Source: an uncultured archaeon A07HR60
GTDB lineage: Archaea; Halobacteriota; Halobacteria; Halobacteriales; Haloferacaceae
DNA length: 64,000 bases
NCBI GenBank assembly: GCA_000496235.1
Contig: KI543231.1
Span: forward strand, 390,746 to 454,745
Direction of reading: 5' to 3'
The position numbers and the translations under genes are program-made. Of the stretch, positions 1-64,000 are shown one piece after another. Below the pieces are notes generated by a model that worked only from the letters and a program-made list of their open reading frames with translations, had not been told where the DNA came from and ran no database searches. How positions within the stretch are numbered: position 1 is the stretch's first letter; every line of letters starts with the position of its first letter.

Positions 1-572
1 CACTTCTCGGTGGTGCACTTCTGTACATGGGTCTCGGAATCGACGAATACGTTGACACGCTCCCGGAACGGGGCCGAGAGGCGCTGTACGCCGGGCAATT
101 GTCTGTGGTCACGTACGTGGTAGCAGGGGGGCTGACACTGGTCGGACTGTTTTTCGGAGCGCTGGGCGTCTCTGAGCTCTCGAACAGCAGTTCGGCCGTT
201 GCTGGCGTGACACAGTTCGTCTACACGGCCAGTCCCTGGGCTGCGGGGGGTGCTCTCACAGCCAGTTGCGGCCGGCTCATTGACGAACTAATTCGTGAAG
301 ACCGGACCCGGCGTCCGTATCTCAATTTACCGTTTCTCGTGGTCGCTGTCGGGCTTGTGGTTCGCGGCTTCGCGGGGTACTTTCTCGCACAGGAGGGGGC
401 GATTGATCTGGTGACTATCTCCGGAATCTCAATTTCACCTGCCCAGCGACTCGCGGCATTCATTCTGATGGGGCTGTTGGTGAGCCTGAGTGGTGTCCTG
501 ATCGCGGCCGATATCCGGGGAGAGCCCGTCGGCGAACCTCTCAATCCCGAAGAAGAAGACACCCGTCGGTGA
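1..572 (+). CDS. DUF373 family membrane protein, C-terminal part (5' truncated by window)
   Basis: The reading frame is open from the first bases of the window (codons start at base 3), so the ATG at 27 is internal and only the C-terminal half is present. The visible part has about five hydrophobic segments (for example VVTYVVAGGLTLVGLFFGAL and the stretches near 300-480) and ends in a short acidic tail. The segment order and the motif around ALYAGQLSVVTYVVA match what I remember of the membrane half of haloarchaeal DUF373 proteins, which carry a soluble N-terminal domain; that half lies outside the window. The function of the family is unknown. The identification rests on recalled sequence resemblance. 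Confidence 0.75.
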   Translation, partial: LLGGALLYMGLGIDEYVDTLPERGREALYAGQLSVVTYVVAGGLTLVGLFFGALGVSELSNSSSAVAGVTQFVYTASPWAAGGALTASCGRLIDELIREDRTRRPYLNLPFLVVAVGLVVRGFAGYFLAQEGAIDLVTISGISISPAQRLAAFILMGLLVSLSGVLIAADIRGEPVGEPLNPEEEDTRR

Positions 573-671
573 TCGCTCACTCTCGGTCGTCACAGAAATC
601 CACTGTGAGCCTCTGCCAGGGTCTGACTTCGACCGCAATCACAGAGTCCCGACCGTGTTATCACCCCGGTA

Positions 672-1430
672 TCACGCCTTCGGCCGGATGACGTTCGCCA
701 GTGAGACCAGAATTCCCAGAAACCAGCCGAGTGTGAACGAGATACCCAACCACATGAGGACGTACCCGAGCCCTCGGAACCCGAAGGCGGCACCAAACTC
801 GGTGAGGCTGAAATTCTCTCGGAGGACACTCTCAATACCGCCGACGTAGAGGACGTTGTCCAGAATCACCACGGCCAAATCGTAACTCGGCGGGAGAATG
901 ATCGATTCGAGCGGCGGATACGACAGTGCCGCCACCAGTGGTGGGAGAAACAGAGCCGTGAGTCCAAACGGATACGCTAGGAAGATACTCGTCAGGGTGC
1001 CTCTGACACGGGAAAACAAGACCGCTAGCACCACCGATACAGTGGCGACGATGCTGGCACCACCGACGGTACTAAATGCTGTCTGACTCAGTTGCACGCG
1101 CGTGATAGCGGTGAGCCCACCCCAGCCAAGTGCTACGATCGCCACAGCACCGAGGAGGCCTACTCTGGAGACGGTCGAACTGAGTCTCGCCACCTGGTAT
1201 CGTGTCGCAAAGCCGATCAACAATAATGGGTATCCTAGTGCGACGAGGGGCGCACCCAGTGCCCCCCACAGATAATACCCGATTTTCTGCACCAGAGTGT
1301 CGGGACGCCATTTTCCTAACACCGAACTGGGATCGAGCTGTCGTGGAAAAAGCAGCTCCATCCACGTGTCGTGTAGACGGAAAGCATCCATCCGCATTGC
1401 CTCGAGTAACCCCGGTGAGCGACGTTCCAT
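672..1430 (-). CDS. Unknown multi-pass membrane protein
   Basis: A 252-residue protein that I do not recognise as a named family. The first ~55 residues are soluble and contain the motif WMELLFPRQLDP. About five or six transmembrane segments follow, roughly at 55-75, 90-108, 125-140, 150-170 and 215-245. This soluble-head plus membrane-bundle shape is like Yip1-type proteins, but no diagnostic motif is visible. It converges with the DUF373 gene, with about 100 bases between their stops. Codon use fits its neighbours, and no longer reading frame competes on the other strand. An integral membrane protein is well supported; any function would be a guess. Confidence 0.65.
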   Translation of the reverse strand: MERRSPGLLEAMRMDAFRLHDTWMELLFPRQLDPSSVLGKWRPDTLVQKIGYYLWGALGAPLVALGYPLLLIGFATRYQVARLSSTVSRVGLLGAVAIVALGWGGLTAITRVQLSQTAFSTVGGASIVATVSVVLAVLFSRVRGTLTSIFLAYPFGLTALFLPPLVAALSYPPLESIILPPSYDLAVVILDNVLYVGGIESVLRENFSLTEFGAAFGFRGLGYVLMWLGISFTLGWFLGILVSLANVIRPKA

Positions 1431-1690
1431 TATCTAACTCTCTGACCGAGATTACCTGAATTTTGCGCCTTTGATTGACGGATATAACCTGTTTCGCCTG
1501 CGAGACCAGCGATTGGTCGTGCGCATGCCCAGCCACAGACTCACATCCAAAATCAGCCCCCAGCCGACCACAACGCATTCACGTCACGGTCTCGCTAGCA
1601 CACGAGTCGGGTCGACGAGACCGTTTCCAGCTTCGGTCTGGAGGCTGATGGCAGCTGGACTGTCCAACTAATTCCTGCGAGGCGCAGCAC

Positions 1691-1740
1691 TCTTGACATC
1701 CTCCCCGGCCTGAAGCACGGGGTTTTCTCCTCGGTTCTTC
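1691..1740 (-). mobile_element. Solo TnpB-element right-end hairpin (relic)
   Basis: Read on the minus strand, this stretch has the pattern GAGGAGAAAACCCCG, a short loop containing CTTCAGG, CGGGG, then AGGATGTCAAG. The hairpin arms are 1703-1707 and 1718-1722. This is the form I know as the right end of haloarchaeal IS200/IS605 (IS1341-type) tnpB elements, where the 3' end of the guide RNA scaffold lies. No tnpB frame precedes it. The flavoprotein gene ends at 1758, only 18 bases away, so this is a relic or a detached end. Confidence 0.55.
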
Positions 1741-1757
1741 ATAACTCCGGTCGCGAG

Positions 1758-2999
1758 TCAGAACGCGCCGTCAGCGAGTCGTGATCTGCCGAACTGGGCG
1801 AGCATCGGCAAGTCGCCCGGGTGAAGCAGTTTTGCCATCGCCAGTTTGGACCCATCATTAGCTTCTCGAAGCGTATTGTTATCGAGCCGATTGAGATCCT
1901 GCATCAGCGTGTCGTACCGGTCGTTCGGGGCAAAGTAGAGCAACTCCGTCATCAACAGCCGGCTGTCCATTCCAGGGGCGACCTCCGAGTGCCAGAGGTC
2001 GTCGTAGATGGCCATCTCTTCGGCGGACGTGTCGGGTTCCGCGAGGGTGAGACAGTGATCGATCGTTTTAGCAGCCGCGCGTGCGGACTTCATCCCTTTG
2101 TGAATCCCCTCACCCCACACCGGGTCCACGGTTGGCACCGTATCTCCGATGGCGACAAAGTTCTCTCTGCTCAGTCCGTCTGGTTTTTGAATGTGTGCTG
2201 ACCCGCGGTGAGTCTTCCCTTCGATCCGGCTGGCATCTTGGAGTCGAGGGTCAGTGTCGAGCCAGTAGTCCAGATAGCCGTCGATTGTCATTCCCTCTTT
2301 GACACGCTCGTTGTGGCGCTCGTTTTGGATGTAACACACACCGACCTTGGCCGTATCCGCGCCCGTGTGGAAAATCCACGAATAGCCGCCGGGTGCGAGG
2401 TCGTGGTCGAGCCGGAGCATCATCGTGTCCCGCAGGTCTGCCCAGCCGTCTGCGTCCAGATTGACACCCTCAAACTCGTGTTCGATGCCGATCGCCTGGC
2501 GACCGCGCTTCAACTCGACGACCCCGAGTTTTTTCGCCAGCGGGGCAGCCGGTCCTGTCGCATCGACGATCACTTCCCCATACACCTCCCGGTCACCGTC
2601 GTACCGGACGCCAACGGGTGTTTCGCCGTCGGTGATTGGCTTGGAGACGCGCGCGTCGAACCGAAGTTCTGCTCCTTTGCGCTCTGCGTCGTCCACGAGG
2701 AACTGTTTGAATTGCGCGAACTCTAATACAGCGCCAGGCTGTGAGCGGACGAAGTACTCGTTCGGCGACTCGAGGACGACCTCGTCGGTGTACCGCATCA
2801 CCACGTCGTCTGGAATGCCGAACGCCGACAGCATCGACGGGAACGAACCCCCGGTCGATTTATTACTTTGACGCGGGAAATCCGCCTCCTCCTCGGCTTC
2901 CAGCAGTAATACATCGTAATCACGCGCGGCGAGATCGCGAGCGCACTGTGCCCCCGCAGGCCCTGCGCCAGCGATTACCACGTCGAATTGTTCGTTCAT
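1758..2999 (-). CDS. Geranylgeranyl reductase family FAD-dependent oxidoreductase
   Basis: A 413-residue flavoprotein of the digeranylgeranylglycerophospholipid reductase family. Such enzymes saturate the isoprenoid chains of archaeal lipids or of quinones and pigments. The N-terminal dinucleotide fold has GAGPAG at 11-16. A DATGPAAP segment at 146-153 and a GD motif at 285-286 (FVAIGDTVPTVDP) complete the FAD site. PGGYSWIF at 203-210 is the family's substrate-side signature. The length is normal for the family. Haloarchaea usually carry several paralogues, so this copy need not be the main lipid reductase. It has no operon partner: a TrmB-like regulator is divergent upstream and a TnpB end relic lies just past its stop. 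Confidence 0.85.
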   Translation of the reverse strand: MNEQFDVVIAGAGPAGAQCARDLAARDYDVLLLEAEEEADFPRQSNKSTGGSFPSMLSAFGIPDDVVMRYTDEVVLESPNEYFVRSQPGAVLEFAQFKQFLVDDAERKGAELRFDARVSKPITDGETPVGVRYDGDREVYGEVIVDATGPAAPLAKKLGVVELKRGRQAIGIEHEFEGVNLDADGWADLRDTMMLRLDHDLAPGGYSWIFHTGADTAKVGVCYIQNERHNERVKEGMTIDGYLDYWLDTDPRLQDASRIEGKTHRGSAHIQKPDGLSRENFVAIGDTVPTVDPVWGEGIHKGMKSARAAAKTIDHCLTLAEPDTSAEEMAIYDDLWHSEVAPGMDSRLLMTELLYFAPNDRYDTLMQDLNRLDNNTLREANDGSKLAMAKLLHPGDLPMLAQFGRSRLADGAF

Positions 3000-3190
3000 G
3001 GTTACGTGTGGCTCTATTCACTAATCAACATTGTTGTCCACAGCGAGTATTCGGTTCTTACAAACTCACTCATAGCCGAGTGAATGAATTAGTCTCACTG
3101 TTTCCTACCCTCGTCGGCCGGCTGTGTGCTGTGAGCAATTGTGAGTACATCTGACCGTGTGAGGTCTAGAAGTCTGACTCAGTCGCTTAA

Positions 3191-3211
3191 ACGCCGCCGA
3201 ATAGGCGGCGT
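3191..3211. other. Perfect hairpin in divergent intergenic region
   Basis: ACGCCGCC (3191-3198), loop GAATA, GGCGGCGT (3204-3211) form an 8-bp perfect stem. It lies in the 428-base gap between the flavoprotein start (2999) and the TrmB-like start (3428). No T-run follows on either strand. An 11-bp direct repeat, GGTTGGGACCC, occurs at 3228-3238 and again at 3417-3427, directly before the regulator's ATG. The role is unknown; it could be an operator or a remnant of an element end. Confidence 0.5.
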
Positions 3212-3427
3212 GGCGCACAGTGAAGCTGGTTGGGACCCGACTACGCTGTACGCCACTAATCGACTGTGCTTCCTACGGTTTATGACTTTGTGATATACTG
3301 AGTTACAGTTCAAAGCGGGTTTGATCGCAGTGATTTGTTCATTTTCTGACGGGAACCGGCGCTGTCGGTGCCAATCCCTTTGATGTTGTGGCTGCTAGAT
3401 AAAGCGACCGGCCGCCGGTTGGGACCC

Positions 3428-4228
3428 ATGTCAGACGTTCAAAACAAAACCCGAGCTGTACAACTTCTTCAGCAGCTCGGTCTCAACGAGTACGAGGCGA
3501 AGTGTTTCGTTGCCCTTACACCAGTGCGGAAGGCGACGGCCAGAGAAATCAGCAGCCAATCAGATGTTCCGCGAACGCGCGTGTATGACGCGACGCGGGT
3601 GTTGGAAAACCGGGGCCTTGTCGAGGTTCAACACTCCAGTCCACAGCAATTCAGGGCGGTCCCGATCACCGAGGCGATCGGGACCTTAGAAAAGACCTAC
3701 AATTCCCGCGTTGATGAACTGCAACAGCAGTTGGAATCTGTGGCAGAACGGGCCGAGTACCAACCCGAACCCGTCAACGAGGTCTGGGCGCTTTCCGGCC
3801 AGCAGGCAATCACGAGTCGGAGCCGACGGTTGATTCGGGAGGCAGCCAACGAACTCATTTTCGTGGTAGGTCGCGGCGAGGTCGAAGGAGAGATTCTCTC
3901 AGATCTGCAAACCAGTCAGATCGACCGCCGAGTTCTCATTGGTGTCCCGACCGAGGCTCGCAAAGAGAAGTTACAGACCAGGCTTCCCGATGTCACCGTC
4001 TTTCTGTCAGACTACGAGTGGTTGAATGCCAACACTACGAGCGAAGACAGCGCAGCCATCAACCGGATGCTCCTCGCTGATCGCAGTTCGTTTCTAATCG
4101 GGTCAAGTACGGTCGACACCGACTCCACAGACGAGCAGGCGGTGTTCGGGCGTGGATTCAATAACGGGTTGGTGGTGATTGCTCGGTGGCTTCTCTTGTC
4201 AGGATTGGCGCCTAACAAGAGTGGCTGA
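3428..4228 (+). CDS. TrmB-like winged-helix transcriptional regulator
   Basis: A 266-residue DNA-binding protein. Residues ~10-75 form a winged helix: LGLNEYEAKCFVAL leads into an HTH around 36-60 (ATAREISSQSDVPRTRVYDA), the signature of the TrmB family. A short coiled-coil-like segment (DELQQQLESVAERA) and a ~140-residue sensor-like domain resembling the phospholipase-D-like part of TrmB relatives follow. I chose ATG 3428 because a TATA-like element (GATAAAG, ~3398-3404) sits about 25 bases upstream, giving a leaderless transcript; a longer in-frame start at 3368 would lie before that promoter. TrmB proteins often control sugar metabolism genes, but no sugar gene is adjacent, so the target is unknown. 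Confidence 0.85.
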   Translation: MSDVQNKTRAVQLLQQLGLNEYEAKCFVALTPVRKATAREISSQSDVPRTRVYDATRVLENRGLVEVQHSSPQQFRAVPITEAIGTLEKTYNSRVDELQQQLESVAERAEYQPEPVNEVWALSGQQAITSRSRRLIREAANELIFVVGRGEVEGEILSDLQTSQIDRRVLIGVPTEARKEKLQTRLPDVTVFLSDYEWLNANTTSEDSAAINRMLLADRSSFLIGSSTVDTDSTDEQAVFGRGFNNGLVVIARWLLLSGLAPNKSG

Positions 4229-4448
4229 CCGGGCACCATCTCTCGCCCACGGCCAGCAAATAACGTAGAGACTGGCGTGTCGTGTGCGATCCGCTCTGGG
4301 CTGTCGGTCGGAGAAGTCATCGAGCTGGTGTGCTGGACACCAGGCTGCTCACGCCGACGCTGACCGTTCTGCTGGTAGCGTTGTAGTGTTCTCTCCGGCA
4401 GCAGTAAGACTCACACAGGCAGTCTGAACTATCGGTGAACACAAGCCC

Positions 4449-4465
4449 ATCAGCAGCGCGCTGAT
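4449..4465 (-). terminator. Hairpin just downstream of korB
   Basis: ATCAGC (4449-4454), loop AGCGC, GCTGAT (4460-4465) lie 3 bases past the korB stop on the minus strand. A stem directly after the last gene of korAB suggests a 3'-end signal, but no clear T-run follows, so it may only stabilise the 3' end. Confidence 0.4.
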
Positions 4466-4468
4466 AGC

Positions 4469-5332
4469 TCAGTAGAATTCTCGAACGAGATCCGTCGCGT
4501 CCTCGGGAGCACCGTCGGGAATATCGGACATATCCGTGTCGATACCGTGGCGCTGGCTGTACGGGACCGAGTTCTCGTCTTGATACACAATCCCCTGGAA
4601 CTCTTTATCCGAGTTGAGAATAACCTCTTTGGCGGCATCGCGGTCATTCGTGTCGTGGCCTTGGTCTTTGAGATCCACCAGATTTTCTCGGAAGTACCCG
4701 TACGTATCGACGTCATTGAACGTCACGCACGGCGAATAGACGTTGACGAAGCCAAACCCGTCGTGTTCGACGGCTGCTTTCACGATCTCGGTGTGCCGTT
4801 GAGCATCCGAGGAGAACGACTGGGCGATGAACGTCGCCCCCGAGGCGAGCGCCAAGGCGTGGGGGTTAACCGGCGGCTGCTTGGGCCCTTCGGGTGTGGT
4901 GGCCGTCTCGAAGTCGTCACGTGACGTCGGCGAGGCTTGGCCTTTGGTGAGCCCGTAAATCCGGTTGTCCATGACGACGTACGACATGTCGACGTTCCGG
5001 CGCACAGCGTGGACGAAGTGACCGGCCCCGATCGAGTAGCCATCTCCGTCCCCGCCGGCCACCATCACCTCGACGTCCGGTCGCGAGAGTTTCACACCCG
5101 TACCGACGGGTAACGCGCGGCCGTGGACGCCGTGGAGCGCGTAACTCCGCATGTAGGTCCCGATCTTGCCCGAACAGCCGATCCCAGCCACGACGAACGT
5201 CTCGTCGGGGCTGTTGCCCGTCTCTGCCAGTGCCTTCATCATCCCGTTCATCACGCCGAAGTCGCCACAGCCAGGACACCAGGTTGGTTGCTTGTCAGAT
5301 TTGAAATCAGTAAATCGAACGTCTGAACTCAT
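4469..5332 (-). CDS. korB: 2-oxoacid:ferredoxin oxidoreductase, beta subunit
   Basis: A 287-residue beta subunit of the CoA-dependent enzyme that oxidises pyruvate or 2-oxoglutarate and reduces ferredoxin; it replaces the 2-oxoacid dehydrogenase complex in haloarchaea. It has CPGCG at 19-23 and the thiamine diphosphate motif GDGDGYSIGAGHF from 94. The TPP/Mg-site segment DNRIYGLTKGQASPTS starts at 122. The length is usual. Its ATG overlaps the korA stop by 4 bases, so the two are translationally coupled and korA comes first in the transcript. Whether pyruvate or 2-oxoglutarate is preferred cannot be settled by eye; the two-subunit layout is the one usually called kor. Confidence 0.93.
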   Translation of the reverse strand: MSSDVRFTDFKSDKQPTWCPGCGDFGVMNGMMKALAETGNSPDETFVVAGIGCSGKIGTYMRSYALHGVHGRALPVGTGVKLSRPDVEVMVAGGDGDGYSIGAGHFVHAVRRNVDMSYVVMDNRIYGLTKGQASPTSRDDFETATTPEGPKQPPVNPHALALASGATFIAQSFSSDAQRHTEIVKAAVEHDGFGFVNVYSPCVTFNDVDTYGYFRENLVDLKDQGHDTNDRDAAKEVILNSDKEFQGIVYQDENSVPYSQRHGIDTDMSDIPDGAPEDATDLVREFY

Positions 5333-7095
5333 TGGTTTGCCTCCAGTGGGTCCGCGTCGAGCGTCCGGCCGATCTCTTCGGCCAATTCGCCGGCCTTGAA
5401 CCGGACACCATCGTATTTGTTAATTCGCTCTACACGTGTGAGGGTGTCGTGCTCCACCAGGTCCGCGAACTGGCCTGTCGCGTTACACTCCACCACGATT
5501 ACCTGCTCGGCAGCCGCCACCTCGTCACTAATATCTGGCCGCGGATAGACGTACGGTGTCGAGATAACGCGGACATCGATGCCGTCCGTCTCGAGATACT
5601 CTAGCGCCTCGACGAGCGCGCCCTCGTTGGACCCCCAGGTGATGACCAACGTCTCTGCGTCGGGATTGCCGAACTCGCGATACTCGAGTGACTCCTGTTC
5701 GCGGGCAGACACCACCTTCTGAGATCGCTTATCCACCTGCTTGACACGCATTCCACGCTCTTCTGTCCGTCGGCCGAGTTCATCGTGTTCTAGTCCCGTC
5801 GACATGTGGGCACCGCCACCGGTGCCTGGGAGCGCTCGTGGTGACACACCGTCCTCGGTGACCTCGTGGGGTTTGAATTGGTCTTTGTCGGTCTGGTGAG
5901 ACCCGATGGATTCCTCGTCCACCAGCTTCCCACGGTCCACCTCGACGGCGTCCATGTCGAACGCCTCGGGCTCGAACGTCTGTTCTGTCACTGCCATCGA
6001 CAAATCGGCGGTGAGAAACACCGGTGTCTGGTATTTTTCTGCGAGATTGAACGCCTCCACGGTTTTCCAGAAACACTCGTCGATTGTGGTCGGCGCCAAC
6101 ACGAACCGGGGCACCTCGCCGTGGCCACCGTGCACCATCGCGTTAAGATCTCCCTGTTCCTGTTTGGTCGGCATCCCCGTAGACGGACCCGACCGCATCA
6201 CGTTACAGACGACCAGCGGTGTCTCGGAGGTGGCCACCAGTCCTAACGTCTCGGCCATGAGGTCGATTCCAGGGCCGGAGGTCGCTGTCATCGCTCGGGC
6301 GCCGCCACGAGCAGCGCCGAGGGCCATGTTGATGGCGGATAACTCGTCTTCAGACTGCAAAACGTGTCCACCGTAGCGGTCGATCCGGCCGGTGAGATAC
6401 TCCATCACCTCGGTCGCTGGCGTGATGGGGTAGCCGGAGTAAAACCGGCACCCGGCCGCAATCGCGCCCATCCCGATCGCCTGGTCGCCGTTCAACAGAA
6501 CGTAATCGGCGTCGGTAGTTTCCAGTTCATACGCGCTTTCGGAGCCGTACTCCTTGGCGACGTACGCCTGCCCCTCTCTGGCGGCCTCCTTGTTGTTCGA
6601 GACGAGTTTCTGGCCCTTATCAGCAAACCGCTTTTCCAGCGCCGAATCAAGATTCTCGATTGGAAAGCCGGTCACCGCACAGGCGGCCCCCAGTGCAACC
6701 ACGTTTCGCATGATCGCCCCGCCAGCCTCCTCGGCAATTCGTTTGAGCGGGACGTCCAGCCCGATCATCTCGTCGGGAATCTCCACGTCCGCCATCGTCG
6801 TTCGTTCACCGTCGTAGACGACTACCGACCCTTCGTGAAGTTCGTCAAGATTCTCATCGATCGTCCGCGGCGTGAGCGCGATGAGCACATCGAGTCTGTC
6901 GACCACGCTCTGGACTTTCTCTGTGGATGTTCTGACTTTGTACGCCGTGTAGCCGCCGCGAATACGTGACGCGAAGTCTTTGGAAGTGAAGACGTGTCGT
7001 CCCGCCCGAGAGAGCGCCTGCGCGAAGATCTTCCCCGTGGAGTTGATCCCATCGCCGGCTTCGCCGCCGATTGCCCAGTTGAAATCCTCTGGCAT
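5329..7095 (-). CDS. korA: 2-oxoacid:ferredoxin oxidoreductase, alpha (gamma-alpha fused) subunit
   Basis: A 588-residue subunit with the gamma domain (GGEAGDGINSTGK from about residue 10) fused ahead of the alpha domain (YSGYPITPATEVM near residue 220), followed by the C-terminal transketolase-like domain. This fusion is standard for haloarchaeal KorA. I placed the start at the ATG at 7095 (MPEDFNWAIGG). A TATA-like run (TCTTTTTATC, about 7122-7132 on the minus strand) lies some 30 bases upstream, and AAGGA precedes the ATG. The frame is open to an earlier ATG at 7149, but that would include the promoter. It is followed by korB with a 4-base overlap. Confidence 0.93.
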   Translation of the reverse strand: MPEDFNWAIGGEAGDGINSTGKIFAQALSRAGRHVFTSKDFASRIRGGYTAYKVRTSTEKVQSVVDRLDVLIALTPRTIDENLDELHEGSVVVYDGERTTMADVEIPDEMIGLDVPLKRIAEEAGGAIMRNVVALGAACAVTGFPIENLDSALEKRFADKGQKLVSNNKEAAREGQAYVAKEYGSESAYELETTDADYVLLNGDQAIGMGAIAAGCRFYSGYPITPATEVMEYLTGRIDRYGGHVLQSEDELSAINMALGAARGGARAMTATSGPGIDLMAETLGLVATSETPLVVCNVMRSGPSTGMPTKQEQGDLNAMVHGGHGEVPRFVLAPTTIDECFWKTVEAFNLAEKYQTPVFLTADLSMAVTEQTFEPEAFDMDAVEVDRGKLVDEESIGSHQTDKDQFKPHEVTEDGVSPRALPGTGGGAHMSTGLEHDELGRRTEERGMRVKQVDKRSQKVVSAREQESLEYREFGNPDAETLVITWGSNEGALVEALEYLETDGIDVRVISTPYVYPRPDISDEVAAAEQVIVVECNATGQFADLVEHDTLTRVERINKYDGVRFKAGELAEEIGRTLDADPLEANQ

Positions 7096-7149
7096 TCCTT
7101 CTCTGTATTTTCTGTCGGATCGATAAAAAGACTTCTGAATAGTGGACAC

Positions 7150-7515
7150 GACAACTTTCCCTCATGTGATATATCGTCGGATTTATCCGAATAATACCTG
7201 ATAAAACATCGCTCAATCCATCTGAAAGCGCACGGACGTCAAGAAATCCACCACTTGAAGCCGTGCGCCGCAACTGATTCGTATCGGCAGGTGTCGAACC
7301 CACCATCGGTAGCAGGGGTTTCCACGAGAAACACTGGCTCCGGAGTCCATGAGTCCACACTCGCAGGAATACGCAGGCTTCGTGGCTGACGTGGCTCCCT
7401 CTGACGTAACTGTTCGTTCGTGTCGTCGGCGTTTCGCGAATGAGAATTCGACCATTGTCGAATCTCGCCGGCGGTTAAGTGGGATCCGCCGCGAATGATC
7501 GGTCTTCGGCGGCAA
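7150..7515. other. Intergenic region, no convincing gene
   Basis: The 420 bases between the korA start and the sppA stop contain two overlapping minus-strand frames, 7213-7515 and the part of 7239-7610 outside sppA. One has a CxC motif (YSCECG), while the other ends in a protein-like stretch (PEPVFLVETPATDGG). Neither has a promoter or recognisable family. A short gene decayed by frameshift is possible but not demonstrated. Confidence 0.3.
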
Positions 7516-8505
7516 TCAGCGGAACCGAAACTGATCGGACACGAGTGCGTTCGTAATGCCGGCTCCGATGGCCGTAGCAACTTGCCGGACACCGGCGTTA
7601 AGTCGGTCACTGAGCCCGCGGTCTGGCTGGAACTCCCGGATTTCGGGCGTTTCGTCTAGCTGGTCGGCGAGGTACTCCTCGAGATCATCGCGCGTCCCGA
7701 CACGGTCGATGAGGCCCCTGTCTTTCGCCTCCTCGCCCAGAAACACACGGGCTTCTGTCCCCCGCAGCAGTTGTGGGTCCATGTCACGGCTCTCACTCAC
7801 CTGTGTGATGAATTGCTCGTAGTAGTCGTCGACCAGCCCCTGGAGATACTCGCGATCAGAGTCGGATACCTCTTTTAGCGGTGTGCCGGCGTCTTTGAAC
7901 TGGCCCGCCGTGAACTGTTCGTACTCGATTCCTAGCCGGTCGGCCAGCTCTGAGGCGTTCGGCCGCGACCCGACGACACCGATCGACCCGATGACGCTTG
8001 CTTTCCGGGCCCACAATTCATCACAGCCCGCAGCGATCCAGTAGCCGCCGGAGGCACAGGTGTCGGTCGCGTACGCGATGGTCGGGCCGTCGAATCGTTC
8101 GACGGCGGCTCGAATATCCTCGCTGGGAAGCACCTCGCCGCCCGGCGTGTTCAACTGAACCACCAGTGCGTCAGCACTCACACTCGCAGTGGCGCGTTCG
8201 ATCTGCTCGACAATTTCGTCGGCGCGTGTCCCGCCGCCCGCTGACAGCGGCGAGGGACTCCCCCCATCGCGACTAATCGGCCCCTCGACGCTCACCTGGG
8301 CCACGTTAAATTCGTCCAGATAATTCCCGATCACACCTCCGACGGCTCTCGCGGCCGCTATCGCCAGCACGAGTGTCAATACCACCCCGAGAAGATCGGC
8401 TGTCGAATTGGGAATCACGACGAACAGTAATCCTCCGATGACGAGCGCGATCCCGACCGCCAAAATCAGTCCTCCAGTCGCTAACAATCGCTCTATCGTA
8501 CCCAT
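7516..8505 (-). CDS. sppA: Signal peptide peptidase SppA-like, S49 family
   Basis: A 329-residue membrane-anchored serine protease of the S49 family, which degrades cleaved signal peptides or membrane protein remnants. Two hydrophobic segments at the N-terminus (about 10-35 and 37-62) anchor the protein. The ClpP-like core has the nucleophile serine in CASGGYW and the general-base lysine in GQFKDAGTP, the expected Ser-Lys dyad. The start at ATG 8505 (MGTIERLL) is supported by a TATA-like GTTTAATTG about 30 bases upstream. The longer frame to 8529 starts inside the promoter region. It stands alone between korAB and a coiled-coil gene, all on the minus strand. Confidence 0.88.
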   Translation of the reverse strand: MGTIERLLATGGLILAVGIALVIGGLLFVVIPNSTADLLGVVLTLVLAIAAARAVGGVIGNYLDEFNVAQVSVEGPISRDGGSPSPLSAGGGTRADEIVEQIERATASVSADALVVQLNTPGGEVLPSEDIRAAVERFDGPTIAYATDTCASGGYWIAAGCDELWARKASVIGSIGVVGSRPNASELADRLGIEYEQFTAGQFKDAGTPLKEVSDSDREYLQGLVDDYYEQFITQVSESRDMDPQLLRGTEARVFLGEEAKDRGLIDRVGTRDDLEEYLADQLDETPEIREFQPDRGLSDRLNAGVRQVATAIGAGITNALVSDQFRFR

Positions 8506-8642
8506 ATCTGTTGTTGTGCGGCGATACAATTAAACTGCAGAAATGATCGGTCGCGTGACGCAGCGACAAGTCGTCACGCAGGCAAACACGTTCCTGCGAG
8601 AACATGTTCGCGCAGCCAGCAACGCGGGGAGTGGCGCGTCGC

Positions 8643-9566
8643 CTACAGCAGCCCCGTCTTCTGGAGCTTCATCAGGTCCTCGGTGTCGAGGGTTTCGCCG
8701 TCTTTGAATTTCTGGTAGATCTCTTCTGCTTCTTCTTTCTCCGCTTCGCGCTTCTGTTCGCGCTCGTCTTTGCGCTCTTCTTCTTCCTCTTTGTCCAACT
8801 CACGAAGCCGCTTTTGCACCCGGACGAAGTCTTCGTGATGCTGGTCGGCCGTCTCCTGAGCCTCGACAAAGAGATCGTGCATCTCGTCGGCTTCGTCACG
8901 AATCTCGTCGGCCTCTCGGTACGCCTCGATCATCTGATTGTGGTGTTCTTGAGCCTCGTCTGCGAGCTCCGTCACCTCTTGATGATGATGAGACGCTTCC
9001 GAGCGGACTTCCTCGGCTTCCTCGATCATCCCCTCGAGTTCGTCGGCATCGCCGACCTTCTCTTTTTTCTCCTGCAGCGTCTCGCGTTTACCCTCGATCT
9101 TCTCGATTAACTCTCGCTCTTCTTCTGTCGAGAGCACCTCCGTCTGCTGGCGGAACTCGAGATCCTCGATCTCGTCTTGCAGCTCTTCGATCGTATCTTC
9201 GCCGCCGAGTTCCAACTCCTGTTTTTTCTCGTCGACTTTGTCGAACAGCTCGTTTGCCTCCGCGTTGAGCTCGTTTCGGCTCTCCTTGTGTTCTTGCACC
9301 TGCTCGTTGAGCTCGTCGCGCTGCTCACGGTGGTTTTGAGCTTCGTCGACCTTTTCGCGGGTTTTCGCGTTCAGATCGTCGCGCTCGGAGGCGCGCTCGG
9401 AGGCCATCTGATTCAGATCGTTCCGACGGTCTCGAAGTTGCCCAGCTCGTTTGATGAGCTGGCCCTTCGAGCCGTTCTCTAAGTCGTCCTCAGAAAGGTC
9501 AATATTGTCTGATTCGCGTAGCGGTTCAATCTCGTACTTCTCGATGACTTCGTCTGTCGTTACCAT
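8643..9566 (-). CDS. COG1340-type coiled-coil protein
   Basis: A 307-residue, extremely charged protein that is almost entirely alpha-helical heptad repeat, rich in Glu, Lys, Arg and Gln, with His clusters (SHHHQEV, EAQEHHNQM). The N-terminal ~25 residues (VTTDEVIEKYEIEPLRES) and the C-terminal ~25 (DGETLDTEDLMKLQKTGLL) are the only non-coiled parts. This matches the archaeal uncharacterised coiled-coil family COG1340. In some haloarchaea the family lies near the phosphoserine phosphatase gene, which is not seen here. The start is ATG 9566; the frame runs open upstream to 9800, but that extension is non-coiled and atypical. The function is unknown; an SMC- or scaffold-like role is speculation. 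Confidence 0.85.
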   Translation of the reverse strand: MVTTDEVIEKYEIEPLRESDNIDLSEDDLENGSKGQLIKRAGQLRDRRNDLNQMASERASERDDLNAKTREKVDEAQNHREQRDELNEQVQEHKESRNELNAEANELFDKVDEKKQELELGGEDTIEELQDEIEDLEFRQQTEVLSTEEERELIEKIEGKRETLQEKKEKVGDADELEGMIEEAEEVRSEASHHHQEVTELADEAQEHHNQMIEAYREADEIRDEADEMHDLFVEAQETADQHHEDFVRVQKRLRELDKEEEEERKDEREQKREAEKEEAEEIYQKFKDGETLDTEDLMKLQKTGLL

Positions 9567-10326
9567 ATTCCAAACCTCGATACCATTATCGCTCCGGACA
9601 GGGCTTCTGCTCGCTGTGACGCGACCGACCGTGGACAAGAACTCCCGATCATTTTTCGTGCGATACACCAGCGCCGGAGGCGTTCTGGTAATCTCAACTA
9701 GCCCCGGACATAACATAAAAACTTCGGTAGAAGATTGTGTCAAAACCCTCCACATATCGGCTCTATCCGCGGGTTTCACGCGTCGCATGCATGATCGCAA
9801 CAGTATAAATACGTTTCAGCAAACCGAACTCTTCCACCACTCAAACTCACAAAACGTCGATCATGAGACCTACAAACCCGCGCGAATATCACGGGACTCA
9901 ACATCGAGACGGGGCACACAACGATACCGTCCGTCTTGATCTCAAGGGTATCTGATGACACACCGACACCACTCTGGCGTGTCTCTCACGCCGGATTACT
10001 ATTCAGCCACCGTGGTCCTCTCGGATTCCACATCACTATAATTTCGCTCTGCTAGCAGTTCACTTATCGCTCGTTCGGAAGCGGGATTTCACCGACCCCG
10101 GGAATCGACAGTGTCGGGAGCAACAAGTGTGTATACACTGACAGAGAGGTGAACGGCCTGCCTGATCTCTGCCTGAACGCGGTAGCCATGTTCGTTCAAT
10201 GCGAGAAGGGATGCTGGTTCCGGACGAAGCTGAAGCCCCCGGCCTCCGGTCGGCAGTATTCATGAGGAGGCTCATAAGACTCTGCGTCCCGTCACGCATT
10301 TGACGCCGTCACACGAAGAATGTCTG
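9567..10326. other. 760-base gap, one possible tiny ORF
   Basis: No conserved gene is visible. A good TATA-like element, AGTATAAATACG, lies near 9799-9810. About 60 bases further on, an ATG at 9863 opens a 30-codon frame ending at 9955 (ending VRLDLKGI). It could be a small protein or the start of a non-coding RNA. Other frames here have no protein-like character. Confidence 0.3.
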
Positions 10327-10761
10327 ATGGAACTGAGTCAGACGATTCGAGTGTCTGGTCACGAACACGTTCAGGCGAGCCACGAGAGCACGCTAGAGGT
10401 CACGAGTGATGACTGGCTCACTCCTGCTGGTGACTGTATACTTGCCGTGGAAGCAGATACAGTCCCTCAAGAGTTCGACCTGGAGTACAAACGCGCCTGT
10501 CAGGATGCGACGGCGACCGTCCGGGCGAACATACGGGTACTGACCGAGGATGGATCGTTCGAGACAACTATCGAGGGGCGAGGAGACCCGGAGTTGACGT
10601 TCGATAACGACCGTAGCGCTGTGATCCGAACCAGTGAGTTTGTTGATGATCGCACCGTGATGATTGATGCCGACGCCGCTGCGACCGATATCGGTCGTGA
10701 CCTGGTATCTGCACTTTCGGAGGGCGCCGCTGCGACCCTCGTCCTCTCAGTCGAGCAGTGA
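10327..10761 (+). CDS. DUF371 domain protein
   Basis: A 144-residue protein of the archaeal DUF371 family. The family features are a GHEHVQASHESTLEVT stretch near the N-terminus, followed by LTPAGDCILAVEAD, and a C-terminal ASD-like region (DIGRDLVSALSEGAAATLVL). The domain spans the whole protein. The function of DUF371 is not known; many members are short, single-domain cytosolic proteins. I chose ATG 10327 (MELSQTIRVSG), because the in-frame start at 10300 adds a segment unlike the family. The next gene downstream, in the same direction, is an HTH regulator 230 bases away, too far to call an operon. Confidence 0.82.
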   Translation: MELSQTIRVSGHEHVQASHESTLEVTSDDWLTPAGDCILAVEADTVPQEFDLEYKRACQDATATVRANIRVLTEDGSFETTIEGRGDPELTFDNDRSAVIRTSEFVDDRTVMIDADAAATDIGRDLVSALSEGAAATLVLSVEQ

Positions 10762-10992
10762 ACGATTGTTGATTGTCTGTGTCTGTCAAAGCCAAGATTC
10801 CTCGACCGATTGGCCTCCTAAGTCTGAGTGAGCACGACACGCGTTCGGTACTGTTTATAGATGCTCGTGACACGGGTAATATCAAACCCCCTTGCACTAC
10901 GGGAATCGCTTAGCCACAAGCGGGTCTGTATTAGTTATACGGTTGGACGCGCTCCGGGGCCCAACGGGCTCGGAGGTCTGATCGAACTTCCA

Positions 10993-11325
10993 ATGAGCAT
11001 AAACACGATTCAGGATACGCGGGTGCTTGACGCGCTAGGTGACGATACTGCTCGCGAGATGCTGTCCCGACTTGAACAGCCCCATACAGCCGACGACCTC
11101 GCTGAGGCATGTAGTGTCTCTACATCGACTGCATATCGCAAGCTGGAGTTGCTCTCAGAAGCCGGACTCGTTGACGGAACAGTTCGTGTCCGAGCTGACC
11201 GATGTCAAGAGACGCTCTACCGGCGAGTGTTTGATGGACTCAAAGTAGTCCCGGATGGTGACGGATTCGCTGTCCGTGCCGATCGAACTGACGATGTGAC
11301 GCGCCCGGTTGGCTTCTCTGATTGA
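10993..11325 (+). CDS. Small ArsR-like winged-helix regulator
   Basis: A 110-residue DNA-binding protein. Residues ~5-75 form an ArsR-type winged helix: LDALGDDTAREMLSRL, the recognition-helix segment SVSTSTAYRKLELLSEAGLV, then a wing with RADRCQETLYRR. The last 35 residues are acidic. Such single-domain regulators are abundant in haloarchaea. The ATG at 10993 (MSINTIQDTRVL) is the first that places the domain near the N-terminus; the frame continues upstream to 10861 without domain content. There is no cysteine pair typical of metal sensing, so a metal-sensor role is not supported. The target is unknown. Confidence 0.8.
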   Translation: MSINTIQDTRVLDALGDDTAREMLSRLEQPHTADDLAEACSVSTSTAYRKLELLSEAGLVDGTVRVRADRCQETLYRRVFDGLKVVPDGDGFAVRADRTDDVTRPVGFSD

Positions 11326-11642
11326 AGATTTGCGCGGTCAAAACCTCCAAACGGGCGCTCTCCGGGAGGTCGCCGATGGTGACCTCAGCGCCTGTTTGTC
11401 GACTACTATCGGATTGTTCTAGTGCAAGTTGCTCTCTTCGACGGAGAGACTCCGTCTTCAGCCTCAGAACAGTAGATGATCTGTGCAGAGTTTAATCACC
11501 ACCACCTCGCTTTGAGTGCGTCTGCAAGACCATTCTGTGCAACAGCCTGAAAAATTGCTATTCTGACGTTTCGATTCAGTCTCGATTAGTTGTCACTCAG
11601 TGACGAAACGATCCCGACCCGCTGTTGCAGCGTGCATGGACA
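11326..11642. other. Convergent intergenic region, nothing recognised
   Basis: About 320 bases between the convergent HTH genes. I see no open frame with protein-like content, no promoter pair and no structured RNA. Confidence 0.5.
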
Positions 11643-12260
11643 TTACTCTTCAAAGACCTCCTCTAGGAGTGTCGACTGGGCAGCCGCCAGGTGTTCCGCG
11701 AAAGTGGACGTGCCGATATCTAGCGAGGCCGCCACTTCTTCAGCAGATGCTTCCCGGGGGTAAGCAAAATACCCCAGTCGGTAGGCCTTCCGGAGCACCT
11801 CTCGCTGGCGGCTGGTGAGACGATCTCGGTCCACGACGGTTGCGTCCGTGCCTTCAGCCTGAGCGTCGCGAACCAGATATCGTAATCGGACCGTTCCTCC
11901 TAACTCCTCTAGTTCCTCGACAACAGCCGACAGCGGATCTGTCGATGGCAAGTGGAGCGTCAGCGAGAGACTGTTTTTCTCGACACGAACGTCCGCGATT
12001 GGACAGCCAAGTGCGCCGACTGCTTCACAGTGGCACGGACCATCGCCATTGCGGCTGATCCGCTGAACCACGTTTTCCCCGGCGTCGAAGACTGTCGTCG
12101 CATCCACGGCCGACGTGGCGCGAAACTCCTCGACAACAGTCCCGTCTTCGTAACCCGTCCAGCTGATGTCGCGAATCTGTGCGTCATCCTCGGCGGCTAG
12201 TTGGGTCACGGGGCAGTTTGGAGGCTCTTCGACAGTCAGTCGGGCACGGATGCCGGCCAT
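11643..12260 (-). CDS. Bacterio-opsin activator-type HTH_10 regulator
   Basis: A 205-residue regulator. The C-terminal ~55 residues are the HTH_10 domain of Bat proteins: LTSRQREVLRKAYRLGYFAYPREASAEEVA and STFAEHLAAAQSTLLEEVF. The N-terminal ~130 residues are a ligand-like domain resembling the region before HTH_10 in many haloarchaeal paralogues, with a CHCEAVGALGCPI cysteine cluster. The start is ATG 12260 (MAGIRARL). It is transcribed divergently from the carotenoid desaturase, with about 110 bases between the starts. Bat itself controls bacterio-opsin and carotenoid genes in Halobacterium, so regulation of the neighbouring desaturase is a reasonable inference but unproven. Confidence 0.85.
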   Translation of the reverse strand: MAGIRARLTVEEPPNCPVTQLAAEDDAQIRDISWTGYEDGTVVEEFRATSAVDATTVFDAGENVVQRISRNGDGPCHCEAVGALGCPIADVRVEKNSLSLTLHLPSTDPLSAVVEELEELGGTVRLRYLVRDAQAEGTDATVVDRDRLTSRQREVLRKAYRLGYFAYPREASAEEVAASLDIGTSTFAEHLAAAQSTLLEEVFEE

Positions 12261-12302
12261 ACCGTCTTTATCCCCCGGACTCACATATCTTCAATTCCGG
12301 TC

Positions 12303-12368
12303 TCGTGGGGTACTTTAAGTCCCGTAACGCTCCGGGCTTCGGTTTCGGTCGGAAAGACTTAAGAGGTG
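12303..12368 (+). promoter_or_regulatory. Promoter region of the carotenoid desaturase
   Basis: A TATA-like element GGTACTTTAAGTCC (12308-12321) lies about 55 bases before the ATG. A second AGACTTAAG (about 12356-12364) lies just in front of it. Between them, CCCG...CGGG (12320-12335) is a short inverted repeat that could bind the divergent regulator. GAGGTG overlaps the start codons and may act as a ribosome binding site. Confidence 0.4.
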
Positions 12369-13967
12369 ATGATGGCAGACAGCTCTCGGACTGGACGAGG
12401 AGACGGTGTATCGGCCCCCGACCCAGGGGCGCTGGATGGCGAGCAGGTAGCGGTCGTTGGCGCGGGATTCGGCGGGCTCTCCGCGGCTACTCACCTTGCA
12501 GCTGCGGGCGCAGACGTGACCGTATACGAACGTCATGCAGAAGTTGGCGGTGTCGCCGGCCGGATCGAGCGAGACGGGTTCCGGATCGATACGGGTCCTT
12601 CGTGGTATCTGATGCCAGAGGTGTTCGAGCGGTTCTTCGGGCGATTCGGCCACTCTCCAGATGACTTCTACGAGACGACTCATCTCGACCCACATTACCG
12701 GGTTTTCTGGAAAGACGGTGATCAAGTGGACGTGCCACCGGGGGCCGAAGCGGCGAAACAACTGTTCGAAGCCCGGGAAGACGGAGCTGGAGAAGCGCTA
12801 GACCAGTACCTGGACGAAGCCGAGGAGGCATACCGAATTGGGATGAACCGATTTGTCTATCAAGACCGCTCGCGCTTTCGCGACATGATCGACACGGACG
12901 TGATGCGGTCTGCCCGGGGAATCTCGCTTCTGGGCACGATGGACGACCACGTCGCCAGCTATTTTGACAATCCGAAACTCCGCCAGCTCGTCCAGTACTC
13001 GCTAGTGTTTCTCGGAGGGTCACCTCACAACACCCCAGCGCTGTACAATCTCATGAGTCACGTCGACTACAATCTCGGCGTCTTCTACCCGACAGGCGGG
13101 ATTGCCGCGGTCGTAGACGCCGTCGAAGCGGTGGCTCGTGAGCAGGGAGTCACAATCCAGACAGATGCGGAAGTGACACAGATTGCAGCGACCGAGAACG
13201 GTCACGAACTCACGGTAGACGGTCACTCGGTCGCGGCCGACCGTGTCGTCTCTAACGCGCCGCCCTCGTACGTCGAATCGGAACTTCTTCCCGCGGGGGC
13301 AGTTCGACGTCGTCCGGGCTACTGGGACACCCGCACTTACGCCCCTTCGGCGTTTCTACTGTACATGGGAGTGGAAGGAACGCTCGACCAGCTGGAACAC
13401 CACACGCTGGTGTTACCCGAAGACTGGAACCCTCACTTCGAGTCGATTTTCGATGACCCAGCCTGGCCTGACGACCCCGCTTATTATGTCAGTGTGCCGT
13501 CGCGCACTGACGACGAGGTTGCCCCCGATGGCCACGAGACGGTCGTCGTCCTCGTCCCAATCGCTCCGGGCTTAGACGATAGCCCCCAGCGGCGCGACCA
13601 GTTCCGCCAACAGGTGCTTGACGACATCGCCAAATACACCGGCGCAGACCTTCGCGACCGGATTGTGCTTGAGGAAACAGCCTGTGTCTCGGAGTTTTCC
13701 GAGCGGTACCACGCTCCGGAAGGGACCGCCCTTGGAATGGCTCACACACTGTTCCAGACCGGGCCACTCCGTCCGAGTCACCGCGCACCAGGAGTCGACG
13801 ATCTCTATTATGTCGGCTCCTACACTAACCCAGGCATCGGCGTTCCAATGACGCTGATCGGGGGGCGCCACGTCTCCGAAGCCGTGGTCAACGACTGCCG
13901 GCCCCGTAACGGGGTCAAACGGCTCCTCAACGTGCCCACGGGGATTCCAACTCCGTTCAGCTGGTAA
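12369..13967 (+). CDS. crtI: CrtI-type carotenoid (phytoene) desaturase
   Basis: A flavoprotein of about 530 residues that introduces double bases of conjugation into phytoene or a later C40/C50 carotenoid. The N-terminal FAD fold has VAVVGAGFGGLSAATHLA followed by the VTVYERHAEVGGVAGR segment. The C-terminal carotenoid-enzyme signature is YYVGSYTNPGIGVPMTLIGG, and FYPTGGIAAVVDAV is in the middle. The length is normal. Three start codons sit in tandem (GTG 12366, ATG 12369, ATG 12372); I chose the first ATG. No phytoene synthase, lycopene elongase or hydratase gene is adjacent, so it may be a second copy or a 3,4-desaturase (CrtD-like) of bacterioruberin synthesis. It is divergent from a Bat-type regulator and converges with aCPSF1. 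Confidence 0.88.
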   Translation: MMADSSRTGRGDGVSAPDPGALDGEQVAVVGAGFGGLSAATHLAAAGADVTVYERHAEVGGVAGRIERDGFRIDTGPSWYLMPEVFERFFGRFGHSPDDFYETTHLDPHYRVFWKDGDQVDVPPGAEAAKQLFEAREDGAGEALDQYLDEAEEAYRIGMNRFVYQDRSRFRDMIDTDVMRSARGISLLGTMDDHVASYFDNPKLRQLVQYSLVFLGGSPHNTPALYNLMSHVDYNLGVFYPTGGIAAVVDAVEAVAREQGVTIQTDAEVTQIAATENGHELTVDGHSVAADRVVSNAPPSYVESELLPAGAVRRRPGYWDTRTYAPSAFLLYMGVEGTLDQLEHHTLVLPEDWNPHFESIFDDPAWPDDPAYYVSVPSRTDDEVAPDGHETVVVLVPIAPGLDDSPQRRDQFRQQVLDDIAKYTGADLRDRIVLEETACVSEFSERYHAPEGTALGMAHTLFQTGPLRPSHRAPGVDDLYYVGSYTNPGIGVPMTLIGGRHVSEAVVNDCRPRNGVKRLLNVPTGIPTPFSW

Positions 13968-14106
13968 CTCTCCGCTAGACACACGTCGATGCCGTCTGGT
14001 GTGTCGTGGCTTCTATCACACACTCTCTACAGTTGTCCCACCGGCGGCTCTCAAAGCAGACGAAAAGAGTCTCACTGTCACAGGACAGAGTTAGCTGGCT
14101 GCTTTG

Positions 14107-16029
14107 TCATCGGAACCGGAATGTCTCCAGATTCCGGGGAGCAAACGTGCGCATGTTGTAGTCGTGGTACAACGCCGAAGAGAGGTCCTGCACCGAACTC
14201 TCGTCGCCGTGGACACAGAGTACCTTCTCGGGGCGGGGATTCATCGTCTTCACGAAGTTTTCCAGCCCCTGGCGGTCAGCGTGGCCAGAAAATCCATCGA
14301 CGGTCACGACGTTCATATTGAGAGCCAGTGTGTCACCGCGGCCCCCACCCCGATTATTGATCGGAATCTCGTCCCAGCCGTTCTGGATCCGCCGGCCAAG
14401 TGTTCCCTGGGCCTGGTAGCCGACGAAGGTGAGTGTCGATTCGCGTTCCCTGCCGAGATGGCGAAGCCAGGACATGATCGGCCCGCCCTCGACCATGCCG
14501 GACGTGGACAGGATGATACTGGGCCCCTCGTCAGTGATCTCCTGACGCTCTTCCTCGCCGCCGTCGACGTGGTTGAACTGCTCCATCAGGAAGGGGTTTT
14601 TCTCCTCGTGAAAAATGCGGTCTTGCAACTCGTCACGGAGATACTCCGGGTATGTGGTGTGAATTGCCGTGGCCTCCCAAATCATCCCATCCAGGTGAAC
14701 CGGCACGGTGGGAATCTTGTCGTTGCGCATCGCCTCTTCTAATACCAACATGATCTCCTGTGACCGACCCACCGCGAACGCAGGGATCAGCACCTTCCCG
14801 TCGTTCTCGATGGTCTCGTTGATGCTGTCGAGGAGCTTGCGTTCGGAGTCTTCCTGATCCGTCTGATAGTCGTTTCGGCCGCCGTACGTCGATTCTAACA
14901 CGAGCGTTTCCACGCGCGGAAAGTCATTGACGGCACCGTTGAACAGACGAGTGTCGTCGTAGTGAATATCACCCGAAAAGGCGACGTTGTACAGTCCATC
15001 TCCGATGTGGAAGTGTGATACAGCCGATCCCAGGATGTGGCCCGCGTTGTGGAAGGTCAGTTTGACGTCGGGGGCGATATCGGTGACATCACCAAACTCA
15101 ATGGAAATACAGTGTTTAATCGCCTTCCGGACCATTTCCGACTCGTATGGGGGCGCGCGGCCCTCTTTGGCGGCTACATCCAGATAATCCAGTGTCAGAA
15201 GCCCCATCAAGTCACGAGTCGGCTCAGTGCAGTAAATCGGCCCGTCGTACCCGTACTTGAACAGCAGTGGGACCAGTGCCGAGTGATCCAGGTGAGCGTG
15301 CGTGAGTATCACCGCATCCAAGTTCTGAGCGCCGGCACCGAGCGCCTCCGGCACTTGCAGATACGGGACTTCGCCCTCGGCTCCAGGCTTGTCGCCACAG
15401 TCGATGAGAACCCGTGTCTCGGCTGTCGACAGGATGAACGCCGCCCGCCCGACCTCTCGACAGCAGCCGAGTGTGGTGATGCGGACCCACTGGTCGTCGG
15501 CCATCTCCTCCCGGTGGATCTGTCGACCAACCCGCTCGAGCGTGTCACGCCGTTCTTCCCGCTCCTGTTTTAGAAAGTCTCGCACGTTGCGCACAGTCGA
15601 CGACTCGATTGGCGGCGTCCGCACCACTTCTGGCGTCCACCCCACTTCCTGAGTGATCTCGCGCAGTGTCGAGCCGTGACGACCGATCACCATCCCCGGT
15701 TTTTGAGCCTCGATCACCACCTCACCGGTGTCTTCGTGAAAGTCCAGATCAGTCACCCCCGCGTCTTCTGGGACCACGTCGACCACGCGCTCTCTCGCTT
15801 GCCCGGGACTCGATAGCACTTCTGGGTCGGGCCGCACGCTGATACGTTTGCGCAATTTCGAAGCGAGCCGGCGAATCAGGTCTCCGTCGGCGGCGAATTC
15901 TTTAGGATCACGGGTGTACACCACCAGCTCTGGGCCCTCGTATTTAACATCGGTAACAGAGATGCTACCGGGTATCTCCTGCTCGATCTCCGATTGTATG
16001 TCTTCAAGTTGCGTGTCGACGGAACTCAT
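14107..16029 (-). CDS. aCPSF1 beta-CASP ribonuclease with KH domains
   Basis: A 640-residue archaeal CPSF73 homologue, the endonuclease/exonuclease that matures and terminates transcripts (factor-dependent termination in archaea). Residues 1-~150 hold the KH-like pair, with the GxxG loop in KPGMVIGRHGS. The metallo-beta-lactamase domain follows (GCCREVGRAAFIL, THAHLDHSAL zinc motif), then the beta-CASP cap and a C-terminal SGHADRQGL and VHGDESS. All expected metal ligands are visible. The start is ATG 16029 (MSSVDTQLEDIQSEI); the open frame upstream to 16218 has no domain content. It stands alone, convergent with the desaturase gene. Confidence 0.94.
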   Translation of the reverse strand: MSSVDTQLEDIQSEIEQEIPGSISVTDVKYEGPELVVYTRDPKEFAADGDLIRRLASKLRKRISVRPDPEVLSSPGQARERVVDVVPEDAGVTDLDFHEDTGEVVIEAQKPGMVIGRHGSTLREITQEVGWTPEVVRTPPIESSTVRNVRDFLKQEREERRDTLERVGRQIHREEMADDQWVRITTLGCCREVGRAAFILSTAETRVLIDCGDKPGAEGEVPYLQVPEALGAGAQNLDAVILTHAHLDHSALVPLLFKYGYDGPIYCTEPTRDLMGLLTLDYLDVAAKEGRAPPYESEMVRKAIKHCISIEFGDVTDIAPDVKLTFHNAGHILGSAVSHFHIGDGLYNVAFSGDIHYDDTRLFNGAVNDFPRVETLVLESTYGGRNDYQTDQEDSERKLLDSINETIENDGKVLIPAFAVGRSQEIMLVLEEAMRNDKIPTVPVHLDGMIWEATAIHTTYPEYLRDELQDRIFHEEKNPFLMEQFNHVDGGEEERQEITDEGPSIILSTSGMVEGGPIMSWLRHLGRERESTLTFVGYQAQGTLGRRIQNGWDEIPINNRGGGRGDTLALNMNVVTVDGFSGHADRQGLENFVKTMNPRPEKVLCVHGDESSVQDLSSALYHDYNMRTFAPRNLETFRFR

Positions 16030-16327
16030 AATCAAATATTCCCCGTAAGACGGGTGATACTCCGTCGCTGCGAGAGCGCTCGCAGTGACGTTCCGGGCCT
16101 TCTTTCTCCACGAGTGCGGTCTGTCTCGCTTCACCGCACCACACTGGCCGACAGTACCTGCCGATCTGGTGGCGCATTCTCCCCTCAGCGCCGAGTGGAG
16201 GCTCTCCGATTGTGACACCTGAATACTCGGTTCCGAGCATGTCTATCATATTCAGAGTATGATGAAACTCGACCACTTCTAACGGGAGGAGACGACAAAG
16301 ACCCGCTTATCTACTACATTTAGATGT

Positions 16328-16341
16328 GGGTTATAAAACCC
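16328..16341. promoter_or_regulatory. Palindromic TATA element
   Basis: GGGTT-ATAA-AACCC is a perfect inverted repeat with a TATA core. It could serve aCPSF1 on the minus strand, giving a leader of roughly 270 bases, or a plus-strand transcript running into the structured region at 16430-16529. Confidence 0.4.
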
Positions 16342-16429
16342 TTCGCAAACCACGGGTACGGACGCCTGTGGTCGGTCTCGGTCTGAACGCTCATGCTAGC
16401 AGATGCGTTACCCAATGATCAGACAGCGA

Positions 16430-16529
16430 CCACCTCAGAGTGCAAAGTGGGTGGCTGTGAGGTGGACTGAAGACCAGACAGGGGAGCGGGAGTTCACGTG
16501 CTGTCTGGTACCCACCTCACTGACCGCCC
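16430..16529. other. Nested inverted repeats with alternative pairings
   Basis: Three stacked stems are visible: GGGTGG (16449-16454) with CCGCCC (16524-16529, one G-T pair), GTGAGGTGG (16457-16465) with CCACCTCAC (16512-16520), and ACCAGACAG (16473-16481) with CTGTCTGGT (16501-16509). A second CCACCTCA at 16430-16437 can pair with 16458-16465 instead, so two exclusive folds are possible. It ends directly at the stop of the epimerase gene on the minus strand. It could be a 3'-end structure, a small RNA from the palindromic TATA at 16328, or a mobile remnant. Confidence 0.5.
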
Positions 16530-17516
16530 TCACAACGTTTCCATGACACCGAGCACCCGTTCTTCGGCGGCTCTGCCCGGGTCGTGGTCCGAGCCATCTC
16601 GGTCAGACTCCAGATGCTCGGTGACCGTCCGTCTCATGGCCTCCGGCACCGGCGTCGACTCCCACCCCAACGCGGCGAGTTTGCTGGTATCCAGCACATG
16701 TGGGTACTCCCGATGGAGAATGAAGTCATCCGGCTGGAGAGACGCACTTGCCAACGCGTCCGCGCCTGCAGTAACCACTTCACACTCCGTTTCCAGCGCC
16801 TCTGCGATAGTCTCAACCATCTCGGCGAGCGTGACCAGCTGCCGGTCTCCCACATTATACGCCTCTCCAGGTTCGCCCTCTTCGGCAACGACTCGGAGCG
16901 CTGAGGCAACGTCGCCGACGAACGCTCGATGCCAGAGGTTCTGCCCGTCTCCCGGCACTACCACCTGGTCGTGGCTGGCGACCCGGTCGATCCAGTAGTC
17001 TAACCGTTCGGTGTAATCGTGCGGGCCATACACGATACACGGCCGGACCGACATGGCGTTCACACCGTCGGCGGCCGCCCGGAAGACAGCCCGGTCTCCC
17101 TGTGCCTTCCGATTGCCGTACGTTGCACCCGACTGATCGGTCGCCTGGTCGGCTGTACATCCTTTGATTGGGGTCTCGGATTCGCGCTTAGGGATCTCTT
17201 CACGGTCGTAGGCCGCGCCAGACGAGATGTACACGTACGCATCAACGTCCGCAAAGATATCTGTCGCCGTTTCTACGTCGGCAGGCTGATAGGCGACACA
17301 GTCGATGACGACATCCGGGTCGACTGACAACTGTGCCGCTTGGAGAGCAGTGTCATCGGCGCGGTCCCCCTGAATGTGTGTTACGTCCTCGCCGAAGGGA
17401 TTGTCGTGATTCCCCCGATTCAACAGTGTCACATCGTACCCGTGATCGTGAAACTCTTCGACAGTGTGTCGACCGATGAACCGCGTACCGCCGATCATCA
17501 GGACGTTCTCGGTCAT
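16530..17516 (-). CDS. NAD-dependent epimerase/dehydratase, extended SDR family
   Basis: A 328-residue Rossmann-fold enzyme. The N-terminal MIGGTRFIGRH is the NAD(P)-binding glycine motif, and YGNRK supplies the catalytic Tyr and Lys of the extended short-chain dehydrogenase family, preceded by ISSGAAY. The substrate region (YGPHDYTERLDYWIDRV, HRAFVGDVASAL) resembles the isoflavone-reductase-like or mRNA-binding CSP41-type subgroup more than UDP-glucose epimerase. The start is ATG 17516 (MTENVLMIGG); an in-frame start at 17531 adds five atypical residues. The substrate is unknown; no sugar cluster lies nearby. Its stop abuts the nested inverted repeat. Confidence 0.85.
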   Translation of the reverse strand: MTENVLMIGGTRFIGRHTVEEFHDHGYDVTLLNRGNHDNPFGEDVTHIQGDRADDTALQAAQLSVDPDVVIDCVAYQPADVETATDIFADVDAYVYISSGAAYDREEIPKRESETPIKGCTADQATDQSGATYGNRKAQGDRAVFRAAADGVNAMSVRPCIVYGPHDYTERLDYWIDRVASHDQVVVPGDGQNLWHRAFVGDVASALRVVAEEGEPGEAYNVGDRQLVTLAEMVETIAEALETECEVVTAGADALASASLQPDDFILHREYPHVLDTSKLAALGWESTPVPEAMRRTVTEHLESDRDGSDHDPGRAAEERVLGVMETL

Positions 17517-17782
17517 GTCTGCCGCTAACACAGCCGTGTTGAAAGCTTGGCCGATTCGGTCCCTGAATCATTTCCGGGGACAGAATATCTTGCATCTGTC
17601 GTTCACGCCGCTGCTCGTCTCCATAGGCATATCTATCCGAATCAGCAATTGTGTCGGGCCGCCCCGACCACCAAGCGATTCTCGGCTAGTATCTGCCGTG
17701 TCTCGATTGCTAAGACTCTGCTCGCCGCTGGCGCGACCGATGGGCGGAGGCTTTTCTATACTGGTGGCCCTACTCAATCGTA

Positions 17783-19102
17783 ATGTACGATACAGTGGTT
17801 TCGACCTGGGGATTCCATCTAGCGTTTCTCCTGCTGTTGGTCGGGACGCAGGCGTTGTTCACCGGACTCGCTGCACTCAACGTCCGTCACGCCCGGAGAA
17901 AGGTAGGTGAACGAGCCGAGTGGCTCACACAAACGTTGACAATCGAAGATACCGGTGATCTACTCGGGTACCACCGCCTCACGACGGCACTGTCGCAGTT
18001 CGGCGACTGGGTGAGCCTGGCCGGACTCTTAGTGGTTCTGTATCTCGGTGGACTAACCAGTGCGGTAAGCGGGCTCGAATCGCTGGGACTCGGTCCGGTG
18101 GTGTCCGGGGTTGTCTTTTTCGCAGGAGTGGCGCTCGTGGCGTCTCTCGCCCGGCTACCAGGCGATATCGTCTCGACGTTCGGTGTTGAGGAGGCGTTCG
18201 ACTTCAATCAGACAACCCCAGGGCTATGGCTTCGCGATACACTGATCCAGACTGTTATCGCGGTCGGTGTCATCGGGGCCGTGTCGGCAGTGGTATTGTG
18301 GCTTGTGACGGCGCTGCCGGTCTGGTGGTGGGCTGTCAGTTGGGGATTCGTGGTTGCCTTGCTGCTCGTGATGCAGGTGGTGTACCCCCGCGTGATCGCA
18401 CCGCTGTTCAACGACTTCGAACCCGTCACCGCGGGCGAACTTCGGGATGCCGTTGAGGAGACGTTCGACCGCGCTGGCTTCTCCACGTCCGACGTCTACG
18501 AGATGGACGCCAGTCGACGGTCTTCACGGGTGAACGCGTACTTCGTCGGATTCGGCGAGGCCAAACGTGTGGTGCTGTTCGACACGCTGGCAGACCGGCT
18601 GTCGATTCCGCAGATCCAGGCTGTTCTTGCACACGAGTTGGCTCACTGGAAGGAAGGCCACATCTGGCGCGGACTTCTTGCCAGCGCGGCCAGATTGTTC
18701 GTTGCCTTTGCGGCGCTGGGATATCTCGCGGAGGCAGCGTGGCTGTACCAGATGTTTGCCCTACCGACGGATGCGACGTACGCGGGGCTGCTCGTGTCGC
18801 TACTGTGGGTGTCTCCGCTCTTAGAGGTGACCAGCCCACTGGTGAACCGGCTATCTTTGTCGCACGAACGGGAGGCTGACGACTTTGCAGCCGCTACTAT
18901 CGGTGCCGACCCGATGATCGGCGCGCTCGCGGGTCTCGCCGAAGAGAATCTCGCCAACCCGTTCCCACACCCACTCTACGCGACGTTCCACTACTCACAT
19001 CCGCCGATTCCAGAACGAATCGAACGGCTTCGTGCTGAAAATTCTGGCACCGTCTCTGATGAGACCGGCCCCGACCGAACGGCGTCTCCTGGCGACGACT
19101 GA
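17783..19102 (+). CDS. M48 (Ste24/CAAX protease 1-like) membrane zinc metalloprotease
   Basis: A 439-residue integral membrane protease. The zinc motif HELAH is at 284-288, and the third ligand glutamate lies in EREAD near 362-366. About seven hydrophobic segments are visible (around 8-33, 75-92, 104-125, 153-175, 180-202, 295-320 and 335-352). The layout matches Ste24-type CAAX proteases rather than the shorter HtpX form, with the DFNQTTPGLWLRD segment before the catalytic domain as in Ste24. Its substrates in haloarchaea are not established; membrane protein quality control is the usual guess. A TATA-like TTTCTATAC lies about 30 bases before the ATG. It is a single gene. Confidence 0.88.
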   Translation: MYDTVVSTWGFHLAFLLLLVGTQALFTGLAALNVRHARRKVGERAEWLTQTLTIEDTGDLLGYHRLTTALSQFGDWVSLAGLLVVLYLGGLTSAVSGLESLGLGPVVSGVVFFAGVALVASLARLPGDIVSTFGVEEAFDFNQTTPGLWLRDTLIQTVIAVGVIGAVSAVVLWLVTALPVWWWAVSWGFVVALLLVMQVVYPRVIAPLFNDFEPVTAGELRDAVEETFDRAGFSTSDVYEMDASRRSSRVNAYFVGFGEAKRVVLFDTLADRLSIPQIQAVLAHELAHWKEGHIWRGLLASAARLFVAFAALGYLAEAAWLYQMFALPTDATYAGLLVSLLWVSPLLEVTSPLVNRLSLSHEREADDFAAATIGADPMIGALAGLAEENLANPFPHPLYATFHYSHPPIPERIERLRAENSGTVSDETGPDRTASPGDD

Positions 19103-19648
19103 ATCAACGTTGCGTGACGGCGCAGTCCGGCTCGTTTTTCATAACGTACAATCCGTGTAAGCCTCGAAGAGTCGACTATCAGGATGGCTGAGTCACGCCA
19201 CATGAGTGTCCCCCTTGCGCGCTCCTTCTCTTCAAGAACGCACCGACACGAGGTCGCCGAGCAAGAGACCACGAGACGACGGCAAAACTTGGACTCTGGA
19301 TGGCGACTCCTGCCGCACAAAACGGGAAGAGACGCGTTAAGATACCACGGAGTTCCGACAGGGCCGACGAGTCGAACCGAATCCAGTGAACCACCACAGG
19401 CCACCGCACCCGTGGTACTTGCGCTGCTGGTTTTGGAGAACCGCACGACCCCGATCAGATGTCGTTGAAACCAGCGGTAATACTCTTGTATGCGAGGAGA
19501 ACCGACATCACCATCACATGGTGTCTGGACAGCCGGGACCGAACTGCGCCGCATCTGACCGGCTCTGACAGCCTATCAGAGTAGAGTAGAGTAGAATAGA
19601 ATCTCATCCCAGTATCAGAGTCTCTCGGCTGGAGTCGGAGGAAGCCGT
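19103..19648. other. Convergent intergenic region with pentamer repeat
   Basis: About 550 bases between the M48 gene and gltB. At 19578-19602 there are five near-perfect copies of the pentamer AGAGT/AGAAT. The remaining sequence has frames on both strands but none with family resemblance, promoter or coding character. Confidence 0.5.
19578..19602. repeat. Pentanucleotide tandem repeat (AGAGT/AGAAT x5)
   Basis: Three AGAGT units followed by two AGAAT units, in the intergenic region downstream of gltB. A simple slippage repeat; no coding sequence is involved. Confidence 0.8.
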
Positions 19649-22600
19649 TCAGTCGTCGCCGACTGCTCCGCTCGCGTTGGCGCCGGAATTCACGAGAGAC
19701 TCTGTGGCAGCAGCCGGCGGACTATCGCGGACATCTGCACGGTCCTGTTCGTCGATCACTTTGGCGTAGGCGTCGGGGAACACGCGGGTGAACGCGTCGA
19801 GTGTTATCTCCCACTCGGCCAGTAGCTCGGCCGCGCGGTCACTGTCGGTGTACTCAAGATGGTTTTCGACCATCCGTCGGAGTATCTCCTCATCTCGCGG
19901 CTCGAGATCGTCCGATATTGTCACCATCTCGGTGTTAGCTCGCTCGCGGAGTTCGTTTTCGGGGTCGTGTACGTACGCGACGCCACCGGACATCCCGGCG
20001 GCGAAGTTACGACCGAACTCGCCGAGCACTGCGACCACACCGCCAGTCATATACTCACAGCCGTGGTCGCCAATCCCCTCGACGACCGCCTTCGCACCGG
20101 AGTTTCGAACACCGAACCGCTCGCCGGCAAGTCCATTAATGTACGCCTCACCGTCGGTGGCACCGTACAGGGAGACGTTGCCTGCGAGGACGTTGTCCGC
20201 GGCCTTGTAGTTGGCCTGGTCGGGTGTGTTGATCACCAGTTTACCGCCCGAGAGCCCCTTTCCGACGTAGTCGTTGGCTGCTCCCGTCAGTTCCATGGTT
20301 ACTCCCTGGGCGAGAAACGCCCCGAAACTCTGCCCGGCGTACCCGTCGAACTCGCAGTGAATCGTGTCGTCGGGCACCGACAGCCCTTGTGATTTCACAA
20401 CTTGCGAAGACAGCGTGGCCCCGACGGCTCGGTCTCTGTTGGACAGCTCTTCGACGATGTGAACGGATTGACGATCGGTAAGTGCGGGCTGAGCCTTCTC
20501 GATCAGATCCCAATCCAACTGCTCGTCGATAGCTGTATGACTCTGCTCGCGGGTTTTGTAGCGGTCGTCGTCGTTCGGCTCCGCGATGACGGCCGACAGA
20601 TCCAGGTGCTTCGCCTTAGGGTGGTCAGAGTCCCGCTGGGCGAGCGCGCTCGGCCGCCCGATCATCTCTTTGAGCGACCGGAAGCCCAGTTCGGCCATGA
20701 TCTCTCGCAGTTCGTGTGCGATGAACGTCATGTAATTGACCACGTGGTCTGGTTGGCCCGGGAATCGGTTTCGGAGGTCTTCTCTCTGCGAGGCAACTCC
20801 CACCGGACAGGTGTTTTCGTGGCACTGCCGGGCCATCACGCAGCCGGACGTGACGAGCGAGGCTGTCCCGAACACGTACTCTTCAGCGCCCAGGAGGGCG
20901 GCCACGGCCACGTCACGGCCCGTCTTGAGTCCGCCGTCAGTAGACACGCGAATCCGGTCGCGCAGACCGGTCGCTCGCAGCATCTGGTTAGCTTCTGCAA
21001 CCCCAAGCTCCCAGGGCACACCGGCGTTTTTCATCGAGGTACGCGGTGACGCGCCCGTCCCGCCCGAGTGACCTGCGATGTGGACCGTATCGGCGTTTGC
21101 TTTGGCCACCCCGGCCGCGATGATGCCGACACCGTCCTCGGAAACGAGCTTGACGTTGATATCAGCGTCAGTGTTGGCCGCCTTGAGATCGTGGATCAAC
21201 TGCTTGAGATCTTCGATCGAGTAGATATCGTGCTGTGGCGGCGGCGAGATCAGCCCCACTCCTGGCGTGGAGTAGCGCACGTGAGCGATCATCTCGTTGA
21301 CCTTCTCGCCGGGGAGATGGCCACCCTCACCGGGCTTGGCTCCTTGTGCCATCTTGATCTGGACTTCCTCGGCGTTAGCCAGATACTCTGCGGTCACCCC
21401 GAACCGGCCGGAAGCGACCTGCTTCACGGAACTCCGCTTGTTGGTGCCGAACCGCTCGGGTGGTTCCCCTCCTTCACCGGTATTTGACTTGGCGCCGATC
21501 CGGTTCATCGCGACGGCGTTGTTCTCGTGAGCCTCGGGCGACAGCGAGCCAAGCGACATCGCGGCCGTCGAGAAGTTCTGCACGATTTCGTCGGCCGGCT
21601 GCACCTCCTCGAGCGGGACCGAATCTCGGTCAGAGTCAAATTCTAACAGCCCGCGCAGCGTCTGTAGCTGCTCGCTCTGGTCGTTGACCAACCCGGCGAA
21701 TTCGCGGTACTGCTCGTAATCGCCCTGCCGGACAGCCTTCTGAAGCGCCCCGACGGTCTCAGGATTCCACCCGTGATACAGCCCTCCTGTACGATTCTCG
21801 TATTCTCCTTGCGTCTCGAGGTCAGGGTCTGCGCCGAACGCCGCTGTGTGTCGGGTGCGGAGATCGGATTCGACCTCGCCAAGAGAAATCCCGCCGGTCC
21901 GAATCTGCGTGCCCTGGAAGTACTCCGCGATCAGGTCGGAACTCAGGCCCACTGCCTCGAAGATCTGTGCGCCCTGATAACTCTCGACGGTGGAGATGCC
22001 CATCTTCGCCATCGTCTTCAACAGTCCGTCATCGAGTGCGTGCCGATACGCATCGATAGCAGTCTCCTCTTGGGCACCGTCCGGGCCCGCCACCATGTCT
22101 GCGATAGTCTCGTACGCCAGATACGGGTTGACCGCACCGGCACCGTATCCCACCAGCGTGGCGAGATGGTGTACCTCACGAGGATCACCCGACTCCACGA
22201 CGAGTCCAATGTGATTTCGAAGCCCATTGCGGACGAGGTGATGGTGAACGCCACCCGTCGCCAGGAGACTCGGGATCGACAGCTGGTCTGGACCCATCTC
22301 TCGGTCCGACAAGACGACGATATCAGCGCCGTCTTCGATCGCTTCAACGGCCGCCGTCCGAAGCTCCGCAACTGCCGTCTCCAGATCTTTGCTCGGCTCG
22401 AAGGTGATGTCCAGCGTCGCCGAGTCGAGTGAGTCTGCATCCGAGTCGGCGCCAGTATCGAGGTTCTTGATCGCCTGCGTTTCAGCGTCGGTCAACACCG
22501 GGGAGTCACAGACCAACTGTCGGGCGTGATCAGGTGTCTCCTCGAGTAAGTTACGCTGAGCGCCGAGTCGGGACTCGAGTGAGGTGACCAACTCTTCGCG

Positions 22601-24262
22601 AATGTAGTCGATTGGTGGGTTGGACACCTGGGCGAACAGCTGCTTGAAGTAGGTGAACAGCGGCCGATTGAACTCGCTCAGTACTGAAAGTGGGGTGTCG
22701 TCACCCATCGACCCGACGGGGTCTTTCCCTTTGCGGGCCATCGGCTCGATCATCTTTTCCACTTGATCGGTGGTGTAGCCAAATGCCGCCTGTCGAGCCC
22801 GAAGCGCGTCACCGTCGGACGCAGGCGTGGATTGTCGGGTGGCGATTTCGTCGAGTGTCACCTGCTGGTCAGCGACCCACTCGCCGTATTTCTCGTCGAC
22901 AAGGTCATCGAACACCTCGTCATCAGGAATCACGCGCCCTTCTTCGGGGTCGGCGACGAAAATCTCGCCCGGCTGCAGTCGACCTCGTTGTTCGACCTCT
23001 GCGGGGTCGGTCGGAATGGCACCCACTTCTGACCCGAGAATCGCGCGATTGTCGGTGGTTACTTCGTATCGGCAGGGCCGTAGCCCGTTCCGGTCAAGCA
23101 CGCCTGCCACTTTCTCTCCGTCGAAGCCGATCACCAGGGCTGGGCCGTCCCATGGCTCGACCAGTGAGGCGTGATAATCGTACCAGTCCTGTCGTTGCTG
23201 GTCCATCAGGTCGTCGCCACGGAACGCCTCCGGAATCAACATACGCATCGCGTGGGGGAGGTCTCGTCCTGACTGCAACAACAGTTCCATCGCGTTGTCA
23301 ACGGAAGCCGTGTCAGACTGGTCGGGGTCGTCGATAATCGGCTTGATCGTCTCGATATCCTCACCGAAGTCTGGGTGCTCGATATCCGTCTGGCGCGCCC
23401 GCATCCAGTTGATGTTACCCTCGATGGTGTTGAACTCGCCATTGTGGACGATATTCCGGTACGGGTGAGCCAGATGCCAGGCCCCGAGTGTGTTCGTTGA
23501 GAATCGCGCGTGCACGAGGCCAACACCACTCTTCAATCGCTCGTCGGCCAGATCAGGGTAATACTCTCTGACTTGGCTCCCCCGCAACAGGCCTTTGTAT
23601 ACGACCCGTTGGCGGTCCAGCGATACCATGTAGAAACGCTGGGCGCCGTCAGTCTCGTCTGCGCGGCCTTCGATAGCCGAGCGGGCCAGGTACAGCGTCC
23701 GGTCGAACGAATCCATCGACTCCAGCATGTCACTGTCGCTCGGAGTGACGAACAGCTGCTGGACGTCTGGCTCCGACTCTCGGGCAGTTCGACCTAGCCC
23801 TGAATTGTCGGTGGGGACTTCACGCCATGCGTGTACTTCGAGATCGTAATCGGCCAGTGTCTCTGCGATTATTTCGCGCAGTCGCTCACGAACGTCTTCC
23901 TCACGTGGCATGAACACCACTCCGACCGCGTACTCGTCGGGAAGACCGTCAATCTCCTGTTCGAAAAACCCGTCAGGCCGCTCGATCATAATCCCGGCGC
24001 CGTCACCGGTGTTGTCTTCGGCTCCCGTAGTCCCGCGATGCTCGAGGTTCTCCAGCAGGTCTAATGAGTCAGAGATAGTTGCGTGGCTGGCCTCACCGTC
24101 CAGATCTACGACGCCACCGATCCCGCAGTTGGATCGCTGGTCACTCGGGTCTATCAACTGAGAATCATAATCTGCCGCAGCACCGTCTTGATTTGTCGCT
24201 GCAGATGACTGACGATCTTCCTCACTCCAGCCTGAGGACTCATCGTCATGGCTACCACTCAT
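19649..24262 (-). CDS. gltB: Glutamate synthase, large subunit
   Basis: A 1537-residue enzyme that transfers the glutamine amide to 2-oxoglutarate to make glutamate. Its domains in order are a class II glutamine amidotransferase (catalytic Cys46 in NCGIGG, with EHRG and HARFSTNT further on), a central domain, an FMN-binding synthase barrel (GAKSNTGEGGE, HIAGHSGGTGASP), the 3Fe-4S site CHENTCPVG, and a C-terminal GXGXG beta-helix. Start ATG 24262 follows a TATA-like CCTAAATGG by about 26 bases. A Ser/Asp-rich extension of 45 residues precedes the catalytic cysteine and must be removed for activity if the family mechanism holds. No gltD small subunit is adjacent, so ferredoxin may be the electron donor. 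Confidence 0.95.
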   Translation of the reverse strand: MSGSHDDESSGWSEEDRQSSAATNQDGAAADYDSQLIDPSDQRSNCGIGGVVDLDGEASHATISDSLDLLENLEHRGTTGAEDNTGDGAGIMIERPDGFFEQEIDGLPDEYAVGVVFMPREEDVRERLREIIAETLADYDLEVHAWREVPTDNSGLGRTARESEPDVQQLFVTPSDSDMLESMDSFDRTLYLARSAIEGRADETDGAQRFYMVSLDRQRVVYKGLLRGSQVREYYPDLADERLKSGVGLVHARFSTNTLGAWHLAHPYRNIVHNGEFNTIEGNINWMRARQTDIEHPDFGEDIETIKPIIDDPDQSDTASVDNAMELLLQSGRDLPHAMRMLIPEAFRGDDLMDQQRQDWYDYHASLVEPWDGPALVIGFDGEKVAGVLDRNGLRPCRYEVTTDNRAILGSEVGAIPTDPAEVEQRGRLQPGEIFVADPEEGRVIPDDEVFDDLVDEKYGEWVADQQVTLDEIATRQSTPASDGDALRARQAAFGYTTDQVEKMIEPMARKGKDPVGSMGDDTPLSVLSEFNRPLFTYFKQLFAQVSNPPIDYIREELVTSLESRLGAQRNLLEETPDHARQLVCDSPVLTDAETQAIKNLDTGADSDADSLDSATLDITFEPSKDLETAVAELRTAAVEAIEDGADIVVLSDREMGPDQLSIPSLLATGGVHHHLVRNGLRNHIGLVVESGDPREVHHLATLVGYGAGAVNPYLAYETIADMVAGPDGAQEETAIDAYRHALDDGLLKTMAKMGISTVESYQGAQIFEAVGLSSDLIAEYFQGTQIRTGGISLGEVESDLRTRHTAAFGADPDLETQGEYENRTGGLYHGWNPETVGALQKAVRQGDYEQYREFAGLVNDQSEQLQTLRGLLEFDSDRDSVPLEEVQPADEIVQNFSTAAMSLGSLSPEAHENNAVAMNRIGAKSNTGEGGEPPERFGTNKRSSVKQVASGRFGVTAEYLANAEEVQIKMAQGAKPGEGGHLPGEKVNEMIAHVRYSTPGVGLISPPPQHDIYSIEDLKQLIHDLKAANTDADINVKLVSEDGVGIIAAGVAKANADTVHIAGHSGGTGASPRTSMKNAGVPWELGVAEANQMLRATGLRDRIRVSTDGGLKTGRDVAVAALLGAEEYVFGTASLVTSGCVMARQCHENTCPVGVASQREDLRNRFPGQPDHVVNYMTFIAHELREIMAELGFRSLKEMIGRPSALAQRDSDHPKAKHLDLSAVIAEPNDDDRYKTREQSHTAIDEQLDWDLIEKAQPALTDRQSVHIVEELSNRDRAVGATLSSQVVKSQGLSVPDDTIHCEFDGYAGQSFGAFLAQGVTMELTGAANDYVGKGLSGGKLVINTPDQANYKAADNVLAGNVSLYGATDGEAYINGLAGERFGVRNSGAKAVVEGIGDHGCEYMTGGVVAVLGEFGRNFAAGMSGGVAYVHDPENELRERANTEMVTISDDLEPRDEEILRRMVENHLEYTDSDRAAELLAEWEITLDAFTRVFPDAYAKVIDEQDRADVRDSPPAAATESLVNSGANASGAVGDD

Positions 24263-24484
24263 ACAATTATCAAAGAGTGTCGGCCATTTAGGGGTGACCC
24301 TCATACCTATTTGAAGGTACTGATGTATATTAGGTCATATAATGTCATTGTCTATTATCAGTCTGTCTCGCACAGCTGACTACAGTCGATAGTCGCTCCA
24401 GTGTGACGGGACTGACGCGGCCGAGTTCTCGGGGGGTCTGCGCTGTGAGCCTTCGACGGTGTGGCGTGGTTGGGGCGGCGTCAG

Positions 24485-25954
24485 TCAGTACGTCTTCGCG
24501 AAGTAAGCAGTCGATTCTGCGGTAGTCTCACAGAGCGCACACTCGGCGTCGTCGGTTGCGTCAATTGGGTCGTCCTCGTTGAACGGGACCATCACAATCT
24601 CGGCAGCGATGGCGTCTTTGATTGGTTCCTCGCAGGCCTCATCTCCGCACCACGGCGCTTTCACGTATCCACCGTGGCGACCCAGCGTCCCCAGAATCTC
24701 TTCTCGGGAGTCGGCGTCCCGCACCCCTTCGGCGAGTGTTTGCTCGGCGCTCGCGTACAATTTGGCGTACACCTGGTCAAAGTGATCGTACACCGTCTCG
24801 GTGGCTCCTTCGCGGTTGACGACCTGAGACTCACCGTCCGGCCGGTGGACCAGCGTCAACTCGTTGTCCGCCACCTCGTTCGGCCCAATCTCCACCCGGA
24901 GCGGGACGCCTTTGAGCTCCCACTCGTTGAATTTGAAGCCAGGATTGCGACCATCGCGGTCGTCAAGTTCTACCCGGATCCCTGCGGTATCGAGTTCACT
25001 CGCCAGCTCACTCGCGTATTCGAGAACCTCGGCTTTCGTATCTGACTGCCAGATCGGCACGATCACCACCTGCTCGGGGGCGACTGTCGGCGGTAACACC
25101 AGCCCTTGGTCGTCCGAGTGAGTCATGATAAGCGCGCCTAGCGAGCGCCACGACAAGCCCCACGACGTGGTGTGGGCGAGCTGTTCAGCCTCATCTTCGT
25201 CGGCAAATGTGATGTCGAATGCCTCCGCGAACGATTGCCCGAGATGGTGTGAGGTGGCCCCCTGCACGGACTTTCCATCGGGCATCAGTGCCTCGACAGT
25301 CGTTGTGGTATCGGCGCCGGGGAACTTGTCGTGTTCTGGTTTACATCCCCGGAGAACCGGCATCGCGAGAAGATCTTCGTAGGTGGCCTCGTACTGGTCA
25401 AGTCGGGTGAGCGTCTCTTCCCAGGCAGCGTCGTCTGAGGCGTGGGCCGTGTGACCCTCCTGCCAGAGGAACTCTTTGGTCCGGAAGAATGGCTTCGTCT
25501 CGGTGGCTTCCCACCGGACAACCCCACACCACTGGTTGACCCGCATGGGGAGGTCGCGGTGACTACGGATCCATTGACTCAGATACGGGTTGATAATCGA
25601 CTCAGAGGTGGGTCGGACCGCCAGTCGCTCGTCAAGTTCGTCGAATCCACCTTCCGTCACCCAGGCCACCTCCGGGTCGAACCCTTCGACGATTTCTTTC
25701 TCGCGCTCAAGATATGATTCGGGGATGAATACTGGAAAATACGTGTTCTGTACGCCGGTATCTTTGAACCGCGAGTCGAGAAACGACTCAATCCGCTCCC
25801 AGAGGCTGTATCCCCGTGGCCGGGTGATGATGAAGCCGCTCATTCCATCCGGCCCGTAACTGGCGAGATTCGCCTTCCGAACTACCTCTGCGTACCAATC
25901 GCCGGTACTGTGTTCTTTCGACTCGGTGATCCCGAGGTCCTGACTATCACTCAT
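24485..25954 (-). CDS. proS: Prolyl-tRNA synthetase, archaeal/eukaryotic type
   Basis: A 489-residue class II synthetase charging tRNA-Pro. The catalytic core shows GMSGFIITRPRGYSLWERI and the motif-2 region RWEATETKPFFRTKEFLWQEGHTAH. An anticodon-binding domain and a C-terminal zinc-type domain follow (WCGDEACEEP and CALCET), ending in the conserved C-terminal tyrosine (FAKTY). The bacterial-type editing insertion is absent, as expected. The start ATG 25954 (MSDSQDLGITES) is about 28 bases after a TATA-like GATTTAAGC, so the transcript is probably leaderless. An HD-domain gene lies just upstream on the same strand. Confidence 0.95.
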   Translation of the reverse strand: MSDSQDLGITESKEHSTGDWYAEVVRKANLASYGPDGMSGFIITRPRGYSLWERIESFLDSRFKDTGVQNTYFPVFIPESYLEREKEIVEGFDPEVAWVTEGGFDELDERLAVRPTSESIINPYLSQWIRSHRDLPMRVNQWCGVVRWEATETKPFFRTKEFLWQEGHTAHASDDAAWEETLTRLDQYEATYEDLLAMPVLRGCKPEHDKFPGADTTTTVEALMPDGKSVQGATSHHLGQSFAEAFDITFADEDEAEQLAHTTSWGLSWRSLGALIMTHSDDQGLVLPPTVAPEQVVIVPIWQSDTKAEVLEYASELASELDTAGIRVELDDRDGRNPGFKFNEWELKGVPLRVEIGPNEVADNELTLVHRPDGESQVVNREGATETVYDHFDQVYAKLYASAEQTLAEGVRDADSREEILGTLGRHGGYVKAPWCGDEACEEPIKDAIAAEIVMVPFNEDDPIDATDDAECALCETTAESTAYFAKTY

Positions 25955-26177
25955 TGGTTGCACGTGTCGTGTCGCCGGCTTAAATCGTGCGAAGGACTGG
26001 AGATGACCCCGCAAATACTCCGGTGAGAGCCGCCGAACCGTCTCCTCAGCAGGCTAGACGGAACTGGCTGGGAGGTCACAAATCAAGATGGTCTCGGGCA
26101 GCCCTGACTCGGCACAACTTACGGACCGTTCCTGTTTCTCGGCGATGAGCAAGAAAGGTTACCCGGTGTGGCGGCGA

Positions 26178-26873
26178 CTAAGAGATTTCAGAAACGCCGT
26201 CACGCGTCATTTCAGCGACTTCTTCTTCGAGCCAATCGCGAAACCATCGCACGCGTTTGAGCCGTTGATGGGCAATACTCTCGGCAGCGTCAGACTCGAC
26301 TCTGGCGGCGTGTTTCTCGCCCCGCTCCAGCACCCGTGTCACCATCTTAGCAGTGTCCATGTGGCTGCGAGATTCGTAGCCCATCCGGAGTATCATCAGC
26401 GCGGTTCCGTTGGCACCGATCTTGTCCAGGAGGTCGGCTTCCATGAGACAGCGCGTCTCCAGAGAAACGTCGGTCAACGACTCTTGATACGAGTGGCGTT
26501 TCACTCCGCGACAGATCTCGTCGATGAAACTATCCGGATAGTTACCCCGTGTTTGGAGGTACTGGCGGGCCACACGTGCACCGGCTTCCGCGTGTACATC
26601 CTGTTCGGCCTCCAGTTTGGCCACGTCGTGAAACAGTGCTGCCACCCGAACCACGTCCCGGTCGGCCTCTTCTTCGCGTGCAATCGTATCAGCGATTGCG
26701 ACGACATTCTGAATGTGATTGAATCGGTACTCCGCTGAATGCCAGGGGTACCACCGCATCCGACCGCCGTCTGTTTCCTTTTCAACGCTGGCAGCCAGAT
26801 AATCCTCGACGAACTCCTCCATATCGGCGAAATCCGTCTCTGATACCTCGGTTTCCTTGATCTCAACGCCCAC
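26178..26873 (-). CDS. HD domain metal-dependent phosphohydrolase
   Basis: A 231-residue HD-superfamily protein. The signature His is in RFNHIQNV (about residue 53), HD is at 82-83 in ALFHDVAKLE, and downstream metal-site residues are in VKRHSYQ and EADLLDKIGANG. This arrangement matches the COG1418-like archaeal HD hydrolases. The substrate is unknown. The start is the GTG at 26873: a perfect GGAGGT (26879-26884 on the minus strand) sits 7 bases upstream. An alternative GTG at 26882 overlaps that ribosome binding site and is less likely. Use of a strong Shine-Dalgarno site contrasts with the leaderless proS downstream. Confidence 0.85.
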   Translation of the reverse strand: MGVEIKETEVSETDFADMEEFVEDYLAASVEKETDGGRMRWYPWHSAEYRFNHIQNVVAIADTIAREEEADRDVVRVAALFHDVAKLEAEQDVHAEAGARVARQYLQTRGNYPDSFIDEICRGVKRHSYQESLTDVSLETRCLMEADLLDKIGANGTALMILRMGYESRSHMDTAKMVTRVLERGEKHAARVESDAAESIAHQRLKRVRWFRDWLEEEVAEMTRDGVSEIS

Positions 26874-26882
26874 GGTTACCAC

Positions 26883-27241
26883 CTCCGTTGTGCGTGTAAT
26901 TTCCTTTCATTAGCAAATGGTAAGTTAGTTCGGCTCTTAGACGTTACGACACTCAAACGCCAAAGATTCCGGTTCTCAACCGCCAAACCTGTCTCCTCGC
27001 GATAGCCACAGGCCGGTCCGTCGTATCCGCGGTTGCAGTGTAGACTGAAATCAGATTTAACGCACCCTGCACCAGTTCGGGGCCTTCTCTCGCTGATCGC
27101 AGTTCAGTCTTCACTGTCGGAGTCTGTCCGTGTTGTCAGAGGGACCACGTGTCCTCTCACCGAGATTCAGGCGTGCGGTTCAAGACCGGCTCGGATGTCA
27201 ATATCCACGATATATATTCCGCCCGCCCCATTGAATCGAGT
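26883..27241. promoter_or_regulatory. Divergent promoter region of HD and AlaX genes
   Basis: A clear TATA-like element, GATATATATTCC (27208-27219), lies about 25 bases before the AlaX ATG. On the minus strand GGAGGT marks the HD gene start. The central ~250 bases contain no recognisable gene. Confidence 0.5.
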
Positions 27242-27991
27242 ATGGCCCAGCAATTGTATCTTGAGGAGAGCGGACTCCAGCAGTTTGAGACCACAGTCGA
27301 GCGCCGACTCGATTCACGCGTGGCATTGGAGGCTACCGCGTTTTACCCGACCGGTGGTGGCCAACCACACGACACTGGAACGATCGAGGTGGGAGACGAC
27401 CAGTGGGATGTCGTCGATGTTGAAAAGAAAGACACAATCTACCACCGGCTTGACCCGATAGGTGAGGCCGACACCGCCCCTCCCGAAGGAGCCACCGTTC
27501 GCGCCACGCTCAACTGGGATCGACGTCGCGCACACATGCGATACCACACAGCCCAACACCTGTTATCGGCACTGTTATTGAACGAGTACGCCGCTTCCAC
27601 GACCGGCAATCAGCTGTACGATGATCACGCCCATCTCGACTGTGAGTACGACCGATTCGACGAGGCCGATCTCGAGGCAATCGAAACGGGCATGAACGAG
27701 TTGATCACTGCCGACCGGGCCGTCGAGTGGTACACACTGGACCGGGAGCGAGCAGAAGCCGAACTCGACACAGACCGGACTCGAATTGACCTGCTGCCCG
27801 ATTCGATTCGCCAGCTCAGGATCGTCGAAATCGCTGGTGCCGACGGTGATGAGGCTCCGTTCGACCGGACAGCATGTGCCGGGACTCACGTCTCGAGCAC
27901 TGGCGCGATCGGCGAGGTAATCGTGACCGGGCGGGAAACGAAAGGCAGCGAGGAGGAACGCATTGAATTCATATTCACCGATCACCGATGA
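27242..27991 (+). CDS. alaX: Alanyl-tRNA editing protein, AlaX type
   Basis: A 249-residue free-standing editing enzyme that hydrolyses Ser- or Gly-mischarged tRNA-Ala. Zinc ligands are visible as HTAQH (His102 and His106) and CAGTH (Cys212 and His216), the pattern shared with the editing domain of AlaRS. The N-terminal FYPTGGGQPHDTG stretch is also characteristic. The length fits the longer AlaX-M/L group. The start ATG 27242 (MAQQLYLEES) is about 25 bases downstream of a TATA element, giving a leaderless transcript; the frame is open upstream to 27149 but that part precedes the promoter. Confidence 0.92.
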   Translation: MAQQLYLEESGLQQFETTVERRLDSRVALEATAFYPTGGGQPHDTGTIEVGDDQWDVVDVEKKDTIYHRLDPIGEADTAPPEGATVRATLNWDRRRAHMRYHTAQHLLSALLLNEYAASTTGNQLYDDHAHLDCEYDRFDEADLEAIETGMNELITADRAVEWYTLDRERAEAELDTDRTRIDLLPDSIRQLRIVEIAGADGDEAPFDRTACAGTHVSSTGAIGEVIVTGRETKGSEEERIEFIFTDHR

Positions 27992-28086
27992 ATGCGAGAC
28001 GTAACTCAAGAACGCGAGTTCACGGCTCAGAGACGGGCCGGCGAGATAGCACGCCCGAGCCGTCACGTCTGCCCGTGAGGTGCTAG

Positions 28087-29157
28087 ATGACGACCGACGA
28101 GCCACCCAGACGTATCATTGACCCAGATGCCATCCCCAGCATCGACAACCCAGTGTTTGCCCCTACGTACGACGGGACTCCAGAAGACCAGATGATTGTC
28201 GTCGATCCGAATCGACTACCCGGGTTTCCCTCGCGACCCCCACGAGCCTATCCGGTCGCATATCTGGATTTCCACGAGATAGTCAACGACACATTCGCTG
28301 ATATTCCGGTTGCCGTCACGTGGTGTCCACTCTGCGGTTCGGCCGCCGTCTACGACCGCCGGGAGGCGGTCGACGGGGAGCCACTCGCGCTCGAATTCGG
28401 TGTTTCGGGGAAACTCGCAGCCGATAATCTGGTACTGTACGATCGAGAGACCGATTCAGAGTGGAAACAGACGACTGGCGAGTGCCTCTCGGGGCCGCTC
28501 CAGGGGCACTCACTGGCGAGACTTTCCGGGTCGGTTATGTCGTTCGATGCGTTCGAGACCGTCTATCCGGACGGAGTAATACTCCAGCCACCGGGCGGCC
28601 GCAGTGAGGCTGCCGGCGTCGGAGACGAACCTGAACCGATCGACTACAGCACTGAACCGTACGGCGACTACGCTGAGACGGACGGGTTCGGACTGTCAGC
28701 CCACCGTGGGACTGGGACCCGGGAGTGGCGAATCGAATCGGTTGCGCCGAAAGACCCCGTCTTTGGAATCGAGGTGGCCGGTATCCCCGTGGGCTTTCCG
28801 GTCGCCGCGGTCGCGCGGCAGGGCGGAGTCGTCACTACGACAGTTGGCGACCAGTCTGTGGTCGTTTTCGAAACAGACACTGGTGTTCGTGCGTTCGACA
28901 ACCCCGGATTTCAGTGGCGGAAAACAGCAGCAGGATTTCGGGCCGAGTCGGTCGACGATGGGTCAGCCGACGACCAGACCCCGTCCGCGGCCCTGTACGA
29001 CGGGGCTACCGGTGAACCGGTCGACGCGCCAGCAGCGCACACGGGTGAGGCCGGTGGGGCCGCAGCCGAGCCACTCGAGCCAATCCCCGGGGTCCATTCG
29101 TTCGCGTTCGCCTGGATAGACGATCACGGGCGTGACTCCATCTACGAGACGACCTGA
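28087..29157 (+). CDS. DUF3179 domain protein, no signal peptide
   Basis: A 356-residue protein of the DUF3179 family, function unknown. The family core is visible: IIDPDAIPSIDNPVF, VAYLDFHEIVNDTF, the Cys motif WCPLCGSAAVYDR near residue 80, FGVSGKLAADNLVLYDRET, and WKQTTGECLSGPLQG. The C-terminal third contains the GIEVAGIPVGFPV repeat-like segment and an acidic, Ala/Gly-rich tail. There is no signal sequence, in contrast to the lipoprotein paralogue at 51640. It lies 95 bases downstream of alaX, in the same direction, and a shared transcript is possible. Confidence 0.85.
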   Translation: MTTDEPPRRIIDPDAIPSIDNPVFAPTYDGTPEDQMIVVDPNRLPGFPSRPPRAYPVAYLDFHEIVNDTFADIPVAVTWCPLCGSAAVYDRREAVDGEPLALEFGVSGKLAADNLVLYDRETDSEWKQTTGECLSGPLQGHSLARLSGSVMSFDAFETVYPDGVILQPPGGRSEAAGVGDEPEPIDYSTEPYGDYAETDGFGLSAHRGTGTREWRIESVAPKDPVFGIEVAGIPVGFPVAAVARQGGVVTTTVGDQSVVVFETDTGVRAFDNPGFQWRKTAAGFRAESVDDGSADDQTPSAALYDGATGEPVDAPAAHTGEAGGAAAEPLEPIPGVHSFAFAWIDDHGRDSIYETT

Positions 29158-29343
29158 TCCGATTATCGCCGTTTAGGCGTGAGCGGTTGATCAGCTGAAC
29201 CCCCAGACTTCAGAGCTGTGGGCGGGTGATGTCACAGTCCGCGCGATTTTGCTGGGCTCGGCTCTACGCAAACGCCCTTGCGATTAGGGAGATAATGACC
29301 TCCGGACGCGGTGATGCTCAATAGAGCCCTCAGAGCGACCTTG

Positions 29344-30096
29344 TCAGAGGTAGGCTGCGTCCCACCGGGCGGGTTTCCGACGGTTACCACAGTTGGTACA
29401 CTGCACTTCGTCCATTGTTCCGATTGCGGCGTCGAAACTACGGCAGCCACCACAGAAGAAGCCATACCGGTCGGTGTGGCTCCTGTCGGTGTATGTCGCG
29501 TAAAATGGCGCCTCGGAACCCCGACTCGATTCGTCGTAAGCAACGTACACCCGGGTCCCATCGTCATCAGTGTGGGCTTCAACGAGGATCTGCTCGCCGT
29601 AATTCGCCTGTTTGATGAAGAGCAGTTCGGCAAATTCCTGTTCACCGATAGAAATGCCTCGCTCTCCGGCTTGCTCGTAGCCGGACTGCTCATAAAAGGC
29701 GGTTCCTGACTCGTTTGTTTTGAGCACCTGTCCCTCGATCCGGGTGACCTCTGCGTCCCGGACCATCGACTCCACACGCGTGAGCAGGGCGGTCCCGAAT
29801 CCTTGCCCCCGATAGTCGGGGTGGACGTGAAGCCAGTCAATCTCGCCAACCCGTTCACGCCGGTCCACCACGTAACTTTCCGCGAACGCCACGACCTCTT
29901 CACCCTCGAGCGCGACCGGCAAGAACGTGGAGTCGTCTGTTATTTTCTCCGCCAATGCATCTTCGCCGTACCACATATCGACAGCATCGAGTAAGACGTC
30001 CTCTGTAACGACGTCCCCGTAGGAGGCGTCCAGTGACTCTCTCGCTACACGACGGATATCGTCGACATCATCTGGCTCTGCATCTCGCAAATTCAT
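29344..30096 (-). CDS. GNAT acetyltransferase fused to a C-terminal zinc ribbon
   Basis: A 250-residue protein. Residues 1-~150 are a GNAT acetyltransferase, with the acetyl-CoA loop RGQGFG at 96-101 following WLHVHPDY, and the FYEQSGYEQ motif later. The C-terminal ~75 residues carry two CxxC pairs (CGGC and CTNC) that form a probable zinc ribbon. The ribbon suggests binding of a protein or nucleic acid partner, though the acceptor is unknown. A TATA-like ATTTTTTAAC (about 30116-30128 on the minus strand) lies ~25 bases before the ATG at 30096, so transcription is probably leaderless. It is a single gene between the DUF3179 gene and coxD. Confidence 0.85.
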   Translation of the reverse strand: MNLRDAEPDDVDDIRRVARESLDASYGDVVTEDVLLDAVDMWYGEDALAEKITDDSTFLPVALEGEEVVAFAESYVVDRRERVGEIDWLHVHPDYRGQGFGTALLTRVESMVRDAEVTRIEGQVLKTNESGTAFYEQSGYEQAGERGISIGEQEFAELLFIKQANYGEQILVEAHTDDDGTRVYVAYDESSRGSEAPFYATYTDRSHTDRYGFFCGGCRSFDAAIGTMDEVQCTNCGNRRKPARWDAAYL

Positions 30097-30432
30097 GCTT
30101 CATACTTGACCCGACAGGTTAAAAAATAGTTCACTCCCGTGCGAGATACCGGCACCCGAACTTGCGAGCGCTGTATCGAGCTATTTCGCGTTGCGTCTAT
30201 GGTAGTGACCAGTCCCTCCGAGTCGACCCCGCACACGCGAGACATCTCAGTGGAAATCACCGTCATCGTCCCGATCGAGGGCGGTATCACGACATCAAAT
30301 TCTCCAAGATGCGGGTCGGTTCTACTGTCGTGGGTTTTGTTCACGAGTTCAGCGGCTACGGAGCGAGCATACCATGGTAGTTGCGAATTCTCGGGATCCC
30401 GAGCCGATTCTCGTGGCCGACTCGGAGGTTGC
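30097..30432. other. Intergenic region, only a promoter seen
   Basis: It holds the promoter of the GNAT gene at its left end. Frames on both strands (for example 30093-30344 minus) overlap this promoter and show no family resemblance, so I see no gene. Confidence 0.5.
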
Positions 30433-30729
30433 TCACGTGATGGAGAATGACGCGGCCGCCATCAGGAGAATCACGAGCGCGACGCTCATCAACATCAAGT
30501 TGGTCAGTGATCGCGGTTCCCACCGGAGATGCTGGAAGTACGCGACGATCAGCGTCGTTTTCAATACGGCTGTCGTCATCGTCGCGCCCATTGCTTCCCA
30601 GTAGCCCCACCACGTGATTTCCGCAAAAAAGACGAGTTCGTTCAGGTGAAAGAAAATGTATTTTGACGCGGCAAGCCCGACTAGCGCCAGGTAAACCAAC
30701 GTATATAATCTGATCCTGTCAGACGCCAT
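30433..30729 (-). CDS. coxD: Cytochrome c oxidase subunit IV-like (CoxD)
   Basis: A 98-residue membrane protein with three transmembrane helices (about 8-27, 38-60 and 70-95). The motif VLKTTLIVAYFQHLRWEPRSL is the conserved second helix and loop of prokaryotic COX4/CyoD proteins, which help assemble the heme-copper oxidase. The start ATG 30729 (MASDRIRLYT) is preferred to an ATG four codons upstream at 30741. It is in the same orientation as coxB and coxAC but separated from them by a TnpB element and small membrane protein genes. Confidence 0.85.
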   Translation of the reverse strand: MASDRIRLYTLVYLALVGLAASKYIFFHLNELVFFAEITWWGYWEAMGATMTTAVLKTTLIVAYFQHLRWEPRSLTNLMLMSVALVILLMAAASFSIT

Positions 30730-30840
30730 TGACAGATGCAAGTCTACAGTGGGGGGTTAAATCCGTTGCGAAGCACCGGCCAGAATCCGGGTGACCACCC
30801 AGCAGTCGCCTGGGAATCGGTCTTAGATTACGGAACTACA

Positions 30841-30880
30841 AAGCGAAAGCCTCGCCATTGAGGGCGGGGATGAAGCCGAC
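30841..30880 (+). mobile_element. Solo TnpB-type end hairpin
   Basis: The pattern is GCGAAAG, CCTCGCC, loop ATTGA, GGGCGGGG, then ATGAAGCCGAC (hairpin 30850-30869). It has the same 39-base architecture as the stretch at 31307-31345, including the shared terminal GAAGCCGAC. It probably marks the right end of another, lost TnpB element. Confidence 0.5.
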
Positions 30881-31306
30881 AACAGGACCGCTATTCAGAC
30901 AGAGTAAATAGCTTAATAATCTATTATTCACACGCACATCAGGCGACACGTGGAGTTGGATTGGGGTCTCCGTCATCACAAAGCGACCCTACGTCAGATA
31001 GCCACTCACCCAGTGTGGGTGAGTCGGGTCGATGGCATGGCACGGCCCGGCCTGTGAGGTGGCAGCGGATATCCACGCATTCCACACCCTTCATCGGGTC
31101 CGACGCACGAGTCACGACCCACAGCCGAGACCCCGGTGGTTTCGGTCAGGGTGCCTCCGAGGACGCAGGAACGACCTGTTGTCCCACGACGGAATCCTCG
31201 CCGACGCGCGGGGAGGAGTCAAACCCCCGATGGTCGTTGATGACGAACTGACGGGTAGTGATTGTTGGAGCACTCAGGCTTAATTTCCGAATCATGGCTG
31301 AACGAG
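30881..31306. other. Stretch between two TnpB-type ends, no gene recognised
   Basis: About 430 bases bracketed by two end-like hairpins. It begins AT-rich (30901-30935) and then becomes GC-rich. Frames at 30961-31251 and 31032-31283 lack family resemblance. It may be the eroded body or guide-RNA region of a lost element. Confidence 0.35.
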
Positions 31307-31345
31307 GCGGAAACCCACCCCTTCAGGGGTGGGAGGAAGCCGACA
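31307..31345 (+). mobile_element. TnpB-element end hairpin, upstream of tnpB
   Basis: CCCACCCC (31314-31321), loop TTCA, GGGGTGGG (31326-31333), followed by AGGAAGCCGAC. An almost identical hairpin lies after tnpB at 32656-32675. This copy is either the left end of the tnpB element or the right end of an older neighbour. Confidence 0.55.
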
Positions 31346-31421
31346 CGAGAGAGAACCTAACCGCAGGACACCGACAGGCTGACTCCCAAATTGGATGAAC
31401 ACATAGACGTACATGTGAGAG

Positions 31422-32539
<1,118 letters not shown>

Positions 32540-32680
32540 ACTGGGGCTGATGGAGGCGCACCCGTCGGCGTGCGCTTGAACAGCGGGACACTGAACGTGA
32601 ATGGGGAGTACTCGCCTGCCGAAGATTCGGTCAGAACGGGAGTCCACGCTGAAAGCCCACCCCTTTAGGGGTGGGTTAGC
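32540..32680 (+). ncRNA. Candidate omegaRNA / right-end region of the TnpB element
   Basis: The 3' region of tnpB elements encodes the guide RNA scaffold. Here, downstream of the tnpB stop, there is a hairpin AGGCGCAC (32554-32561) / GTGCGCTT (32570-32577, one G-T pair), and then the end hairpin CCCACCCC-TTTA-GGGGTGGG (32656-32675). If transcribed, the bases after about 32680 (beginning TTACCTGTAG) would be the guide. The exact 3' boundary is uncertain. Confidence 0.4.
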
Positions 32681-32752
32681 TTACCTGTAGAAGTCCTCGG
32701 AGTCACCCGTAGATAGCCGCTTCACCGACCGTTCAGTGAGCCTCGAAACGCT

Positions 32753-32893
32753 TCAGTCTCCGCGATAGTATCTCCAGACGAAAAACCCGATCACGGGGCC
32801 CGCAATCCAGAAGCCAACACCGACGGCGGCCCAGAATGCCCCGCGAAACACCTCCCCCTGAATACCAGGGACGGCGGCAGCTGCCTCCAGCAT
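32753..32893 (-). CDS. 46-residue single-helix membrane protein in the cox locus
   Basis: A small gene: ATG at 32893, stop at 32753-32755. The protein starts MLEAAAAVPGIQGEVFRGAF, continues into one strongly hydrophobic helix (AFWAAVGVGFWIAGPVIGFFVW, about residues 19-40) and ends RYYRGD. The helix, the aromatic residues at both interfaces and the positively charged tail are characteristic of a real small membrane protein. It lies between the TnpB element and the other membrane protein of the cox cluster, in the same direction as the cox genes. It may be a small oxidase subunit or assembly factor; there is no family name I can assign. Confidence 0.6.
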   Translation of the reverse strand: MLEAAAAVPGIQGEVFRGAFWAAVGVGFWIAGPVIGFFVWRYYRGD

Positions 32894-33168
32894 ACGTCGA
32901 CTCAATTGGCGACGGATTTAGCCGTTTCGAGCCGTCTCCACCGTACAGCATGCTTCCAGTGACGACCGATGCCGGCCCGCGGTGTCTGAAGCCCCCACCA
33001 GCACGGTCACTCTAGAGCCACGGGGTCCGATCTGAGTGTCTCTGGTCGAGCCATGAAATCGACTACCACGGGACAGACACTGGAGTGACGCTGTCGGTGG
33101 CGTCACACTCACCGGTCATCACTCAGCGTGATGCTACTACCGCGGAGTGAATCCGCTTCCCGAGGCGA
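32894..33168. other. Intergenic region with a hairpin
   Basis: GTGACGC (33085-33091), loop TGTCGGTG, GCGTCAC (33100-33106) form a 7-bp perfect stem about 60 bases past the stop of the membrane protein at 33169 on the minus strand. It could mark a transcript end. Nothing else is recognised. Confidence 0.4.
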
Positions 33169-33624
33169 TCACCGATCGATCCGATACAACACGGTAAGGA
33201 GGACGACCAGTGTTGATTCGAGGAGCTTCGAGATCAGGAGAAGTCGGTCTATCCGGAGATGTTCGTACATGACGACCAGGGAAGCACCGCCATGGCCCTG
33301 GGGTTCGATATACGGCCAGAAGGCGCCGTGATCTAACACAGTATGCCAGACGGCAAATCCGCCCAGAAATCCGAGACAAATGGCGATTCCTCCCAGATAG
33401 ACCGTCTGGCGGTATATGCTGAAGTAGCCGACACCGACGCCCGACAGAATCAGGAATCCGGCGGTCACAAACAGTAGCGGCCGCGGGTCGCCAATGAACC
33501 CGATCTCAAGCCACTGGACGAGTCCGGGAACACCGTGGCTGGGGTGGAGGAGGTGAACGCCAGCGACAGATAATGCGACGATGCCGGCGACGACCCTGAG
33601 GCCACGTACGCTGACTCCGTGCAT
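33169..33624 (-). CDS. Unknown membrane protein of the cox cluster
   Basis: A 151-residue protein with about four or five hydrophobic segments (around 8-25, 38-58, 60-85, 88-105 and 125-148). The motif GVHLLHPSHGVPGLVQWLEIG after the first helix and FAVWHTVLDHGAFWPY in the middle are distinctive and His-rich. The position next to coxAC, in the same direction, suggests an oxidase-associated role, perhaps in assembly. The start is ATG 33624 (MHGVSVRGLRVV), since the in-frame start at 33651 adds a non-conserved-looking stretch. I cannot name a family. Confidence 0.7.
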   Translation of the reverse strand: MHGVSVRGLRVVAGIVALSVAGVHLLHPSHGVPGLVQWLEIGFIGDPRPLLFVTAGFLILSGVGVGYFSIYRQTVYLGGIAICLGFLGGFAVWHTVLDHGAFWPYIEPQGHGGASLVVMYEHLRIDRLLLISKLLESTLVVLLTVLYRIDR

Positions 33625-33896
33625 GTATTCTCCTGCGCGAAAGCCAAGCAAGATTCCATCGGTTCGGCGCTTCCCAGTCGAAATGAGTGATACCCACCCA
33701 GAGCGAGTGTCTTGTTCTCACCGTCTCCCACAGACAGGCTCAGAGGATCTGCGACCGGGTGAATTGACAGTTGTGCCGCGGATCTCGTGTTTGGCCATGT
33801 TGGGTGATTATGTGACACTGGACAGCGTCTCGATTTTGAGTCACTCTCACTAACTCGCTCGGAGTAAGAACGGTAGCCCAACTGGGTGACCCTGGC

Positions 33897-33938
33897 TCCG
33901 GGTCCGGGTCCCGGGTCGCGGGTCGCGGGTCGCGAGTT
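33897..33938. repeat. GC-rich short tandem repeat (GGGTCG-type units)
   Basis: Degenerate repeat of CGGGTC/CGGGTCG units, with three nearly perfect GGGTCGC copies at the right end. It lies just downstream of coxAC. Confidence 0.7.
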
Positions 33939-33945
33939 GTCAAGG

Positions 33946-33968
33946 GTGGATCGCGAGTTGCGATCCAC
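33946..33968 (-). terminator. Perfect 9-bp hairpin downstream of coxAC
   Basis: GTGGATCGC (33946-33954), loop GAGTT, GCGATCCAC (33960-33968) sit 9 bases past the coxAC stop on the minus strand. It probably stabilises or marks the 3' end of the coxBAC transcript; no T-run is present. Confidence 0.5.
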
Positions 33969-33977
33969 GGGCCCTGA

Positions 33978-36431
33978 TCACATCAGATAGAAGATGGGGA
34001 ACAGGAAGACCCACACAATATCGACGAAGTGCCAGTAGAGCCCGAAGTACTCCACGGGGCGGTCATCATCGAGGAACTTGCCCTGGTAGGCGCGGACGAA
34101 CAGGAATGCCCCTGCGATCAGCCCGATTATTACGTGCACCGCGTGGAGTCCGGTTGTCACGTAGTAGGTCGTTGCCTGGACAGCGGTGTACGGGAGTTCT
34201 TCGGGGACGTAGCCCAGAGTGATCCCCTCGTGGACGACCTTCTCGTACCACTCGTAGCCTTTGATACCCAGGAACGTCGTCCCGAGCAGAAGTGTTGCGC
34301 CCAGTGAAGCAAGCAGACCCTCGCGGTTCTGCTGTCGGGCCATCTCCAGTGCCAGGATCACGGCGAACGAGGACGTGAGGATAACGAACGTATTGAGCAA
34401 GCCGAACGAGGCCTTCGGCAGCGGGTGCCAGGACATCCAGCCGGCGTTGACACGGATGAAGATCCCGGCGCTGATGATGGCGCCGAACACCATAATATCG
34501 GACGCGATGAAAAACCACATTCCGAGCTTGGTCTTTTCGATGCCCTTGAACGGCCATCGCTCGGCGAATTTCATCGGTGGTGCATAGAAGTCTTCCAACG
34601 CGAACTTGAGACCACTGTACACGAGCGACACCAGCCCGATGACGATCAGCGCGCCGTAGGCAGGGTGAGTCACACTGAACGACTGGGTGCCCGACAGTCC
34701 GATGAACAGCAGGAGCACAGAGAAGCTGACCGCGAACGGCCAAATACTGGCGTGACTGGGGTGGTCTTCGTCTAGCGGGTATGCCGCGCCGTCCGCGTGG
34801 CCGGCGTGCCCGCCGTCGGTGGCTGGTTGGTTTCGGGAGCCGCCGTCTCCGTCGGCGATGGCGCCCTTGACGAACTCGAGTTTACCAGACGCGTAACTGG
34901 GTCGACCGGGCCAGTTTTCAAGCGGCGGTGGTGACGGCACTGTCCACTCGGCAGTCCGTGAGTAGTCCCACGGATTTTCAGGCGCATCCGGGCCCGCCAC
35001 ATAACTTTTCGCGAAGTTGTAGAACATGATAAAGAACGACAGCCCCAGAACCATCGCTCCGATAGTGCCGATCTGGTGCAAGCCAGTGAATGCCGGATCG
35101 TACTCGAAGACGCGCCGCGGCGTCTCCCAGGCAGTGAACATCGAGAAGTACACCGCGTTGAACCCAATAAAGAAGGCGACAAAGTGGACTTTCCCGAGGA
35201 ATTCGTCGTACATTTTCCCGGTCATCTTGGGGAACCAGTAGTACAGCCCCCCGAAGAGCGCGGTTGCGCCGCCGAACATCACGTAGTGGAAGTGTGCGAC
35301 CACCCAGTATGTGCCCCGGAACTCGTAATCAAGAACGATCGCACCGAGGAACACCCCAGTGATGCCGCCGAGGATGAACAATAAGAGCGCTCCGAACGCG
35401 AACAGGAACGGTGTGGTGAGTTGAATCCGGCCCTTGATGAGCGTGTAAATGAGCGCGAACACCAGCAGGTCGAACGGCAGCGAAATCCCAATCGTGGTGG
35501 CCATCATGAGCGTCTTAATTTCGAGATTAATCGTCGTCAGGAACATGTGGTGCATCCACACGAGGAACGACTGGATCGAGATCAGACACATCGCAATGAT
35601 CACCCACTTCCGGCCAACCAGACGCTTCCCGGCGAACGTCTGGAACAGCTCCAACATCACCCCCAGTGCGGGGAAGAAGACAATATACACCTCGGGGTGG
35701 CCGAAGAACCAGAACAGGTGGCCCCACAGTAGCGAGCCCCCTTCGGTCGCTGATAGAAAGACACTCCCGAAGATGCGGTCAGATGCCAGGATCAGTGTCG
35801 TCGCAAGCAGCGACGCGAACGCGAACAGCATCATCCAGGTCGTCAGCAGGATTGACCACGTGAACATCGGCATATCCATCAGCCCCATGCCTTCGGCGCG
35901 GGAGTGGTGGATCGTCACGAGGAAGTTGACAGTCGAGGCTGTGACCCCGATTGTGAACATCGATAATCCGAGTACGGCCCCTGTCGCACCAATCGTCGGC
36001 GTATAGGCGGGCACGTTCAGTGGGGCGTATAGCGTCCAGCCAGCGTTCATTGTGCCGCCCTGGAAGAACGATAGCGCTAGCATTGCGCCCGACAGCACGT
36101 ACAACCAGTATGATAACGCGTTGAGCCGGGGGAAGGCCAGATCGTCAGCCCCGATCTGGAGGGGAATGAAGTAATTCGCGAATCCGAACGCGAACGGCGA
36201 GAGGAACCAAAACACCATCACCAGTCCGTGAGCGGTGACGGCCTCGTTGTAGGCGGATCCCGAGAGAACCTGTGCGCCCGGCTCCCACAGCTGGAATCGG
36301 ATCAACAGCGCGAGTGCACCCCCGAAAATCAGGAAGAACAGCGCCGTTAGCGTGTACAAAATCCCGACATCCTTGTGATTCGTCGTAAGGAACCACCGCC
36401 GGACGGATGTCGTCGGTGGAAGCTCGCTCAT
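33978..36431 (-). CDS. coxAC: Cytochrome c oxidase subunit I+III fusion, A-type heme-copper oxidase
   Basis: An 817-residue fusion. Residues 1-~490 are subunit I: heme a ligand in TAHGLVMVFWF, the CuB/active-site helix GHLFWFFGHPEVY (His, Glu and Tyr, as in A1-type oxidases), the CuB pair WMHHMF, and the heme ligands in VAHFHYVMFGG. After a His/Gly/Asp-rich linker (~510-560), residues ~560-817 are subunit III (ERWPFKGIEKTKLGMWFFI, and the terminal EYFGLYWHFVDIVWVFLFPIFYL region). The enzyme reduces oxygen to water and pumps protons across the cell membrane. Its ATG overlaps the coxB stop by 4 bases, so it is translated in tandem with coxB. Fusion of I and III is common in haloarchaea. Confidence 0.95.
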   Translation of the reverse strand: MSELPPTTSVRRWFLTTNHKDVGILYTLTALFFLIFGGALALLIRFQLWEPGAQVLSGSAYNEAVTAHGLVMVFWFLSPFAFGFANYFIPLQIGADDLAFPRLNALSYWLYVLSGAMLALSFFQGGTMNAGWTLYAPLNVPAYTPTIGATGAVLGLSMFTIGVTASTVNFLVTIHHSRAEGMGLMDMPMFTWSILLTTWMMLFAFASLLATTLILASDRIFGSVFLSATEGGSLLWGHLFWFFGHPEVYIVFFPALGVMLELFQTFAGKRLVGRKWVIIAMCLISIQSFLVWMHHMFLTTINLEIKTLMMATTIGISLPFDLLVFALIYTLIKGRIQLTTPFLFAFGALLLFILGGITGVFLGAIVLDYEFRGTYWVVAHFHYVMFGGATALFGGLYYWFPKMTGKMYDEFLGKVHFVAFFIGFNAVYFSMFTAWETPRRVFEYDPAFTGLHQIGTIGAMVLGLSFFIMFYNFAKSYVAGPDAPENPWDYSRTAEWTVPSPPPLENWPGRPSYASGKLEFVKGAIADGDGGSRNQPATDGGHAGHADGAAYPLDEDHPSHASIWPFAVSFSVLLLFIGLSGTQSFSVTHPAYGALIVIGLVSLVYSGLKFALEDFYAPPMKFAERWPFKGIEKTKLGMWFFIASDIMVFGAIISAGIFIRVNAGWMSWHPLPKASFGLLNTFVILTSSFAVILALEMARQQNREGLLASLGATLLLGTTFLGIKGYEWYEKVVHEGITLGYVPEELPYTAVQATTYYVTTGLHAVHVIIGLIAGAFLFVRAYQGKFLDDDRPVEYFGLYWHFVDIVWVFLFPIFYLM

Positions 36432-37219
36432 GCGACTGTCACCCCTGGACCGCGCCGAGCGATGTTCGCAGGCGCATCATTCCGGTCGTCTTCTTGTTCG
36501 TCCACGGACTGTTCGACCGAGCTGAACTCTTCGGCATGCCAACTGCGGTACTCATTTTCTTCCATAACTGTCAGTGTTCCTTTCATATTCGAGTGACCGG
36601 CACCACACAGCTCGTAGCAATTAATGAGATACTCACCGGGTTCTTTCACTGCAAACCACGTGTGAGAGTACTCCCCAGGGATTGCGTCGGATTTGATCCG
36701 CAGATCCGGGGCGCCAAAGTTGTGCCACACGTCGTTCGAAGTCACTTTCAACTCCACGCGCGTGTCCGCAGGCACCACCAGTTCGTCGCTCGTGGACTCC
36801 CCGTTTGGATAAATGAACTCCCAGAAGTACTGATGGCCGACCACCTCGACTTCCATTTCAGTTTCCACCTCTTCCGTGGGGCCCTGCTCCACGTACAACA
36901 ACAGTCCGTACGAGTACACGACGAGACTGATCACGACGACTGCGCTCAGCCCAAACGACAGGAACAATTTCTTTCCTTTGCCACTTTGTTGGCCTGTCGG
37001 GAGTTCACCTAGACTAGGCGCGTCGAACGTGGAATCGTCTGGGCGGTCCCCGGTGTCGCGATACTTCCACACGTTGTATAGTGTGTAGCTGACTACCACC
37101 ACTCCGACGAGTGTCCCCAGCGTGAGGAATACAAAAAAGATCTGCTCAAAGACCTCCGACTGGGCCGACCAGTCGTTGCTGGTGACCTGCATGAGAGACA
37201 GTAGCGCACTGTATAGCAT
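36428..37219 (-). CDS. coxB: Cytochrome c oxidase subunit II
   Basis: A 263-residue subunit with two N-terminal membrane helices (about 23-45 and 85-105) and a C-terminal cupredoxin domain facing outward. The CuA site is complete: CYELCGAGHSNM gives Cys-x3-Cys-x3-His-x2-Met, with the first His ligand in VWHNFGAPDL and the aromatic HQYFWEFIYP patch for electron entry. The start is uncertain: an ATG at 37219 or a GTG at 37231; I used the ATG. It is the first gene of the coxB-coxAC pair, overlapping coxAC by 4 bases. A divergent membrane protein gene lies upstream. Confidence 0.93.
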   Translation of the reverse strand: MLYSALLSLMQVTSNDWSAQSEVFEQIFFVFLTLGTLVGVVVVSYTLYNVWKYRDTGDRPDDSTFDAPSLGELPTGQQSGKGKKLFLSFGLSAVVVISLVVYSYGLLLYVEQGPTEEVETEMEVEVVGHQYFWEFIYPNGESTSDELVVPADTRVELKVTSNDVWHNFGAPDLRIKSDAIPGEYSHTWFAVKEPGEYLINCYELCGAGHSNMKGTLTVMEENEYRSWHAEEFSSVEQSVDEQEDDRNDAPANIARRGPGVTVA

Positions 37220-37530
37220 CGATGCTTGCACGTTGTCAGAAGGTGGGAAAGAGGTTCACTTATCTCTTTTGTAGTCTCTGTGTCAGTGAGAATCTGGATT
37301 GCTACCGTCGCCTCAGATGAGTCAGCACAATCTCGTGTGACTCGGGTGACCCAGCGGGACAGCTCGACACACGTTACGGCTTCAGTCGGGAGAGTGAGAG
37401 CCTGTCGACCTCCTGGACCTGTTGGCTCTCGTTCATCGTGCATTGCCGGGTTGCCGGCAGCACAATAGTTCGTCTCGTCAGGCCAACGAAGAGTATTAGT
37501 GCGCGGATAGGCGAGAACGAGTCACTACAC

Positions 37531-37992
37531 ATGGCCACTCTCACTCTCTTGAGTACCCTTCTGATGGGGACGGCCGTCGTGGCGGTATTTGTCGCGGTTA
37601 CGCGTATCGGGGCGACTCGCGCCGTCCCCCGGTCGACGCCCGAGCCAGTCGAAGAAGACCTCTACGACGTCACTGTGACGCGGATCGTCGCCGTGCTCCA
37701 GTCACCGGCAGTCTGGACGGCCGGATTCATCTTGCTCGCACTTGGGGTTGGTTTCGGGGCCCTGGTTGCCGTCGGGAGTTTCGGCGTTCCAGAGGCGGTC
37801 ACCGGGCCGTTGTTCACTGTCGTCTCGGCGGTGATTCCAGTTCTGTTGGCCGGATTCGTCTTCGTCGGCAGTTATACCGCGATCCGCCAGCGTGGCCTGG
37901 GGCACGCTCATGGGATCATCGCGGGTGTGATTGCACTGGGCGCGGTGCTGGTGTTATCGGTCGCACTCCAGCTCGTCGTGGGTATCGTCTGA
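37531..37992 (+). CDS. Cox-cluster membrane protein
   Basis: A 153-residue protein with four transmembrane helices (about 3-22, 65-90, 98-120 and 127-152) and a short acidic cytosolic loop after the first (PRSTPEPVEEDLYDV). It is divergent from coxB, with ~310 bases between the starts. Proteins of this shape are commonly found at this position in haloarchaeal cox loci and are annotated simply as cox cluster proteins. No catalytic or heme-ligand motif stands out, although GLGHAHG in the last loop is His-containing. Start ATG 37531 (MATLTLLSTLL); the upstream in-frame ATG at 37438 gives a non-hydrophobic extension. Confidence 0.7.
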   Translation: MATLTLLSTLLMGTAVVAVFVAVTRIGATRAVPRSTPEPVEEDLYDVTVTRIVAVLQSPAVWTAGFILLALGVGFGALVAVGSFGVPEAVTGPLFTVVSAVIPVLLAGFVFVGSYTAIRQRGLGHAHGIIAGVIALGAVLVLSVALQLVVGIV

Positions 37993-38082
37993 TCGGTCTT
38001 GTCGCCGGCTTGGCCAGCACCGTCAGTGATACCGAATACTATCGAATGCTCAGCGATGCAGAGAAGTCACCGTCGTCAACGT

Positions 38083-39261
38083 TCATTTCTCGATGACGCT
38101 CTCGTCGACAGACTCCCCGAAGTGGCGGGCGATATCTTCGTAATAGACGAGCACCTCATCACCCACGTTCAGATCCGTCACTGCGGTCCGGCCGTTTCGT
38201 GTGGCGACTTTGATCGTTTCGGCGTTCTGTAACAGCGTTTCCACGCGATCTTCACCGTCGTCAGTTTCGACGGTGGCCTGCACCCGGAACATTGGCCGTT
38301 TTTCGATTTTGACGCGACCCACAATCGTCTCTCGGGTGGCCCCGTCGGTATTAGTCACCTGCACCCGGTCGCCGCTGGTCAATTCGGCGAGGTACTTAGT
38401 TCCGTCTGGAGTCTGGACGTACGCGTGGACGGCTCCGGCGTTGACACGGAACGGACGGGCGGCTACGTACGGCGACTCCGCGGTCTCGGCGTGGACGAAA
38501 AACTGGCCACGCGACATCGATCCGATAAGCATCCCTTCGTCGTCGTCCATGAGCGAGCCGGTGTCGACACAGACACGGTCCGCTCGGCCGGTCTGCTCGA
38601 TGGCCGTCACCTCACCGTATCTCATCGAGAGTGACTCCTGGTCTGCAGCGTCTCTGATGTCGACGGTCTGGCGAATCTCGTCAGGGTCGTCTGTGTCTAG
38701 CAACACACCGTCGGCGCCAATCTCGAGTGTCTCGTAGGCTGTCTCGGCTTCTGCAGCTGTCGTGACACCGGCGATGAGGTGTGTCTCTTCGCCGACACGC
38801 GAGATGAGATTCTCCAGCGGAATGATCGTCCAGTCGTCACCGATGACAAATGTATACTCAGACTCTGTGGCGGCCGCGTCGGCAAACTCTTCGTATCGCT
38901 CGCCAAGAATCCGAACGTAGGCCGCCGCTGCGCGTTCGTCACTCCGCCGTAGCGTCGAAAGATCCGCGCTGCCGGAAAGATCGTTCGGCAGGTCCACGGT
39001 ACCGTCACCTTCGCCGTCTTTCCCGACTACGACCAGGTCTGGTTCGGCGGTATCAGGCTTTGCCTCTGCCTCGTCGACCACGTCGGCATCGGCCCTGAAA
39101 ACGGCAACATTGATCTGGCCGAGTTCCCGGACCCGCGCGAGGTCGTGTTCGTCGACGACGACCCAATCAGCACCGGCTTCGATCCCTGCGATAATCCGTC
39201 GTTTTCGCTTTTCCCATCCACCGACGGAGTCGTCAGCCTTGATCCAGACCGTACGTGTCAT
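38083..39261 (-). CDS. aroB': 3-dehydroquinate synthase II (archaeal type)
   Basis: A 392-residue enzyme of the archaeal pathway in which 2-amino-3,7-dideoxy-D-threo-hept-6-ulosonate is oxidatively deaminated and cyclised to 3-dehydroquinate, bypassing DAHP. It starts MTRTVWIKADD. Family blocks visible are WVVVDEHDLARVRELG, IPLENLISRV, GADGVLLDTDDP, DTGSLMDDDEGMLIGS and the SPYVAARPFRVNAGAVHAY segment. The start is ATG 39261; an upstream in-frame ATG adds 16 atypical residues. It lies 195 bases downstream of ADH synthase, its partner enzyme, so the two steps of the pathway are encoded together after trpCBA. Confidence 0.93.
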   Translation of the reverse strand: MTRTVWIKADDSVGGWEKRKRRIIAGIEAGADWVVVDEHDLARVRELGQINVAVFRADADVVDEAEAKPDTAEPDLVVVGKDGEGDGTVDLPNDLSGSADLSTLRRSDERAAAAYVRILGERYEEFADAAATESEYTFVIGDDWTIIPLENLISRVGEETHLIAGVTTAAEAETAYETLEIGADGVLLDTDDPDEIRQTVDIRDAADQESLSMRYGEVTAIEQTGRADRVCVDTGSLMDDDEGMLIGSMSRGQFFVHAETAESPYVAARPFRVNAGAVHAYVQTPDGTKYLAELTSGDRVQVTNTDGATRETIVGRVKIEKRPMFRVQATVETDDGEDRVETLLQNAETIKVATRNGRTAVTDLNVGDEVLVYYEDIARHFGESVDESVIEK

Positions 39262-39456
39262 TACCCGGGAGTCGGGTGGCTGGGGCTTGAAGACTGTGTT
39301 TCTCGTCACGGATCGTGCGATGTCGTGTCGATTCGGGCTACCGTGATCACTGGGTGGGATCGCAATTCACAATTTTGCGCTCCACATCAAAGGTCGGCCT
39401 CGTCAGCCGTCGGGAGCTGTATCCACTGTATCGGGCGCCGCGGGCGTCAATAACGG

Positions 39457-40248
39457 TCACATCTCAGCCAATCCAGCTACTCCGAGTGCCTCTTCGACAC
39501 TGCAGTCGTCGTTGACGACCGCGGAGACAGCCCGCGTGATCGCTTCAGGATCGTCGTGCTGGAAAATCGACCGGCCCATGGAGACACCCGCGGCGCCGCC
39601 GTCAATGGCGCCACGGACCATCCGCACCGTCTCAGTATCACTGCCTTTCGACCCGCCGGCGATTACTACGGGGAGCCGCGTAGATTCGGTGACGTGTTCG
39701 AAGCTATCCCCATCCCCGGAGTAGCCCGTCTTAACCACGTCTGCACCCAATTCCTCTGCGAGTCGCACGGCCTTCCCCAGAGCTGCGGGGTCGTCACCTG
39801 CCACACCCGGGCCTCGAGCGTACGCCATCGCGAGTACCGGCATTCCGTAGTCGGCCGCCTCAGACGTGAGTGTCGCGAGATTTTCGATCTGGTCTGGTTC
39901 GTACGAAGAGCCAACGTTGATATGGAGTGAGACTGCGTCCGCGCCCGCTCGAATCGCATCCCGGACGCTGGCGGTCAGCCGTTTGTCCTGCTCATCAGGC
40001 CCGATCTGCGTCGACCCGTTCACGTGGACGATATATCCGGCATCGTTTTTGTTGTCATGGACCCGCGGAGCGATTCCACGCTGGGTGAGGACGGCGGTGG
40101 CCCCGCCGCGCGTCACGCTATCGATCGTTTCCTCGATCTCTTTGAGCCCAGCTACCGCCCCCATTGTGAGCCCGTGATCCATCGGGACCACCAGATAGCG
40201 GCTGTCTGAAGAGATTCGGTCGAGCCGCGCGTCGCATCCTGTTGTCAT
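39457..40248 (-). CDS. aroA': 2-amino-3,7-dideoxy-D-threo-hept-6-ulosonate synthase
   Basis: A 263-residue TIM-barrel aldolase (class I, DeoC/FbaB family) making the precursor of dehydroquinate in archaeal aromatic biosynthesis. Signature pieces are VVPMDHGLTMG near the N-terminus, DAVSLHINVGSSYE, VLAMAYARGPGV, DVVKTGYSGDGDSF (Schiff-base Lys in this strand), and the phosphate-site segments VVIAGGSKG and AAGVSMGRSIFQ. A related family, fructose-bisphosphate aldolase class I, cannot be excluded by sequence alone, but the neighbouring dehydroquinate synthase II and trpCBA make the aromatic role the better reading. The start is ATG 40248 (MTTGCDARL). It lies 50 bases downstream of trpA. Confidence 0.9.
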   Translation of the reverse strand: MTTGCDARLDRISSDSRYLVVPMDHGLTMGAVAGLKEIEETIDSVTRGGATAVLTQRGIAPRVHDNKNDAGYIVHVNGSTQIGPDEQDKRLTASVRDAIRAGADAVSLHINVGSSYEPDQIENLATLTSEAADYGMPVLAMAYARGPGVAGDDPAALGKAVRLAEELGADVVKTGYSGDGDSFEHVTESTRLPVVIAGGSKGSDTETVRMVRGAIDGGAAGVSMGRSIFQHDDPEAITRAVSAVVNDDCSVEEALGVAGLAEM

Positions 40249-40298
40249 TGTTCGTCTATCTCCCACGAGTTACTGGCTTGTACGTGACTGTTCATCCC

Positions 40299-41159
40299 CT
40301 AATTCGCTTCGGGTTCAGGCGCCCGTTGCGTGTACCCGCGCGCGGCGCCCTCGACTAACTCTGTGGACAGCGCTTCCAACTGGTCGGCTACCTCGTCTGT
40401 CGGGTGACCTTCCTCGGCCCCACGAGCGACTAATTCGACGAGCGCCGACCCAACAATAATCCCATCTGCTCCGGCTCCGACGATGCGTTCTGAGTGGGCC
40501 CCCTCAGAAATGCCGAACCCGACCGCCTTCGGCACCGACCACTCGGATAGTCGCTCGAGACTCTCGTCGGTTTGGTCTGACACGTCAGTCCGTGCACCGG
40601 TCGTCCCGAGCCGGGCCTGGACGTACACGTATCCGGACACCTGTTCCATGATCCGGCGAAGTCGGTCTCCCTCCGTAGTCGGTGCGACGATGAACACCAG
40701 ATCGAGGCCGAATTCGTCGCAGGCGGCCCGTAGCGGCGACGCTTCTTCGGCGGGCAGATCCGGGACGACGAGCCCCTCAATTCCCGCGGTGGCCGCCCGC
40801 TCGACGAATGCCCGGGGTTGCTGCTGGTCACTGGTGCCGTACTGGTAGATGAGATTGTAGTAGGTCATACACACCAGTGGCACCTCGACGTCAACCTCTT
40901 CGACGAAGCAGAAGTACGCTTCCGGCGTGATCCCCGCCTCCAGCGCGCGGACGATTGCACCCTGGATCGTGGGGCCTTCCGCAATCGGCTCCGAAAAGGG
41001 TAATCCGAGTTCGATCACGTCGGCTCCGCCCCGCTCCAGCGCTTCGACGTACGCCATCGAGGCCTCGTAGTCGGGGTCACCCACGGCCAGATACGGGACA
41101 AATGCCGGACCGTCCGCGAAGGCGGCGGCGATTGCCTCACTGTTGCCCGTGGTGGCCAT
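40299..41159 (-). CDS. trpA: Tryptophan synthase, alpha subunit
   Basis: A 286-residue TIM-barrel lyase that cleaves indole-3-glycerol phosphate and channels indole to TrpB. It has [17 protein letters not shown] at the N-terminus, the catalytic Glu in [16 protein letters not shown] (with the second acid in the following DGP-type loop region), [25 protein letters not shown], and [11 protein letters not shown] plus [12 protein letters not shown] as the phosphate site. The length is slightly above the usual ~268. Its start overlaps the trpB stop by one base (TAATG), so it is translationally coupled to trpB. Confidence 0.95.
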
Positions 41160-42412
41160 TACAGGCCACCCTCGAACATGGACATGTCGGGGGCTGACTC
41201 AATATCGCGTTTTTCGGTCTCCTCGATCACCGTCTGCAGGTCTTTGTCACCGCGGCCCGAGACGTTGAGCAAGATCACCTCACCCAACTCGTCGTGGTAT
41301 TCTTCGAGATAGCCGAACGCGTGAGCCGTCTCCAGAGCTGGGATGACCCCCTCGGCGGTGGAGAGCCGGTGGAATCCCTCGAGAGCGGCGTCGTCGTCGA
41401 CGTTCACTGGCTCCACTCGACCGGTGTCGACGAGATGTGCCAATTCCGGGCCGACGCCAGCGTAATCGAGGCCCGCCGACACCGAATGTGACTCCATGAT
41501 CTGGCCGTCACTGTCCTGGAGTAGTTTCGTCCGAGCGCCGTGAAGGACCCCTTCGTCACCCGTCGACAGTGACGCCGAATTTGGCGCCACACCCGTCTGT
41601 TCGTTCACCTGGAGCGAAGATCCCCCCGCTTCGACGGCCCGGAGTGTCACGTCGGGGTCGTCGATGAACGCGTCGAACATGCCCATCGTGTTCGAGCCGC
41701 CGCCGGCACAGGCGATCACCTCGTCTGGCAACGCGCCCGTCTTCTCCAAACACTGCCGACGGGCCTCGTCGGCGATCACCGAGTGGAAGTCCCGCACCAT
41801 CGTCGGGAACGGGTGTGGGCCGACAATCGACCCAATAACGTAGTGGGTGTTCTCGACTGATTCTGCCCAGTCACGCATCGTCTGGGAGATGGCCTCTTTC
41901 AGTGTGCCTCGACCGGCCGTGACGGGGGTGATCTCGGCACCGTTCGTCTTCATGCGGAAGACGTTGGGCCGCTGCCGATTGATATCCGTCTCGCCCATGT
42001 AAATCTCGCAAGGCATGTCCAGATGCGCCGCCGCCATCGCAGTGGCGGTCCCGTGTTGGCCGGCGCCCGTCTCCGCGATGATCCGTTCTTTGCCCATGTA
42101 CTTCGCCAACAGCACCTGCCCGAGGGCGTTGTTCAGCTTGTGAGCGCCTCCGTGGAGGAGGTCTTCTCGCTTGAGATACACCTCACGGTCGTACCGGTCA
42201 GACAGGTGATCCGCTCGCCCGAGCGGTGTGGGTCGGCCGCCGAAATCGCGGATCCGCTCCCGGAACTCGTCGAGAAAGCCGTCTTCGTTGTTTTTGACGT
42301 ACCGTTGATACGCGTCGTCCAGCTCCTCGATTGCCGGCATGAGCGCCTCCGGCACGTACTGGCCGCCATACTCTCCGAATTTGCCGTCGTCTCGTGATTC
42401 CATCTTACTCAT
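41159..42412 (-). CDS. trpB: Tryptophan synthase, beta subunit
   Basis: A 417-residue PLP enzyme that condenses indole with serine to tryptophan. The catalytic lysine is Lys92 in [13 protein letters not shown]. The phosphate loop is in [15 protein letters not shown], and [13 protein letters not shown] is the conserved communication segment. [14 protein letters not shown] is the usual N-terminal motif of the TrpB1 type. The ATG at 42412 overlaps the trpC stop by 4 bases (ATGA); an alternative ATG three codons in is less likely because coupling would be lost. The stop overlaps the trpA start by one base. Confidence 0.96.
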
Positions 42413-43179
42413 GATGTGTGCTCCGTGGTAACGAACTGTCGCGTATTTGCTTCAATGTCTCCATCCATGATAGCAGTCCCGATTAACAATGCGTCGGCGC
42501 CGGCCTCACGCAACTGACTCACGTCCCCCTGCGTGGAGACACCACTTTCCCCGATTAGCGTCACGTCGTCGGGAGCTGCTGGCGCCACCTCGCCAAACGT
42601 GTCCAAGTCAACTTCCAGGGCTGCGAGGTCACGATTGTTCACCCCGATAAAAGTGGTATCTGCTGCAACTGCGGCTTCCAGTTCGGCCCTGTCGTGGACT
42701 TCGACGAGCACCTGAAATCCGCGCGCCCGAGCCGCTGTTACTAACCCATCGAGGTCGTCCACAAAGCGAGCAATCAGCAAAACAACGTCGGCTGCGACGG
42801 TATCTAACTGCTCTTTGCGGAGAAGGAAGTCCTTGCGGAGTACCGGAACGTCGACGGCACGCCGAATTGCCGTCAGCGTCTCGACATCACCGCCGAAGTG
42901 GTCGGGTTCCGTTAGTACAGACAACGCCGCCGCGCCTCCGTCGACCATCTTGTGTGCCAAATCGACGGGGTCGTCATCCCGAACGCCCGTCGTCGTCGGA
43001 CTCGTCGGCTTTATTTCTGCAATGACTGGCACGCGCCTGTCGGCCGCCGCCGCCTCAAATGCCGTGGCCAGCGACCGCGGATCCACGGCGACCCGCTCTC
43101 CGTCACCACGGAGCCCCCGCCCTCGGGCGGCTGACAGTATCGATTCTACCGCAGGCGCCACATCCTCCCGATTCCTCAT
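42409..43179 (-). CDS. trpC: Indole-3-glycerol phosphate synthase
   Basis: A 256-residue TIM-barrel enzyme closing the indole ring. Signature segments are [14 protein letters not shown] (catalytic Lys), [23 protein letters not shown] (second Lys), [19 protein letters not shown] and [10 protein letters not shown]. It is the first gene of the trpCBA operon. The start is ATG 43179 ([13 protein letters not shown]), which lies about 30 bases after the TATA-like element and 3-4 bases after the expected transcription start, so the mRNA is close to leaderless. Three TGTAC boxes lie between the TATA region and the start. trpD, trpE, trpF and trpG are not in the window. Confidence 0.95.
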
Positions 43180-43182
43180 TAT

Positions 43183-43208
43183 TGTACAATAATGTACGCT
43201 TTTGTACA
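43183..43208 (-). promoter_or_regulatory. Triple TGTAC operator at the trpCBA promoter
   Basis: TGTACA at 43183-43188, TGTACG at 43193-43198 and TGTACA at 43203-43208 recur at exactly 10-base steps, one helical turn. The second and third also form an inverted repeat, ATGTAC-N6-GTACAT. The TATA-like TTATGTA (minus strand) overlaps the outermost box, and the start codon is 4 bases past the inner one. TGTACA is the recognition core reported for the methanogen tryptophan regulator TrpY, so a tryptophan-responsive repressor is likely. No such regulator is adjacent. Confidence 0.7.
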
Positions 43209-43311
43209 TAAGGGTTGTGGGGACGGCCCACGCAGTCGGGGCCAGCTTTGAGTCACGCAAGCGGCTACAGGGCACCGACAGCGGTTAGTCTCCGGCGGCC
43301 ACAGGCGATGC

Positions 43312-43779
43312 ATGGATACGTTCGCAGGCGCGTCAGGGGTGTACGCGCGGCGCTTTGAGAGGCTTGACCGGGTCGTCGAACTGGGCTTTGCCAGTGGCCG
43401 CCTGATTGCGGTATCGTTCGTCGACGAGCCACCGAGTGACGCCGACGACGAACACCCTGTACTTGACCGTATCGGCGAGTACCTCGCCGGCCAACAAGAA
43501 GACTTCAGTGACGTTGAGGTGGCCTTCACTGTCGGCGCAGACGAGCGGTCCGCGCTTGAGTCACTCCGAGAGGTCCCGTACGGTGAGAGTGCGTCGGTGA
43601 GTCAGGTGGTGCGAATGGCAGCACGTGACCCGAACGATGCCGACGATATCACCTTGATCAAGCAGGGAATCGCCAAGAATCCGACTCCGTTGATCGTACC
43701 CGACCACCGGATCCAAAGGTCAGATGGCTCGACACCGCCCGCTATCCGAGAGATTCTTCGAGATATCGAGGGAATATAG
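43312..43779 (+). CDS. MGMT/ATL-fold protein lacking the catalytic cysteine
   Basis: A 155-residue protein with the alkylguanine-DNA alkyltransferase fold. The C-terminal DNA-binding domain has the family hallmarks ALESLREVPYGESASVSQV (helix-turn-helix region) and NPTPLIVPDHR. In active enzymes the last motif is PCHR. Here it is PDHR at 130-133, so the methyl-accepting Cys is replaced by Asp131. It therefore cannot act as a suicide methyltransferase. It may resemble bacterial alkyltransferase-like proteins (PWHR), which bind damaged DNA and recruit excision repair. It is divergent from trpC with 130 bases between, so it is not part of that operon. Confidence 0.8.
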   Translation: MDTFAGASGVYARRFERLDRVVELGFASGRLIAVSFVDEPPSDADDEHPVLDRIGEYLAGQQEDFSDVEVAFTVGADERSALESLREVPYGESASVSQVVRMAARDPNDADDITLIKQGIAKNPTPLIVPDHRIQRSDGSTPPAIREILRDIEGI

Positions 43780-44081
43780 TGATCAGTCTAAGTGCAGGTC
43801 TCTGCCCTGAGGCTTCAGTCCGAGACTCCGGGTTCTGAGTTCTGAATCCTGATACCTGAGCGGCTGTGCTGCACAGACGCCACAGACCGATCCGGAATCC
43901 TGGATGAGCACAGAGTCAAGATGACGTTCACCCACCGAGAGAAAGCGCTTCTAATGCTGAGCGTCTCTCACACCCTGGAACTGAGACGGCGGTCATTGAG
44001 AAGCTAACACTCTGGAGTGTGCGCGTGCCCGGTTGACGCTTTCTCGTGTATCAGCTCACTACACTGTCGACTACTGGATTA
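43780..44081. other. Intergenic region with degenerate GT-rich text, no gene
   Basis: About 300 bases between convergent genes. A short degenerate repeat of the CTGAG/CTGAA type lies at 43828-43860. No frame, promoter or structured RNA could be supported. Confidence 0.5.
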
Positions 44082-45113
44082 TCACTCGATACCCTCGTGG
44101 ACTCCAAATTCCAGGGCATTCACGACGTAGTGGGCTACGATTACGAGCATGAGGCTTTCAGAGACGACGAATACCGATCCCAGGACGAGTCCCAGCAGCC
44201 CGCTGACGAAGATACCGGCTCGACCCTGAGCCCCGTGTCCGAGCCCGAACACAAGCGACGAGGCCACGACGAGCACCCACGGAGAGACGCCGAACCCTGC
44301 TCCAAAAGCGCCAATCAGCACCCCACGAAAGAGGAATTCCTCGAACACGGCGATTAGCGGCAGAATCACGATCAGTAACACCGCCCATCCGCGGGCATCA
44401 GCGGGCGCTAGTGCCTCTCGAAGCTGTGTTGGGGCGTTCACTCCCAGTCTGGACGCGATTCTCCCAGCGAGTTCATTACCGGTATAAAGCGCGAGGCCGG
44501 CCCCCAGTCCAAACGCCAGCGTCTCCGGCGTCCGTGCGCTGGCCTCGAGTCCGACCGCTGTCGCTGGCACGTCGGCCCACCAGGTCAGAGCCACCACCAG
44601 CCCTAACAACAGCCCCTGTGACACCAGCACGTTCACCTGCAGTGCGCGGGTCGTCAGATACGGACCTGTGTCAGATTCAGCCTCGTGACCGACACCGCTC
44701 GACTCTGGACGGGCTGTTGCGTTCTCGGAGTCTGCCGCTGACTCGGAACTTAGAGTGGCTCCAGGGCGCTTGGTAGATTTTGTCTCTGTGCGTTGCTCAG
44801 CGGGCTGATCCACGGCCGGATCGTTTTCATAATCATTTAGCTGAGGTTCATCTCTGGAGACGCTGGAGCCGTTATTGTCAGCTTTTCTGGCAGAGCTATC
44901 CATAGATGGTTGCGAGTCTGGTCGTGACTCCTCGGGTGAGCCGATGGCTTCTGATGTCTGATTTTGTGAGAGTGACTCTGCATGTGATTGGATCGCGGCA
45001 CGCTCGGAGATAATAGTCGCGCGGTCCAACATTCGACTCGACGACCGCGAGAAAATGAGTAACAGTGCAACGAGAATCCCGGTCAGGGCGGTAAATATCG
45101 CCCAGGCGGGCAT
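44082..45113 (-). CDS. CPBP-family intramembrane metalloprotease
   Basis: A 343-residue membrane protein of the CPBP (Abi/CAAX-protease and bacteriocin-processing) family. After a first helix (about 2-20) comes a long Ser/Asp/Glu-rich linker of roughly 120 residues, then six to seven helices. The catalytic motifs are EEFLFRG (the EExxxR motif) and a conserved His in GLGHGAQG, with HYVVNAL at the end. Substrates are unknown. Its ATG directly follows the TAA of lonB (TAAATG), so it shares the lonB transcript; the pairing suggests a role in membrane protein quality control. The long acidic linker is unusual. Confidence 0.85.
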   Translation of the reverse strand: MPAWAIFTALTGILVALLLIFSRSSSRMLDRATIISERAAIQSHAESLSQNQTSEAIGSPEESRPDSQPSMDSSARKADNNGSSVSRDEPQLNDYENDPAVDQPAEQRTETKSTKRPGATLSSESAADSENATARPESSGVGHEAESDTGPYLTTRALQVNVLVSQGLLLGLVVALTWWADVPATAVGLEASARTPETLAFGLGAGLALYTGNELAGRIASRLGVNAPTQLREALAPADARGWAVLLIVILPLIAVFEEFLFRGVLIGAFGAGFGVSPWVLVVASSLVFGLGHGAQGRAGIFVSGLLGLVLGSVFVVSESLMLVIVAHYVVNALEFGVHEGIE

Positions 45114-47411
45114 TTACTGCGGGCTGGGACCGCCGGAAGAGGCACCAGCAACGCCGCTGCCTTGTTGACCCTCCGGCAGGGCCGACCCGGTGATCGACTT
45201 CAGCCGGTCGACCAGTGAGTCCTTTTCGGGTTCACCTTCCAGCGCGATTTCCAGCACCTCGCTGATGTGTGACACGGGGATGACTTCGATCATCTCCTCG
45301 AATTCGTCTTCGATCATCACGTCCTGTTCGTTCGCCGCGGGAATGATGACACGCTTGCAACCAGCTTTCGCGGCTGCCTCGATCTTGTGGGTCACTCCGC
45401 CGACCGGGAGGACGTCCCCACGGACGGACAGTGATCCGGTCATCGCCATCGTCTGGTCGACACCCACTCCTTCGAGTGCCGAAATGACGGCGGTAGCGAC
45501 CGTGATCGATGCTGAGTCACCGTCCACACCCTGTTGTCCCGTCTGGACGAACTGGATGTGGATATCCTTCTCCGTGATGTTCTCGTCAGAGAACTTCTTG
45601 ATGATGGCGGAGACGTTCTGCACCGACTCCTCGGCCATCTCTTTCAGCTGCCCGGTGGCGATCACCTGGCCGGGCCCCTGAGAGGGAGTGATCTCTGCCA
45701 TGACTGGCAGCATGATCCCGGAGTCTTCTCCCATGACTGCAAGACCGTTGACGCGACCGACCACGTGTCCGTCGGACACTTGCAGTTCGTAGTCTTTCCG
45801 CCGCTCGATGTAGTCGTCGGCAAGTTGCTGTTCGATCGACCGTGACCGGCCCTTCGCTTGGAGCACGTGGTCGCGGTTGGTGTAGTCAGCGTCCTCGCCA
45901 CGGGCGATGTCGCCCGCCACACGAACGAGCCCACCGAGTTCGCGGAACAGCAGTGTGAGCTGTCCTTTCCGTCCGGAGCGTCGCTTCGCTTCGAGGATGA
46001 GCTCCTCGATTGCTTCGGCGGTGAACTCCGGCAGGCGGCCATCGTTCGAGACCTCCTGTGCGACGAAACGTGCGTACTTGCGCCGCATTTCCGGGGTGTC
46101 ATCGATGGTGTCGTCCATGTACACCTCGTACCCGTATCCTTTGATCCGGGATCGAAGTGCCGGGTGCATGTTCTCCATGGCATCCAGATTCCCGGCAGCG
46201 ATCATCACGAAGTCTGTCGGAACCGCTTCCGTCTGGACCATCGCACCTGAAGACCGCTCTGACTGACCGGTAATAGAGAATTCACCCTCCTGAATCGCGG
46301 TCATCAGCTTCTGCTGTGACCGGATGTCCAGCGTGTTGATTTCGTCCACGTACAGCACGCCCTTGTTGGACTTGTGGATAGCACCGGCTTCAACACGGTC
46401 GTGAGACGGCGTCTCCATTCCGCCCGACTGGAATGGGTCGTGCCGAACGTCGCCCAGCAGTGCGCCGGCGTGGGCACCGGTCGCGTCTCTGAACGGCGCC
46501 GTCGTCGTGTCAGCGTTGTTCACCAGCAGGTTCGGCACCATCGCGTCCGAGCCACGTGAGGCGTACTTGAACGCGAGGTAGACGATCCCGGCTGCGAGGA
46601 TACCGAGGAGGATCTGACCGGCGATGATCAGGGCGTATCCCAGCACCACCGCAATGATGATCCACATGAGGAACGACCGCATCTGATTTCGCTTGCGGGC
46701 TTCCTCTTTGTGTGCCTCGACGATTTGCTCGCCTTTCCCGGCTGGGACCGTCCGGCTTTTGGGTTTGTTTCCGTCGTCGGGATTGTGATAGATCAGGACG
46801 TCCTGTAGCTCCTCTTTGGGGAGCAACTCTGACATCGCTTTCGCCAGCATCGACTTCCCGGTTCCCGGGGAGCCAATCATCATCACGTGCCGACGCTGTT
46901 TGGCCGCCTTGATGATCACGTCACGGGCGTGTTCCTGCCCAATCACCTGATCGACAAGCCGGTCCGGAATCGAGATATCCTCGGTGGAATCGATCTGCAG
47001 CCCTCCGAGAAGGTCGTCCTCGTCGGGGTCGTCCGCGATATTTGCCCCGTGAACTTCGACCGTACTGCCGAGTTCTTCGATATCGCCGATCGAGCCGTCT
47101 TCACTGGAGCTGTCGGCATCGGCGCCGAGCCCAGCCTCGGGATCTGGCGTTTCCCCGTTGTCCGGGGTGATTTTGTCTTCCCAGATGTCGCCTGCATTCT
47201 CTGGGTATGGTTCCTCATCGGTGGATTCGGCCGCCTCGTCGTGTCCCTCGGGGCCATCCGCGTTGTCTGACGGCCCCTGAGCGTCAGCCTGCTCGACTGA
47301 TCGCTCGTGATCAGGGGAACCGCTCGAGGGGGAATCCTCGTTAGACGCGTCGCTCCCACCGTCTGACGCTTGCTCGTGGGAACGCTCGCTGTTGTCCTTC
47401 TCGTTGCTCAT
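45114..47411 (-). CDS. lonB: LonB-type membrane-bound ATP-dependent protease
   Basis: A 765-residue archaeal Lon. An acidic, Ser/Glu/Asp-rich N-terminal extension (~140 residues) precedes the AAA+ module, which has Walker A in GSPGTGKSMLAKAM and Walker B in VLYVDEINTL. Two helices at roughly 250-290 (MWIIIAVVLGYALIIAGQIL) anchor it to the membrane. The proteolytic domain carries Ser in GDSASITVATAV and the Lys in AGCKRVIIP, the Ser-Lys dyad. In Haloferax, LonB is essential and controls carotenoid synthesis through phytoene synthase turnover; a link to the crtI at 12.4 kb is only an analogy. It is first in the lonB-CPBP operon. Confidence 0.94.
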   Translation of the reverse strand: MSNEKDNSERSHEQASDGGSDASNEDSPSSGSPDHERSVEQADAQGPSDNADGPEGHDEAAESTDEEPYPENAGDIWEDKITPDNGETPDPEAGLGADADSSSEDGSIGDIEELGSTVEVHGANIADDPDEDDLLGGLQIDSTEDISIPDRLVDQVIGQEHARDVIIKAAKQRRHVMMIGSPGTGKSMLAKAMSELLPKEELQDVLIYHNPDDGNKPKSRTVPAGKGEQIVEAHKEEARKRNQMRSFLMWIIIAVVLGYALIIAGQILLGILAAGIVYLAFKYASRGSDAMVPNLLVNNADTTTAPFRDATGAHAGALLGDVRHDPFQSGGMETPSHDRVEAGAIHKSNKGVLYVDEINTLDIRSQQKLMTAIQEGEFSITGQSERSSGAMVQTEAVPTDFVMIAAGNLDAMENMHPALRSRIKGYGYEVYMDDTIDDTPEMRRKYARFVAQEVSNDGRLPEFTAEAIEELILEAKRRSGRKGQLTLLFRELGGLVRVAGDIARGEDADYTNRDHVLQAKGRSRSIEQQLADDYIERRKDYELQVSDGHVVGRVNGLAVMGEDSGIMLPVMAEITPSQGPGQVIATGQLKEMAEESVQNVSAIIKKFSDENITEKDIHIQFVQTGQQGVDGDSASITVATAVISALEGVGVDQTMAMTGSLSVRGDVLPVGGVTHKIEAAAKAGCKRVIIPAANEQDVMIEDEFEEMIEVIPVSHISEVLEIALEGEPEKDSLVDRLKSITGSALPEGQQGSGVAGASSGGPSPQ

Positions 47412-47581
47412 AGAATCGAGTATCGCTAGGAACAGAGAGGGTTCCGCTACTGATATACTTTCTCCTGGGCCCGCGAGACCACCCCCTGCCTAATCCGGCG
47501 GATTCACCGCCTCTACCGTACGGAATCAACTCAGCGCGTATCTCGTCGGGTTTATAAATTGAGCAAGAGTAGTGAATTCAC

Positions 47582-48184
47582 ATGCGGGGTTTCTATATCG
47601 GCCGGTTCCAGCCATACCACAATGGGCATCATCATATGGTCGAGGAAATCGTCGATGAGGTCGACGAACTGGTGTTGGGGATAGGGAGTGCAGGCGATTC
47701 TCACACGACGCACAACCCGTTCACGGCCGGCGAACGGCTGATGATGGTCACCAAGTCCCTCCAGCAGTTCGACGTGACCAGTTATGTAGTCCCCATCGAA
47801 GATATCAATCGCAACTCTGTCTGGGTGTCTCACGTCGAGAGTATGTCCCCAGCATTCGACGTGGCATACTCCAATAATCCACTCGTCATCAGATTGTTCT
47901 CCGAGGCCGGCGTGGACGTGCGCCGATCCCCGATGTTCCGCCGGGAAGTCCTCGAAGGGACCGAACTCCGTGAGCGAATCATTCACGACCGCTCCTGGGA
48001 GCAACTCGTCCCCGAACCAGTGTCGGAAGTGATCACCGAGATTGATGGCGCCGAGCGGATCCGCCGGATTGCCGATACCGACGCCAACAGCGGCAGTGCT
48101 GAAGATATGGGGACTGACACCACAAGCGAGGGTGCGAGTGGGAGTATCCCGGAAACCCCTGGCAACGTGAGTAACAGAGAGTGA
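47582..48184 (+). CDS. nadM: Nicotinamide-nucleotide adenylyltransferase
   Basis: A 200-residue archaeal NMN adenylyltransferase that makes NAD+ from NMN and ATP. The N-terminal GRFQPYHNGHHHMV carries the HxGH-type nucleotidyltransferase motif, and the later ISSx-like region is in the FRREVLEGTELRERI stretch. The last ~45 residues are Ser/Thr/Gly-rich and not part of the fold. A TATA-like TTTATAAATT (47550-47559) lies about 25 bases before the ATG, so the mRNA is leaderless. The SAM hydroxide adenosyltransferase gene follows 157 bases downstream with its own promoter. Confidence 0.93.
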   Translation: MRGFYIGRFQPYHNGHHHMVEEIVDEVDELVLGIGSAGDSHTTHNPFTAGERLMMVTKSLQQFDVTSYVVPIEDINRNSVWVSHVESMSPAFDVAYSNNPLVIRLFSEAGVDVRRSPMFRREVLEGTELRERIIHDRSWEQLVPEPVSEVITEIDGAERIRRIADTDANSGSAEDMGTDTTSEGASGSIPETPGNVSNRE

Positions 48185-48341
48185 GGGAGTCGCCCGGCAT
48201 CCTCCAAGACTGGCTTCAACTCCTCGCAGTGCAGACCACCGATGACGACACAGCTCCGGCTAGCCTTCTCGTCGGCTCCGTGCGACGGGGCTGCCCCAGA
48301 AACGCCGCGATACTTTTTGACTTACTGCGTTCATCATAGGT

Positions 48342-49166
48342 ATGATCACGCTCGCCAGCGACTTCGGCACGCCCTATCCTGCCGCGATGCGCGGAGTGAT
48401 TTTCCGACGCACGGAGGCGCAGATTGTTGATATCTCCCACGACCTACCCGCTCACGACCCTCGAGCGGCTGCCTTCTGGCTTCGATTCCTTCTCCCGGAA
48501 TACCCCCCGGCAGTCCACTGTGCGATCGTGGACCCTGGTGTCGGGACCGACCGTGACGCGGTCGTGTTCCGAGCCGACGGACATGCGATTATTGCGCCTG
48601 ACAACGGACTGGCGTATCCAACTGCCAGAGCGCTCGCACTTGGCGAACGGGCAAGCGCGAGTCACGTGGCCGATGACGGCCGAGAACGAGACACTCACGC
48701 CCTCGATGACATCGGTATCGAGGTGTTTCGGCTTAGCACTCTCGACCCGGCCTCGACGACGTTCCACGGTCGTGACGTGTTCGCGCCCCTGGCCGCGCAA
48801 GTTCACGAGACCGGGGTGGGCGTGTTAGAGACAATCGACCGACTCGAGCCGGCACCGGACCCGATTCGTATGACGCTCCCAGATGCGATCGTGAGCGACG
48901 ACACTCTCGCGCGCGGACGAGTGATTACCACGGATGACTTCGGCAATGTCATTACCAATATCCTCGGGAAGGTGATCCCGGATGTGGATCACGTGACTGT
49001 GAACAGCGAGCGTGTCCCCTTTGGCGACACCTTCGCTGCAGTCCAGCCGGGTGACCAAGTCGTCGTCATCGGGAGTCATGGCTATCTCGAGTGTGACGTA
49101 CGCGAGGGAGATGGGAGCGACGCGTTCGATCTCACACCGACCGACTCAGTCACTGTTCGGTTTTAA
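48342..49166 (+). CDS. SAM hydroxide adenosyltransferase (DUF62 family)
   Basis: A 274-residue SAM-dependent enzyme of the DUF62 family, which hydrolyses S-adenosylmethionine to adenosine and methionine using water or hydroxide. The N-terminal half shows TLASDFGTPYPAAMRGV and the catalytic region DPGVGTDRDAVVFRADGHAIIAPDNG; the C-terminal half has RGRVITTDDFGNVITNI and VVIGSHGYLECDV. It could also act on other SAM analogues, as the related fluorinases and chlorinases do, but no halide-binding loop is evident. A TATA-like ACTTTTTGAC lies about 28 bases before the ATG. It follows nadM, a common haloarchaeal neighbour. Confidence 0.88.
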   Translation: MITLASDFGTPYPAAMRGVIFRRTEAQIVDISHDLPAHDPRAAAFWLRFLLPEYPPAVHCAIVDPGVGTDRDAVVFRADGHAIIAPDNGLAYPTARALALGERASASHVADDGRERDTHALDDIGIEVFRLSTLDPASTTFHGRDVFAPLAAQVHETGVGVLETIDRLEPAPDPIRMTLPDAIVSDDTLARGRVITTDDFGNVITNILGKVIPDVDHVTVNSERVPFGDTFAAVQPGDQVVVIGSHGYLECDVREGDGSDAFDLTPTDSVTVRF

Positions 49167-49504
49167 TCGCCTTTCGACAAGTCGGCGACCTGATCACTGG
49201 GCCAGTGTCTCGGCGCGCCAGTCGCCAGCTCCTGGCGCGACTATGATGGCTAACACCGGACCCGACGATGACCGGTCAGAGCAGTGTCGAGGGTGACAAT
49301 GCTGGATGGAGCAGTGAGGCGATGTTTGTGGATCTGGCTTACTCGGAGTGGGGACCGGGACTGCGAAGAACGTGCCGCTGACGCGTGGTGTTGCGTAGTC
49401 TCGCGTAAACCAACTCGGGGTCACGCTGGAAGTGCCGATCCTGCTCTGTCCGTGAACAGTATGTACCGATACGCCCATGTGGGCGTGGTGGGATCTCACG
49501 GTGA
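49167..49504. other. Intergenic region with a hairpin
   Basis: CGCGCCAG (49214-49221) and CTGGCGCG (49232-49239) form an 8-bp stem about 50 bases past the SAM adenosyltransferase stop, a possible transcript end. The remaining bases hold no recognised gene. Confidence 0.45.
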
Positions 49505-50332
49505 ATGCTGGAACTGGAACACGGGTTCCGGGTGGTGGACGTTCACGCGCGGCTAAACCCCGATCAGGAAGCCGTGGAGACTCTGGGACGGGACATCACC
49601 CCCGAACTGCTGGAACGCGAAATGCACCAGGCCGGAATCGTTCGGTCAGCAGTTTCACCTGGGCCACAGCCAGCTGGCGAAAGTTACCTCCGAGAGAATA
49701 ACGCCGTCGCCCGACTCAGCGTCGACCGTCCGTTTATCACTTTCGCCCGGGTCAATGGTCCACGCAGCCCCGGTAACGACCCGGTTTCCTGGCTCCGGAA
49801 TTTCCGTGTCGAGCGCGATGATCACCACACACGTCCGGACGATATCGAGCAGTACTCCTACGACGACCGATTCCACGGATTCCTTCTCGTCCCAGAATAC
49901 GACGGACTGCCCGATGAGGAGGTTGTGGCCGCGCTCGATCGGGCGGCCGCACCGCTGATAGTGCACGGCGGTCCCGAATTTCCCCCGCAAGCGGCTGCGG
50001 AAACCCTGCTAGGGTACGATTTCCCCGTGATCCTCGCCAGTTTCGGTGGCTCCGCCATATGCACGGAACTCATGGACGAGTCGCTCCGCTTACTCGACCA
50101 GTACGACCGTCTGTACCTCGACACCAGCTACGTCCGCTATCGTGACTACCTCGAACGCGGTCTTCTCGAACACCCTGATAGAGTGGTGTTCGGCAGTGGT
50201 GCACCAGACACCCACCCGAATGTCGGAGTGATGGAGATCCTCACGCTTGATGTCTCGGAAGATCTTCTACAACGCGTCTTCACGAAAAACGCTACCCGGC
50301 TGATCCCTGGCCTCGGTTCTGGTAACGCTTAA
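49505..50332 (+). CDS. Amidohydrolase-2-like TIM-barrel protein
   Basis: A 275-residue protein resembling the amidohydrolase-2 family. The N-terminal strand reads VVDVHARL, where an active metal enzyme would have HxH; here the second His is replaced by Arg. Further barrel segments are PLIVHGGPEF (His after the fourth strand), VILASFGGS, LYLDTSYVRY and FGSGAPDTHPN (terminal Asp region). The FGSGAPDTHP motif is typical of the family. Loss of one metal ligand suggests a mononuclear or inactive form. Start ATG 49505. It is a single gene with no known partners nearby. Confidence 0.78.
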   Translation: MLELEHGFRVVDVHARLNPDQEAVETLGRDITPELLEREMHQAGIVRSAVSPGPQPAGESYLRENNAVARLSVDRPFITFARVNGPRSPGNDPVSWLRNFRVERDDHHTRPDDIEQYSYDDRFHGFLLVPEYDGLPDEEVVAALDRAAAPLIVHGGPEFPPQAAAETLLGYDFPVILASFGGSAICTELMDESLRLLDQYDRLYLDTSYVRYRDYLERGLLEHPDRVVFGSGAPDTHPNVGVMEILTLDVSEDLLQRVFTKNATRLIPGLGSGNA

Positions 50333-50539
50333 CGGCTCCACGCCAGTGACTCCTGACATGACTTATCTGACGATCTGCCCTATGCTCGGATATCACGTCG
50401 ATAGCACGATCAGCGGTGTCCGGCCACACTAGGTGGCCGTATCGTCACACTCGTGGACGCGCGAGTATGAATGATGATTGCCCGCATCCGAGTCAGAAGA
50501 CCGTATTGAGTGCATCAGCGGCCTCTTTCAACTCGAATA

Positions 50540-51463
50540 TCAGGCATTCGACGCGATATCGGGTTCGCGTCTCTCGCGCAAGTCGTAGCGCGCCACAGCC
50601 CGGTCTTCCCGTGTCGAGACCCCGTTGGGATTCCGGCAGGGGGTTCGGTCTCGAGCTCTGGCAACCAGGCCATCGGACATGCCAGTGCTGAACCCCGTCA
50701 CAATATCTCGGCCGTTTCCGAACCACGTAGTCGGGGCTGCATCACCCGAAAGCACGTCTTTAGCGACTGACATCGCGTCTCCGGTGGCCTGTGACACGAG
50801 CCGTCGCAGAACCGTTGGCCGGAGACCGTGGCTCTTGACCGCTCGATACGCGAGGGCACGATACTTCCACCCCCAGTCGTTCGGGTCTTCCCCTGGCTCC
50901 TGCGTGACACACATCCCAGGTTCCCACGCCACGTCGATTCCCATTTGTGCCAGTCTGTGGGCTGCATCACGTGCCCCACCAGTGACGAGATACTCGTCGA
51001 AGCCGTCTAACTGCTCCAAGATATCTATCTGAAAGGCCACGTTCCCGCCGTTGAAATAATCCACCTCGTGGCCGGCGATCTGTTCGACCTCTTGGGTTTC
51101 TGTCGTGTGACCGCCCTTCACTTCACGATGGGCCGGCCCGGTGACTACGGGGGCACTTTCGAGTCCAGCTCGGAGACTTGCGAGCCAGTCACTGCTGACA
51201 CGGTTGAAAAAATCCACAAAGGCGACAACCTCACCGCTCGCTAACTCCAGACCTGCGTTACGAGCGACGTTGACTGTCCGCTCAGAAATCTCAACCAGAA
51301 TATCGACGTCGTTCCGCTCTCGCACCATCCCGGTCGTACCGTCTGCAGAAGGCCCATTTGCGACGATCACCTCCGCATCTGGAACGTGAGCGGCGAGAGC
51401 GTCAAGCCCCGCCGACAGCCGATCCCGACCGTTGAGCGTCGGGACCACTACCGAGATATTCAT
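50540..51463 (-). CDS. Family 2 glycosyltransferase
   Basis: A 307-residue GT-A enzyme. The N-terminal ISVVVPTLNGRDRLSAGL, then AEVIVANGPSADGT, and the sugar-nucleotide region ARNAGLELASGEVVAFVDFFNRV are characteristic. The usual DxD metal motif appears as VDFFN, so metal binding may be altered. The YFNGGNVAFQIDILEQLDGF block is the acceptor-side motif. The substrate is unknown. The start is ATG 51463 (MNISVVVPTLN); a TATA-like TTTTAATT lies ~25 bases upstream, so the upstream in-frame start at 51487 is excluded. It is divergent from the DUF3179 lipoprotein gene with 176 bases between. Confidence 0.85.
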   Translation of the reverse strand: MNISVVVPTLNGRDRLSAGLDALAAHVPDAEVIVANGPSADGTTGMVRERNDVDILVEISERTVNVARNAGLELASGEVVAFVDFFNRVSSDWLASLRAGLESAPVVTGPAHREVKGGHTTETQEVEQIAGHEVDYFNGGNVAFQIDILEQLDGFDEYLVTGGARDAAHRLAQMGIDVAWEPGMCVTQEPGEDPNDWGWKYRALAYRAVKSHGLRPTVLRRLVSQATGDAMSVAKDVLSGDAAPTTWFGNGRDIVTGFSTGMSDGLVARARDRTPCRNPNGVSTREDRAVARYDLRERREPDIASNA

Positions 51464-51639
51464 ATATATAGACAAATCGCCGAGCAATTAAAACCTACCC
51501 ACAAGACTCTCTCGTCTCCGTTCGGCATGCTTCGAACGACTATCACCCTGATGAGACATCGCGATAGTCATCTCCATGTGTCATTCTCACACACAACAGG
51601 CAGGCGTTTTAGTCTATATCTCTTTTTCACATATCTATA

Positions 51640-52947
51640 ATGAAAGACGAGACCCGTCGCCGGCTTCTGACTGCGGCCGCCGGTGCGGGTGCCATCGCAA
51701 CTGCCGGCTGTCTCGATACGACGGATGAGTCCACAGATCAATCCGACTCTTCCGGCGGGGCTGCAGACAAGGCCGAATCCACGGGTCAAAACGATGTCGA
51801 GAGTTCACCCAGCGAGACAGCCGCTCTGCAGGTGGATCTTGGTGTCCCCTGTGGAGACACCGAGGGTGAAATTGCTCTGTCGGGCGGCCGCCCACCCACC
51901 GAGCTGAACGGCGTCACCGGCGAATCTACGGCTACCTACGACGACGGTGAACTCCCACTGCGCACCGAGTCACTCCACGTAGGTCACAGCCTGTCGACGT
52001 TTTCTGCGGGTGATATTAGCGGCGGCGTCTCTCACGACGGGATCCCCTCGATTGACAAGCCATCTTTCTTACGTGCCGGGTCGGTCTCACTGCCGCCGTG
52101 TGAACGGATAATCGGCGTCGAAATCGACGGCGACGTGCGGGCGTATCCTCAGCGAGTCCTCGTCAGTCACGAGATTGTGAATGACGTCGTAGGCGGTGAA
52201 CCGGTTGCGGTGACATACTGTCCGCTGACAGGCACGGCTCAGGGGTTCTACCGTGGCGGGACGGAATTCGGCGTGTCCGGGCAACTGGTCAACTCTAACC
52301 TGATCATGTGGGACCACGAGCGCGATGTCCGTTGGCCCCAGATCGGCGCAACCGCGACTGAGGTCGGTAATCAGCGCGACGCTGGACCCGACGCCAAAAC
52401 GCTCGTTGGTGAGTCACTCCAGGAATTTGACGTCACGTGGACGACGTGGGGGCGGTGGGAACGCCGTCATCCCGACACGCTCGTGATGAGTACCGACACT
52501 GGTCGGGCAGCCAACTACAACAGAGACCCGTACGGCTCATACACGCCTGTCTCTGGTCACTACGCTGTGGGTGAACCGCGGGCTCCGTCTTTCCCCTTAC
52601 TGGTCGAAGACGGAGTCGAGCAGGCCAAACGAGTGGTGATCGGTGCGCGGACGCCTGACGGCGCCGTAGCGTTTGACAAGCGCCGGCTCTTAGAAAGCTC
52701 CGTCCTCACCGGGTTCTCGGGTGACACCCGCCTCGTCGCTGTTGCAGACGACGGACTCGCGACGGGACACATCTACCGTGCCCCAAAGGGAACCACCGTC
52801 CAGGCCGTGGACGATGGCTATCAGGTAGACGGTGAGACGGCGTCTCCGGGCCAGCTGCCACTGGAGTCCGTCGTATCGATCGACGCCATGTGGTTTTCCT
52901 GGCTCGGATTCTACCCGGAAACTACTGTAATCGGACTGGAGTTATGA
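51640..52947 (+). CDS. DUF3179 Tat-exported lipoprotein
   Basis: A 435-residue protein. The N-terminus is a Tat signal with a twin arginine (RRRLLTAAAG) and a lipobox ending at Cys24 (TAGC), followed by a Ser/Asp-rich tether. Residues ~100-430 are the DUF3179 domain: ISGGVSHDGIPSIDKPSFL, VRAYPQRVLVSHEIVNDVVGG, the Cys motif TYCPLTGTAQGF, FGVSGQLVNSNLIMWDH, and FDVTWTTWGRW. Compared with the paralogue at 28087, the second Cys of CPLCG is replaced by Thr. It is probably anchored on the outside of the cell membrane. The stop overlaps the start of the next membrane protein (ATGA), so the two are coupled. Function unknown. Confidence 0.88.
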   Translation: MKDETRRRLLTAAAGAGAIATAGCLDTTDESTDQSDSSGGAADKAESTGQNDVESSPSETAALQVDLGVPCGDTEGEIALSGGRPPTELNGVTGESTATYDDGELPLRTESLHVGHSLSTFSAGDISGGVSHDGIPSIDKPSFLRAGSVSLPPCERIIGVEIDGDVRAYPQRVLVSHEIVNDVVGGEPVAVTYCPLTGTAQGFYRGGTEFGVSGQLVNSNLIMWDHERDVRWPQIGATATEVGNQRDAGPDAKTLVGESLQEFDVTWTTWGRWERRHPDTLVMSTDTGRAANYNRDPYGSYTPVSGHYAVGEPRAPSFPLLVEDGVEQAKRVVIGARTPDGAVAFDKRRLLESSVLTGFSGDTRLVAVADDGLATGHIYRAPKGTTVQAVDDGYQVDGETASPGQLPLESVVSIDAMWFSWLGFYPETTVIGLEL

Positions 52948-53573
52948 GCGCTGACCAACGGAGTGATGCAGGCCGAGTTCAGCCACGCTCTAGTTTCGCC
53001 GGCAAACTCCGGGGACTGCTGAATCGGACGATGGCCGCAATTCGTGGGGCCCTCGCCAGACGAGATGGATTATCGGTGTTTCTCGGTATCGCTATTTTGT
53101 ATCTTCTCACCTATCTGTGGGGACTTCGCCAGCTCACCGCCTCTGGGCGAGGTGGGTTCGACTTGTTCCTCGTCGAGGCACCGCTCGCGACGATGGTCTC
53201 TCAACAGTCGACGTTCGTGTTCCAGCCAATCGCCAAGGTCGTGGCTGGACCGCTGCTAATCCTGGTGAGCCCAGTCAATGTGGCGCTCGGGATTGTGCTG
53301 GGGGTGTTGGTTGGCTCGAATCTGGCGGTTTCGCTGGTCGCCTGGCGGGGCCCCTCGGCCTGTCGGCTCGGTGCTGGAGCGGGCGTCACGGCCGGCGTTC
53401 CTGGCCTTTTGTCCGGGTTCGCCTGTTGTGGACCTCAAATCCTGGTCGTGACGGGCCTGCAAGCATCCGCTGGCGTAATCGCCGCGGCACAATGGCTAGT
53501 GCCTGTTGCCGTGATGCTGCTGATCGGCACACTACTGTGGGTGGGAAATCAAGTCCCACTTCGGTCGTCCTGA
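52944..53573 (+). CDS. Membrane protein coupled to the DUF3179 lipoprotein
   Basis: A 209-residue protein with about five transmembrane helices (around 40-58, 85-110, 115-135, 145-165 and 180-200). Two motifs stand out: GLLSGFACCGPQILVV, with adjacent cysteines in a helix, and PSACRLG in the loop before it. Paired cysteines in a membrane segment are reminiscent of metal or redox transporters, but I can name no family. The ATG at 52944 overlaps the DUF3179 stop by 4 bases, so the two proteins probably work together. There is a ribosome-coupled start and no separate promoter. Confidence 0.72.
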   Translation: MSADQRSDAGRVQPRSSFAGKLRGLLNRTMAAIRGALARRDGLSVFLGIAILYLLTYLWGLRQLTASGRGGFDLFLVEAPLATMVSQQSTFVFQPIAKVVAGPLLILVSPVNVALGIVLGVLVGSNLAVSLVAWRGPSACRLGAGAGVTAGVPGLLSGFACCGPQILVVTGLQASAGVIAAAQWLVPVAVMLLIGTLLWVGNQVPLRSS

Positions 53574-53872
53574 CCAGGCCCATATGATGCCTTGCGCCAG
53601 ACGAGCCCTTTCGGCTCAGACACAGACTATCAGGCTGGACGAGTCCAGGCCGTCGTTTGACTGGTCACCGGTCACGTCGGCCGAGTCTATGACCGGGTGA
53701 GTTTCACAAATCCGTTGTGAGCCCGGATCTCCGCGGACACGCAGGATTCAATCGCTCATCGTGAACTGTCGGTTGAATTCGGCTATGTCGGCGACTACAG
53801 AACAGCATAATTCGTCTCGGAACGAGTGATTTCGGGATCAGAAAGGAAACCCACGGCAATCACCACTACAAC
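53574..53872. other. Convergent intergenic region, nothing recognised
   Basis: Three hundred bases between the coupled membrane protein gene and the HTH gene, which converge. I see no frame, promoter or structure worth naming. Confidence 0.5.
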
Positions 53873-54145
53873 CTATTTATTGAGGAAATACACCTGTTTG
53901 CGGGCGTCTCTGAAACTGTATCGTGACTCGACGAGACTCGTTTCCTCAAGTCGGTTGAGTGCGTATCGAACTGTGCGGTCTGGAAGCAGACTCTCCTCGG
54001 CGAGTTCGCCCTGTGACAGCGGGTCATCGATTTCCAGCACTTTAGCGACTAACTTCGCGCTCGGGGGGAGGTCACGCAGACGGTCACGAAACTCTGTTTC
54101 TGACAGTGTGTTCTCGTTTGCTATGTCCGCAGGGCTCGTACTCAT
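53873..54145 (-). CDS. Small MarR/TrmB-like winged-helix regulator
   Basis: A 90-residue DNA-binding protein consisting of a single winged helix: EFRDRLRDLPPSAKLVAKVL, the recognition-helix segment LAEESLLPDRTVRYALNRLEE, and the wing LVESRYSFRDARKQVYFL. It is a short, conserved-looking haloarchaeal regulator. The start is ATG 54145 (MSTSPADIANEN), about 22-26 bases after a TATA-like GTTTAAGA; the in-frame start at 54178 lies at the promoter. Short palindromes (ACATATGT at 54184-54191 and ATGTG-T-CACAT at 54188-54198) lie just upstream of the TATA element and could be operator sites for autoregulation. Confidence 0.82.
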   Translation of the reverse strand: MSTSPADIANENTLSETEFRDRLRDLPPSAKLVAKVLEIDDPLSQGELAEESLLPDRTVRYALNRLEETSLVESRYSFRDARKQVYFLNK

Positions 54146-54183
54146 GTGTGATTCAAACCTGAATTGACTCTTAAACATTCGCT

Positions 54184-54198
54184 ACATATGTGTCACAT
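54184..54198. promoter_or_regulatory. Overlapping palindromes upstream of the HTH promoter
   Basis: ACATATGT (54184-54191) and ATGTG-T-CACAT (54188-54198) overlap just before the TATA region of the 53873-54145 regulator. Their position suits an autoregulatory operator. Confidence 0.35.
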
Positions 54199-54249
54199 TT
54201 CCTGTAGGTATATTAGGGCCCTATTACGCGGATATATGACGGTAGTCGC

Positions 54250-54384
54250 ATGGTTGAAATTCGGCTGTCGCAGGGGATGGACTACTTGATTCCCCCACCG
54301 ACTTGTGAGTTAGGTGACAGCCGATTCGCGGATCGTCCCGGTCTCGGCTTCCGAATGCGGAGCCCCGTGTGGATCTTCGAGTGA
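54250..54384 (+). CDS. Possible 44-residue small protein
   Basis: A 44-codon frame with ATG 54250 (MVEIRLSQGMDYLIPPPTCE) and stop at 54382-54384 lies in the otherwise empty stretch between the HTH gene and the methyltransferase. AT-rich TATA-like sequences (GTATATTAGG near 54207-54216 and GATATATGAC near 54230) precede it. Codon choice is reasonable, but there is no recognised family. A chance frame is also plausible. Confidence 0.3.
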   Translation: MVEIRLSQGMDYLIPPPTCELGDSRFADRPGLGFRMRSPVWIFE

Positions 54385-54533
54385 GTGGTCAACTCACAGT
54401 GGTAATCGCATAAGAGCCCACGCTCTCAGAAGCAGGTTACTGACACAGGTCGTTGGCACACCCGCTCTGGGACCCGACCCCTGCGAGTGATATCCAGTAC
54501 GGTTTTATTGGTCGGCTGTGGACCGTCAATTGT

Positions 54534-55238
54534 GTGAAAGGACAGGAATGGTACCAGGCCGAGGAGGTCGCCCAAGAGTACGATGACCTCCGATTTGCCG
54601 ACGGGGGTCAGGTAATTGATCGCCGCGAGAAGGAGGCCGTTTTGTCGGCACTGGGTCCGGTCGAGGACCGTCGGGTCTTGGAAGTCGCCTGTGGGACGGG
54701 CCGATTCACGAACATGCTGGCCGACCAGGGGGCAGACATCACCGCGCTCGACATTTCCAGGGAGATGATGCAGCAGGGTCGCCAGAAGGCCCGCTCTGCC
54801 GGCCACGATTCGCAGGTAGCGTTCATGCGGGGGGATGCGTCGCGGCTTCCATTCCCCGACGACCACTTTGATGCCGTCCTCGCGATGCGGTTTTTCCATC
54901 TTCTCGATAACCCCGTCGAATACGTCCGCGAACTGGCCCGGGTGTCGGCAGAACAGGTGGTCTTCGATACGTTCAATCGCCGCTCTGCACGGCTCCTGTA
55001 CACCTGGATTCTCCCGATGGGGTCGCGGTTGTACTCTCGGAGAGAAGTCTCACTGTTGTTTGATGCCGCTGGTCTCGAACTCGTCTCCGATGAGCACGAC
55101 TTCGTGCTTCCATACGGATTCTATCGGAATCTCCCCAGCAATGTAGCCGACCCCTTCCGACGACTCGACGAGAAAATCAGTGACACAGCTTTCGGTGATT
55201 TCGTCGCGTCTGTCTCTTACTGGAGTGCACGAGTGTGA
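54534..55238 (+). CDS. Class I SAM-dependent methyltransferase
   Basis: A 234-residue methyltransferase of the Methyltransf_11 type. SAM-binding motif I is VLEVACGTGRFTNMLADQG, then ITALDISREMMQQG, followed by RGDASRLPFPDDHFDAVLAMRFFHLLDNP, the last two being typical of small-molecule methyltransferases (UbiE-like). The C-terminal part contains RREVSLLFDAAGLELV. The substrate is unknown. The start is the GTG at 54534 (GTGAAAGGACAGG), which lies about 28 bases after a TATA-like GGTTTTATTGG; an in-frame ATG at 54453 is upstream of this promoter. It is a single gene. Confidence 0.85.
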   Translation: MKGQEWYQAEEVAQEYDDLRFADGGQVIDRREKEAVLSALGPVEDRRVLEVACGTGRFTNMLADQGADITALDISREMMQQGRQKARSAGHDSQVAFMRGDASRLPFPDDHFDAVLAMRFFHLLDNPVEYVRELARVSAEQVVFDTFNRRSARLLYTWILPMGSRLYSRREVSLLFDAAGLELVSDEHDFVLPYGFYRNLPSNVADPFRRLDEKISDTAFGDFVASVSYWSARV

Positions 55239-55585
55239 CCGTGAGTGCGGTCTCTCACCAGCCTTGCGTCGTATTCAATTCGACAGACTCCACACAGATT
55301 GATCTGAAGTGGACTGACGGATGACCAGCGGGACCCTCATGTCTCAGCGCAACCCGAAAATGAGGCGCGGCTCTGGGAACGTGCCGACGGACGACGGTGT
55401 ATCAATCAGAAAGTTTCAGCATATCATGATTCTCGAGAAGGATTCGGCACTCTTAGCGAGACCCTCGTTCGGCCAGCGGTCGGTGAGCAGCCGTATCGAG
55501 TTAGCCGTCGTCGCTTGACGACTTGCCGGGGCGTATCCACGGGACAAGTTGTGGAAGACAGTCGAGTGGTCGCTATCGTCCCTGT
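55239..55585. other. Intergenic region, nothing recognised
   Basis: About 350 bases between convergent genes. One plus frame (55321-55518) has no family resemblance or promoter, so I leave it out. Confidence 0.5.
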
Positions 55586-55981
55586 TCAAACCCCTTCTTC
55601 GACGACGTTGCCGACCGCGAAATTCGATTTCACGTCCGTAATCTCGATTTTCACCCGCTCACCGACATCGGATCCCGGAACGATTATAACGTATCCCCGC
55701 TCAACTCTCGCGATCCCGTCGCCTTGTTTTCCGAGATCCTCCACTTCGACGTACCGCATTTCCCCGGGTTCTACTGGCGGCTGTGGCTCGTCAGACCGCA
55801 CTGCTGACGTACTCGGTGCTTCATCTTCGGAGCGATTGCTGATCAACGCTACCTGGTGAACACCATCTGGCTCTATTGACCCGGTCTCGACTTCTCGCCG
55901 AGGCACCTCAATCGTGTACCCGTCTTCCGTCTCCTGAATTTCCGCACTAAACAGACAGAGTAAGTCGTCCGATATTTTCAA
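55586..55981 (-). CDS. TRAM domain protein
   Basis: A 131-residue protein. The C-terminal ~60 residues (MRYVEVEDLGKQGDGIARVERGYVIIVPGSDVGERV) are a TRAM domain, a small RNA-binding beta-barrel found in archaeal RNA chaperones and tRNA modification enzymes. The N-terminal half starts KISDDLLCLFSAEIQE and has the haloarchaeal VPRREVETGSIEPD block, joined by an Asp/Ser-rich linker. I chose the TTG at 55981 as start because a perfect GGAGGT (55991-55996 on the minus strand) sits 9 bases upstream; the longer frame to 56083 has no domain content. A role as RNA chaperone is likely but not shown. Confidence 0.83.
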   Translation of the reverse strand: MKISDDLLCLFSAEIQETEDGYTIEVPRREVETGSIEPDGVHQVALISNRSEDEAPSTSAVRSDEPQPPVEPGEMRYVEVEDLGKQGDGIARVERGYVIIVPGSDVGERVKIEITDVKSNFAVGNVVEEGV

Positions 55982-56166
55982 ATCTAAGTAACCTCCAAGT
56001 TGGCACACTTCATCGACGGTAATATGTGTACCGCCGGATGAAGCCGGGATTGAACGGCGGTTACGCGAACACACCCACATCAATAATTCCTCGTCTCACC
56101 TACACTCACACTCACGCCAGCTCCGAGGCCCTGGACCTGGTGGGTACCAGATGTGTGGTGGTGCAG

Positions 56167-57110
56167 TCAGTCGATCAGGCTCCCGTCGGGACGTTTGGCA
56201 CCCTCAGAGTCGTGGACGACGACTCGCTCCCCGCTGACGGTGTCGTATTCGTCACGGACGCCGATTGCCTCCTGAAGCTCCCGTATTGCGCGCTCTTTGA
56301 GCGCCTCTGCGAGTCGTGTCGCTTCCGCGTGAGAAATATCGCGACCTAATCCCTCACACTCGTGGGCCCGGACCATCCCCGCCTCGTCGACGGCCTCACC
56401 CATCGGCTGGGACGTGCCACCCAATGCGACGCTAAACGGGTAGGTCTGACAGATGAGTGGCCGGTCATCGTGAACCGTGCACTCACCGTTTCCGTCAGTC
56501 TCCTCGTAGAACGCACAGTCCCCGCAGCCATCGACCGCGAGTGCCCACTCGAAGGTCTCACCCGTAGGCCCGTTTCCGTCGGCTCCCTCGGTGATGCCGT
56601 ACGGCATGGGACGCGCCACATCGCGCCAGTCGTATTCGTACTCAGTCTCGATTTCCCGCACTTCGTCGGGGAAGACCGTCGCCGTGTGTGGTTCTCGTGT
56701 GGGAGATTCCTCAAGAGACTCGCTGTCGGCTGATCCAGCCGGGCTATCGGTACTGTCTGTCCCGTCGCTGACGCTCGGAGTAGCTGCGGTTTCACCTCTT
56801 GATCCGGATTCTGATTCCAGCTGAGATTCGATTGAGATTGAGATTGAGATCCTGATTCAAACTCGAACCCCGACTCCGCCACAGACTCAGATTCAGATTC
56901 GGATTCGGATTCGAGTTCTGAATCAGACACAGAATTGGACTCGCCGTCTGCCCGGCCAGTCGTGTCCCCATCAGCCGGGTCTTCTGGGTCGTAGCCCTTA
57001 CAGCAGGCGCCACACCGGGTGCACTCGAACCCGATCGACTCGATGGCCTCGGCAAGTGCCGATACCTCCAGTTCACGGGCGCGAGCCAACTCGGTCTCCA
57101 GCGATTCCAT
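56167..57110 (-). pseudogene. YkgJ-like Cys-cluster (Fe-S/zinc) protein, frameshifted in a Ser/Glu repeat
   Basis: A gene split between two frames. The first runs from ATG 57110 (MESLETELARARELEVS) through CTRCGACCKGYDPED to a Ser/Glu/Gln repeat. The second resumes in the repeat and gives EVREIETEYEYDW, VDGCGDCAFYE, GECTVHDDRPLICQTYPFSV and RAHECEGLG, ending at 56167. Together these are the Cys motifs of the YkgJ/CxxCxxCC family, whose members bind a metal or Fe-S cluster. The frame change falls in the stretch of about 56830-56860, where TGAGAT units recur, read as SQSQS or ISIS. The low-complexity insert (~100 residues) is not in family members I know. It may be decay, slippage, or a read error. 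Confidence 0.7.
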
Positions 57111-57165
57111 ACGTATCTTGTGAGATGACGGCTGAAAACGCCATCGCGATGCCAGTCTGAATCCG

Positions 57166-58005
57166 CTACGCCGACGGACTGTCCAAACGAGCAAGCCAGC
57201 CGCGATCGATCTGGTGGGCTCGTGCGAGCTTCGCCAGGTGGGCTGCTGCGGTCGCGCTGGCGAGGTCTTCGACACCACTGATATCCTTCTGATACGCGTG
57301 CTCGACGACCTGGTCGAGAGTACTCGCGCCGGCCTCAACGACGGCGTCTTGAACCGCGATCTCCCGGTGACGGCGGTGGCTGATCAGCCGCTCGATTGTC
57401 GCCTGGGGGTCCTCGACTGGCGGGCCGTGACCCGGCTTGAGCGACGCGAATCCGCGAGCCAGCACCTGACGAAGGCTGGTGAGATACGCCCGCATATCTC
57501 CCTCTGGATACCCGACCACAACACTTCCCTCTGCCATCGCAAGGTCGCCACAGAGGAGTCGCCGACCGGCCGTTCCCTCATCGGTAGGCCGATTGGATGT
57601 GGTAGAGTAGCCACGGTCCTCTGGGCTATCTGTGGGTTCAGGAGGCACCGCGAATCCGACGTGGTCGCGCGCATGACCTGGAGTTGTGACCGCATGTGCG
57701 GGGCCGACCCGATCACCGTCTTTGAACGTCCGGTCCGGTTCTAGACCTGTCGTCTCGGTGAAGCGGTCGATATGCCCGGTCTGGGCCCACACGGTGGCAC
57801 CGGTCCGCTCAGCGTATACGGCGACTGCTCCGACGTGGTCGAGGTGAGTGTGTGTGACAGCAATGTGCTCGATTTGAGTCTCCGAGACGACGTCGTTCAG
57901 TGCATCACACTCTCCAGCCGGGTCGATCAGGAGGCCTCGATAGACGTACGCGTTCGTTTCACCGGTTGGTGAGCGTGCGTTCGACGGGACCGTGATCCGG
58001 CGCAT
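57166..58005 (-). CDS. Metallo-beta-lactamase-fold hydrolase
   Basis: A 279-residue enzyme of the MBL superfamily, resembling the LACTB2/glyoxalase-II-like group. The zinc motif is in AVTHTHLDHVGAVAV (HxHxDH), with further ligands in TTPGHARDH and LLCGDLAMAEG and the terminal KPGHGPPV His. The C-terminal ~60 residues form an extra helical domain (HRRHREIAVQDAVVEAG...). The substrate is unknown. It starts at ATG 58005, overlapping the stop of the upstream radical SAM gene (TGATG), so the two are coupled; a TTG one codon upstream is less likely. Confidence 0.85.
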   Translation of the reverse strand: MRRITVPSNARSPTGETNAYVYRGLLIDPAGECDALNDVVSETQIEHIAVTHTHLDHVGAVAVYAERTGATVWAQTGHIDRFTETTGLEPDRTFKDGDRVGPAHAVTTPGHARDHVGFAVPPEPTDSPEDRGYSTTSNRPTDEGTAGRRLLCGDLAMAEGSVVVGYPEGDMRAYLTSLRQVLARGFASLKPGHGPPVEDPQATIERLISHRRHREIAVQDAVVEAGASTLDQVVEHAYQKDISGVEDLASATAAAHLAKLARAHQIDRGWLARLDSPSA

Positions 58006-59816
58006 CAATCGTCACCGGCGCCGGGTTCAGAGCCGTGTCCGGCCCCGAGACTGCCCTGGGCGTCAGTTCCGGCGCCCGACGCTCGGATCGTCACGAAAGA
58101 ATCCAGATCGACAGAACCGTCCAATGCCTCATGAACGTGATTGTATGGCCGATTGACGATGATATCGCCGGCTCGACTTTGCCCCACTTTGGGCAGTGCC
58201 GCGAGTTCGTCCATAGAGGCGCTGTTCAAATCTAGCGGGTGCGGAACTCCCGTGACCGACCGATATCCGTGGCCGACGATGGCAACGTCGGTCGTCTGTC
58301 CCAACTCACGCTCACCTGGAATCGCCACCAGTAGCGCATACGTTCCCGGTTGGCGGCCGAACGTCCGCCCGTCCTGGTGGTATTCGAGGTGTACATCCGG
58401 GAGGATAGTCCCTGGCGGGGCCACTCGCTGCAGCATCGGATTGTCGATTTCTTCCCGGACCTCCGTTTTGTACGATTTGAACAGTTGTTTGTGATTATCG
58501 GCGAGATCAGCTCCAGTCTCTTCCATCTCGGTGCCCTCGAAGGCCATCACCTGGCGAATGTTGATACGGCGGACCATGAGCCCCTCGTCGTAGACACGCT
58601 GGAGGAACCGTTTGTTATGAGCGAACGTCTCCTCCCGTTCCCCGGTCAGTCCGTGGAGGAGATTGATCCCCGGAAGCAGTTTAGGGAGTCGAGTCGTTCC
58701 TGACGGTTTACTGGCCGGCGCGTCCGCCGCCGACTCGCCGGGCCGCCAGCCGGCCACCTCATTCAGCACTCGAACAGCTTCCAGACACTCTTCGGCGCTC
58801 ACGAGCAGGTTATTCTCCTCTTGGACGTGGGGGTCTGCCGACTCGAGGCCGAACGCGGCCGTGTCACCAGCGGTGTTGTGCTCGGCAATCACACGAATCC
58901 CCTCACGAGACCGCTCGGGATACTCGGTGATCGTCACCGGGTTCATATTGTCCAGATGCAGCGTTCGGAGATTCGGGGCCACCTCACGGATACCGCCGTA
59001 GAGTCGGCGGAGTGCGTCGGGATTGGGTGCTTCACCGTCGCCGCCGAACGCCAGGATATCGGCCTGCCGGCCGATACGGAAATGCCGCATCCCGCGCTCG
59101 TACAGCCCTTTCACCTCCCGCACGACGGATGCTGCTGTCCGGAATGTGGGATCGCCGTACATGGGTTCTGTACAGAACGAACACCGATACGCACAGCCCC
59201 GAGACGTCTCCATTTCTGCAATCAGGTACTCAGGGTGGTTCGGGTGCTGTTCGACGATGAACGCGCCCATCGACGCCCATCGATCAAGTTCCTCAGCGCC
59301 GCGGTAGCGGTCGTTGAACCCTTCGAGCCCGCTGTCGACGAGATCGTACACTGCAGTCTCGATATCTGCCATCGCGAGAAAGTCAAAGTCCAGATTCTGC
59401 CGTTCAGTCTCGATCCCGCCTTCGTTGGCGTCTCCCACGCCGAATCGGACTGGCCCGCCCATGATCGAGGTGCCGTCGGCGGTCCAGGCGATCTCTCGCA
59501 CCTCGTCAGGGTCAGCCGGCGTGCCGCCGACGTACTTTCCTGGGACAGTCATCCCTCCGATGTAAATTGCGAGATCGGCGTCGGCCACTGCGCCCCAGCG
59601 GCGCCGCTCCTCGCGGAGTTCGTCAATCGTGTAGTAGGTGATTTGGGTCTCGGGTACCCCCGCATCCACCAGCGCACCCGCGGTATATCGCGGATATGTC
59701 GAGATGTACGGCGGGACTCCAAAGTGAGCAGGCTCGTCCACGTATCCGTCGACGATCGTGACATCCAGACTGCTGGGATCCCGCGTCCCGCCGCTTCGAC
59801 GCGTCGGGTCCGTCAT
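58005..59816 (-). CDS. Radical SAM protein with B12-binding-like and HhH domains
   Basis: A 603-residue radical SAM enzyme. The N-terminal ~170 residues look like a cobalamin-binding-type domain (VTIVDGYVDEPAHFGVPPY...). The [4Fe-4S] motif is CAYRCSFC (Cys-x3-Cys-x2-Cys), followed by a TIM-barrel region with FRIGRQADIL and GLESADPHVQEENN. The C-terminal ~90 residues carry a helix-hairpin-helix motif (LNSASMDELAALPKVGQSRAG), which suggests nucleic-acid binding. It starts at ATG 59816, ~30 bases after a TATA-like TTTTATTG. It is first in a coupled set with the MBL hydrolase and the Cys-cluster gene. The reaction is unknown. Confidence 0.87.
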   Translation of the reverse strand: MTDPTRRSGGTRDPSSLDVTIVDGYVDEPAHFGVPPYISTYPRYTAGALVDAGVPETQITYYTIDELREERRRWGAVADADLAIYIGGMTVPGKYVGGTPADPDEVREIAWTADGTSIMGGPVRFGVGDANEGGIETERQNLDFDFLAMADIETAVYDLVDSGLEGFNDRYRGAEELDRWASMGAFIVEQHPNHPEYLIAEMETSRGCAYRCSFCTEPMYGDPTFRTAASVVREVKGLYERGMRHFRIGRQADILAFGGDGEAPNPDALRRLYGGIREVAPNLRTLHLDNMNPVTITEYPERSREGIRVIAEHNTAGDTAAFGLESADPHVQEENNLLVSAEECLEAVRVLNEVAGWRPGESAADAPASKPSGTTRLPKLLPGINLLHGLTGEREETFAHNKRFLQRVYDEGLMVRRINIRQVMAFEGTEMEETGADLADNHKQLFKSYKTEVREEIDNPMLQRVAPPGTILPDVHLEYHQDGRTFGRQPGTYALLVAIPGERELGQTTDVAIVGHGYRSVTGVPHPLDLNSASMDELAALPKVGQSRAGDIIVNRPYNHVHEALDGSVDLDSFVTIRASGAGTDAQGSLGAGHGSEPGAGDD

Positions 59817-60112
59817 TGTAATCTTAATATTAGACCGAACAATAAAACGGTGCGGAACTACTCTGACGGCCTCGGTAACCCCCGGTCCGGTGGGCAGCAC
59901 TGGATGCCGACTGAACTGGGCGGAATGACACATCTTGGTAACTGGTCTACTGGGAACGCACCCAGCGATGACTGACATAGCCGGGGAGCAACGAGGTATG
60001 GACCCGCCTGACGAGAAGACACATACTCATTCTTGACTCGGGATCGTCTCAGACAGCGAGACACGAGCCGCCGACTGATGGCGACTACTGCTGTCAGGTC
60101 GCAACAACAGAT
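59817..60112. other. Gap before the radical SAM gene, promoter only
   Basis: It holds the radical SAM promoter at its left end (CCGTTTTATTG on the minus strand). The rest, up to the DUF429 stop at 60113, contains no gene I can recognise. Confidence 0.5.
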
Positions 60113-61048
60113 TTACTCGAAGTCACGGCCCGTGTAAATCCACGCTTCCAACTTCGCGGCTGCGTCGTGATCGGAGAGACGCAGCCCGTCGCCCGAGCGG
60201 GTAGCCTCGTAGACGGCATTAGCGGCCGCCAGTGCGTCAAGCCCGTCGCCCCCAGTGTTCTGGAGAGCTCGTTCTTGCAGCTCTGCCGGGATAATAAGCG
60301 ATCCCGCGCTGGCGAGCCCGTCAAGTATCTCTCGACGACGGGTTCGCTCCGTGTCACCGCCACCCTTGTACTTATCACGCGGGAGACCGACGGCGTCCAG
60401 ATGCCCTGCTGGGTACGTCTCCAATACAAGTGTTGCCCGGTCACCGAGTCCCTGAACCGGGAGTACTCGGATTCCGGGATTGTCAACGAAGGCTGCGAGG
60501 ACATCACGAACGCCATGATATGTAATCGTGTCGACGACGAACCCGTATGGCGATCGGGAATCGACCCGGCCGTCTGTTGCTCGTTTCAGGTATGTTCGAT
60601 CCGGATCGACCGCGCGGGTGCGGTCGACACATGTGCTGGTGAATGCGTCCAAATCGGGGTATCGCTCGCCGAACCCCTCGACGAACCCCTCCCACGACTC
60701 CACTGTCGGGTCCATCACGACTTCCGGAATCGCAAACGGGAAATCCAGCCCGACCGCGGCCGCATCGCGGTCCGTGATGAACTCCACGAGAGCGGTATGA
60801 GTCGCCTCCCGATTCGGTTCACAATTGAATACCTCAGTGGCCGGTCCGAGGCTTGTGACGCGCGCTCGGTCTCCTTCTGCTCTGGCGACCGTCACCCAGG
60901 TGTTCAATCCTGCATTAGCGGCTGCGGCACTGAAGTCGACGCCGACGACCTGTGTCGGCGGCTCGAATCCGCCGTCTGCTGCGGCCATCTGCTCGATACT
61001 CGTATTATCCGTCTCCCGATCTGGCCGTGACGACTGGTCGCGAGACAC
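60113..61048 (-). CDS. DUF429 family (predicted RNase H-like nuclease)
   Basis: A 311-residue protein of the DUF429 family, which is predicted to have an RNase H-like fold. The N-terminal VVGVDFSAAAANAGL, with the aspartate that would hold the first metal, is followed by ARAEGDRARV, AAVGLDFPFAIP (second acidic strand) and the C-terminal GDGLDALAAANAVYEA block (third acidic position). The function is not known. The first ~30 residues are polar and not conserved-looking, so the start could also be at an internal Met (MAAADGGFEPP, residue 21). Single gene, convergent to nothing nearby; the next genes are divergent. Confidence 0.82.
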   Translation of the reverse strand: MSRDQSSRPDRETDNTSIEQMAAADGGFEPPTQVVGVDFSAAAANAGLNTWVTVARAEGDRARVTSLGPATEVFNCEPNREATHTALVEFITDRDAAAVGLDFPFAIPEVVMDPTVESWEGFVEGFGERYPDLDAFTSTCVDRTRAVDPDRTYLKRATDGRVDSRSPYGFVVDTITYHGVRDVLAAFVDNPGIRVLPVQGLGDRATLVLETYPAGHLDAVGLPRDKYKGGGDTERTRRREILDGLASAGSLIIPAELQERALQNTGGDGLDALAAANAVYEATRSGDGLRLSDHDAAAKLEAWIYTGRDFE

Positions 61049-61248
61049 TGTCGGAAAGATGGCTCAGCCAGAAATGAAGCCACCGGAGGCTCGACAAGGC
61101 TGGTCCAGATCGATTGCGGACCCGTCAGATCAGATGATCAGCGAGACTCCACGGCGAGGTCCGCTTCCCGACAGTGACCGGATTTTTGAGGTGGAGATTA
61201 TGGATGCAGGTCCCGTGCGCTTATAGCCCACCCAGCCGAATTCAGAGT
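61049..61248. other. Divergent intergenic region
   Basis: Two hundred bases between the DUF429 start and the small zinc-ribbon gene. Some AT-rich stretches could be promoters, but no single element stands out. Confidence 0.4.
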
Positions 61249-61407
61249 ATGCCTAGCACGACGGAAGTCAAGTGTACGAGCCAGGATTGTGAACTCGACA
61301 TGTTCGAGAATCACTACACGTACGATATCGCCGACGGGCACACAGTGGCAGACTTGACGTGTCCACTCTGCGGCGGGAGTGACTGCCTCCAAGAGATCGA
61401 GGTCTAA
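61249..61407 (+). CDS. 52-residue zinc-ribbon protein
   Basis: A short protein with two Cys pairs, CTSQDCELDMFENH and CPLCGGSDC, probably a one-domain zinc ribbon. The order (KCTSQDCELDMFENHYTYD then TCPLCGG) matches small conserved haloarchaeal proteins I have seen, but I cannot give a reliable family name. The start is ATG 61249 (MPSTTEVKCTSQ). It is separated from the Hsp20 gene by only 2 bases, so the two form an operon. Confidence 0.75.
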   Translation: MPSTTEVKCTSQDCELDMFENHYTYDIADGHTVADLTCPLCGGSDCLQEIEV

Positions 61408-61409
61408 CG

Positions 61410-61825
61410 ATGGCAGGACTCGCCGACATCGGCCGGTCGGCGGTTCGTAACGCACTCGAGCGGGTCGGTCGCGGGGTGAGTCGCGTCCAAGAGCGGCGAC
61501 CCCTCGCGCACGATTTCCTCGAGAGTGAGGACGCATACCTGGTCGTGTTCGACGCTCCCGGTGTCTCTCGTGAGGATGTCCAGGTCAAGTTCTCCAGCGG
61601 GACCGTCGAGGTTCGTGTCGACCGATTTCGCGACTTCTACGAAGGGTTCGAGATGCGGTTTCCCGGCCGGGGATTGACTCTCTCGGGATCTGCCACACTA
61701 CCTCGTGAGGCGTCTGTGGCTCCACAAGAGGCCACCGCCACGATCACCCAGGCCGAACGCTTCGAGTCGAGATTCCAAAAGACGAAACCTCCCCGACGTC
61801 ACTGTCGCAGACCGACGACGAGTGA
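61410..61825 (+). pseudogene. Hsp20/alpha-crystallin family protein, 3'-frameshifted
   Basis: A small heat-shock-like protein. The alpha-crystallin domain is visible as DAYLVVFDAPGVSREDVQVKF and EVRVDRF...FEMRFPGRG, followed by ATLPREASV. As read, codon 116 onward is in the wrong frame and runs on to a stop at 61883. Adding one G at 61755 (GCCGAACGC to GCCGGAACGC) restores GTLRVEIPKD and a stop at 61823-61825, with the C-terminal I-x-I motif needed for oligomer assembly and an acidic tail. The gene is thus either mutated or carries a base-calling error. It is in an operon with the zinc-ribbon gene. Confidence 0.75.
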
Positions 61826-61883
61826 CCGGCCGAGCGCTTCACGAGCACTACGGCCACAGTCTACCACGGCTGATGACACGTAA

Positions 61884-62199
61884 GACCGCTCACCGCGTTC
61901 TTTCTAACCGAACCTTACTCAGACGATCGACACTTGCAGAATAAAAATCTCAGCCGATTACACAGTACACCCGCTCGGTCCGGATTATGATTCTGGGATT
62001 ATTAATACGTCCGAATTCGATCTCGACTACGACACGACACGACTTCGACTTCGGCGCCACTCTTGACCTGATATCATTTTCAGACAGTGTCAGCCGTGGA
62101 GACCGATACAAAAGCCGAACAGCGACAGAGAGGTTATTTTCGCTGAGGGAACTTTCATGATTGACACTGACAGGAGCCATCCGCGCCAGCGTGTGTTAC
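61884..62199. other. Convergent intergenic region, nothing recognised
   Basis: About 315 bases, AT-richer than surroundings, between convergent genes. No frame or structure could be supported. Confidence 0.5.
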
Positions 62200-62799
62200 T
62201 CATCCAGGCAGGTCGTCTTCGCTGTCGATAGTGCGATCGACTTCTGTGGAAGGCTGCCAATCTGTCGTCAACTCCAGGAGCTGAACGAGCATTCGGCCGG
62301 TCGCCCCCCAGACAGTGTACCCGTCGACGCGAAAGAAGTGAAGTCTGTATTGGGCCTGCTCTGATCGCTCGTAGAAGGCTGCCTCGTAGTTGTCGGCGTC
62401 AGTCAATGCCGAGACCTGAAGCACAGAAATCTCGGCGACTTCGGTATCGTCCGGGACGTAATCCCGGTCAGGAATTGACGCGACGAAAGGCCGCACTGCA
62501 TAATCTGTGACAGTATCGATATCGTCTAGACAGCCGTGAACATCGGCTTCATGTGGACGAAGCCCGATTTCTTCGTTCGCCTCTCGAAGCGCGGTCTCTC
62601 GCAGTGAGGCGTCTTCCGGTTCACGCCCACCGCCGGGGAAACTCATCTGTCCAGGGTGTTCACCGAGGTGGTCGGCCCGCTTGGTGAACAGCAGCGCGAG
62701 CCCGTCTTCTCGAGAGACGACAGGGGCGATTACAGCCGCCTCCCGCCGCTGTGTGGTGACCTCGACCGGATTACGCCCTCGAACCCCGGTCAAATCCAT
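62200..62799 (-). CDS. Nudix hydrolase, CoA-diphosphatase-like
   Basis: A 199-residue Nudix enzyme. The Nudix box reads GGGREPEDASLRETALREANEEIGL, with the expected RE and EExG residues, and LFTKRADHLGEHPGQMSFPGG just before it is the signature of the CoA-diphosphatase (NudL/UPF0035) subgroup. That subgroup cleaves CoA and acyl-CoA to phosphopantetheine and 3',5'-ADP. The start is ATG 62799 (MDLTGVRGR); an in-frame start at 62820 adds a few residues. Single gene between two convergent neighbours. Confidence 0.88.
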   Translation of the reverse strand: MDLTGVRGRNPVEVTTQRREAAVIAPVVSREDGLALLFTKRADHLGEHPGQMSFPGGGREPEDASLRETALREANEEIGLRPHEADVHGCLDDIDTVTDYAVRPFVASIPDRDYVPDDTEVAEISVLQVSALTDADNYEAAFYERSEQAQYRLHFFRVDGYTVWGATGRMLVQLLELTTDWQPSTEVDRTIDSEDDLPG

Positions 62800-62820
62800 A
62801 CAATGCACATTGCCCGCCAC

Positions 62821-63007
62821 CGTCTTATCTTGTGTGGATTCTCACAGTATCCTCAGCAGTCTGATCCACATAGACCGGCGACAGAACACCGACCTGTGAG
62901 TTGCACTCGTAGTCTCGGTCATGTTCCGCCCCAAACAGTTCACGGAGATGACCAACTCGACCACCCCTCGCGTCGACGGTCAGTGCCGAATCGACAGAGA
63001 CGAGAAT
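62821..63007. other. Short intergenic region
   Basis: Nothing recognised apart from a possible promoter for the Nudix gene on its left side. Confidence 0.4.
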
Positions 63008-63211
63008 TCAGACCCGCTCGACGTGCTTGCGTACTTCGAACTGCGCGTCTCCACCCATCACAATCTCGAGAATAGCTATCAGGCTGATGTCACAGTTGGG
63101 ACACCCAATATCCCAGGTGAGCCGGCCGTCGCCACACTCTGGGTCGGGGACTCGCTGGATTTGTTCCAGCAGTGCTTCACACGCCGGACACCGGAGTTTG
63201 TCTGTGCTCAT
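63008..63211 (-). CDS. 67-residue zinc-ribbon protein
   Basis: A small protein with two Cys pairs, CPACEALL and CPNC, separated by a RLTWDIG segment, so probably a single zinc ribbon. It may act as a small adaptor or RNA-binding module; no family name is certain. The start is ATG 63211 (MSTDKLRCPACE). It lies between the Nudix gene and another small gene on the same strand. Confidence 0.7.
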   Translation of the reverse strand: MSTDKLRCPACEALLEQIQRVPDPECGDGRLTWDIGCPNCDISLIAILEIVMGGDAQFEVRKHVERV

Positions 63212-63352
63212 ATTCAGGTTATTCTGATGACGGACGGCGCTCCAACCCCGACCCTGTCGGATGATTACATGTGTATTTGGCTACAGTAATCAAAAACGTC
63301 TGCCGGCTGTGCGTTGATATCGCGATCAGATGGCCGTAGTCGGAGGGAAGTT
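63212..63352. other. Intergenic region, nothing recognised
   Basis: A 141-base gap between two small minus-strand genes. No structure or frame stands out. Confidence 0.4.
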
Positions 63353-63553
63353 CTAGGCGAAATTGACGCCGTGGCGGGCGAGAAAGTCTCCGGCAGCTTT
63401 GATCTCGATTGGACTGCCGATGATCCGGCACCCATCGTCGGCTTCGACCATCGTCACCGTGAATTCAGCCTCCAGTCCCTCCCGGTGTTCGTCTAAAACA
63501 CCACAGGGGAGCACGATTTGGGTGCTATCTCGGAGGGTCGCCGGATCCGTCAT
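63353..63553 (-). CDS. Small conserved haloarchaeal protein
   Basis: A 66-residue protein beginning MTDPATLRDSTQIVLPCG, with a hydrophilic core (FTVTMVEADDGCRIIGSPIEI) and no helix or cysteine motif. I have seen similar short proteins in haloarchaea but cannot name the family. It stands alone on the minus strand. Confidence 0.65.
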   Translation of the reverse strand: MTDPATLRDSTQIVLPCGVLDEHREGLEAEFTVTMVEADDGCRIIGSPIEIKAAGDFLARHGVNFA

Positions 63554-63918
63554 TGTACGAATTTTTCCAAGCGAGTCGTTCTCTTAATCGTATCGAAGTG
63601 TTCGCTGCGGGAACGTGACCGGAGGCTGACTATCCACACTGACTCTCGCCACTACGTCGCCGTTCTGGATTGGATGTGTACACCATCAGCCGACGACCGC
63701 GATGGTCGGTGCCTGAGTGAATTCACTGCTGACATTCAGATTCGGGAGTTCAGCCTGGAGGTCCCGGTGACCGCGAGAGCGTAGTCGCTCAGATCTTTGC
63801 CTGGTAGTCACGCCGCGGTATGGTATGCGGACACGACCCGGATTCGCTCACCCGCGGCAGTGACGACCCCGGCACGGAAAGAACAGGTTTAACGACCTAA
63901 CCGGCGGAAAGACGGACA
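63554..63918. other. Intergenic region before the DRG gene
   Basis: The right-hand part contains a TATA-like GGTTTAACG (about 63886-63894), some 25-30 bases before the DRG start codon. The rest is empty. Confidence 0.5.
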
Positions 63919-64000
63919 ATGGGTCTCGAGGAGGAGATCGAAGAGATCCGTGAGGAAATCGCTGAGACGCCGTACAACAAGTCCACCGAGGGCCATATCG
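63919..64000 (+). CDS. DRG-family GTPase, N-terminal fragment (cut by window)
   Basis: Only the first 27 codons are in the window: ATG 63919, MGLEEEIEEIREEIAETPYN followed by KSTEGHI. This N-terminal coiled segment is the conserved start of archaeal/eukaryotic DRG GTPases (Obg-related, with a later TGS domain), which associate with translation. The GTP-binding motifs lie beyond the edge. A TATA-like GGTTTAACG is about 25-30 bases upstream. Confidence 0.8.
   Translation, partial: MGLEEEIEEIREEIAETPYNKSTEGHI

Follow-up and report, generated by a model that had tools for sequence, protein, structure and literature searches.

The window, meaning the whole 64-kb stretch of DNA that was analysed, carries on its minus strand a trpC-trpB-trpA-aroA' cluster, and the interval between a TATA-like element and the trpC start codon is occupied by an array of three TGTACA-type boxes. 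The features, in the order in which they are read on the minus strand, are as follows.

43207..43219, minus strand: BRE/TATA-like element CACAACCCTTATG, with the cross-species consensus CGCAAGYCTTATG, recognised from the window letters and the aligned loci
43203..43208, minus strand: putative operator box 1, TGTACA, at -29 to -24 from the trpC ATG; aligned in 80 loci
43193..43198, minus strand: putative operator box 2, CGTACA on the trpC strand (consensus GTNCA), at -19 to -14
43183..43188, minus strand: putative operator box 3, TGTACA, at -9 to -4, with three bases between it and the ATG
42409..43179, minus strand: trpC, indole-3-glycerol phosphate synthase of the haloarchaeal type (NF041303, 392 bits, cut-off 380)
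41159..42412, minus strand: trpB, tryptophan synthase beta (TIGR00263)
40299..41159, minus strand: trpA, tryptophan synthase alpha (TIGR00262)
39457..40266 (start codon tentative), minus strand: aroA', an aldolase of the 2-amino-3,7-dideoxyheptulosonate synthase type; an open reading frame, last in the cluster

The aroA' gene was named by its sequence and by its place after trpA, like that of OE1472F in H. salinarum (PMC4162585). An intra-operon box-like pair, TGAACAGTCACGTACA, at 40279-40294 on the minus strand, 13-28 bp before aroA', was not conserved among 22 relatives and was discarded.

On the trpC strand the region runs CACAACCCTTA-TGTACA-AAAG-CGTACA-TTAT-TGTACA-ATA-ATG. On the plus strand, from 43177 onward, CAT (43177-43179, the trpC ATG) is followed by TAT, TGTACA (43183-43188), ATAA, TGTACG (43193-43198), CTTT, TGTACA (43203-43208) and TAAGGG. 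The boxes start at 43183, 43193 and 43203, in exact 10-bp steps, and three bases intervene between the inner box and the ATG, so that the window letters confirm the original prediction of three TGTAC boxes at exact 10-base spacing between the TATA-like element and the trpC start. The pattern TGTACN5TGTACN5TGTAC is expected 0.01 times in the 64-kb window when up to two mismatches are allowed, and the exact triple upstream of trpC is its sole place there, the second listed match being its reverse complement. The single hexamer TGTACA occurs in 18 copies in the window, as against 7.4 expected from shuffles, and most of these copies lie outside the trp region.

Box 1 overlaps the TATA-like element at the latter's downstream end. 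Because that element ends at box 1, while box 3 is three bases from the ATG, the array spans the whole initiation region, and the trpC transcript, judged by the distance from TATA-like element to ATG, is probably leaderless or nearly so. Attenuation or another RNA-structure mechanism at trpC was set aside, since this distance leaves almost no leader.

Conservation was followed in 80 trpC loci of other genomes, obtained by scanning the genome collection with the TrpC of the window and drawn nearly all from haloarchaea, together with Marine Group IV archaea. A recognisable form of the block CGCAAGYCTTATGTACAGATACGTNCATTAGTGTACAGTAATG precedes trpC in every one of the 80, and the information content is concentrated where the array lies: 1.41 bits per base at -40 to -1, as against 0.21 at -60 to -41 and 0.10 at -110 to -61. 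At least two boxes with no more than one mismatch are present in 79 of the loci. The finding that would have spoken against the original prediction, loss of the boxes in close relatives, did not materialise. The geometry itself is conserved: box pairs in the 80 promoters are spaced by 20 bp in 77 instances and by 10 bp in 46, with 2 at other distances, whereas each spacing is expected only about 0.01-0.04 times from the rest of the trpC loci. The middle box is the loosest across species, its consensus being GTNCA, in which the third base is free to vary, and the spacer letters T-13, T-12, A-11, T-2 and A-1 are likewise conserved. Searched by pattern, the exact triple was found in 8 of 60 related genomes and its reversed control in none; a simple repeat of TGTAC, in two genomes, accounts for three of the places, and trpC, trpD and trpB promoters make up the remainder.

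The boxes mark further tryptophan genes in haloarchaea. In the genome of the window the other exact TGTACAN4TGTACA site lies directly upstream of trpD, with a box-like TATACA 20 bp further on, giving boxes at 0, 10 and 30. The same exact double box has 22 sites in 147 haloarchaeal genomes, of which 17 precede trpD and one precedes a gene of the sodium:neurotransmitter symporter family (a Na+ symporter), the remaining four having no obviously related gene downstream. With a sequence-only model of the array (R1), applied to 59 genomes, trpC or trpB accounted for all 30 best matches, and looser triple searches added trpB as operon head (L148, L010) and tryptophanase (L173, L177, L360). The tryptophanase (tnaA) arrays were seen only in genus g51 (L173, L177, L262-L268, L360), where they precede the start codon by about 50-80 bp and have the TATA-like element downstream of them; other genera have at most single box-like sites there.

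When the triple pattern was searched with up to two mismatches in 247 Halobacteriota genomes, 65 genomes matched, as against 12 for the reversed control. Among 28 non-haloarchaeal sites that were read, 18 precede tryptophan or aromatic biosynthesis genes, namely trpC, trpD, trpE (or a TrpE/PabB-like gene), trpB2 (in methanogens, L342 and L353) and the aroA' aldolase; ten of these targets were named by NCBIfam, four by Pfam and the remainder by eye. Another six precede genes for a TrpP-like ECF transporter component or its ATPase. Of these, L361 matches Pfam TrpP (PF17099) and L356 matches ABC_tran, while L334, L335, L341 and L359 were called TrpP-like by resemblance only, L335 and L359 giving no Pfam match. 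The remaining four sites include one inside a gene (L322). That searches by pattern alone land on tryptophan genes argues for a tryptophan regulon that extends over both haloarchaea and methanogens, and, as read from these sequences, one putative operator marks genes of both tryptophan synthesis and uptake in the two groups. The suggestion that the boxes are a conserved archaeal trp regulon signal is thus upheld, with sites at trpD, trpB and transporters as well as at methanogen trpE, trpB2, aroA' and TrpP genes. The L-lactate-permease-like gene that a phased array precedes in one methanogen (L333, G182:C1:1254429), also among those remaining four sites, would be a surprising member of such a regulon.

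The candidate binder is TrpY. The query was an approximate haloarchaeal HTH-ACT protein; its match is a single gene, 65-86% identical, present in all 96 complete haloarchaeal genomes sampled, so the anticipated TrpY-like protein is universal in that set, although it was not found in the window's own metagenome-assembled genome (MAG), which is 82% complete. Against NCBIfam NF053754, 'TrpY family transcription regulator', the haloarchaeal protein reaches 237.8 bits (cut-off 180), and the family occurs in 239 of the 247 Halobacteriota genomes and in the H. volcanii control genome. None of the solved structures matches TrpY by sequence. The aligned members from array-bearing families all share one putative recognition helix, DRR(V/A)VD; in two Archaeoglobi-like families with essentially no arrays (f21, f24) the same position reads DR(K/N)VV. 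Some other families have the DRR(V/A)VD helix and no detected arrays, so that the correlation between helix and array is one-way. Haloarchaeal trpY has no trp neighbour, and autoregulation there was rejected, the array being absent from those trpY promoters that could be read. In Archaeoglobi-like genomes (L309, L310, L314) trpY is divergent from trpC-trpD and TGTACA boxes are absent from the intergenic region, which has GTATA-type repeats instead. Apparent second copies of TrpY in methanogens matched only weakly, in most cases through the ACT domain of a longer protein, and were not retained.

A different candidate regulator, a 43-residue ribbon-helix-helix-like open reading frame upstream of trpD (L121, about 6070-6200, G000:C9) with a near-box at its start, was also considered. 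It was rejected as an autoregulated repressor because it has 12 copies in this genome and is patchy in relatives (22 of 60 genomes). The copy near trpD is followed by a masked stretch, and the frame probably travels on an insertion element, which inserted itself some 1 kb upstream of trpD.

The array is kept before tryptophan genes in many haloarchaea and methanogens and is therefore very probably a switch that turns tryptophan production off; a tryptophan-responsive repressor of the TrpY family is likely to have these three boxes as its operator. TrpY would consist of an N-terminal DNA-binding part and a C-terminal ACT domain. When tryptophan is plentiful, TrpY dimers, with tryptophan as the presumed ligand, would occupy the palindromic TGTACA boxes side by side, perhaps cooperatively, on one face of the helix and in steps of one turn. 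Bound TrpY would then cover the DNA from the TATA-like element to the start codon and keep off TBP/TFB or RNA polymerase, so that trpCBA-aroA' is off; when tryptophan is scarce TrpY would release the boxes. The same operator on trpDFEG and on tryptophan uptake genes would make of these a single regulon in haloarchaea and related methanogens.

Published RNA evidence on haloarchaeal trp control is mixed. In H. salinarum deprived of aromatic amino acids, all seven trp genes of trpCBA-OE1472F and trpD1FE1G1 are induced, OE1472F 12.5-fold, as are three Na+-dependent transporters (PMC4162585). For H. volcanii, tnaA is described as inducible by tryptophan and the trpCBA promoter as 'not tightly regulated' (PMC13147458). 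The H. salinarum data also bring in a competitor for the role of TrpY: LrpA2 rises 14.9-fold without aromatic amino acids and was proposed as a regulator (PMC4162585), so that the operator could respond to tryptophan through another protein, such as this Lrp/AsnC-type factor (LrpA2, Trh1). Such a view gains from the fact that haloarchaeal trpY is neither autoregulated nor linked to trp, and from the T. kodakarensis TrpY homologue, which does not control trp (PMC6737238). The induction of LrpA2 fits equally well, however, with its being a target. The same arrays occur, moreover, in methanogens, where TrpY is the widespread candidate, and TGTACA is reportedly the TrpY box; we regard a binder other than TrpY as unlikely.

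Much less probable still is that the conserved block is no operator at all and belongs instead to the core promoter or start site, as an extended feature made up of BRE/TATA plus initiator. The position of the block between TATA-like element and start codon of a probably leaderless promoter would suit such a feature, as would the conserved spacer letters. General promoters are not expected, however, to repeat a palindrome at 10 bp, pattern-only arrays are almost entirely confined to tryptophan genes, and the boxes are placed at 0, 10 and 30 at trpD and, at tnaA, upstream of the TATA-like element. That the array is chance, or ordinary low-complexity AT-rich promoter sequence, might be argued from the over-representation of TGTACA in the window, but this reading is already refuted by the rarity of phased triples (0.01 expected in the window), by the contrast between 8 genomes and a reversed control of 0, and by the retention of the block in 80 loci.

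With a TrpY-family repressor as the favoured reading, the haloarchaeal system would belong to the TrpY/TRP box kind by virtue of boxes over tryptophan-gene promoters, TrpY binding being putative. In Methanothermobacter, trpB2 is also a target, and the TRP box is said, in work of Xie and Reeve from 2005, to read TGTACA. Likenesses to the M. thermautotrophicus system (trpY-trpEGCFBAD; trpB2) lie in the TGTACA-type palindromic boxes over trp promoters, in the presence of a TrpY-family protein in complete haloarchaeal genomes and in targets that include trp genes and trpB2, the latter here in methanogens. The two differ in that M. thermautotrophicus trpY is divergent from trp and autoregulated via shared boxes, whereas haloarchaeal trpY is unlinked and its own promoter box-free; in that the haloarchaeal array is a strict 10-bp-phased triple reaching from TATA-like element to start codon, probably with a leaderless mRNA; and in that haloarchaeal targets also include the Na+ symporter and, in one genus, tnaA. 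Bacterial TrpR and MetJ similarly are metabolite repressors whose operators cover the core promoter with palindromes in tandem or in phase, but the proteins are unrelated and the basal machinery here is archaeal. Tar (TK0271), the aromatic amino acid regulator of Thermococcales, likewise controls archaeal trp and aromatic genes but is an activator and a different protein. The Haloferax p.tnaA is, similarly, a tryptophan-responsive haloarchaeal promoter, although tnaA box arrays were seen only in genus g51. For M. thermautotrophicus, repression of trp by TrpY via TRP boxes between trpY and trpE is documented (PMC6737238), and no further literature on haloarchaeal TrpY was found beyond that source. 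Nor was any found that joins haloarchaea and TGTACA in this context, or that reports this system in haloarchaea earlier, the search covering the open-access literature.

Control of amino acid synthesis in archaea is known in few cases, those found for tryptophan being TrpY in one methanogen and Tar in Thermococcales. A single operator type is now placed across a whole phylum, with a universal haloarchaeal protein named as its putative binder, and the system is directly testable in Haloferax or Halobacterium. It also concerns a pathway from which a standard laboratory tool, the tryptophan-inducible tnaA promoter, is taken. Box position, from which we infer a steric block at trpC, would likewise suggest activation at tnaA; it is possible, if doubtful, that TrpY in haloarchaea has a dual, position-dependent role, repressing biosynthesis from between TATA and start codon and activating tnaA from upstream of the TATA-like element in response to tryptophan. 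If that were true, one ancient regulator would toggle the cell between making and degrading tryptophan.

A few other arrays were seen. Those of the 10-bp-phased TGTACA type stand before methyltransferase-like genes in two haloarchaeal families (L156, L168). The sequence TGTACATTG(C/T)AAGACAAAGAAGTACA is kept in three genomes of genus g47 (G055:C1:639015, G079:C1:870982 and G146:C1:603099). The array GCTACAAATACGTACAAACGCGTACA occurs at L150 (G128) and at G085:C1:563216; at L150 it lies directly before a small MarR-like regulator gene and is possibly an unrelated, autoregulated system.
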